Assembly: GCA_903944135.1 (NCBI GenBank)
Contig: CAJAQL010000022.1
Coordinates: 1 to 38,916, forward strand
Origin: an uncultured Parcubacteria group bacterium
GTDB lineage: Bacteria > Patescibacteriota > Minisyncoccia > UBA6257 > 2-01-FULL-56-20
Direction of reading: 5' to 3'
Length of the DNA: 38,916 nucleotides
Below the pieces are notes generated by a model. That model was given only the letters and a program-made list of their open reading frames with translations, had not been told where the DNA came from and did not search any database. This document shows positions 1 to 38,916 of the stretch, in pieces. Position numbers and translations under genes: made by a program. How positions within the stretch are numbered: the stretch's first letter is position 1; each line of letters opens with the position of its first letter.

Positions 1-1
1 C

Positions 2-478
2 ACCCCGCGGGAAAAGCTGGAAAAAGAATCTCTTGAAACCCGGGAGGTGAACGGACATCCGAGACGAAGGAACAATGAAGACACCGGCGAAGAAGACGGT
101 GACGATCTCGAAGGAGCGCCTCTTGGCGGCGGCGGTTCGCCGCGCAAACCCCGCCCGGAATTCGAGAAAAAATATTCCGGCGAAGAATTGGTAGAGACAT
201 GGAACAAGGCGAACGGTAGCCGTATGAGGATCAATCTGGAAGAGGCGAAAAAGAACTTCCCGACGTTCTTTGGTGAAGAAAGAATATCCGTCGATGATTT
301 CTGGCAATTCAATGAATTTTATGCGGAGCGGCACGGTGACGAGGAACGATTTGAAGGGATGCCGAGCATGCAAAAGGCTGCGCGCAAACGCAAAAAGCCC
401 GGATTTTGGGCGCGGCTTTTCGGCCGTGGCCGCGCAAAGAGCGAGCGCAACTTCCTTGATTTCTTAGGCAAAAAATAA
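2..478 (+). CDS. hypothetical protein, possibly 5'-truncated (frame is open to the window edge; GTG at 47 is an alternative start)
   Basis: Open frame from position 2; ORF track start GTG 47 preceded by gggagg; stop at 478; basic C-terminus. Confidence 0.6.
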   Translation, partial: TPREKLEKESLETREVNGHPRRRNNEDTGEEDGDDLEGAPLGGGGSPRKPRPEFEKKYSGEELVETWNKANGSRMRINLEEAKKNFPTFFGEERISVDDFWQFNEFYAERHGDEERFEGMPSMQKAARKRKKPGFWARLFGRGRAKSERNFLDFLGKK

Positions 479-497
479 TAACTAAATCAATATCTCC

Positions 498-761
498 ATG
501 GACGATCAAACGCAAAACACAGATCTGCAGAAGGAGCTCGACGAACTTCTTCTTGATTTAAAAAAAGATCATCAGGCTTTCGGCATTAAGAGCAAGGTTC
601 TTGTCGCGAAAGCCGACCGCTTAGCGGATGAGCTCGAAAAGACGGATTTTTCCGATCTTGACCGTGCCGAAAAAAAAGCAATGAAGGACTTGGGCGACAT
701 CACTGCCGAAGAGGTTGCCTCCCTTGAGCTTGTTGATGAGGCAAATTCAAGAGAAGAATAA
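498..761 (+). CDS. small hypothetical protein (87 aa, charged/helical)
   Basis: ATG 498 closely follows the upstream ORF. Confidence 0.55.
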   Translation: MDDQTQNTDLQKELDELLLDLKKDHQAFGIKSKVLVAKADRLADELEKTDFSDLDRAEKKAMKDLGDITAEEVASLELVDEANSREE

Positions 762-916
762 GTTTCCCGCAGCAAAGCTGACGGGATATCGGCGGATATT
801 GGATTCGCTGATATCTTTTGTGCGGTTCTATGGTGCATAGATCGTATTATGACGACGGATTTTCGGTGTCTCGATCTTGCGGACGGAGTGATTCTCGGAA
901 CTCGACATCGAAATAC

Positions 917-946
917 TTGACAAAATCTTTGTTTCTGAGGTATTAA
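917..946 (+). promoter_or_regulatory. sigma70-type promoter TTGACA-18-TATTAA
   Basis: TTGACA 917-922, TATTAA 941-946, upstream of the ORF at 997. Confidence 0.55.
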
Positions 947-996
947 AGAAGAAGAACCATTGAGATGTAAAATCCCTTTTGCGGAGGTTGGAAGAA

Positions 997-1563
997 ATGG
1001 AATTACTGAAAGGAAATCGTACGGCGATATCCGGCGCGAGATCGTATAGGGCTCTCGCGGAAGTTGCCTTGATGGATTTGCGTCAATTGTCCGAACCGGT
1101 GGCGATGGTTTGCGGACCGATCAAATCCGGTGGCGCGTTGCTCAGGAAAGACTGCGATCCGGCAGAGGCGAAAAAAAGAAATCGCGCGAAACTCAACGGC
1201 GTCATATCCTTCCTCTCCAGGGAGCGCGCGATCTTTAACCAGTTGCCTTTTCTTGATCGGGCCGAGGAGCTCAGGACCGGAAAGAGATTGCGGCGCAAAT
1301 GGACAGGCGAATCTGTCCGCGACTATGTACTTTCTCTTTTTTCTCGTGACGGAGGAAAAAGAGAAAGCACAAGCGACAGAGATCATCTTCGGAACGAATT
1401 TCATCTTCCGATTCTGGCGTCCGGTTTGATCGGCACCATATACTTCCTTGATGGATGGAAGGATTCCGTCGGTTCTCGCTGGTATCATGCACAGGCCAAA
1501 GAGCTCGGCGTTGAGATCCGGCATGTCATTCCGATCCTTAAAAAGACCGCCGCAAAAAGGTAG
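997..1563 (+). CDS. hypothetical protein; VCGPI...IFNQLPFLD stretch weakly suggests a nucleoside-deoxyribosyltransferase/DUF4406-like fold
   Basis: ATG 997 with ggagg upstream (ORF-track start 979 is less likely); stop 1563; followed by a strong terminator. Confidence 0.6.
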   Translation: MELLKGNRTAISGARSYRALAEVALMDLRQLSEPVAMVCGPIKSGGALLRKDCDPAEAKKRNRAKLNGVISFLSRERAIFNQLPFLDRAEELRTGKRLRRKWTGESVRDYVLSLFSRDGGKRESTSDRDHLRNEFHLPILASGLIGTIYFLDGWKDSVGSRWYHAQAKELGVEIRHVIPILKKTAAKR

Positions 1564-1581
1564 TCAACAGTTCTTGTTTTT

Positions 1582-1614
1582 GGCGTCCGACCTCGTGTCG
1601 GACGCCGTTTTTAT
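1582..1614 (+). terminator. rho-independent terminator
   Basis: GGCGTCCGAC-CTCGT-GTCGGACGCC (10 bp perfect) followed by GTTTTTATT. Confidence 0.85.
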
Positions 1615-1770
1615 TGCGGTCGGCTTACTCCACCTGAAGCGAAAGACCTGCGCTTCAGCGCAGAAGACGAAGCGGAGGGTGGAGAATCTCCCAAGTCGCA
1701 TTGTTACGACCGTAGGGTCGTGCGCATGGGCATCCCTTTTGGAATGCCCAGGGCTTGAGATCGGGGAGAT

Positions 1771-3699
1771 TTACAGATGATAGACGAAGATCGAAGTGCC
1801 GATCCTGAAATCGGGCGAAGGGACATTGCCCATGCCGGGCGCCGGCGGGCGGAGTGCGGTGAGCCACGAATAGGAATCATTTGCATTCCGCGTTTGTCCT
1901 TCGCCAAGAGGCTGGGTTGCCCCTTCAAGCGTGTTCACGGAAACCGCGAGCCAATGGATGTTCTCATCGGCTGGGTTCCCCTTTGATGATGACCAATCAA
2001 TTTCCTTTGCGCCAAGCTCATATTTTGGATTGCTGCCGCCGAAATAGTCGACGGCTATCTTGTCGACTTCGGGATGGATATTGACCCATGCCCGGAACCG
2101 CAGGAGATCTTGCCCCCAGTCATAGTTCGAATCGGTCACATAATGATAGCCGTTCATGGTTCCGCCGCCGATCTCATTGAAATAGGAAAGGAAATAAGGC
2201 GCGGTAAAAAGCGTTTCGCAGAAGAGCCAGACAAGAAGGAATACCAAGATGCTGTATTTTATGAATGATGCGACGATCGATGTTGCCATGGTCGCGACGA
2301 TGTTTTGAGCCGATGTAATGCGGGAAAGATCGAATCGCATGATCCATTTTTTCCAGACGCCCGAGGAAAGGATATAGATGAAGGGGACAGTGGGAATGAT
2401 ATGCCGGATGCCGATGTTCAGGGTGCTATGCATGCTATACCCCCAATAGAGGACAATGAATGATATCATCGTGAACTCCGCGGGATTGACGCTCACATAA
2501 TCGAAAATATTATGAGCAATGTGCCAGTGGGATGCACGCGCTTTTTCCCACATCCACCAAAGTGCGAGAATGAGCGCTGTTGCTACGATAATGAGAGTCG
2601 GCAATGGCTCTTTCAAAAGATAGAGGAGCGGGAAATAGATCCACCCGCCGGAACCGACGATGTGTCCCATAAAATAGATCGTGTTGCCGCCGTCGGCTCG
2701 CTGAAGGACCATGAGGATGCCGAGGGCATATTGCGCAACGGGACGAAGGATCGGACTCTTTGCCATCCAGATCGTAAGGTCAGCAAGGCATCGTGTGCCG
2801 CGGCACATCTGTCCTGCGGGCGTGGGGCCGGATCCGAACGAGTTCAGGATGAAGGTCGTGTCGGAGACCTGCTTCGTGATGGGATAATTGAAAGTGAAAA
2901 GGAAATAGATCGGATAAACGATACAGGCATAGCCGATGAGAAAAATGAAAATAAGGCTTTTCAGATAACGCCATCCGGCGCGCCAGATATCATGATGCGA
3001 TTTCGTGACAATATCCCGGATCCATAGGACAAGAAGGACGAAAATAAAAAGCGGCACGAGAAGCGGCGTGGAAAATTTGGTGACCTGGGCGATGCCGAAG
3101 GCGATCCCGGCAAGCCACAGATTTTTTATCGTCGGTGATTCGATGAAACGTATGAAGAAATAAGTTCCGAGCAGGATGCCGAATGCCGCGCCGACGTCAG
3201 TGGTCACGTAATGCCCATGGGCAAGGACAGTAGGGGACAATCCAAAGAGGAACGCCGGGAGCAATGCCCACCATGCTCCCATGAGCCGTCGTGCAAAGAA
3301 ATAGACGAGAATGATCGTGAGGATCGTGAGCAGGATCGGCATGATCCGTGCGGTTCGGATGATTGCATTCGCGTCATTGCCTGATTCATAAAGGAACTGT
3401 GTTCCCATATTCCACTGTGCATTCACCTGGTTTTGCCATGCGTCGCTCTGGGTCGGGAATGTCGGGTTCAGAAAAAGAACCGGCAGCATGGCGAGCGCTT
3501 TCACGAGCGGAGGATGTTCGGGATTCAAACGATAGTCCAGATTGTGCACGTAGCCATAACCGGCGGGAATGTGCGCCAATTCGTCGTCGATGGCGGAATC
3601 TGTGCGCGATGCCCAGAGCATCAAGCCAAAAGAAACAATACAGATGAGTGCAAGCGTTATTCCCGCGAACCGAGAGGATATCTTTTTTAAAATAGGCAT
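1771..3699 (-). CDS. polytopic membrane glycosyltransferase, GT39/PMT (ArnT-like) family
   Basis: Multiple TM segments; N-terminal DELAHIPAGYGY...NPEHPPLVKAL motif. Start reassigned to internal Met14 (3699) because TATAAT lies 6 nt upstream on the minus strand. Confidence 0.75.
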   Translation of the reverse strand: MPILKKISSRFAGITLALICIVSFGLMLWASRTDSAIDDELAHIPAGYGYVHNLDYRLNPEHPPLVKALAMLPVLFLNPTFPTQSDAWQNQVNAQWNMGTQFLYESGNDANAIIRTARIMPILLTILTIILVYFFARRLMGAWWALLPAFLFGLSPTVLAHGHYVTTDVGAAFGILLGTYFFIRFIESPTIKNLWLAGIAFGIAQVTKFSTPLLVPLFIFVLLVLWIRDIVTKSHHDIWRAGWRYLKSLIFIFLIGYACIVYPIYFLFTFNYPITKQVSDTTFILNSFGSGPTPAGQMCRGTRCLADLTIWMAKSPILRPVAQYALGILMVLQRADGGNTIYFMGHIVGSGGWIYFPLLYLLKEPLPTLIIVATALILALWWMWEKARASHWHIAHNIFDYVSVNPAEFTMISFIVLYWGYSMHSTLNIGIRHIIPTVPFIYILSSGVWKKWIMRFDLSRITSAQNIVATMATSIVASFIKYSILVFLLVWLFCETLFTAPYFLSYFNEIGGGTMNGYHYVTDSNYDWGQDLLRFRAWVNIHPEVDKIAVDYFGGSNPKYELGAKEIDWSSSKGNPADENIHWLAVSVNTLEGATQPLGEGQTRNANDSYSWLTALRPPAPGMGNVPSPDFRIGTSIFVYHL

Positions 3700-3859
3700 A
3701 CAGAAATTATAGAACCTATCCCGAATATCCTCCAGCATCCATGGTTCGATCCTGTTTTGCGGCCAGACCTAAAAAATCTGCATCAAAGCCCTGAGAGAGG
3801 TTCTTGCGATATGAACTTGCACGCTTTAAGTATTGCTGATGTTTTGGTAGAATTAATCA

Positions 3860-4393
3860 GTGGACAAGAAGGATTTCAAAAAGAAAATGTGGATCGGGAT
3901 AGGGATCATTGCCGGAAGCATGATCGTTTTCGGAATGGCCCTTTATTTCTTTGCGGACAATATTCAGGAACAAGCCAATGCCATTGCGGGAAGCCGTGAC
4001 GATATTGCAAACCAGAGTGCCGCTATCAATTCCTACAGCAACCTCAAGGCGAGCGCCGCAGAAGCTGCCACCTATCAAACTGCCATGGACAAACTTCTTG
4101 CAACGCAGGATAGTCTTATTGCGTTTCCATCGGAGATCAATAGCATTGCATCGAATGATGGCGTGAGCATGACATTCTCATTTGACGGCGATCCTGTTCC
4201 GGCGAGTTCGAATACGGTGGGATACGTAGGTTTCAAGCTCGGCATGACGGGTTCATTGGATGGCATAACATCGTTCCTTAGGGACATAGAGTCTTCCACG
4301 CCGATCCTGCTTTCCAAAATAGATTCTTTCGACATAACCCGGAGCGGGTCGTCATATACGCTTGCGGCGGCGGGAAGAGTATTTTTCAAATAA
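3860..4393 (+). CDS. PilO-like type IV pilus assembly protein (one N-terminal TM, periplasmic domain)
   Basis: GTG start; TM then coiled coil then PilO-like C-terminal domain; TAGAAT 6 nt upstream. Confidence 0.5.
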   Translation: MDKKDFKKKMWIGIGIIAGSMIVFGMALYFFADNIQEQANAIAGSRDDIANQSAAINSYSNLKASAAEAATYQTAMDKLLATQDSLIAFPSEINSIASNDGVSMTFSFDGDPVPASSNTVGYVGFKLGMTGSLDGITSFLRDIESSTPILLSKIDSFDITRSGSSYTLAAAGRVFFK

Positions 4394-4402
4394 GACAACA
4401 AC

Positions 4403-4627
4403 ATGGACGGCGCGATCATTTTTTTCAGAAAGCATATGGAACAATTTTTAGTCGGGCTTGCCGTTCTTCTGATCGGCATCATGGCATCCTGTTTTGTTTG
4501 GGGCGTTATCTACCTTTCCCAGAATCTTGACAGCGTCTTTGCGTCGAAATCAGCAGAAATCAAGATAGTCAGTTTCGATCTGTCAGACGCGAAAAAGCTG
4601 AACCTTCGAGGGCTTCTTCCGCAATAG
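4403..4627 (+). CDS. small single-TM protein, probably co-transcribed with the PilO-like gene
   Basis: ATG 4403, 9 nt after the previous stop; one hydrophobic segment. Confidence 0.5.
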   Translation: MDGAIIFFRKHMEQFLVGLAVLLIGIMASCFVWGVIYLSQNLDSVFASKSAEIKIVSFDLSDAKKLNLRGLLPQ

Positions 4628-4689
4628 TTTCTTGGCGGTCATTCGAAGTTCGCGGGAAATCTAAAAAAATTCAACAAAAAATTATTTTC

Positions 4690-5725
4690 ATGAAAGACAT
4701 CGAAAATCTTGACGTATTGGTTTCCGAAGCCCGGCGGCTGGCCGGGCGGCTTTGACGTCGCCGGCAAACAGGCGCGCATCAAGGAACTTGAAGCGAAAAT
4801 GTCGGCGCCTGCTTTTTGGTCCAATCGCGCGCGCGCGGACACGCTCATCAAAGAGCTCGGCATTTTGAGCAATATCGTAGGCGAGTTCGATAAGCTTGAA
4901 AATTTACTCGGCTTGCTCGAGAAGAACGTCGAGGATCAGAAATTCTTTGAAGCGAAAAAGGTCTTCCGATCGCTTGAGCTTCAGGAACTTTTCAAGAGTC
5001 CATACGATATCGGTACGGCGGTGGTTTCCATCTTTCCCGGGGCGGGAGGGGATGACGCCGAGGATTGGGCGCGGATGCTCGGTGAGATGTATGAAAGTTA
5101 TGCAAAACGTCGCGACTGGAAAGTGAATGTCATCGATGACAGTATTCGATCGCGGACGATCGAGATCCGCGGAGACTATGCATATGGTTATTTAAAGAAA
5201 GAATCCGGCGTACATCGCCTGGTGCGCATTTCGCCGTTCAATGCGAAACATTCACGCGAAACGTCGTTCGCGCTCGTGGAAGTCGTGCCCGAGCTCCCCG
5301 AACTTGAAGAATCAAAACTGCAGATACCGGAAGACGATCTGAAGTTCGAATTTTCGCGCGCGGGCGGACCCGGCGGCCAGAACGTGAACAAAGTGGAAAC
5401 GGCGGTGCGTGTGACGCATTTGCCGACCGGCATCACGATCTCTGCGCGCACCGAGCGGTCGCAGGCGCAGAATCGCGAATATGCTGTGAAACTTTTAAAA
5501 GCCAAGCTCTTTGCGCGCATGGAGAAGGAGAAGGTGGACAAGCTCGAAAAGCTTCGCACGAACGTGAAGCCGGAATGGGGCAATCAGATCCGATCGTATG
5601 TTCTGAATCCGTATCAGATGGTGAAGGACCATCGCACTGGAACTGAAACCTCGAAGGTGGACGGTGTGCTCGCCGGAGACCTCGATATATTTATAGAGAG
5701 CGAAGTGGAAGCGACGGAGATATAA
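4690..5725 (+). CDS. prfB: peptide chain release factor 2 with programmed +1 frameshift: join(4690..4752,4754..5725)
   Basis: GGQ motif ([15 protein letters not shown]). ATG 4690 zero-frame [21 protein letters not shown] ends at CTT TGA C (4750-4756); +1 shift continues as [22 protein letters not shown]. Confidence 0.93.
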
Positions 5726-5737
5726 CAGCTCCGGTTT

Positions 5738-5840
5738 CTGTTCTGTCATTCCCGCGCAGGCGGAAATCCAATATTGGAAGCATGGATCCCCGCCGGAGCC
5801 CGTACCCGCGCGCGCGGACACGGGGGCGACAGAAAAGAAC
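5738..5840. repeat. palindromic MITE-like intergenic repeat with CTGTC...GACAG ends (TTCTGTCATTCCCGCG.../...GGGGGCGACAGAAAAGAA)
   Basis: Terminal inverted repeats; same family near 10115, 17040, 26766, 27804, 28456 and 29950. Confidence 0.6.
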
Positions 5841-5878
5841 ATAAACGGAGGGTTTCTTTTCTTGAAGATTGATCAAGC

Positions 5879-5945
5879 AGGATGCCACAATGCCACCCTG
5901 AGGGGTTCGTCCTCGCATACCCTCAGGGTGGCGTTGTGGCATCCT
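5879..5945. repeat. 26-bp inverted repeat (long hairpin, 15-nt loop)
   Basis: AGGATGCCACAATGCCACCCTGAGGG (5879-5904) / CCCTCAGGGTGGCGTTGTGGCATCCT (5920-5945), a single G-T wobble. Confidence 0.9.
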
Positions 5946-5980
5946 GACGAATCTTCCAGAAAACGGGAAAGCCGGAGTCC

Positions 5981-6008
5981 TTGACAATGTTCTTTGTCCG
6001 TCTATAAT
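5981..6008 (+). promoter_or_regulatory. consensus sigma70-type promoter TTGACA-16-TATAAT upstream of the 23S locus
   Basis: TTGACA 5981-5986, TATAAT 6003-6008. Confidence 0.8.
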
Positions 6009-6085
6009 AGTACTCACGATTCGAATGTCGAAGAAAATCAACTCTCAAGTTTTCGGCGACTAAACCGCATGCTTCTGCATACGAA

Positions 6086-6112
6086 CGGCCGCCCGGTGCG
6101 GCTGATTTTTTT
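6086..6112 (+). terminator. intrinsic terminator/attenuator-like hairpin between the promoter and 23S
   Basis: CGGCCGC-CCGGT-GCGGCTG stem (one G-U) followed by seven Ts. Confidence 0.6.
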
Positions 6113-6368
6113 CTTTCGTTTCGCGCGTCATTTGACAAAGATCCGTTATGAAATGGAACCATGGAAGTAGAGCCATGGATATGCATATAAGATAGCTCTG
6201 CGTCACGCGCACTTCACGCAATGTGAAGTGCCACAAGCGCATTCTGGAACGCATCGGACATTTTCGTCGTTCGTTGCGGAAAAGACAGCGTACACTGCGA
6301 AGCATTTTTCGCGGACCAATTTCTCGTGGCGAGCAGAGCATAACTATTGTGCGAAAGCACAATGGCAA

Positions 6369-6392
6369 GAAGTCAGTATTGGGATGGTTGGC
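6369..6392 (+). other. 5' strand of 24-bp 23S precursor processing stem (pairs with 9978-10001)
   Basis: GAAGTCAGTATTGGGATGGTTGGC pairs with GCCAACCATCCCAATGCTGACTTC, one T-G wobble. Confidence 0.85.
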
Positions 6393-6960
6393 ATTTCCGC
6401 CGCAAGGCGGAACTCAATAAGGGCGAATGGTGGATGCCTTGACTAGAAAAGGCGATGAAGGACGTGGCGTAGCGACGATACGCCTCGGGGAGGTGCGTAG
6501 CAACCTGTGATCCGAGGATTTCCGAATGGGGTAACCTAATGAAGTAAACCTTCATTGCTCGGCGTAAGCCGAGAGCGCACCCGGTGAAGCAAAACATTTC
6601 AGTAACCGGAGGAACAAAGAATAAATAATTATTCCCTGAGTATCGGCGAGAGAAACGGGAACAGCCCAAACTAAGGTTCTGATTTATCAGGACGTTAGCG
6701 TTATAAGGGAGGAACGCTGCTTTGCTTATCGCAAAGCGCAGAGCACTTCGGTGCTTCGCGTTTCGCGATTCGCGAGGAAAGGAGGAGTAAAAAAATCGTT
6801 AGTTAGCCAAAGCCGTCTGGAAAGCGGCGCCAGAGCGGGTGATAGCCCCCTAGGCGAAAACTTACGATCTCCTTAGTTTTTCTACTTGAGTACTTCGAGG
6901 TCAAACAGTCTTGAAGGAATTTGGCAGTACTATCTGCTAAGGCTAAATACTTTTCTAGAT

Positions 6961-6997
<37 letters not shown>

Positions 6998-7743
6998 CAG
7001 GCCGGTGAGGCCGATGAAATAGAATCTGAAACCATTTGTCTACAAGGAATTGAACCTCGAACGGCTACGGAGCAATCCGCGGACGAGAGGAACAATGTGC
7101 CTATTGAAGAATGAGCCAACGACTTATTTTGTGTTGCTTGTCTAAGCGCGTATAGCGCAGAGGCATAGGGAAACCGAGTCTTAATAGGGCGAATACGGCA
7201 GCATGAGATAGACCCGAAGCCAGATGAGCTTGCCTTGGCCAGGTTGAAGTTCCGCGAAAGCGGAATGGAGGACCGAACTGGTGGGTTGTTCAACACCCTC
7301 GGATGAGCTGAGGTAAGGAGTGAAAAGCTAATCGAATCTGGTAATAGCTGGTTCTCTCCGAAATAGTTTTAGGACTAGCGGTATGGTAAACCAATGGGGG
7401 TAGAGCACTGGATGATTCGTAAAGACCGAAAGGCCGACGCATCAATCAAACTCCGAATACCATTGAGAGATCCCATACTAGTCAGACTGCGGGGGCTAAG
7501 CTCCGTGGTCGCGAGGGGAAGAGCCCAGATCATCATCTAAGGTCCCTAAATTTACGCTCAGTGTAAAAGGTAGTTTTCTGCCATAGACAGATAGTAGGTT
7601 GGCTTAGAGGTAGCCATCCTTTAAAGAGTGTGTAACAACTCACTATTCGATGGCAGGAAGCGCCGAAAATGTACCGGGGCTAAAGCGTAATACCGAAGAT
7701 ATGGGTGCGTGGACTTCACAGAGGAAAATCCTCAAAAGTGTGT

Positions 7744-7870
7744 GGGGCTGTAGCTCAGTTGGGAGAGCGCTCAACTTCTGCTTTAGGTTTTTGTTTAGAT
7801 CGTTCCGGAACGATTGAAACAGAAGCTTCGAAGTTGGGAGTCAGCGGTTCGATCCCGTTCAGCTCCACCA
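7744..7870 (+). tRNA. tRNA-Ala-like element embedded in the 23S IVS, with enlarged anticodon arm
   Basis: Acceptor GGGGCTG/CAGCTCC with G3:U70, A73, encoded CCA; D arm GCTC-AGTTGGGA-GAGC; T arm AGCGG-TTCGATC-CCGTT; anticodon stem CTCAA/TTGGG extended to 9 bp (CTCAACTTC/GAAGTTGGG) and capped by an extra hairpin. Confidence 0.8.
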
Positions 7871-7888
7871 CATATTTGTTCTTTTCAT

Positions 7889-7916
7889 GGTGAACCTTCT
7901 TTTCTGAAGGTTCACC
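7889..7916 (+). other. 11-bp hairpin within the IVS, 3' of the tRNA-like element
   Basis: GGTGAACCTTC-TTTTCT-GAAGGTTCACC. Confidence 0.85.
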
Positions 7917-9340
7917 TCTTCTGTGAAGTCCATGCGCGGTAGGAGAGCATTCCGGCCTGCAGTGAAGGCGTACCCGTGAGGGATGCTGGAGCGGCCGGAA
8001 GAGAAAATGTTGGCATGAGTAACCACAATCCCAATGAGAAATTGGAACCCCGAAAATCCAAGGTTTCCGTGGCACTGGCAATCAACCACGGGTTAGGCGG
8101 CCCTAAGCCCATGCCGAAAGGCGCAAGCGATGGATAGCTGGTTAATACTCCAGCCCACCTACTGTGTTATCCCTCTTGTGCGAATGAGATAAGTAAACGT
8201 GCCTTATTGGTTTGGCATTGTTTGTGCGAAGTTCAAGCGAGCACCGACAGAAGGTCAGGAATTTACCTGGTCGACGTTTATGAAGTGCATTCCAAGAAAA
8301 GCATGAGGGTCACGCACGGCAGGTTCCGTACCGTAAACCGACACTGGTGGATAGGGCGAGAAGCCCAAGGGGAACGAGTGAATCATCGTTAAGGAACTCG
8401 GCAAAAAAGCGGCCGTACGTTAGCTATATGGCCTGATCCTCGCAAGAGGATCCGCAGCGAAAGTCTCCCTAGCAACTGTTTACCAAAAACACAGCTCCCT
8501 GCTAACTCGCAAGAGGATGTATAGGGGGTGACGCCTGACCGATGCGAGAAGGTCAAGACCGGGTGTGGTGCCGCAAGGCATTGCTCACTGGTTCAAGCCC
8601 TCGTCAATGTCAGCGATAACTATAATCGTTCTAAGGTAGCGCAATTCCTTTTCGGGTAAGTTCCGAAGCGCACGAAAGGCGTAATGACTGGGGAACTGTC
8701 TCAACGATGTGCTCGGTGAAAATGCGATTCCAGTGAAGACGCTGGATACCTGTAACGGGACGAAAAGACCCCGGAAGCTTTACTGCAGCTTGGTATTGAT
8801 TTTAAGGTTTTTCTGCGTAGCGTAGTGGTGAGGATTTGAAGCGTTGCTTTTGGGTAACGTGGATCCGACAATGAAACAGCCATCTTTAAAACTTTAACGT
8901 CTAACCGGTTGGGAGTCCGAAAGGTAAACCCAACTGAGACAGTGCTTGGTGGGCAGTTTAAATGGGGCATTTTCCTCCTAAAGAGTAATGGAGGAGTTTA
9001 TTAAGGTCAGCTTAGCCCGGATGGAAATCGGGCAGGACGTGCAAACGCAAAAGCTGGCTTGACTGCAAGACCTACAAGTCACGCAGGCACGAAAGTGGAA
9101 GTTAGTGACCCGACGACTATATTAAGTATTTCTTTATTGATGTACTAATTCTTTATAGAAAGGTCGGAGACACCGGACAAAAGCTACTCCGGGGATAACA
9201 GGCTAGTGAAGTCCGAGCGTCCCTAGCGACGACTTCGCTCGGCACCTCGATGTCGGCTCGCCGTAGCGCGGGGGTGGAGAAGCTCCCAAGCGTTTGGCTG
9301 TTCGCCAATTAAAACGGCACGTGAGCTGGGTTCAGACCGT

Positions 9341-9681
9341 CAACGAAGATAACCCATTCGAGGCAAGATTTGTTTTTAGAAACGAAATCTACTGTTAAAA
9401 AGAAACGGCGGCCTCCAACAGCAATGTTGGAGTGAAAAAATCGACTCATATCGGTGAAGCCCTCATAGAATCTGACCTGGTTCTAGAGGAGAATACCGAG
9501 GGAAGTCGCACCTGGAAGAAATTTCATGTGTTGACCCCCTAGAGACTTGATCCTTCGGGATCGGATGGACGGAACGTCCATAACACGTCGATCATCCATT
9601 GATGGCTCGAGATTTATCTTGGGCTTGTCGAAGGATGGTGGTATAGTCCAAAGCGTCAGTAATGACGAGAATTGAAAATTG
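9341..9681 (+). other. group I-like intron in 23S rRNA (~341 nt, no ORF), E. coli ~2593 insertion site
   Basis: Interrupts GAGCTGGGTTCAGACCGT^CGTGAGACAGG; 5' exon ends in T, intron ends in G; GATCC-TTCG-GGATC hairpin, CTCCAACA-GCAA-TGTTGGAG hairpin, ...AGACTTGATCC and GGTATAGTCC near the 3' end resemble P7/P8 and S elements. Confidence 0.82.
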
Positions 9682-9842
9682 CGTGAGACAGGTTGGTCTC
9701 TATCTGTTACAGGCGTAGTGCGAGCGAAAGCTCGCCAAATACTTGAGGGGAGTTGGCCTTAGTACGAGAGGACTGGGCTGAACATACCTCTGGTTTACCG
9801 GCTTTGGTACCAACTGAATTGCCGGGTAGCTATGTATGGAAG

Positions 9843-9876
<34 letters not shown>

Positions 9877-10230
9877 ACCCCAAGATTAGGTATGCGTGAT
9901 TTCGTGGAAGACTACCACGTTGATAGGCTCTAAGTGTAAGGCTCGCAAGGGCTTCAGCTGAGGAGTACTAATAATCCGCCAACCATCCCAATGCTGACTT
10001 CGAAAGAAAGGCGAACTGTTGCAAAAACAGTAAGCCACAACTCTACAACCCCACGTCGCTCCTAGGGAGCTATGCGGGGCAAACAAATATCAAAAAACAA
10101 GAGATCTTTATCTTTCGTTCCCGCGTAGGCGGGAACCCAGAGTGGATCTCAAAACGGTTTTTTGATGTCTGATCGTACCGTTCTGTCATTCCGTGAAAAA
10201 TCGGAATTCAGAAAACAGAAAGAATTTTTA

Positions 10231-10352
10231 ATTGCTGGTGTTCTATTCGCACATGTCCCACCTCTTCCCATTCCGAACAGAGAAGTGAAAGCGTGCGCAA
10301 CCGATGATACTCATCGCGAAAGCGGCAGGGAAAGTAGGTTATGCCAGCAATT
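10231..10352 (+). rRNA. 5S ribosomal RNA
   Basis: GTCCCACCTCTTCCCATTCCGAACAGAGAAGTGAAA core; terminal stem TTAATTGCTGG/CCAGCAATTAA. Confidence 0.93.
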
Positions 10353-10395
10353 AAGAACTTTTTCTTGCACGATCCGACATCAAAGGGCCGTTTTT

Positions 10396-10420
10396 TTATT
10401 TGTCCCGTAGGGACAAATAA
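10396..10420 (+). terminator. hairpin downstream of 5S
   Basis: TTATTTGTCCC-GTA-GGGACAAATAA, preceded by a T run. Confidence 0.6.
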
Positions 10421-10450
10421 CCCTGCGAAGCCTATGGCGAAGTGGGGTGC
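10421..10450. repeat. intergenic copy of the CCCCACTTCGCC-n-GGCTTCGCRGGG palindrome (same family as in pgk and valS)
   Basis: Minus strand: GCACCCCACTTCGCCATAGGCTTCGCAGGG. Confidence 0.65.
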
Positions 10451-10489
10451 TTTTGTCGTTCCCGTGAAAACAGGAATTCAGGACTAAAT

Positions 10490-10529
10490 AAATAACCTTC
10501 ATCACCATTAGTGATGAAGGTTATTTTAA
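10490..10529 (+). terminator. strong hairpin terminator after the rRNA locus
   Basis: AAATAACCTTCATCAC-CATTA-GTGATGAAGGTTATTTT. Confidence 0.85.
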
Positions 10530-10582
10530 TAAGATTTTACTTACCTCAACTTGCTATCGGTTTGATATCAGGCTCAGGTAGT

Positions 10583-10608
10583 GGGACAAGCGAACGATCG
10601 CTTGTCCC
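10583..10608. terminator. hairpin 3' of the minus-strand HTH/sigma4 gene
   Basis: GGGACAAGCG-AACGAT-CGCTTGTCCC. Confidence 0.6.
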
Positions 10609-10627
10609 GTTGGTTGAAATGGACGAT

Positions 10628-11206
10628 TTACCGTTTTGTGGCGATCAGCGTTAGGCCAAACGTTTCTGCGGCGATCAGCTTCAAGCGGAATGTTTTTCTG
10701 CCCGGCGTTCCCCTCAGTCTTTTGAGCGCCGCGATCTTGACCTGCCGGATCCCTTCCACGGTCATCTTAAGCTCTCGGGAGAGCTCTTCCAGGGTTTTTT
10801 CCTTGAAGAAGAATCCCATGATGACCTGCCGCTGTTTTGGAGAAAGGACATCCATCGCTTCTCTGAGCGCTTCCAGGAGTTCAGTGATCTCACATTGTTC
10901 ATCTGGCAATAAGGGAGACCGTTTGATTTGAATAGAAACAGAGGGGATTCCAGAAAGGATTTTTTCTTCCGGTTCCGGCCAGATCTCCTCCATGAGCTTC
11001 CCACCCGTCAAATCGCAGAGTTTCTCGGCGAGTTCCCGTGGAAGCCTCTTGGGCGTTTGCCTAATAATGAGAAGCCTTCCAATTGCAGTCGGACTGATTC
11101 CCAGGAACTTTGCTGCCTTGTTCTGACTCCAGCCGCGTTCTTTAAGCGCAGCCATGAGCACTTCATTTTTTGCATGAAGCGCAGGAGGTACCTTCTTGTT
11201 TGTCAC
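10628..11206 (-). CDS. DNA-binding protein combining an N-terminal HTH (XRE/ParB-like) with a sigma-70 region-4-like C-terminal domain
   Basis: RGWSQNKAAKFLGISPTAIGRLL helix-turn-helix; LREAMDVLSPKQRQVIMGFFFKEKTLEELSRELKMTVEGIRQVKIAALKRLR is sigma4-like. GTG 11206 has AGGAG 7 nt upstream. Confidence 0.7.
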   Translation of the reverse strand: MTNKKVPPALHAKNEVLMAALKERGWSQNKAAKFLGISPTAIGRLLIIRQTPKRLPRELAEKLCDLTGGKLMEEIWPEPEEKILSGIPSVSIQIKRSPLLPDEQCEITELLEALREAMDVLSPKQRQVIMGFFFKEKTLEELSRELKMTVEGIRQVKIAALKRLRGTPGRKTFRLKLIAAETFGLTLIATKR

Positions 11207-11408
11207 CGAATTTCTCCTATGGAAGATCGCCACAAAGGGCGGCTACTATTTCGGCAGCAATTTAGCGATGAATTTTGCTCACGACCAAATTGCTACCGAA
11301 AAGCTGTTGGAAATATACTGGTAAAATAATAGTTATATTTACAATATTTGTCAATAATGAAACGGATGGCAAAATGGAAATTTGGCGGTGGTGCTATAAT
11401 GAACATCT

Positions 11409-12737
11409 ATGGTGCGGAATGATCATCATTATTATGGCAAGGAAACCGAAGCGGCGCTCCGCAACTTTCCGTTTTCCGTGCCGCTGGTCCATCATGAATT
11501 GATCCAGGGGATCATTCTCGTCAAACGTTCCGCGGCGCGGGCGGCTCTCGCGGCGAAACTTCTCGATCGGGCCCGTGCGCAGGCGATCGTACGCGCAAGC
11601 GAAGAGGCTCTTGCCGGGAAATTGGACGATCAATTCGTAATTCCGTCGTTCCAGGGAGGAGCGGGAACTTCAATGCATATGAACGTGAATGAAGTTCTTG
11701 CCGCAAGGGGAACGGAGCTGTTGTCCCGCGGAAAATCGTCCAGAAAGATCATTATCCATCCGAACGATCACGTGAATATCTGCCAGTCTACGAACGATGT
11801 CGTTCCTTCGGCATTGAAGATCGCTGCGTTGCGCGAAACGGACGAGGTGTTGCGTAGCGCGGATCTTGCCGTAGCGGCGCTTGAGAAAAAAGCCCGCGAG
11901 TTCGGAAAAATAAAGAAGCTGGGGCGCACCCATCTGCAGGATGCAGTTCCCATAACCCTCGGTGCGGAATTTGCAGCTTATGCCGAACTTATAAAACGCG
12001 ACCGGCAGCGCATTGTGGGCGTGATCCCTTATTTTTATGAACTGAATCTCGGGGGCAGTGCGGTGGGGAATGGCGTAAACGTATCGCCACGCTTCAAGAT
12101 GGCTCTGTATCGCGATCTGCGAAAGTCTCTTAAATTGCCGTTCCGTCCCGCAAAAGATCTTGCATCGCAAACAATGAGCGCCACCGATTTTTGCGCGCTT
12201 TCTTCTGCGTTCGTGATGTTGACCCTCGATCTTTCGAAGATCGCAAACGATCTTCGTCTTCTTTCGAGCGGTCCGCGCGGCGGTATTGGCGAGATCAGGA
12301 TCACTCCGCTCCAGGCAGGTTCTTCGATCATGCCGGGAAAGGTGAATCCGGTACTCTTGGAGGCGCTCAATCAACTGCATTTTTTCGTCATGGGAAACGA
12401 TCTTGCAATCCGAGAAGCGGCCCAGGCGGCCCAGCTCGAGCTGAGTGTTATGACGCCGATCATCGCCGATCATCTTCTTGTCTCAGCGACGCTGATCGCA
12501 GAGGTGATGGCGCAAGCGGCGCGGCAGTGTTTTTCTCTCATCAACGCGGATCCAAAACGATGCGAAGAACTGCTTGAACGTTCCACGGCATATGCGACCT
12601 CTCTGGCACCCCGCCTCGGTTATGACGCCGTTGCGTCGCTGGTCCATGAAGCTGTTGCGCGGGACATTTCTTTCAAAAAATTATTGCTTGAAAAAAAACT
12701 ACTGACTCCCGCGGAGCTCAAAAAACTTCTTCATTGA
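11409..12737 (+). CDS. aspartase/fumarase superfamily lyase, probably aspartate ammonia-lyase-like
   Basis: GSSIMPGKVNP signature; QGGAGTSMHMNVNEV is closer to aspartase than fumarase. Confidence 0.85.
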   Translation: MVRNDHHYYGKETEAALRNFPFSVPLVHHELIQGIILVKRSAARAALAAKLLDRARAQAIVRASEEALAGKLDDQFVIPSFQGGAGTSMHMNVNEVLAARGTELLSRGKSSRKIIIHPNDHVNICQSTNDVVPSALKIAALRETDEVLRSADLAVAALEKKAREFGKIKKLGRTHLQDAVPITLGAEFAAYAELIKRDRQRIVGVIPYFYELNLGGSAVGNGVNVSPRFKMALYRDLRKSLKLPFRPAKDLASQTMSATDFCALSSAFVMLTLDLSKIANDLRLLSSGPRGGIGEIRITPLQAGSSIMPGKVNPVLLEALNQLHFFVMGNDLAIREAAQAAQLELSVMTPIIADHLLVSATLIAEVMAQAARQCFSLINADPKRCEELLERSTAYATSLAPRLGYDAVASLVHEAVARDISFKKLLLEKKLLTPAELKKLLH

Positions 12738-12801
12738 TCATCCGCGATCCAGTATAAAAGAGCCGTCCTTTCTTCTTGTTTGGGATTGAATGCAGAATCT
12801 T

Positions 12802-15024
12802 TTACCACTTCTCGACCATCAGCATTTTGCCGGGCCGGAAGATATGGTAGATCTCCTCGGTGATGAAGGGCACGAAGGGATGGAGCATTTTAAGTGAATC
12901 GAGAAGAAGCTGTTCGAGAACGGCATAGCTTTCCGCTTTTTCTTCGTCAGTTCCACTTTTGAGTTTTTCTTTTTCGGTTTCAATAATGACATCTGCGAAT
13001 TCGTGCCAGACGTAATGATAGAGCTTGTCGGCTGCGAGATGGAACTCGAAGTTATCGAGATGACCGGAAATTTCTTGCTTGAGTGCGGCGATATCCGTCA
13101 GATATTTTTCATGCGTTTCGGAGGAAGCACGGACCCTCGCCTCCGCGAGGGCGACAGAATCTACCGGGGAGACAGATGATGCGGCGGGCTTGTTCATTTC
13201 GATGAACCGTGCGATGTTCCACAGCTTCGTCGAGAAGTTGCGATAGCCGCGGACGCGGTCTTCGGAAAGTTTGACATCGTTGCCGGGCGCCGCGCCGATG
13301 ATAAGCGAAAGCCGTGTCGCATCCGCGCCATATTTGTCGGCCATGGTCAGGGGATCGATGATGTTGCCGAGCGATTTCGACATCTTTCGTCCCTTATCGT
13401 CGCGAACGAGGCCGTGGAGATAAACTTTACGGAAAGGAATCTCGCCCATGAGGCATGTGGACATGAGGATCATGCGCGCGACCCAGAAGAAGATGATATC
13501 GTAGCCGGTTTCAAGAACGGAGTTCGGGAAATAGTTCGCGAGATCGTTTTCCGGCCCGGGCTTGCCCCGCGAAGCTCCATCAGGAGCGGAGTGGGGCCAG
13601 CCGAGCGTCGAGAACGGCCAGAGGCCAGACGAGAACCAAGTATCGAGCGTGTCGGGGTCCTGAATCCAGCCCTCGCCCTGCGGCGCTTCAATGCCGACGT
13701 AAAGTTCTTCGCCCTTGGTCCAGACGGGGATCTGATGCCCGAACCATATCTGGCGCGAAATGCACCAGTCCCGCAGGTTGTCGATCCAATTGAAATAGAT
13801 GCGTTCGAAACGTTCCGGAAGGATCTTCACGTTGTCATCCGCGACAGCAGATTTCATGAGTTCCTTCAGTGTTTTTTCCTGTCCCTTCAATCTGCCGTTT
13901 TCCACTTTGAACTTCCGGTTGACCTCAATGAACCATTGCAGTTTCGGTAGAGGCTCGATGATGCCCCTGGTCCGTTCTGCGGTCGCGACGTTCTGTGATA
14001 TTTCTTCTTCTTTTTCGATGAGGCCGCGCTTGCGCAATTCCTCCGTGACGATCTCGCGCGCTTCGGCGGCTTTCTTGCCGAACACGAGTTCGTTTTTGAT
14101 GGTCATCTTGCCGTGTTCGTCGATGATCTGCTTCAGGGGAAGATCGTGCCGCTGTGCCATTTCCCAGTCGATTATGCTGTGTGCCGGCGTGACGCCCAGG
14201 GCACCCGTGCCGAAATCTTTTTCAACGGCTTCGTCTGAGATGATTTTCACATGGATCTTCGTTCCGCAGAAATCGGCGTCATATTCCCTGCCGACGAATT
14301 CTTCATAGCGCGGATCGTTCGGATGTACGGCGACGGCGGTGTCGCCGAATTTCGTTTCGACGCGGGTCGTGGAGATCGCGATCGGGAAATTCTTGTCGTA
14401 GCGGAACGTGATGAGCTTCGCCTTGCGTTCTTCATAGACGATCTCGTCATCGGAAATGGTCGTTTGTCCTTTCGGATCCCAGTTCACGACGCGATTGCCG
14501 CAATAGATGAGGCCCATGTCATACATCTTTTTGAATGCCGTACGGACTGCGACTTCGCGCTGTTTATCGAGCGTGTAAGCTTCGCGGCTCCAGTCGAGCG
14601 ACGCGCCCATGCGTTTCGTCTGGCGGACGATCGTATCATGGCTTTCCTGAGCGAACGCGCGAACGCGTTTCAAAAATTCTTCGCGGCCGAGATCATGGCG
14701 ATTTTTACCTTCTTTTTTCAGGATATCCTTTTCTACTTTCGATTGCGTGGCGATCGCGGCATGGTCGGTACCCGGGATCCAGAGCGTGCGTTTTCCCTGC
14801 ATGCGCGCATAGCGGACCATGATGTCTTCGATGGCGAGCATAGCGGCGTGGCCCATGTGGAGCGTGCCGGTGACGTTCGGCGGGGGGAGAACGACGCAGA
14901 ACGGTTCAGCGTGCGGGTCGGTAATGCCTTTTTCTATACAGACATCCGGATCAAACAAACCGGAATCTTCCCAAAGCTTTTCGATGCGGGCTTCGACTTC
15001 GTTGATGTCATAACGGGACTCCAT
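12802..15024 (-). CDS. valS: valyl-tRNA synthetase
   Basis: PPPNVTGTLHMGHA, GTDHAAIATQ, KMSKSLGN; start at MESRYDINEVEARIEKLW (15024) rather than ORF-track 15141. Confidence 0.93.
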   Translation of the reverse strand: MESRYDINEVEARIEKLWEDSGLFDPDVCIEKGITDPHAEPFCVVLPPPNVTGTLHMGHAAMLAIEDIMVRYARMQGKRTLWIPGTDHAAIATQSKVEKDILKKEGKNRHDLGREEFLKRVRAFAQESHDTIVRQTKRMGASLDWSREAYTLDKQREVAVRTAFKKMYDMGLIYCGNRVVNWDPKGQTTISDDEIVYEERKAKLITFRYDKNFPIAISTTRVETKFGDTAVAVHPNDPRYEEFVGREYDADFCGTKIHVKIISDEAVEKDFGTGALGVTPAHSIIDWEMAQRHDLPLKQIIDEHGKMTIKNELVFGKKAAEAREIVTEELRKRGLIEKEEEISQNVATAERTRGIIEPLPKLQWFIEVNRKFKVENGRLKGQEKTLKELMKSAVADDNVKILPERFERIYFNWIDNLRDWCISRQIWFGHQIPVWTKGEELYVGIEAPQGEGWIQDPDTLDTWFSSGLWPFSTLGWPHSAPDGASRGKPGPENDLANYFPNSVLETGYDIIFFWVARMILMSTCLMGEIPFRKVYLHGLVRDDKGRKMSKSLGNIIDPLTMADKYGADATRLSLIIGAAPGNDVKLSEDRVRGYRNFSTKLWNIARFIEMNKPAASSVSPVDSVALAEARVRASSETHEKYLTDIAALKQEISGHLDNFEFHLAADKLYHYVWHEFADVIIETEKEKLKSGTDEEKAESYAVLEQLLLDSLKMLHPFVPFITEEIYHIFRPGKMLMVEKW
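13561..13598 (-). repeat. palindromic repeat copy inside valS, translated WPHSAPDGASRGKP
   Basis: Minus strand GGCCCCACTCCGCTCCTGATGGAGCTTCGCGGGGCAAG; homologous to the pgk copy. Confidence 0.75.
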
Positions 15025-15120
15025 GATTGTTGTAGTATAACGATTTTTGGGCTTTTTGCCAAAGATTATCAGGGTTCGAGCCCGATAGCGCGGAAATGGG
15101 AGAAAGATTATAATGGTTTT

Positions 15121-15888
15121 ATGCCGCGGCGCGCGAAACAATTTGCCTATGGTCTTTTCTATCTTATTATTTTAGGCGGTTTAATGACCGGTATCTATTT
15201 CCTGTTTTTGAAACCAGCGCCGTCGTGTTTTGATAATATTCAGAACGAAGGGGAACAGGGCGTCGATTGCGGTGGGCCATGTGCGAAATCATGCCTTCCG
15301 TCGGACATTCAACAGATCTCTCCGCTCGGCACGGTTCACGTTTTTACTCCCGCCAAAGGCCATGCGACCGTTCTTGTCCAACTGGAAAATGTGAATGCCG
15401 ATCTTGCGGCAGAATCGTTCGATTACACGATCACGATCTACGGTGCCGACGGTTCCAGTACGGTTGCGACGGTGAACGGCACGTCGTTTGCGTACGCTGA
15501 TGAAACGAAGTATCTTGTGATACCGAACGAATCGGTATCCGATACGCCGAGCATTGCCGATATTTCGATCGGCAATATTCAGTGGCTCGATGCCGCAAAA
15601 ATGGGACTTGTGCCGCAATTTGCGTTCACGAACATCACAAGCGTTGCGGGTGCGGATGGTTATGCTACCGTAAGCGGGAACATCACCGATCGCGACGCCT
15701 CGTCGTTCAGTAATGTCACGATCGTGGCTGTTTTTAAGGATGCGGCCGGCGCGCCGATCGGCGCTTCAGAGACGGAGCTTGATTCAATCTCGCCCGGTGT
15801 TACGCAGAACTTTTCGATAAGCTATCCGCTTCTCCCGAATGAAAACATTTCCGCGACGGAGATCAAGGCATATGCGGAACGAAATTAA
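15121..15888 (+). CDS. membrane-anchored extracytoplasmic protein (one TM, CFDNIQNEGEQGVDCGGPCAKSC Cys-rich motif)
   Basis: Start at MPRRAKQFAYGLF (15121) with TATAAT 6 nt upstream; the upstream part of the ORF-track call is antisense to valS. Confidence 0.75.
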   Translation: MPRRAKQFAYGLFYLIILGGLMTGIYFLFLKPAPSCFDNIQNEGEQGVDCGGPCAKSCLPSDIQQISPLGTVHVFTPAKGHATVLVQLENVNADLAAESFDYTITIYGADGSSTVATVNGTSFAYADETKYLVIPNESVSDTPSIADISIGNIQWLDAAKMGLVPQFAFTNITSVAGADGYATVSGNITDRDASSFSNVTIVAVFKDAAGAPIGASETELDSISPGVTQNFSISYPLLPNENISATEIKAYAERN

Positions 15889-15893
15889 AAAAA

Positions 15894-15962
15894 AAGATAC
15901 GAGATACGAATTATGAAGTATAAATAAATTATTCATATCTCATACTTCATATCTCATATCTC
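15894..15962. repeat. AT-rich imperfect inverted repeat with tandem ATATCTCAT units
   Basis: GATACGAGATACGAATTATGAAGTAT...ATTCATATCTCATACTTCATATCTCATATCTCG. Confidence 0.6.
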
Positions 15963-15973
15963 GCCTTTAAAAA

Positions 15974-17020
15974 ATGCTTTCTCTCTTTATTCCGGTCGGT
16001 ATTATCATGGCGGCGGGTCTGGTCACGCTTTCGGCGCTTTCTCTGCATCTTTTCGTCCTGCAGGCGATCTGGATCGCGGTCGGTATCGCTGTCACGGTCT
16101 TCTTTCTGTTCTTTGATTGGCGTTCCATATTCAATGTTCGTTGGTCGATCGTGGCATTCTATGCATGTGCGCTTTTTCTGATGTTGTTTCTCCTTTTGCA
16201 TGGCTCGGTGATCAGGAATGCGCGGAACTGGATCGTGCTTGGCCCGATAAGCATCCAGCCGGTCGAACTGATGAAGGCTGCTCTGATTTTCCTGTATGCC
16301 ATGTATTTTCAGAGGCGGCATCTTGCGGTCGCGCGTTTCAGCAACATCGTGACATCGTTTCTCTTTTTTGTGGTTCCCGCCGCGATCGCCGTGCGTTTGC
16401 CTGATCTTGGTTCGGCGCTCATCTTTTTCGGTATCTGGTTCGGTTTTCTGCTTCTGCTTGGTCTGCCATGGCGTCGCGTTCTCGTTACGGTCGCGATCTT
16501 TGCGCTCGCGGGAGTCTTTGTATGGAATTTTGTTTTTCGCGATTATCACCGTGCACGCATCATTGGCTTTTTGTATCCGCAACAGAACTCGCTTGGCGTA
16601 AATTACAGCGTGACGCAGTCCCGGATCGCAATCGGTTCCGCGGGTTTCTGGGGAAAGGGCTATGGTCAGGGGACGCAGGCTCAGCTCGGTTTTCTTTCTG
16701 AGCCGACGGAGGACTTCATCTTTGCGGCGCTCATTGAGGAATGGGGGATTTTCGGCGGCCTCGTCGTCCTCGCCGCTTTCTTTTTTCTTATCTGGCGGAT
16801 TCTTGCGATCGGATCTGACACCCAGGAAAATTTTGCGAAATGCATCTGTCTTGGCGTGGCGATCATGTTCAGTGTCCAATGTTTCCTGAATGCCGGTTCC
16901 GTGACGGGGCTTTTACCGGTCATCGGCGTCACGTTCCCGTTCTTGAGCTATGGCGGCACGAGCATGTTCGTTGATTGTTTTTTGCTTGCGATCGTGAATG
17001 CCATTAGGCAGAGATCATAA
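15974..17020 (+). CDS. FtsW/RodA/SpoVE family protein (RodA-like)
   Basis: Polytopic; NARNWIVLGPISIQPVELMK, GYGQGTQAQLGFLSEPTEDFIFAALIEEWG, FPFLSYGGTSM. Confidence 0.9.
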   Translation: MLSLFIPVGIIMAAGLVTLSALSLHLFVLQAIWIAVGIAVTVFFLFFDWRSIFNVRWSIVAFYACALFLMLFLLLHGSVIRNARNWIVLGPISIQPVELMKAALIFLYAMYFQRRHLAVARFSNIVTSFLFFVVPAAIAVRLPDLGSALIFFGIWFGFLLLLGLPWRRVLVTVAIFALAGVFVWNFVFRDYHRARIIGFLYPQQNSLGVNYSVTQSRIAIGSAGFWGKGYGQGTQAQLGFLSEPTEDFIFAALIEEWGIFGGLVVLAAFFFLIWRILAIGSDTQENFAKCICLGVAIMFSVQCFLNAGSVTGLLPVIGVTFPFLSYGGTSMFVDCFLLAIVNAIRQRS

Positions 17021-17034
17021 GAGGCGTTGCTTTT

Positions 17035-17150
17035 CCCGTGAAGCTTGTCCCCGCACGGGCGGGAGACGGGGATCCGGTTTATCTTTTTCGGATTTTAGAT
17101 CCCCGCCGGAGTTTATCTTGAGTCTTTCGAAGGAGCAGGAACGACAGAAA
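17035..17150. repeat. palindromic intergenic repeat (CCCGTGAAG...GTCCCCGCACGGGCGGG...GATCCCCGCCGGAG...AACGACAG)
   Basis: Related to the CTGTCATTCCCGCG family. Confidence 0.5.
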
Positions 17151-17203
17151 AAGTGTCGGCACGCGGGATGACCATTCGGAGATGATTATGCTAAAATAAA
17201 GTC

Positions 17204-18217
17204 ATGTTGAATCCTGAAGCGAAATTAAATCAAAAAATGTTCGATGAAGATGCGGAACAGCTTCCGATCCGCGATGGGTATGGCGAGGGGCTCGTGCTGG
17301 CTGGCGATGCGAATCCGAACGTGGTTGCGCTCTCGGCCGATCTTACGGAATCGACGCGGACGCAGGCGTTTGCGGAAAAATTTCCGAAGCGTTTTTTTGA
17401 GCTGGGCGTTGCCGAACAGAACATGGCGACCGTTGCTGCGGGGCTCGGCATAAGCGGAAAGATCCCGTTTATAGCATCGTATGCGACGTTCTCGCCGGGC
17501 CGAAATTGGGAACAGATCCGGACGACGATAGCGTACAATAATTCCAACGCGAAGATCGCCGGGCATCATGCGGGCATTTCGGTCGGTCCGGACGGTGCGA
17601 CCCATCAGGCGACGGAGGATATTGCCATCATGCGTGCAATGCCGAACATGCGCGTGATCGTGCCGTGTGATGCGATCGAGGCGCGCAAGGCTACGGTCGC
17701 CGCGGCGCAGATATTCGGCCCGGTCTATCTTCGCTTCCAGCGCGAAAAGACCAGGGTGATGACGACCAACGGAACGCCCTTTATTCCGGGAAAGGCGGAA
17801 ATATTTTGGCAGCCTCGTGGGACGGGTTCGGGACAGGTGAAAAAGGCTGATGTTTTATTGATCGGCTGCGGTGCGGTGCTTTACGATGCGATCCTTGCCG
17901 CACGTGAGCTTGAGCATGAAAAGATCGGCGTGATCGTTTTGAACTGCCACACGATCAAGCCTCTTGATGAAAAAAAGATCATTGAACTTGCAAAAAAGAC
18001 GGGCGCCGTCGTGACGCTCGAAGAACATCAGGTGAACGGAGGGCTTGGCGGAGCGATTGCGGAGGTTATGGCGAGGCATTGTCCGGTGCCGATCGAATTC
18101 GTCGGTATGCAGGATACGTTCGGAGAATCCGGTGATCCCGCCGCGTTGCTCAAGAAATATGGCATGGACAAAAACGCCATCGTCCGCGCGGTGAAAAAAG
18201 TTTTGCGTAGAAAATAA
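17204..18217 (+). CDS. transketolase, C-terminal subunit (pyrimidine-binding and C-terminal domains)
   Basis: ADLTESTRTQAF, FPKRFFELGVAEQNMATVAAGL, GATHQATEDIAIMRAMPNM; no N-terminal half. Confidence 0.88.
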   Translation: MLNPEAKLNQKMFDEDAEQLPIRDGYGEGLVLAGDANPNVVALSADLTESTRTQAFAEKFPKRFFELGVAEQNMATVAAGLGISGKIPFIASYATFSPGRNWEQIRTTIAYNNSNAKIAGHHAGISVGPDGATHQATEDIAIMRAMPNMRVIVPCDAIEARKATVAAAQIFGPVYLRFQREKTRVMTTNGTPFIPGKAEIFWQPRGTGSGQVKKADVLLIGCGAVLYDAILAARELEHEKIGVIVLNCHTIKPLDEKKIIELAKKTGAVVTLEEHQVNGGLGGAIAEVMARHCPVPIEFVGMQDTFGESGDPAALLKKYGMDKNAIVRAVKKVLRRK

Positions 18218-18255
18218 AAAGAACTATTACAGGGAGAGGACCAGGGCGGGAAGAT

Positions 18256-19044
18256 TTATTTCTCTTCTGCTTGAGGAAAAACCTCTCTTTTTTCCTGCGG
18301 GGCGGGGACCATAACTATCCTGTTTTTTCCGGCTTCCTTTGCGCTATAGAGTCCGCCATGGTCTGCTCTTTCAACGGCTCTTTCGACGGTTTCTCCGGGG
18401 ATAAGATCGGTCACGCCGCCGCTCAGGGTGACGGATATCTTTTTTCCATTGAATTCGGTTTCGAAACCGAAACCCGCCTGTCCATCGTCTTTCCGATAGA
18501 ATTTATTGATGACGTCTTGAGCGTCGGCGCCCCAAAAGACAATGACGATCTCGTCGCCCCCCCAGCGGCATAGTATGTCGCCTTTCCCTCCGTTTTTGAT
18601 GCGGATCGTATTTCTCAGGTGCTCGGTCAATTTGGCGAGCACATGGTCTCCTGCGGCATGGCCGTCCGTATCGTTTATGCTCTTAAATCCGTCAATATCA
18701 AGGATAAGGACCGAGGCTTTTTTCTGTCTTTCCGGATCTCGTTTACCCGATTCTTCTTTGTTCAACGGAAAAAGATATGACATTTTTTCCTCAAGGCCAT
18801 CGCGATTATCCATGCCGGTCAGAGGATCTTTTGTGGCAAAAAGTTCAAGCTGTTCGATGATCTCTCGTTGCTCCCGTATGATGTCTTTCGATTTTTTTCC
18901 TTCTTCCCGCAGGTCGTTGTTCTCGGCGGTCAAATGCAGTATGGTTTCCCGTGCCTGGCGGAGCGCTTCCTGAACCGATTCGAGTGACGGTTCTTCCGGC
19001 TCATGAGTCATGCGTTCCGATGATGGTTGATGATGTGATATCAT
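18256..19044 (-). CDS. diguanylate cyclase-like GGDEF-domain protein (GGDEI variant) with N-terminal coiled coil
   Basis: DPLTGMDNRDGLEE, DIDGFKSINDTDGHAAGDHVL, RWGGDEIVIVF; start 19044 (ORF-track start is antisense to the kinase gene). Confidence 0.8.
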   Translation of the reverse strand: MISHHQPSSERMTHEPEEPSLESVQEALRQARETILHLTAENNDLREEGKKSKDIIREQREIIEQLELFATKDPLTGMDNRDGLEEKMSYLFPLNKEESGKRDPERQKKASVLILDIDGFKSINDTDGHAAGDHVLAKLTEHLRNTIRIKNGGKGDILCRWGGDEIVIVFWGADAQDVINKFYRKDDGQAGFGFETEFNGKKISVTLSGGVTDLIPGETVERAVERADHGGLYSAKEAGKNRIVMVPAPQEKREVFPQAEEK

Positions 19045-19062
19045 GTACCGTATAATAATACC

Positions 19063-20064
19063 ATGGCTACTATAAAAAAACATACTTTGGTTTGTATTGG
19101 CGATGTCGTGATGGATGCGTTCATTATTCTCGAAAAAGCAAGTATACACGAACATCCCGATCGGGAACATCTCGAGATATGCATGCCGTTCGCGGATAAG
19201 ATCCCGTATAAATCGCTCACGGTCATGCCTGCGGTCGGCAATGCTTCGAACGTTGCGGTCGGCGCGCGGCGTCTGGGGATCGAAACGTCGATCATCACGG
19301 CGGTCGGCAATGATTATTACGGGAAGGAAATACTGAATTGGTACCACAAAGAGAAGGTCGGTACGAAATTCGTGAAAATAAACAATGGCAAACCGACGAA
19401 TTACCATTTTGTCCTGAACTACGGTCCGGAGCGGACGATCCTCATCAAGCATGAGGATTATGAGTATGCAGATCCTTCGCGCATCGGCACACCTGACTGG
19501 ATCTATTTTTCCTCGATCGGCGAACATACGCTCGGATTCCATGAGAAGGTCGCGAAATATCTTGCGGCGCATCCGAATGTGAAGATGGCGTTCAATCCGG
19601 GAACGTTCCAATTGAAGTTCGGGCCGAAGAAACTAAAGAAGATCTATGAGCGGAGCTATGCGCTTTTCGTGAATCGCGAGGAGGCGGAGCTGATCCTTGG
19701 CGCGAAGCGTGACAATATCAAAGAACTTTTGTCGGGTCTGCGAAAGCTTGGGCCGAAGGTCGTCGTGATCACGGACGGACCTTTGGGTGCATATGCTTCG
19801 GATGACGATTCATGCTATTTCATGCCGCCCTATCCCGATCCGAAAGCTCCGGTTTCGCGCACCGGCGCGGGCGACGCGTTCTCATCTGGATTTTTGTCCG
19901 GATTGATCTATGGCTTGTCGGTTCCCGAAGCGCTCAAATGGGCGCCGATCGAATCCATGCATGTCGTACAGTATTTCGGTGCCCAGACCGGATTGCTCAC
20001 AAAACCCGAACTTCTGAAATTCCTCCGGAAAGCACCAAAGAGCTATCATTCGAAGTTTATGTAA
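19063..20064 (+). CDS. PfkB-family carbohydrate kinase
   Basis: AVGNASNVAVGARRLG and C-terminal RTGAGDAFSSGFLSGL signatures. Confidence 0.88.
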   Translation: MATIKKHTLVCIGDVVMDAFIILEKASIHEHPDREHLEICMPFADKIPYKSLTVMPAVGNASNVAVGARRLGIETSIITAVGNDYYGKEILNWYHKEKVGTKFVKINNGKPTNYHFVLNYGPERTILIKHEDYEYADPSRIGTPDWIYFSSIGEHTLGFHEKVAKYLAAHPNVKMAFNPGTFQLKFGPKKLKKIYERSYALFVNREEAELILGAKRDNIKELLSGLRKLGPKVVVITDGPLGAYASDDDSCYFMPPYPDPKAPVSRTGAGDAFSSGFLSGLIYGLSVPEALKWAPIESMHVVQYFGAQTGLLTKPELLKFLRKAPKSYHSKFM

Positions 20065-20199
20065 GGATTCGTTGCCGTCATCGTTGCGGAGATGAGGATC
20101 AGCTGTATATATAAAAAGCACGGGGTCCATCTTCACGGGCCATGATAGGGAGAAATTCTTCACGGAATTTATGAGAGGTAATTATGCTAAACTAATATG

Positions 20200-20367
20200 G
20201 TGATCCGCAAAAAGCCGACGGCAAAACGTTCCGTGGAGCATCTGCATCATTTTCATTGTGGCAGTTGTGGTAAGTGGTGGTCGATAGGAGATGCGCCTGC
20301 GCGGAGAACGGTTTGGTCCTGTCCATGGTGCGGCGCGAAAGAAAAATATCCGGTGCGAAAAAAATAA
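20200..20367 (+). CDS. small zinc-ribbon protein (not in the ORF track; 55 aa from GTG 20200 or 56 aa from ATG 20197)
   Basis: CGSCGKWWSIGDAPARRTVWSCPWCGAKEKY: paired CxxC knuckles; 9 nt before fba; TAAACT box upstream. Confidence 0.7.
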   Translation: MIRKKPTAKRSVEHLHHFHCGSCGKWWSIGDAPARRTVWSCPWCGAKEKYPVRKK

Positions 20368-20376
20368 TTTTTTATC

Positions 20377-21288
20377 ATGAAAACATTCCGTGAAGTTCTT
20401 GCTGACGTCGACGCGCGCCATGTTGCGATCGGGCATTTCAATATTTCCGAACTCGCTGCACTCAAGGGGATTTTTTCCGCGGCACAGGAACTTACGGCAT
20501 CGTATGGTGCGCAGATGCCGATCCTGATCGGCGTCTCGGAGGGTGAGCGCGAATTTATCGGCGTCCGGCAGGCTGCGGCACTCGTGAGGAGTTTACGCGA
20601 GGAATATGATTATCCAATATTTTTGAACGCCGACCATACGCATTCGTTCGAAAAAGCGATCGAAGCTGCAAATGCAGGATTTGATGAAGTTCTCTTTGAT
20701 GGTTCTGGCCTTGTCATGGAGGAGAATATCGCGGAAACCAAAAAAGTGGTTGCGGCTATCCGTGCGATCGATCCCGCGATCGTCATCGAGGGAGAGATCG
20801 GCTATATCGGAACTTCATCGGAGGTCATCGCGGAGAAGCCAGTGAACTTGGCGCTCTCAACAGCGGAGGAAGCGGTGCGATTCATGCGGGAAACGGGTAT
20901 CGATGTGCTTGCGCCTGCGGTCGGCAATATGCACGGACTTTTAAAAACAATGGTCGCAGGAACAGAAAAGAAACGTCTCAATATTGCGCGCATTGCGGAA
21001 ATCAAGCAGGCGATAGTCGCTCTTCCGGTCAATGCGACGGGCGGCGGCCACTGGATGACCTCACACGGCGGATCGGGGACCGCGGATGAGGATTTCAAAG
21101 CGGCGGTTGCGGCGGGTATGGATATCGTCCATGTCTCAAGCGAACTTCGGCTCGCATGGCGCCGCGGCGTCGAAGCGGGACTTGCAGCAAATCCCGACGA
21201 GATAGCTCCGTATAAGATATTCCCGCTCGCAATAGAAGGGATAAAGAAGATCGTCGAAGATCGGTTAAGGCTTTTTAACGGTCTCTGA
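20377..21288 (+). CDS. fba: class II fructose-bisphosphate aldolase (GatY/KbaY/FbaA family)
   Basis: HFNISELAALKGI, NADHTHSFEKAIEAANAGFDEVLFDGSGL, GTSSEV, GGHWMTSHGGSGT. Confidence 0.9.
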   Translation: MKTFREVLADVDARHVAIGHFNISELAALKGIFSAAQELTASYGAQMPILIGVSEGEREFIGVRQAAALVRSLREEYDYPIFLNADHTHSFEKAIEAANAGFDEVLFDGSGLVMEENIAETKKVVAAIRAIDPAIVIEGEIGYIGTSSEVIAEKPVNLALSTAEEAVRFMRETGIDVLAPAVGNMHGLLKTMVAGTEKKRLNIARIAEIKQAIVALPVNATGGGHWMTSHGGSGTADEDFKAAVAAGMDIVHVSSELRLAWRRGVEAGLAANPDEIAPYKIFPLAIEGIKKIVEDRLRLFNGL

Positions 21289-21472
21289 ATGATGTAATGG
21301 GATTATTAGTTGTGCACAGGCCGGCTTGACGGCGGTTATGGGAGGCTTAAACTATAACTAGGTCTCCTACAATCTATGTTTTCTTATCTATAAATATTTC
21401 TCGACATATTTGCCGAGACCAAGCCCATCGCAGCTATAAGTGCGATACAGTTCCTTAAAACCAAAGACCCCT

Positions 21473-21496
21473 TGCTTGCAAGCGGGTCTTTCTTCT
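21473..21496. terminator. hairpin terminator
   Basis: AAAGACCC...GGGTCTTT with T-rich flanks, at the 3' end of the minus-strand transporter gene. Confidence 0.65.
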
Positions 21497-22394
21497 ATCT
21501 GGAAACGCTGATCAGTATTCCTCCTGCGAGGATAAAGGTGATCGCTATGGTTTTGACCCGAAGGGTCGACTCGGTAAGATCTTCTTTGATGATCTGCGGC
21601 AGCCAAAGCGAGAGGATAATGCCGTAGAGAAGCGTAAAAAGCGGTCCGGTACTGCCGAATGCCGCCACGAGCGCGACTGGTCCGAGCGTCACAGCATAGA
21701 ATCCGGAAAGCTGACCTATGAAATAAAGGATTTCGTTGCCGACAATGATGATCCAAGTGTTTCCGCTTATCGTAATTGCTTCCTGTTCCGATTTTTTGAG
21801 AAAAATAAGGAACAATATGAAAGCGCCGATTGCGCCCCCGAGACATTCATATGCGAGCGTGGTCCAAAAATCAGCACGAACAACGACTAATTTAAAAAGA
21901 ACCGAGGGGAAGGCATAGAGCGCACTGGCTGCCATGGCCCACCAAAATGATCGCCTCAACCGGAATGCCGCCGAGCTTATTTTTTTCAGGGATAGCATGA
22001 AGCCGCCGGACATGATGAGCAGGAAAGCGATGATGCCGAGCGACGTGAGCGTTTCACCGAGCAGAACATAAGAAAGGATGGCAACGAAAATAGGGATGAT
22101 CTGAAAGAGCGGCAGAACGCGCGAGGTGTCGTCGAACGAGAGCGCGCGATAATAAGGGATGAGTGCGAGTTCGGCAGAGATGCCGGCAATGAGCAGAATG
22201 GATATTTGGCTTATCGAGAGTGAACCGGTGCCGTGGAGGAGAAAAACGGCAGCTGCGGCAAGAAACGTGATAATGCCGCCGAGCACCGTGAGCAGAATGG
22301 GGTTCTTGACCCTTTTTTCGATCAGAAATTTATCCACAAAGCTCGATGCGCTATAAAGTGCCGGTGCTGCGATGGCAAAAAATATCCACGTCAT
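21495..22394 (-). CDS. EamA/DMT-family transporter
   Basis: About 10 TM segments in two EamA-like halves. Confidence 0.8.
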   Translation of the reverse strand: MTWIFFAIAAPALYSASSFVDKFLIEKRVKNPILLTVLGGIITFLAAAAVFLLHGTGSLSISQISILLIAGISAELALIPYYRALSFDDTSRVLPLFQIIPIFVAILSYVLLGETLTSLGIIAFLLIMSGGFMLSLKKISSAAFRLRRSFWWAMAASALYAFPSVLFKLVVVRADFWTTLAYECLGGAIGAFILFLIFLKKSEQEAITISGNTWIIIVGNEILYFIGQLSGFYAVTLGPVALVAAFGSTGPLFTLLYGIILSLWLPQIIKEDLTESTLRVKTIAITFILAGGILISVSR

Positions 22395-22421
22395 GAGCTT
22401 AATGTGTGATACAATGATACC

Positions 22422-24818
22422 ATGACGTTTTATTTTGTCTTCTCCGCTTTTATGCTTGGCGCCGCCGCCGGCTTCGGCGTTTTTTTCTGGATCCGCCGGA
22501 TGCGCGTGAAGAATTTTTCCGATTCGCTCCAGACCTCGCTTTTTCTCATTAAAGTTCCGAGGATCCTACCCGATGAAAAAGGCAGAGGGGAGTCCAATGA
22601 TTTCAAATCGGAAATAGCTCATTTCGAAGAATTGCTCGGCGGGTTGTCGGGTTTTAAAAAACCGTTCTCCTTCGAGATCGCCGTGCCCCATGTCGGCGAA
22701 GAGATATCTTTCTATCTTGCGGTTCCGAAATTGCTCGCAGAAATTGCCGCAAAACAGATCCAGGGCTTATGGAGCGGAGCGAGCGTTGAGCTCTTGCGCG
22801 ATGATTTCAATATTTTTAACGTCAATGGCGCGACTGCGGCGGCGTACGTGACCCTTAAGGAATCTTACGCTCTGCCGATCCGGACCTATATGGAACTCGG
22901 CATTGATTCGTTCGAACCGATCCTCGGGACGCTCGCAAAGATCAATGAGATCGGTGAGGGCGTCGCTCTGCAGGTGATCATGCGCCCCGCCGGAAAGAAC
23001 ATTGCGAAATCGATCAGAAAACACATCGAATTATTGAAGAAAGGGGAATCCGTGAAGAAAGTATTAGGCAACGATTTTTCAATATCCCTGCAGGATGTCG
23101 GCGAGGTGTTCAATCCGAAGACCGAGGAAGAAAAAGCAAAAGAAAAAAGCGAACGCGTCGTCGATGAGGAAGCCGTGAAGGCGTTGCAGGCGAAGATCGC
23201 CAAGCCGCTTTTCGAGGTGAATGTCCGCATTGTCGCATCGGCCGCTTCCCAGTTCCAGGTCCAGGATATCGTCGATGGCGTCGCCGCAGGTTTTGGGCAG
23301 TTTGGAAGTCCGACGCGCAATGATTTTAAGATCGTGAAGCCGCGCAATGCGAAACGCATCGTGAAAGATTTCATTTTCCGATCGTTCGATGCGAGTCAGA
23401 TGATGGTGCTTTCAAGCGAGGAGATCGCGAGCTTCTATCATTTGCCGATCTCGACCACGGAAACACCGCGCGTAAAATGGCTGAAATCGCGCGAGGCGCC
23501 GCCACCGGAAAATCTGCCGAAGGCAGGGCTTCTTCTCGGCGATTCGCTTTTCCGCGGCAATACGAAACCGGTCTATATGACCGACGAGGATCGGCGGCGG
23601 CATATCTATATTGTCGGTCAGACGGGGACTGGCAAGTCGACCTTGCTGCAGAATCTTGCGAAAGAGGATATCCAGTCCGGGAAGGGGCTCGCGATCATCG
23701 ATCCGCACGGCGATCTTGTGGAGAACGCGCTCGGTTTCGTGCCGAAGGAGCGGTTGAACGATGTGATCTATTTCAATGCCGCCGATCTCGAGCGGCCGAT
23801 GGGCATGAACATGCTCGATTACAATTTTGACCGGCCGGAGGAGAAGACGTTCATCGTGAACGAGATGATCAATATCTTCGATAAGCTTTATGATCTGAAA
23901 ACGACCGGTGGTCCGATGTTCGAACAATATATGCGGAACGCATTGCTTCTCATGATGGAAGACATGCCAAACGAACCGGCGACCTTGATCGAGGTGCCGC
24001 GTATCTTTTCGGACCCGGCGTACCGCGCCCGCAAGCTTGCGCGCATCAAGAATCCGGTCGTCGTCGATTTCTGGGAAAAAGAGGCGACGAAAGCGGGCGG
24101 TGACGCATCGCTCGCCAATATGACGCCGTACATCACTTCGAAGTTCACGACATTCATTTCAAATGATTACATGCGGCCGATCGTCGGCCAGCCGAAATCG
24201 GCGTTCAATTTTCGCGAGATCATGGATTCCGGGAAGATACTCTTGGTTAACCTTTCAAAGGGGCGTATCGGTGACCTGAATGCCCAGCTGCTTGGCTTGA
24301 TCATTACGGGGAAGCTCTTGATGGCGGCCCTATCGCGCGCAGATATCGCGGAAGGCGCGGCGCGGCGGGATTTCTATCTCTACATCGATGAGTTCCAGAA
24401 TTTTGCGACCGATTCGATCTCGACGATCCTTTCCGAGGCGCGTAAATATCGGCTTGATCTCGTGGTGGCGCATCAGTTCATTGCCCAACTGGACGATAAG
24501 ATCCGCGATTCGGTTTTCGGAAACGTGGGATCGATCCTCGCGTTTCGGGTCGGTCCGCAGGACGCGGAATTCCTGGAGAAGCAATTCGAGCCGGTTTTCA
24601 GCCGTAACGATCTTATCAATATCGACAACTTGCGGGCGTATGCGCGGCTTTTGATCGACGGACAAACCTCGCGCGCTTTTCTCATGAAGATCGGCACGGC
24701 ATCATGGACCGGTGGGGACAAGGATATCGCAGCAAAGATGAAAGAATATTCGCGCATGAAGTACGGCGAGGATCGCCAGACGATCGAAGACGGCATCTAT
24801 CGTCGTTTACGGGGATGA
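22422..24818 (+). CDS. TraG/VirD4-like (type IV secretion DNA-binding) ATPase
   Basis: Walker A GQTGTGKST, IIDPHGDLV, FYLYIDEFQNFATDSISTILSEARKYRLDLVVAHQF; N-terminal TM. Confidence 0.85.
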   Translation: MTFYFVFSAFMLGAAAGFGVFFWIRRMRVKNFSDSLQTSLFLIKVPRILPDEKGRGESNDFKSEIAHFEELLGGLSGFKKPFSFEIAVPHVGEEISFYLAVPKLLAEIAAKQIQGLWSGASVELLRDDFNIFNVNGATAAAYVTLKESYALPIRTYMELGIDSFEPILGTLAKINEIGEGVALQVIMRPAGKNIAKSIRKHIELLKKGESVKKVLGNDFSISLQDVGEVFNPKTEEEKAKEKSERVVDEEAVKALQAKIAKPLFEVNVRIVASAASQFQVQDIVDGVAAGFGQFGSPTRNDFKIVKPRNAKRIVKDFIFRSFDASQMMVLSSEEIASFYHLPISTTETPRVKWLKSREAPPPENLPKAGLLLGDSLFRGNTKPVYMTDEDRRRHIYIVGQTGTGKSTLLQNLAKEDIQSGKGLAIIDPHGDLVENALGFVPKERLNDVIYFNAADLERPMGMNMLDYNFDRPEEKTFIVNEMINIFDKLYDLKTTGGPMFEQYMRNALLLMMEDMPNEPATLIEVPRIFSDPAYRARKLARIKNPVVVDFWEKEATKAGGDASLANMTPYITSKFTTFISNDYMRPIVGQPKSAFNFREIMDSGKILLVNLSKGRIGDLNAQLLGLIITGKLLMAALSRADIAEGAARRDFYLYIDEFQNFATDSISTILSEARKYRLDLVVAHQFIAQLDDKIRDSVFGNVGSILAFRVGPQDAEFLEKQFEPVFSRNDLINIDNLRAYARLLIDGQTSRAFLMKIGTASWTGGDKDIAAKMKEYSRMKYGEDRQTIEDGIYRRLRG

Positions 24819-24870
24819 TCATCTTTTAAGGTAGTGTCTCGCTAATTGCTAATTTTGGAAGAATAAAATT

Positions 24871-26046
24871 ATGATTCGTTTTCTCAGTAAGATCGGCGCA
24901 AAGAAGCTGCAGAAAAAGACCGTACTTTTGCGGCTCGATTTCAATACCGAAGATGATTGGCGGATGTGCGCCGTTCTTCCAACGATCAAATTGTTGTTAA
25001 AGAACGATTGCAAAATTATAATTTTGAGCCATCGCGGCCGGCCCCACTTCGCCGAAGCGGCTTCGCGGGGCAAGCCTCTTAGATTAAGCGTGGCGGATGG
25101 AAAGTTCAGCTTAAGGAAGGATGCCGTCGAGCTTGTGCGACTTTTGGGGCGCGAAGTTGCGTTCATTGATCATTTTGATTTCGCCCGCATCAAAAAGATG
25201 GTCGCCAGTGCGCCGCAGGGATCGATCTTTCTTCTCGAAAATCTTCGATTTATAAAAGGGGAAGAAAAGAACGATCCGAAGTTCGCGGAAAAGCTTGCGT
25301 CGCTCGGAGATATTTATGTGAACGACGCTTTTGCGGTTTCGCATCGGGCAAACGCTTCGGTTGCGGCGATAACGAAATTCCTCCCGAGCTATGCCGGTCT
25401 TGAACTGGAAGCTGAGATCACGCATCTTTCGCGGGTCATGATCCGGCCGAAGCGGCCGCTCATTATGGTCGTCGGCGGGGCAAAAGTTTCCGATAAGTTG
25501 GATGTTCTGCGCTATTTCCGCGATAAAGCGGATAAGTTCCTTCTTGGTGGCGGTCCGGCAAATACGATGCTTGCTGTTCGTGGCGTGGAAGTCAAGAAGT
25601 CATTGAAGGATATGAGCGATATCGGCGAGATCAAAAAAATCGCTTGTTATTCCAATATGATCCTGCCGGTCGATTATGCGTGGCGCAAGGATGCGATCGT
25701 GGATATCGGCCCGAACACCAGGAAGCTTTTTATCAGGGAGGTCGGCGGGGCGGCAACGATCGTCTGGAGCGGTCCGCTTGGCTTGATCGATGTGAGGCCT
25801 TACGGTGAAGGCTCTCTTGCTGTTGCGAAGGCAATCGGCAAAAATAGAAAAGCACTTTCTGTCGCGGGCGGCGGAGAAACGGTGATGTTCATCAAAAAAT
25901 CACGGCTTGATAAGAAGTTCACTTTTATTTCGACGGGCGGCGGCGCGATGCTTGATTTTCTCGCCGGCAAGAAACTTCCGGGCATTGAAGCGCTGAAAAA
26001 TTCAAAAAATCCCATGCCAAGCCTGTCGAGGAATTTCGAACGATGA
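24871..26046 (+). CDS. pgk: phosphoglycerate kinase
   Basis: VLLRLDFNTE, LLENLRFIKGEEKNDPKFAEKLASLGDIYVNDAF, GGAKVSDKL, GGGETV...STGGGAMLDFLAGKKLPGIEAL. Confidence 0.94.
   Translation: MIRFLSKIGAKKLQKKTVLLRLDFNTEDDWRMCAVLPTIKLLLKNDCKIIILSHRGRPHFAEAASRGKPLRLSVADGKFSLRKDAVELVRLLGREVAFIDHFDFARIKKMVASAPQGSIFLLENLRFIKGEEKNDPKFAEKLASLGDIYVNDAFAVSHRANASVAAITKFLPSYAGLELEAEITHLSRVMIRPKRPLIMVVGGAKVSDKLDVLRYFRDKADKFLLGGGPANTMLAVRGVEVKKSLKDMSDIGEIKKIACYSNMILPVDYAWRKDAIVDIGPNTRKLFIREVGGAATIVWSGPLGLIDVRPYGEGSLAVAKAIGKNRKALSVAGGGETVMFIKKSRLDKKFTFISTGGGAMLDFLAGKKLPGIEALKNSKNPMPSLSRNFER
25041..25075 (+). repeat. palindromic repeat copy inside pgk, translated RPHFAEAASRGKP
   Basis: GCCCCACTTCGCCGAAGCGGCTTCGCGGGGCAAGC; same frame as the valS copy. 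Confidence 0.75.
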
Positions 26047-26115
26047 TTTATGATTCTCAAGATTTTTCGTCCCTCGCAAAGCATCGGGACAGGCTCTGCC
26101 TGAAATGACAAAAAA

Positions 26116-26745
26116 ATGAAATACAAGGATTTTTTCACAAAAGAAAGAGTGCGGTCGCTCTGTGTGGCATTGGTGCTTCTCGCGCTCGCGCTTACGTTCC
26201 AATATTATGCAAGCGCATATTCGACACGCAACGCCAATCGTTTTGTGGGCGATATTTTCCTCGATAATCTGCCGGTGGTCAATATGAATGGCGTTATCAT
26301 CGAGGGTGCGCTTCTGCTCATTGTTACTTCCATGATCCTTGTTCTCTGTAAGCCGAAATATCTTCTTTTTACCCTGAAGGCAGTCGCTATCTTTATCGCG
26401 ATCCGCGCGTTCTTTGTTGCCGTGACGCATCTCGGCATTTATCCCGACCAGATCGTTCCCGACAGCAATGGTTTTCTTGACCGCATTTACCTTGCCCTGA
26501 ACTTGCAGGCAGGATATTTCTTCTCGGCGCATACGGGATTGCCATTTTTACTTGCGCTCATTTTTTGGGATAAGCGGTTCTGGCGGATATTCTACTTCAT
26601 CGTATCGGCGATTATGGGCATCTCGGTTCTCTTGGCTCACGTGCACTATTCCATTGATGTTTTTGCCGCGCCATTTATGACGTACAGTATTTTCAAGCTT
26701 GCAGAGTATCTTTTTTCGGACGATTATAAACTTATTGAGGGTTGA
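26116..26745 (+). CDS. membrane phosphatase-like protein (PAP2/sphingomyelin-synthase C-terminal-like)
   Basis: FFSAHTGLPFLLAL...LAHVHYSIDVFAAPFM, multiple TM. Confidence 0.65.
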   Translation: MKYKDFFTKERVRSLCVALVLLALALTFQYYASAYSTRNANRFVGDIFLDNLPVVNMNGVIIEGALLLIVTSMILVLCKPKYLLFTLKAVAIFIAIRAFFVAVTHLGIYPDQIVPDSNGFLDRIYLALNLQAGYFFSAHTGLPFLLALIFWDKRFWRIFYFIVSAIMGISVLLAHVHYSIDVFAAPFMTYSIFKLAEYLFSDDYKLIEG

Positions 26746-26765
26746 AATAATTTAAAAATTTTTAT

Positions 26766-26822
26766 CTGTCGTCCCCGCGAAGGCGGAGGTCCAGGAATAG
26801 GGAATCCGGATCCCATTTCAAT
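26766..26822. repeat. CTGTCGTCCCCGCGAAGGCGG palindromic repeat copy
   Basis: CTGTCGTCCCCGCGAAGGCGGAGGTCCAGGAATAGG... Confidence 0.55.
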
Positions 26823-26840
26823 GGGATGATGCTACGAATT

Positions 26841-27827
26841 ATGACTTACGATCTTTATTTTCATAATGATTTTGACGGCTGGGCTTCGGCGGCGGTCATG
26901 CTGTCGTTCCTTGAAGGCCGCGGCGACCATATCGGTCATTTCACTCCCGTGGATCACGATCTTCAGCCCCAATGGCTCGATGATGCTTTTTTTAAGAAGC
27001 ATCATCTCTTCAAGGGAAAACGGAACGCGCCCATCGTGCTGGATTTCCCGTTTCATCCGGGCACGGCATTTTGGTTCGATCATCATCCGACGGCTTTCAA
27101 AAAAAAGGCATGGCAGAAGAAATTCCACGAAGACGCCGAACATGCCTACCGGCCTCGATATTTCTCGTGTTGCCATATGGCGTACGCTACGCTCAAAAGG
27201 AATTTCAAATGGCAGCCGCCTGCGTATTTGGGTGGATTGATCATTTGGCTCGATATCATCGACGGCGCGCGATATACTTCGGCAAAACAGACGATTCTCA
27301 TGAAGGAGCCGGCTTTCGCGATCGACAGCTTCATTGACGCACAGAAGGGAGACTCCAAAAAAGCAGAATGGCTGGTTCGGCGCCTGGCAGCAACGTCCTT
27401 TAAGGAGGTTGCTGGGATCCCGCGGATCGCGGCGGCAGGCAGGCGGGCGCGGCAACGTGCTGTTCGGGACGTTGATTTCTATCGAAAAAACCTTGCCGTG
27501 ATCGGAAACGCCACGTTGATCAATCTTATTGGTCATTCCGATAAAATGCTTCGCTATGCGCCTTATTATCTTTTTCCGAAACTGCGCTATAGCGTGCGCA
27601 TAAATATGAAAGGATCGTTCTATCATATCGGTGCCGGAGAGAATCCATGGTTTACCAGAAAGGGGAGGATACATATCGGGCAGCTGATGAAGAAATATGG
27701 CGGCGGTGGTCATGCTTCTGCCGGCGCGGCAGAGTTTAAAACGAAAGAGGAGATGGAAAAAGCGAAGGAAGAAATTATTGCTGTGTTAAATAAAAAATTT
27801 CCGTCGTTCCCGCGCATGCGGGAATGA
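26841..27827 (+). CDS. DHH-family phosphoesterase
   Basis: HNDFDGWASAAVM, FWFDHHPTAF, GGGGHASAGAAEF; start uncertain (26826 or 26841). Confidence 0.8.
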   Translation: MTYDLYFHNDFDGWASAAVMLSFLEGRGDHIGHFTPVDHDLQPQWLDDAFFKKHHLFKGKRNAPIVLDFPFHPGTAFWFDHHPTAFKKKAWQKKFHEDAEHAYRPRYFSCCHMAYATLKRNFKWQPPAYLGGLIIWLDIIDGARYTSAKQTILMKEPAFAIDSFIDAQKGDSKKAEWLVRRLAATSFKEVAGIPRIAAAGRRARQRAVRDVDFYRKNLAVIGNATLINLIGHSDKMLRYAPYYLFPKLRYSVRINMKGSFYHIGAGENPWFTRKGRIHIGQLMKKYGGGGHASAGAAEFKTKEEMEKAKEEIIAVLNKKFPSFPRMRE

Positions 27828-27840
27828 CGGAAAAAATGTC

Positions 27841-28455
27841 ATGCCTTCAAAGAAGAAAAAATATTACGCCTATCTTTTACCGAACGGGACATCGGGCATC
27901 ACGGACGATTGGGGTGTTTGCGAAAAGATGGTTTCGGGCGTTGTGGCGGCAAGGTATCGGGGATTTCCCTCAAGAGAGGATGCACGCGCATGGCTTGGAG
28001 AGGGTGCCCGCTATGAATCGAAGGTCCATAAAAAGTTGGAACCTGGCATTTATTTTGATGCCGGGACGGGACGAGGCGAAGGCGTCGAGGTGAGCGTTAC
28101 CGATGAGCGTGGAAAGAATCTTCTACATAAGGCATTGCACGAAAAAGAGCTGAATCGTTTCGGAAAGCATCTTATCCGTCACGACGAGGCCACAAACAAT
28201 TATGGCGAACTTTTGGCTCTGCGGTATGCGCTCGAAATAGCCAAAAAAGAAAAGGTTAAAAAAGTGTTCGGAGACAGTAAACTGGTCATTGAATATTGGT
28301 CGCGTTACCGCGCAAAGCGCAAAGAACTTTCCGCCGAAACGGTCAAGCTGATCGACGAGGTTGCGGCGTTACGTGAAAAGTTCGAAGCTGCTGGTGGTTC
28401 AATTGGCCGCATATCTGGCGATGATAATCCTGCGGATCTGGGATTCCATAGATGA
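27841..28455 (+). CDS. ribonuclease H with N-terminal viroplasmin/RHBD domain
   Basis: KKKYYAYLLPNG...ITDDWGVCEKMVSGVVAARYRGFPSREDARAWL plus RNase H-like FDAGTGRG...NNYGELLALRYALEIA...DSKLVIEYW. Confidence 0.82.
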   Translation: MPSKKKKYYAYLLPNGTSGITDDWGVCEKMVSGVVAARYRGFPSREDARAWLGEGARYESKVHKKLEPGIYFDAGTGRGEGVEVSVTDERGKNLLHKALHEKELNRFGKHLIRHDEATNNYGELLALRYALEIAKKEKVKKVFGDSKLVIEYWSRYRAKRKELSAETVKLIDEVAALREKFEAAGGSIGRISGDDNPADLGFHR

Positions 28456-28527
28456 CTGTCATCTCCGCGAAAGCGGTGATCCAGATTCGTTTTATTTTCT
28501 GGATTCCCGTCTTCACGGTAACGACAG
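28454..28527. repeat. ~70-nt MITE-like palindromic repeat with CTGTC...GACAG termini
   Basis: CTGTCATCTCCGCGAAAGCGGTGATCCAGA...TCTGGATTCCCGTCTTCACGGTAACGACAG. Confidence 0.75.
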
Positions 28528-28549
28528 TAATATGTGCTAAAATAAGAAC

Positions 28550-29875
28550 ATGCAGGTATGTGTCATGCGCAAAAAGATTTGTTCAGGCCAATCGCTGGTT
28601 GAGGTGCTGATTGCCGTCGCGATCGGCGCCATCCTTATTACCGGTGGCGTTATGCTTATCGTTCCGGCATTGCAGTCGAACTCACAAGCGACAAAGGTGC
28701 AGGCGGCATCGTTGCTCGGCAAACAATTACTTGATAATGTGCGGGTCTGGTCGGAAGGAAATTGGAACAATGTGCTCGCGCTTTCGACGGGGACATCGTA
28801 TGCATATTATATGAATACTTCGATTTCGCCGTTCACCGTTGCGACCGGGACGGAATCGATCGTGGTCGTGACCAGTACGGTTTCAACGTCATCGTTAACC
28901 TCGGGACTTGTCGGATATTGGCCATTCGACGAAGGAACGGGAACGGTGGCCTATGACTATAGTGGGAATAATGTTGTATTGAATTTAACTAACTCGCCGT
29001 TGATTACATGGCAGTCAGGAAAAATCGGCGCCAGCGCAATAAATTATGCCGCTTCAGTCCCGACGAACTGTACATCCGGACCTGGCGTGCAATCACCCAG
29101 TGTGCCATCAATCATCCAAAATCTTCCATCGGGTAATTTTAGCGTTTCATTTTGGGCGCAGAATCCGTCAAGTCATATAATGTTTCATCTACTGACGAAT
29201 ATGACTGTTTCGGGTAATTTTCAAGGGATTTATTTTACCGCTGGTACTGTGGCAATAGCAAACAATAGCGGCGTGAATACCGGGTTTTCTTTTTCGGTAC
29301 CCGGCACTACGGGATGGCATTTATTTACTTACGTATTCAATCTTAGTTCATCGAGCCAAACAATGTATGAAGACGGAGTATCTGAGGGTTCAGGAAGTCT
29401 AAGCGGTTCATACGGAACTGTCAGTCAAATAAATGTTGGTGATTATGCCACGAGCTGTTCAGATGCAGCAGCTGGTTCAACTTTTGACGATGTCCGCGTC
29501 TATAATCGCGCGCTTTCCACAACAGAGATATCCCAGCTCTATGCGCTCGGGCAATCGAATGTGACCTATACCCGCTATTTCTATCTTTCGGATGTCTATC
29601 GCGATGGTTCGGGGAATATCGTGACGAGCGGCGGAACGTATGATCCTTCGACAAAACAGATAACGGTCGTTTATAGCTGGCCGAACGGTCCAGTCAATAC
29701 GATGACGACCTATATTGTCCGCGGCAGGAATAATGTTGTTTCACAGAACGGCTGGTCGGGCGGTCCTGGAGTGACCATGCCGGAAACGTCGACAAACAAT
29801 CAATTCGCAAGTTCGACGAATGTCGATTATCAGACGTCGACCGGAGCGATCTACGTTGCCATACCGGGATATTAA
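28550..29875 (+). CDS. type IV prepilin-like protein with C-terminal LamG/ConA-like domain
   Basis: GQSLVEVLIAVAIGAILITGGVMLIVP prepilin helix; LVGYWPFDEGTGTVAYDYSGNN LamG signature. Confidence 0.78.
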   Translation: MQVCVMRKKICSGQSLVEVLIAVAIGAILITGGVMLIVPALQSNSQATKVQAASLLGKQLLDNVRVWSEGNWNNVLALSTGTSYAYYMNTSISPFTVATGTESIVVVTSTVSTSSLTSGLVGYWPFDEGTGTVAYDYSGNNVVLNLTNSPLITWQSGKIGASAINYAASVPTNCTSGPGVQSPSVPSIIQNLPSGNFSVSFWAQNPSSHIMFHLLTNMTVSGNFQGIYFTAGTVAIANNSGVNTGFSFSVPGTTGWHLFTYVFNLSSSSQTMYEDGVSEGSGSLSGSYGTVSQINVGDYATSCSDAAAGSTFDDVRVYNRALSTTEISQLYALGQSNVTYTRYFYLSDVYRDGSGNIVTSGGTYDPSTKQITVVYSWPNGPVNTMTTYIVRGRNNVVSQNGWSGGPGVTMPETSTNNQFASSTNVDYQTSTGAIYVAIPGY

Positions 29876-29879
29876 AAAC

Positions 29880-30887
29880 ATGAAGATTTTATTTTATCGC
29901 AGAAAAAAGAATGCCGTCCCGGCGCGAATGACTTCATCTTGTGCATTTTCTTCTGTCGTCCCCGCGAAAGAGGGGATCCAGAACGGATCACGAAAATACT
30001 GGATTTCCGCTCTCGCGGGAATGGCAATTGGTTTCAGTATTTTCATTATATTTTTCTTGTTTTTCCCTTCTTCTGTCTTTGCCGTGACGAATATCAGCGC
30101 AACGACCACTCAGCATTGGGCATGGAACGATCTGATCGGGTGGATGAATTTTTACAGCGAGGCGAATATCAATGTGACGCCGACGCAGCTTACGGGTTAC
30201 GCCGATTCATCGATCGGTCCTATTTCGCTTGATTGCGCAACCTCGCCGGCTGGTAATATTTGTTCTTCGCAAAACAGCAATTACAAAGTGACCAATAGCG
30301 GCGGTGGATCACTCTCGGGATGGGCATGGAACGATTCGGTCGGTTGGATCAGTTTTAGCTGTCAAAATACCAGTGGTTGCGGCACGTCGAACTACGGAGT
30401 TTCGATCTCGAACGGAGTTTTTAGCGGATGGGCATGGAATGACGTGATTGGTTGGATCAGTTTTAATTGTTCCAATACCGGTGGTTGCGGCACGTCGAAC
30501 TACAGCGTGGTGACAAGCTGGCTGCCGGTCGCGGCGACCGGCATGCTCGATTCGGCGACTTTCGATACGTCATCGACCGGGGCGCAGCTGAATTCCGTGG
30601 TTTGGCAGGGATCGATGAATGGCTGCGCGACATGCGGGGTCGCGTTCCAGTTTGCCGCATCGAACAGTTCGAGTGGGCCATGGACATTTACCGGTTACGA
30701 TGGAACGGTGAACACTACCTATCCTCAAAATCCAGCCAATAGTGTCCCAAATACGCCGATTCCGATCACGAATTATTCCGCATATTCAGGGTACCGTTAT
30801 TTCCGTTACCGCGTCATTTTGACGACGGACATTGCGCAGAGCGTCAGCCCGAAGGTGACCAGTATTTCGGTAGATTGGAGTCCATAG
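29880..30887 (+). CDS. secreted surface protein with GWAWNDxIGWISFxC repeats
   Basis: TM/signal segment; tandem SGWAWND(S/V)(V/I)GWISF(S/N)C...GCGTSNY repeats; start at Met21 of the ORF-track call. Confidence 0.72.
   Translation: MKILFYRRKKNAVPARMTSSCAFSSVVPAKEGIQNGSRKYWISALAGMAIGFSIFIIFFLFFPSSVFAVTNISATTTQHWAWNDLIGWMNFYSEANINVTPTQLTGYADSSIGPISLDCATSPAGNICSSQNSNYKVTNSGGGSLSGWAWNDSVGWISFSCQNTSGCGTSNYGVSISNGVFSGWAWNDVIGWISFNCSNTGGCGTSNYSVVTSWLPVAATGMLDSATFDTSSTGAQLNSVVWQGSMNGCATCGVAFQFAASNSSSGPWTFTGYDGTVNTTYPQNPANSVPNTPIPITNYSAYSGYRYFRYRVILTTDIAQSVSPKVTSISVDWSP
29950..30025. repeat. palindromic CTGTCGTCCCCGCG repeat inside a coding region
   Basis: CTGTCGTCCCCGCGAAAGAGGGGATCCAGAACGG...ACTGGATTTCCGCTCTCGCGGGAATGG, translated SSVVPAKEGIQNGSRKYWISALAGMA. 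Confidence 0.7.
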
Positions 30888-31061
30888 TTGGTTTGATGTT
30901 GAACCTCGTGCTGAGGTTCAACATCGGCTCCTGGATACCGTTTTTCAACGGGATGATGAAAATGTCGTGGTTCCGGTAGCGGGACCATCTGTGCTTTCGA
31001 TCCTGGTCTTTTAATAAAGCACGGGTCCTCCGCCGCCGCAGAGGATGACGAAATACATTTT

Positions 31062-31090
31062 TTGACTTATTCGTATTTTGGCGCTTTAAT
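31062..31090 (+). promoter_or_regulatory. mreB promoter TTGACT-17-TTTAAT, 6 nt before ATG
   Basis: TTGACT 31062-31067, TTTAAT 31085-31090, ATG 31097. Confidence 0.7.
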
Positions 31091-31096
31091 GTTCTT

Positions 31097-32104
31097 ATGT
31101 TTCGCAAGAAAATAGGCATTGATCTTGGGACGGCAAATACCGTCGTTTTTGTTCCGGGCAGGGGATTTATCATCAACGAACCGACGATCGTCGCTTTGAC
31201 GCGCCCGGAAAATACGGTGCTTGCCGTAGGTGCGGAAGCCAAGGAGATGATCGGCAGGACGCCGGAGGAGATAGTGGCCTATCGTCCGTTGAAGGATGGC
31301 GTTATCGCCGACTATTATATCACGAGGGCGATGCTTCAATATTTCATCAATAAGGCGTCTGGCGCATTTTCAATATTGCGCCCGGACGTCGTGATCTCGG
31401 TGCCGGCCGGCATCACTCAGACGGAGCGGCGCGCCGTGATGAACGCGGCGCGGGAAGCGGGCGCGGGAAGCGCGTTTATCGTCCGTGAACCGATCCTTGC
31501 GGCTCTGGGTGCGGGCATTCCGATCAATGCGCGGAGCGGCAACATGATCGTGAACGTCGGCGGCGGAACCTCGGAGCAGGCGGTCATTGCGCTTGGCAAC
31601 ATCGTTTCTTGGGCGAGTTTGCGCGTAGCCGGCAATAAGTTCGATCAGTCCATTATGGATTACGTGAAGAAAAAATATAACCTCGCAATCGGAGAACAGA
31701 CAGCTGAGAACGTGAAGATTCAGATAGGATCCGCGATCCCCCTGAAGGAAAAAATGGAAGCGCGGGTACGTGGACGGGATCTTGTGACGGGATTGCCGAA
31801 AGACATCATGATCAATTCAAATGAGATCGCAGAAGCGTTGAATCCGCTTCTGATCGATATTGTCGCTTCGGTACAGAACGTCTTCAATGAAACGCCGCCG
31901 GAGCTTGTGGCGGATATTATGGAAAAGGGCATCATTCTTTCCGGCGGCAGCGTCCAGCTGCACCATATGCCGGAATTTTTGGAACGCTATCTCGGCGTGC
32001 AGGCGTATGTCGCCGAAGATCCGCTTTTCTGCGTCGCAAAAGGCACCGGTTTGATCTTGAACCATTTGGACACGTACAAGAGGACGTTGCTCAACAAGAA
32101 ATAA
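31097..32104 (+). CDS. mreB: rod shape-determining protein MreB
   Basis: KIGIDLGTANTVVFVPGRGFIINEPTIVAL, VVISVPAGITQTERRAV, MIVNVGGGTSEQAVIALG. Confidence 0.93.
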   Translation: MFRKKIGIDLGTANTVVFVPGRGFIINEPTIVALTRPENTVLAVGAEAKEMIGRTPEEIVAYRPLKDGVIADYYITRAMLQYFINKASGAFSILRPDVVISVPAGITQTERRAVMNAAREAGAGSAFIVREPILAALGAGIPINARSGNMIVNVGGGTSEQAVIALGNIVSWASLRVAGNKFDQSIMDYVKKKYNLAIGEQTAENVKIQIGSAIPLKEKMEARVRGRDLVTGLPKDIMINSNEIAEALNPLLIDIVASVQNVFNETPPELVADIMEKGIILSGGSVQLHHMPEFLERYLGVQAYVAEDPLFCVAKGTGLILNHLDTYKRTLLNKK

Positions 32105-32178
32105 AGATATTTTTCGTTGCCCCCTTCGTCGTTCCGAGCTTCGCGAGGAATGACAAGAAATTATGTTATAATGATTTT

Positions 32179-32460
32179 ATGGAACCCAAGAATGTCGTAG
32201 AAGTCAAAGAGAAGATCGTCAAAAAAGCGGAGACGGTTCGGAAGAAAACACGCGGAAAATTTCTGAGCTATATCAGCGCCGCGCTCGCTTTGGTTGCGGG
32301 TCTTGCCTGGAATGATGCGATCTCGACGTTCATCAAATATGTTTTCCCTCTCGACTCCCATACGATGATCGCGAAGTTCATCTATGCCGCGATCCTTACG
32401 GTATTTATTTCGCTGGTCATAGTTTATCTCGAATCCGTGCTGGGTGATAAAGAAGAATGA
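32179..32460 (+). CDS. small two-TM protein (DUF5654-like)
   Basis: KFLSYISAALALVAGLAWNDAISTFI; TATAAT 6 nt upstream of ATG. Confidence 0.65.
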   Translation: MEPKNVVEVKEKIVKKAETVRKKTRGKFLSYISAALALVAGLAWNDAISTFIKYVFPLDSHTMIAKFIYAAILTVFISLVIVYLESVLGDKEE

Positions 32461-32637
32461 GGCCTCGATAGGTTCTAAGATTGCTTATCGGAAAAGTTTA
32501 TAGTATGGTTTGAGTACCCCCTATAAGAGACTGTTTTGGGGCGATTTCTGCGTTTGTTTATCGTCATTCCGAGCTTCGCGAGGAATCTATTTATAGTTAT
32601 AGAGATCCTTCGCAAGGCTCAGGATGACAAAAAATCC

Positions 32638-35151
32638 ATGCACGATAAGATCATAATCAAGGGCGCGCGCGAGCATAATTTAAAGAACATCGATCTTGAG
32701 ATCCCGCGGGACAAGATGGTTGTTTTCACGGGACTTTCGGGTTCGGGCAAATCGAGCTTGGCGTTCGATACGCTGTTCGCGGAGGGCCAGCGCCGCTATA
32801 TCGAATCGCTGTCCGCTTATGCGCGGCAGTTTTTGGGCCGCCTCGACAAGCCGGATGTCGACGATATCGAAGGATTGTCGCCCGCGATCTCGATCGACCA
32901 GAAAAGCCATTCGGCGAATCCGCGTTCGACGGTCGCGACGATAACGGAGATCTATGATTATCTCCGGGTGCTTTTTGCGCGCGCCGGCCGGCCGTTCTGT
33001 CCGCGCTGCGGTCGCGAGATCAAAAAACTCACGAATGAAGAGATCGTGGACATTGCGATCGATATCTCAAACAAGAACGGAAGCAAAAAGAATATGGTGA
33101 TCCTTGCGCCGGTCGTCCGCGGCCGGAAAGGGGAATATTATCAGATGTTGTACGATCTCCTGAACGCCGGTTTTACCGAAGTGCGCGTGGACGGCAAATA
33201 CCATTCGCTCCGCGAACGGATCGAGCTTGGCCGTTATAATGTCCATACGATCGAGTTGGTCGTTGACCGTATTCCGGCAGGAATGAATTTCAAGGACAAG
33301 GAAAATCGCTTGCGGCTTTCGGAAGCGATCGAGTCGGCGCTCAAATACGGCAATAGCGTTCTCACGATCATCACTGATGAGGAAGTCTCTCTTTCGGCGC
33401 AATTCACCTGTCCCCACGACGGATTTTCCTTTCCGGAGATCGAGCCGCGCCTTTTTTCATTCAATAGTCCCTATGGCGCGTGTCCGGAATGCCATGGCTT
33501 GGGGGTGAAGGATATCTGGTCGGATGAGATCTGCGAGGTCTGCGCGGGCAAGCGGCTCAAGGAAGAGAGTCTGAACGTTCTTATTGACGACAAGAATATC
33601 ACGACGGTCACGGCGCTCTCGATCGAGGACGCGCTCGCATTCTTTTCCTCGTTGAAATTCAAGACGGCATCGCAGGAGGAGGTAGCGGTCGCGCCGCTCC
33701 GCGAGATCAAAAGTAGGCTGAAGTTCATGATGGATGTCGGGCTTGAATATCTCACGCTTGACCGGAAGGCTGGCACGCTCTCCGGCGGCGAAGCCCAGCG
33801 GATACGCCTTGCATCGCAGATTGGTTCACGGCTGGTCGGCACGCTTTATATTTTGGACGAACCGACGATCGGTCTCCATCAGCGCGATAATGCCAAGCTT
33901 ATCCAAACATTGAAGGATCTGCGCGATCTGGGAAACACGATTATCGTTGTTGAGCATGACGAGGATACGATCCGCGAGTCGGATTATCTTGTGGATATCG
34001 GACCCGGTGCGGGCGTGCATGGCGGGAATGTCGTAGCGGCAGGACCGATGCCGGAGCTTCTGAAAGACACCAAACAGGATTCGCTTACGCTCCAGTATTT
34101 GCGCGGCAAAAAGTTCATCGAAGTTCCGGAACACCGGCGCAAGGTGGACAGCAAGCAGGAATTCTTGAAGATCCGAGGTGCGCGCGCGAACAACCTGAAA
34201 GATGTCGATGTCGATATCCCGCTTCGTCGTTTCACGGCCGTGACCGGCGTTTCCGGATCAGGGAAGTCAAGCCTGGTTTATGATGTGCTTCATAAGGCGG
34301 TTGCCGCAAAATTAAACCGCACAAAAAATCAGGAAGAAAATTATAAATCGATCCTTGGATTGGAATATATCAATCGCATCATCAACATCGACCAGGCGGC
34401 GATCGGCCGCACGCCGCGTTCGAATCCGGCGACGTATGTCGGCGCGTGGACGCACATCCGCGATCTTTTTGCGGCGACGGAAGACGCGCGCGTGCGCGGC
34501 TACAAGCCGGGCCGGTTCAGCTTCAATGTGCCGGGCGGTCGGTGCGAGAATTGCGAAGGACATGGCACGATCGCGATCGAGATGCATTTTTTACCGACGG
34601 TCTATGTGACGTGCGATATCTGCAAAGGCAAACGTTTTGACCGCGAAACGCTCGAGGTTGAATATAAGGGAAAGAATATCTACGACATCCTTAAGATGAC
34701 GATTGAGGAGGCCGTGCAATTCTTCGAAGACATCCCGTGGCTGTATGAAAAATTAGTGATTTTGGAAGAGGTTGGTTTGGGCTACTTGGAGCTTGGCCAA
34801 TCGGCGACCACCTTGTCCGGCGGTGAGGCGCAGCGCATCAAGCTTTCGGCTGAACTCGGCAAACGCGATACGCGTCGGACGCTCTATCTTCTCGATGAGC
34901 CGACGACCGGACTTCATTTTGCGGATGTCGATCAGCTTTTGAAAGTTCTCCAGAGGCTTGTCGATCGCGGAAATACCGTGGTCGTCATTGAGCATAATTT
35001 GGATGTCATCAAAACCGCTGATTGGGTGATCGATCTTGGTCCTGAAGGCGGCGCGCGCGGCGGCACGATCGTCGGTGTTGGAACGCCGGAAGACATCGCC
35101 CGAAGGAAAGGTAGCTTTACCGGAGAGTATCTGCGGAAGCTTTTGAAATAG
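32638..35151 (+). CDS. uvrA: excinuclease ABC subunit A
   Basis: [32 protein letters not shown], two ABC signatures LSGGEAQRI, CxxC pairs; start at MHDKIIIKG (the ORF-track N-terminus is translated repeat). Confidence 0.95.
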
Positions 35152-35270
35152 ATTTTAGAGCCTATCCCAAAAGTTTTTCTGTCATTCCGAGCTGCGCGGG
35201 GATTTTGTCATACTGCAACCTTTTCGGTCGTTTCGATGTATTACTAGTGGAGATAAGTTCGAGATATATC

Positions 35271-36266
35271 ATGAAAAGAAGGATTTTAGCGATAACTTTA
35301 TTATTGCCAGTCGTTTTTGCCGTGGCGGGCATCGGTTCGGCATCGGCGGCCCCTCCTCACGTTCTGATTTATGAAGATGTTTCAAGCGGCACGGCGCCGA
35401 ATTCCTATATAAGCACGGATACTTCACGGAATTGGTCCGGTTATGTCGCGCTGGGGACCGGCTATACTTCGATCGGGGCCGATTGGATCGTTCCGCAGGC
35501 GGCCGCAAGCACAAGCTTTGCTGCGGACGCAACGTGGGTGGGCATCGGCGGTCTTTCGTCGACCGATCTGATCCAGACCGGCACTCAGGCGGTCATAGAG
35601 AACGGCACGACAACGTATACGGCATGGTACGAGCTTTTGCCAGCATCATCTGAGACGGTTCCCATGACGGTGAATCCAGGAGATACCATACAGGCGCGGT
35701 TGACGGATCAACTGAATGGAACGTGGCTGATTTCGCTTGCGGACCTTACGAATGGTCAAAGTTATCAAACGACGGTTTCGTATGATTCCTCGCATTCGTC
35801 AGCCGAATGGATCGAGGAAATGCCGAGCGATGGATCCGGTTTTGTTCCGCTCGATAATTTCGGTTCAGTCTCGTTTTCTGGCGGTTTTGCGGTGCAGAAC
35901 GGCAGCCAGGCGAGTATAACCGGCGCGGATGCCCGATCGATGACCATGATAACATCGGACGGCATGGCGCTCGCGGTTCCTTCGGCGCTCGGTGCCGACG
36001 GTGCGAGTTTCACGGTCACACGATCAAATGTTGCGAGTTCCGCAAGCGGTGCTCCGGAAGGATCGATCGGCCGCCGGGTTCCGTGGACGCGCACGGGTAT
36101 TGGTATTGAAAATTATGCACCGCATCCCCGTACGGATTCAGCTTCGTCGAGGGGGCAGGAAGGTTTCGGGAATTTGCCGCCAGCAGTTTTGGAACTGCTT
36201 GAACGATATCACATCGATCTACGCGGAGGGTTTCGCGCTGCATTCTATTTCGGATTCAATAGGTAG
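35271..36266 (+). CDS. secreted peptidase G1 (eqolisin/glutamic peptidase)-like protein
   Basis: Signal peptide MKRRILAITLLLPVVFAVAGIGSASA; NWSGYVALG...WIVPQ...WVGIGG...LIQTGTQ...YTAWYELLP...SAEWIEEMP. Confidence 0.78.
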   Translation: MKRRILAITLLLPVVFAVAGIGSASAAPPHVLIYEDVSSGTAPNSYISTDTSRNWSGYVALGTGYTSIGADWIVPQAAASTSFAADATWVGIGGLSSTDLIQTGTQAVIENGTTTYTAWYELLPASSETVPMTVNPGDTIQARLTDQLNGTWLISLADLTNGQSYQTTVSYDSSHSSAEWIEEMPSDGSGFVPLDNFGSVSFSGGFAVQNGSQASITGADARSMTMITSDGMALAVPSALGADGASFTVTRSNVASSASGAPEGSIGRRVPWTRTGIGIENYAPHPRTDSASSRGQEGFGNLPPAVLELLERYHIDLRGGFRAAFYFGFNR

Positions 36267-36277
36267 TTTATGGGAAC

Positions 36278-36314
36278 ATGCGAATCGCCGGTTTTTTGGA
36301 CCGGCGATTCGCAT
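36278..36314. terminator. bidirectional hairpin between convergent genes
   Basis: ATGCGAATCGCCGGT-TTTTTGG-ACCGGCGATTCGCAT, 15-bp perfect stem. Confidence 0.8.
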
Positions 36315-36349
36315 TCGGAAGCTTTATTTTTATCGGGATTTTATGCGCC

Positions 36350-37093
36350 CTAATTTACGCTGAACGATGCATGGACGACTGCAGTGATCTGTTTCTGGAT
36401 AGAGCTCGTGTCGTATTCGCCGTAATCCGAGAGATCGGTAGAATTGACGGGTGTTATCTGAAAGACGCCCATATCGGCGCTGCGAAGATTGCCGAGCTTG
36501 GCGCCGGCATTCTCTGCGATGCGTGATGCGCGTGCCTGTGCGTCCTGCGTCGCCTTGGCGAGCATATCAAGCTTCAATTCCGAAAGCTTGCTGTAGAAAT
36601 ACTGGAGCGGTTGGCTTGAGAAAACGACGCCTTGATTGATGATATCGCCCGATCCCTGCGCTATTTTCGTGACGCCCGTAACATCGTTGGATTGCACGGT
36701 TACGTTTTCGGAGAGCTGGTAACCGATGATGCTCGAACCGCCACCCTTGCCGTAATAGTTGCCGCTGTTGTCGTAGTTCGGCATCACCATGATGGGATCG
36801 ACCTCAATATCGCTGGTTGCAATGCCGTTGTTCGTGAGATAATTTTCCACGATCGCAAGATCCGATTTCATGTTGGCATAACCTTCGCTCAATTGATCCG
36901 GCGTCACGTTCCGCGAGAAACTGCTTTGCCATTCGACGACGTCTGAGGTAATGGTCTGATCGGATGATCCCGTAACCGAGATCACGCTCGAAAGACCTTT
37001 TACCTTATAGAATGTGTTTGCGACTATAAACGTACCGCCAACCAAACTGATGCCCAAAATGATTGCGGCTATCACTATTGTTTTTTGGTTCAT
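36350..37093 (-). CDS. SIMPL (DUF541) domain protein
   Basis: ISVTGSSDQTITSDVVEW...ATQDAQARASRIAENAGAKLGNL; TAAAAT 6 nt upstream of ATG. Confidence 0.82.
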   Translation of the reverse strand: MNQKTIVIAAIILGISLVGGTFIVANTFYKVKGLSSVISVTGSSDQTITSDVVEWQSSFSRNVTPDQLSEGYANMKSDLAIVENYLTNNGIATSDIEVDPIMVMPNYDNSGNYYGKGGGSSIIGYQLSENVTVQSNDVTGVTKIAQGSGDIINQGVVFSSQPLQYFYSKLSELKLDMLAKATQDAQARASRIAENAGAKLGNLRSADMGVFQITPVNSTDLSDYGEYDTSSIQKQITAVVHASFSVN

Positions 37094-37179
37094 GCCTTTA
37101 TTTTAACATACAGGCATCGGCGAACAAGTGCGTAAAATCTACCGAAAGTTTTATGCTGACAGTATGATATAATTCCCTT

Positions 37180-38859
37180 ATGGCAAAGAAAAATGTTTTC
37201 GCAGTTGCGGTAATTCTGACCTTTTCTTTTTTAAACATTGGCTTTGCGCCGATCATTCGTGCGCAGAGCGCCGATACCGAACCGCCGACGATACCGAGCG
37301 GGCTTTCGGCGACCGCCAATCAGCCGTCGTCGGTTTCACTTTCCTGGGGTGCATCGACGGATAATGTGGGGGTTGCGGGATATTATGTTTATCGGAATGG
37401 CTCGGCGATCATCTCGGTCAGCGGTACGTCATTCACCGATTCCAGTCTTGTTCCGGGTTCTTACCAATATGCAGTTGCCGCGTATGATGCGGCAGGAAAT
37501 ATTTCTTTCAAGTCAAATACCGCTACTGTTGCGCTCATGCAGGATACCGACCCGCCGACTGCGCCGACCGGCCTTTCGGTAACGCCGACGTCAACCTATA
37601 CCTCTACGTCTTCGGTGCAGGTCACGCTCTCATGGAATGCGTCGACCGATAATGATGGTGTTGCGGGATATTATGTTTATCGGAGCGGCGTGAAGATCAC
37701 GACGAGCACCACGCCGCTTACCGCCACTTCGTATACCGACACCCTTCCGCCCGGAGCGTGGACGTACTCCTATACGGTTTCTGCTTACGACACATCCGGC
37801 AATATCTCGCCGTATTCTTCGCCTGCTACGGTTGTGGTTCTCTATGATGTGACACCGCCTGTGGCTCCCACGAGCGTTTCTGCAGAGCAGACATCGCTTT
37901 CAGCAGTCACGCTTTCGTGGACGAGGGCGACAGATAATATCGGTGTGACCGGATATGATGTTTTTCGCGATGATTTGGTCATCGGTACATCATCGACGAC
38001 GACGTATGTCGATTCGGGCGTCACAGGAGGGAATTCCTATAGTTACGCCATTGCGGCCTATGATGCCGCCGGCAATGTTTCGGCTTCTTCTACGGTCACG
38101 ACGATCGCGGTGATGAACGATGCTACGCCGCCCTCGCCGCCCTCCGGGCTTTCAGCGCGGGTAGGTACGTCAACGATCGATGTATCATGGAATCCATCGA
38201 GCGATGCGATCGGTATTGCGGGATACGATGTCTATCGTAATGGTGCTCAGGTAGCGACCGTTACGACGACGTTCTACTTTGATGCGGCGCCCGTAGTGGG
38301 AAGCAATATGTACGGCGTTTCGGCATACAATCAGGGAAATCTCTTTTCGTCATCTTCAACGGTGGTGAACGCGGAATGGTATCCTGTTTCCGCGACGACG
38401 ACCTCAACGGTTGTTTCCGCCCCTTCTCCCGTTGTTGTTTCTTCTCCTGCCGCGACAGTTGCCGGCACGCAAAGTTCGTCGCCTCAGTCTGCGGTAAGTT
38501 CTTCGACGCTTCCATCCGTATCGCTTTTAACAACTTCATTGTTCTATGGATTGCGCAGCGACCAGGTTTCGACATTGCAGTCGCTGCTTGCCGCGCATGG
38601 TTATCTCGCGTCGAATCTTGCTACGGGGTTCTTTGGAACTCTGACCGAGCAGGCAGTCCAGAAATTTCAGTGCGACAGCGGCATTCTCTGTTCCGGCGCG
38701 GGGTGGGGGATCGTCGGCCCGAAAACGAGGGGAGTTTTGAATGGTCTTGCGGGTGGAATCGCTACAGTTTCTTCATCTTCTTCAAGTACAACATCGCTTA
38801 ATGCGCAATTGCAGGCATTGGAGCGACAACTTCTCGATCTCGAAGCTCAACTGAAATAA
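37180..38859 (+). CDS. secreted protein with about four fibronectin type III-like repeats and a C-terminal peptidoglycan-binding domain
   Basis: Repeated DxxPPxxPxGLS...VxLSWxxSTDNxGVAGYxVYRxG...YxVxAYDxxGNxS; C-terminal GLRSDQVSTLQSLLAAHGYL...TGFFGTLTEQAVQKFQ. Confidence 0.85.
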   Translation: MAKKNVFAVAVILTFSFLNIGFAPIIRAQSADTEPPTIPSGLSATANQPSSVSLSWGASTDNVGVAGYYVYRNGSAIISVSGTSFTDSSLVPGSYQYAVAAYDAAGNISFKSNTATVALMQDTDPPTAPTGLSVTPTSTYTSTSSVQVTLSWNASTDNDGVAGYYVYRSGVKITTSTTPLTATSYTDTLPPGAWTYSYTVSAYDTSGNISPYSSPATVVVLYDVTPPVAPTSVSAEQTSLSAVTLSWTRATDNIGVTGYDVFRDDLVIGTSSTTTYVDSGVTGGNSYSYAIAAYDAAGNVSASSTVTTIAVMNDATPPSPPSGLSARVGTSTIDVSWNPSSDAIGIAGYDVYRNGAQVATVTTTFYFDAAPVVGSNMYGVSAYNQGNLFSSSSTVVNAEWYPVSATTTSTVVSAPSPVVVSSPAATVAGTQSSSPQSAVSSSTLPSVSLLTTSLFYGLRSDQVSTLQSLLAAHGYLASNLATGFFGTLTEQAVQKFQCDSGILCSGAGWGIVGPKTRGVLNGLAGGIATVSSSSSSTTSLNAQLQALERQLLDLEAQLK

Positions 38860-38916
38860 CAGTTTTTGCCTGGTATGCGCACGGGTGGGACCTGTTGCAT
38901 TTTCTTCCTGCATGCG

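Follow-up and report, generated by a model that had tools for sequence, protein, structure and literature searches.

Introduction

Helix 45 of the 23S rRNA is a known site of IVSs processed by RNase III (PMC2801512, PMC4990558). Helix-45 IVSs of the Coxiella, Campylobacter and Salmonella type are excised by RNase III without ligation. They have a terminal inverted stem, occur patchily and carry no intron signature. A 2024 survey of rRNA insertions in CPR bacteria (PMC11270868) classed inserts as introns, homing endonuclease ORFs or uncharacterised, and described short non-intron inserts at the IVS sites 23IS2 and 23IS4 as probable IVSs; the word ‘tRNA’ is absent from its main text. tRNA genes part one LSU rRNA in the split mitochondrial genes of Tetrahymena and oyster. 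In the Tetrahymena mitochondrial LSU rRNA, a tRNA gene lies between the two parts (Heinonen et al. 1987, as cited in PMC2996981). Bacterial 16S–23S spacers hold tRNAs within the rRNA transcript, together with a boxA-like motif and flanking complementary stems.

Here we describe a tRNA-bearing insert (T-IVS) in helix 45 of a 23S rRNA gene from an uncultured Parcubacteria group bacterium (assembly GCA_903944135.1, contig CAJAQL010000022.1), thus from the same bacterial group as the surveyed CPR insertions. The analysed stretch of 38,916 nucleotides is referred to as the window. The insert shares the helix, the terminal inverted stem, the patchy occurrence and the lack of an intron signature with ordinary helix-45 IVSs, but its frame and cargo differ, and no tRNAs were described in the papers found on such IVSs. 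It resembles split mitochondrial LSU genes in that tRNA genes part one LSU rRNA. In those, however, the pieces are rearranged or widely separated, with no conserved helix-45 closing frame as far as the cited accounts describe them. Unlike 16S–23S spacers, it is sited inside the 23S rRNA gene, and no 16S was found upstream. The nearest precedents are ordinary helix-45 IVSs and split mitochondrial LSU genes. No report was found of a 23S rRNA from bacteria that contains a tRNA, as in an earlier note on this DNA that knew of no precedent; since the literature search left most subscription journals and preprints uncovered, novelty is provisional. rRNA genes are among the most constrained genes, yet these minimal bacteria apparently carry one to five tRNA-like genes within the 23S rRNA.

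The host 23S rRNA gene and its insert

The 23S rRNA gene of the window was full length, with a 5S rRNA next downstream in Rfam searches (features in Table 1). It was the sole 23S copy detected in the window's genome (G000), where a query with the flanks matched this contig only. The LSU match ran unbroken through the insert, and the Rfam alignment opened a large insertion in the helix-45 loop exactly at the tRNA-like element, so the placement of this element at helix 45 between continuous 23S flanks, as read in the earlier note, held. The whole insert (7715–7927) extends beyond the element described in the earlier note and takes in a local hairpin, a helix between tRNA leader and trailer, the motif GTTCTTT and a hairpin on the 3' side. 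Like a helix-45 IVS, it was missing from related 23S genes and ended in a stem long enough to suit RNase III, with 19 continuous pairs in G000. The predicted folding energy of the 230-nt helix-45 region was −107.9 kcal/mol, 9.4 standard deviations below shuffles (z −9.4).

Other classes of insert were considered. A group I intron was without Rfam support, no group I or II intron core being matched in the window or in the stretch 7600–8000. A tmRNA or permuted tmRNA was rejected at 14.7 bits against an Rfam cut-off of 47. An rRNA operon spacer (ITS) with a linked 16S was rejected as well, because the element is inside the 23S rRNA gene and inspection of up to 1.5 kb of upstream sequence revealed no 16S 3' end for any frame-bearing 23S rRNA gene examined. 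Further downstream in two frame-bearing 23S rRNA genes, group I introns were observed (L043 in G085, 1446–1902; L109, 5728–5977). A consensus-like promoter, TTGACA-16-TATAAT, was located at window positions 5981–6008, approximately 400 bases upstream of the 23S rRNA gene.

Table 1. Features of the 23S rRNA gene and its helix-45 insert, in window coordinates.
Feature	Position	Strand	Basis or remark
23S rRNA gene	6406..9982	+	Rfam RF02541, 2162.5 bits, model 1–2925, one continuous match
Helix 45, 5' strand GCGTGGAC	7707..7714	+	Pairs with 7928–7935, 8/8 pairs, covarying across 21 genomes
Closing stem, 5' arm TTCACAGAGGA	7715..7725	+	Pairs with 7917–7927; 11/11 pairs in 21 genomes, compensatory double changes
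Local hairpin GAGGA-AAA-TCCTC	7721..7733	+	Competes with closing stem for GAGGA
tRNA leader AAGTGTG	7737..7743	+	Can pair with trailer 7871–7877; ACCA bulged; duplex −4.5 kcal/mol
tRNA-Ala-like element, G3:U70, encoded ACCA, expanded anticodon arm	7744..7870	+	Rfam tRNA, 47.8 bits, and sequence parse
Expanded anticodon arm	7770..7838	+	59 nt instead of 7-nt loop; long hairpin; no usable anticodon
tRNA trailer CATATTT	7871..7877	+	Can pair with 7737–7743
GTTCTTT motif, putative boxA-like antitermination sequence	7878..7884	+	boxA identity inferred
Frame 3' hairpin GGTGAACCTTC-TTTTCT-GAAGGTTCACC	7889..7916	+	Counterpart in 21/21 frames; several pairs doubly changed
Closing stem, 3' arm TCTTCTGTGAA	7917..7927	+	Partner of 7715–7725
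Helix 45, 3' strand GTCCATGC	7928..7935	+	Partner of 7707–7714

The tRNA-Ala-like element was well above the cut-off of 29 bits for the Rfam tRNA model (RF00005, E 2.5e-7, span 7744–7867). Its acceptor stem was fully paired (7/7), the D stem had GG in its loop, and the TTCGATC of the T arm, the encoded CCA and the G3:U70 pair were all in place, as first noted. The further claim that all arms were intact failed at the anticodon arm. There, CTCAA (to 7774) and TTGGG (from 7834) were 59 nt apart in place of the usual 7 nt, and the 52 extra bases left neither a 5-bp stem with a 7-nt loop nor a readable anticodon. The stretch formed a long hairpin in the computed fold, and ARAGORN called no tRNA in the window. 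Three ordinary tRNA-Ala genes (UGC, GGC and CGC) were found elsewhere in G000 when further copies were sought, so the embedded element is not needed for decoding.

Distribution and covariation of the insertion frame

A search for the helix-45 region in the window's order gave matches in 166 of 246 genomes. Some of the inserts were plain long hairpins that resemble ordinary IVSs of the RNase III type, and the others shared a frame. In this frame, TTCAnnGAGGA ... TCYTCnnTGAA extends helix 45, and a hairpin GGCGA..TCGCC lies directly 5' of the 3' arm. The frame of the window was found in 20 further Patescibacteria of several families (21 genomes in all), a recurrence that excludes chance and assembly error. 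An assembly chimera or a 23S pseudogene could be suspected because the genomes are metagenome assemblies. As the 21 genomes with the frame come from different samples and were each assembled independently, and as the 23S is full length, this explanation is next to negligible, and the chimera that the earlier note had named as a way to overturn its reading is contradicted.

A class-wide search added the frames L183, L185 and L186; its fourth match, L184, was rejected as a plain long hairpin. The 3'-side pattern was also scanned against 85,462 GTDB genomes and returned 17 records, all from Patescibacteria or Parcubacteria-like bins, with Kaiserbacteria, Jorgensenbacteria, Wolfebacteria and Paceibacter among them. 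A few were titled only ‘bacterium’, and most of those few correspond to genomes placed in the window's order by whole-genome search. Seven relatives from the same family had a short helix 45 without insert (G013, G017, G006, G033, G034, G012 and G005; loci L035, L037, L039, L040, L041, L049 and L051). The insert was patchy even within one genus, being present in G036 and missing from G006, G033 and G034.

The 5' arm paired with the 3' arm at 11/11 positions in 21/21 genomes; it was absent from the search pattern, but was picked among regular-expression matches for best pairing. In the frame alignment of the 21 genomes, 98.7% of cells were paired, and both sides had changed in 17 of the 25 pairs, which provided the compensatory changes that had been proposed as a check. 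Covariation was 0.508, compared with 0.214 ± 0.015 in shuffles and at most 0.105 in slid versions. The anatomy and recurrence of the insert are secure; its mechanism is not.

tRNA-like elements within the frame

Most of the 21 frames held one to five different tRNA-like elements, which differed from genome to genome. A canonical T arm was required of every element counted, by which low-scoring spurious elements from the automatic parser were set aside. On this basis there were 21 elements in 14 genomes, and 14 of these, in 8 genomes, were above the Rfam cut-off. Among others, two elements each were present in G029, G030 (Arg-TCG and Thr-GGT) and L113, five in G002 and one each in G036, G082 and G149. 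Only degenerate tRNA remnants, read by eye, were left in L098, L099, L100, L103, L111 and L183, and L185 was a bare frame with no tRNA. These remnants and the bare frame show that the frame can do without a tRNA. In L100 (JADHUY010000014.1) and L106 (Kaiserbacteria, JACQBN010000028.1), the tRNA-bearing inserts also contained a short ORF preceded by a Shine-Dalgarno-like sequence; the predicted peptides (64 and 23 aa, respectively) were hydrophobic and had no Pfam match.

The cargo also differed between G000 and G001, the single congener of the window's genome that was compared. From the shared ACCA and GTTCTTT context we infer that the G001 element is orthologous to that of the window. It kept GGGGC and G3:U70, and two acceptor-stem pairs had co-changed (6–67 from U-A to G-C, 7–66 from G-C to A-U). 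Compensatory change in the element's own arms, sought after the earlier note, was thus seen in the acceptor stem, whereas the D loop was GAAA, having lost its GG, and the TTC of the T loop was lost too.

The earlier note had proposed a tRNA-like domain that could be charged with alanine, either while part of the large subunit or after release from it. Minihelices with G3:U70 are known substrates of AlaRS, and the retention of this pair in G000 and its probable G001 counterpart, with the compensatory changes beside it, agrees with such a domain. The signal is, however, carried by two sequences only, and non-alanine types fill the same frame in other genomes. Alanylation is therefore not a common theme of these inserts, and we regard this explanation as very improbable.

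Decoding capacity

A canonical anticodon arm, i.e. a 5-bp stem and a 7-nt loop with U33, was present in 8/21 embedded elements, classified by eye from parser output, compared with 134/134 host tRNAs, which were called by ARAGORN and scored on a 3-nt anticodon only (p 7e-14). The anticodon arms of the embedded tRNAs were mostly expanded, shortened or lost, while the acceptor stem and T arm persisted. The anticodons assigned by ARAGORN to embedded elements included AAT, AGG and CTA as well as two- and four-base ‘anticodons’, and annotation pipelines will tally some of these elements as decoding tRNAs.

The insert might alternatively act as an internal spacer of the operon, supplying functional tRNAs in parallel with the rRNA. 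This would suit the boxA-like motif, which recalls rRNA spacers, and the three ordinary-looking tRNA genes among the embedded elements, namely Arg-TCG and Thr-GGT in G030 and Lys-CTT in L113, which were canonical and scored 58–73 bits. Functional tRNA supply is nevertheless unlikely, as 13/21 elements, that of the window included, have no canonical anticodon arm and isoacceptors were encoded elsewhere where checked. Another gene existed for Arg-TCG and Thr-GGT of G030 and for Ile-GAT and Pro-GGG of G002; sole-copy supply in these two genomes was rejected on a nearly complete tRNA listing. Where checked, the embedded tRNAs were supernumerary, and most were unable to decode.

Three further observations concern tRNA genes with unusual anticodons or positions. 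An embedded tRNA of G002 (L058, 382–457, minus strand) had a canonical arm with the anticodon CTA and would read UAG. At L168 (G030:C21:5550-5800), ARAGORN called a tRNA with the anticodon TTA, which would read UAA. The contig of G030 that carries the 23S also held tandem Pro-CGG, Arg-GCG and Arg-TCT genes, oriented opposite to the 23S (L163, G030:C25:1900-2300), each with a second gene elsewhere in that genome.

Origin of the tRNA-like elements

Outside the anticodon arm, the halves of the window's element were approximately 92% identical to the tRNA-Ala of the jumbo phage Tunturiibacter phage Tunturi_5, which has a normal anticodon arm in contrast to the expanded one of the window. The element was not close to the tRNA-Ala genes of G000. 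Since tRNA-Ala is a conserved molecule, the match shows a foreign type and not a phage donor. When the anticodon arm was swapped for a short stand-in, a plasmid search with the element returned many ordinary tRNAs at 84–88% identity, a result that says nothing about its source. Phages were rejected as the source of the five tRNAs arrayed in G002, as they gave only generic single-tRNA matches of 75–83%; weak matches to this array were found in Priestia plasmids. Duplication of the hosts' own tRNAs was rejected too, because the embedded elements were no closer to host genes than to unrelated tRNAs. We interpret the helix-45 IVS as acquiring tRNA genes of probably foreign origin and retaining them for their fold, not for decoding. 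The earlier suggestion of a captured spacer tRNA-Ala survives as to capture from elsewhere; a spacer source gained no support, no 16S 3' end having been found in the upstream sequence examined.

Processing or retention of the insert

We hypothesize that the insert is a helix-45 IVS with tRNA cargo that is excised, leaving a fragmented 23S rRNA, and that the tRNA domains are processing modules; we give this preferred explanation about an even chance. A conserved frame, made up of the 11-bp stem prolonging helix 45 and the 3' hairpin, houses one to five captured tRNA genes. The insert would most likely be transcribed within the pre-23S rRNA and then removed by nucleases: RNase III would cut the long closing stem, and RNase P together with 3' tRNA nucleases would cut at either end of the tRNAs. 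Ribosomes would go on to function with a 23S rRNA broken at helix 45, and the tRNA-like domains would have their role in folding and processing, not as adaptors. What favours excision with fragmentation is the location in helix 45, the length of the closing stem and the maintenance of acceptor and T arms without decoding.

The insert may instead be a retained expansion segment in a helix that tolerates insertions. The tRNAs, captured by chance and drift, would then have no role in processing, and the mature large subunit would keep the folded insert. The cargo does turn over and decay fast (G000 versus G001, the remnants in L098, L099, L103 and L111, the bare L185), as would fit this reading, and leader:trailer helices could stack the tRNA into the frame. 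A structured rRNA insert has been visualised in the ribosome for the 5S rRNA of Halococcus (PMC7530397). Against retention, the frame is conserved far beyond its contents, with strong covariation, and the GTTCTTT motif and the local TCCTC recur well above chance, which passive tolerance does not predict. Retention is accordingly a possibility that we doubt.

A more elaborate form of the excision hypothesis is ‘tRNA punctuation’, which we put forward tentatively. Foreign or phage tRNA-like domains would direct excision by RNase P and RNase III to give a two-piece 23S rRNA, the frame would be a landing site for swapping cargo, the local and the distal TCCTC would form a co-transcriptional switch and the boxA would be internal. 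If the insert is excised, RNase P would become a candidate for an enzyme that fragments rRNA, which would link bacterial IVSs with the mitochondrial LSU rRNA pieces that tRNAs separate; if it is retained, ribosomes display tRNA-shaped domains. Either way, this family captures the acquisition and decay of tRNAs under way.

Small motifs and processing factors

The GTTCTTT motif, which we take to be a good match to the boxA core, was present in 11/21 inserts (shuffles: mean 0.4, maximum 3), and a local TCCTC directly followed GAGGA in 7/20 tRNA-bearing or remnant frames (shuffles: mean 0.4, maximum 3), although both motifs were picked out only after viewing the data, which makes them look more significant against shuffles than they are. 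L185 was left out of the TCCTC count since its copy is the 3' arm itself. The local TCCTC can form a hairpin with GAGGA that would need to unfold for the distal stem to close.

An encoded CCA was weakly enriched among embedded elements (12/21, host 44/134, p 0.05), and their leader:trailer helices were somewhat stronger than those of host tRNAs (median −4.3 versus −2.2 kcal/mol, p 0.08). Such helices could hinder RNase P, and the two trends neither establish nor exclude its cleavage. The RNase P protein was detected in 4/7 genomes tested, and not in G000, G001 and G030. The RNase P RNA of G000 matched the type A model RF00010 at 85.3 bits, below the cut-off of 100 (E 7e-27), and RF00011 weakly. 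Genes for RNase III and NusB were found in all seven genomes tested.
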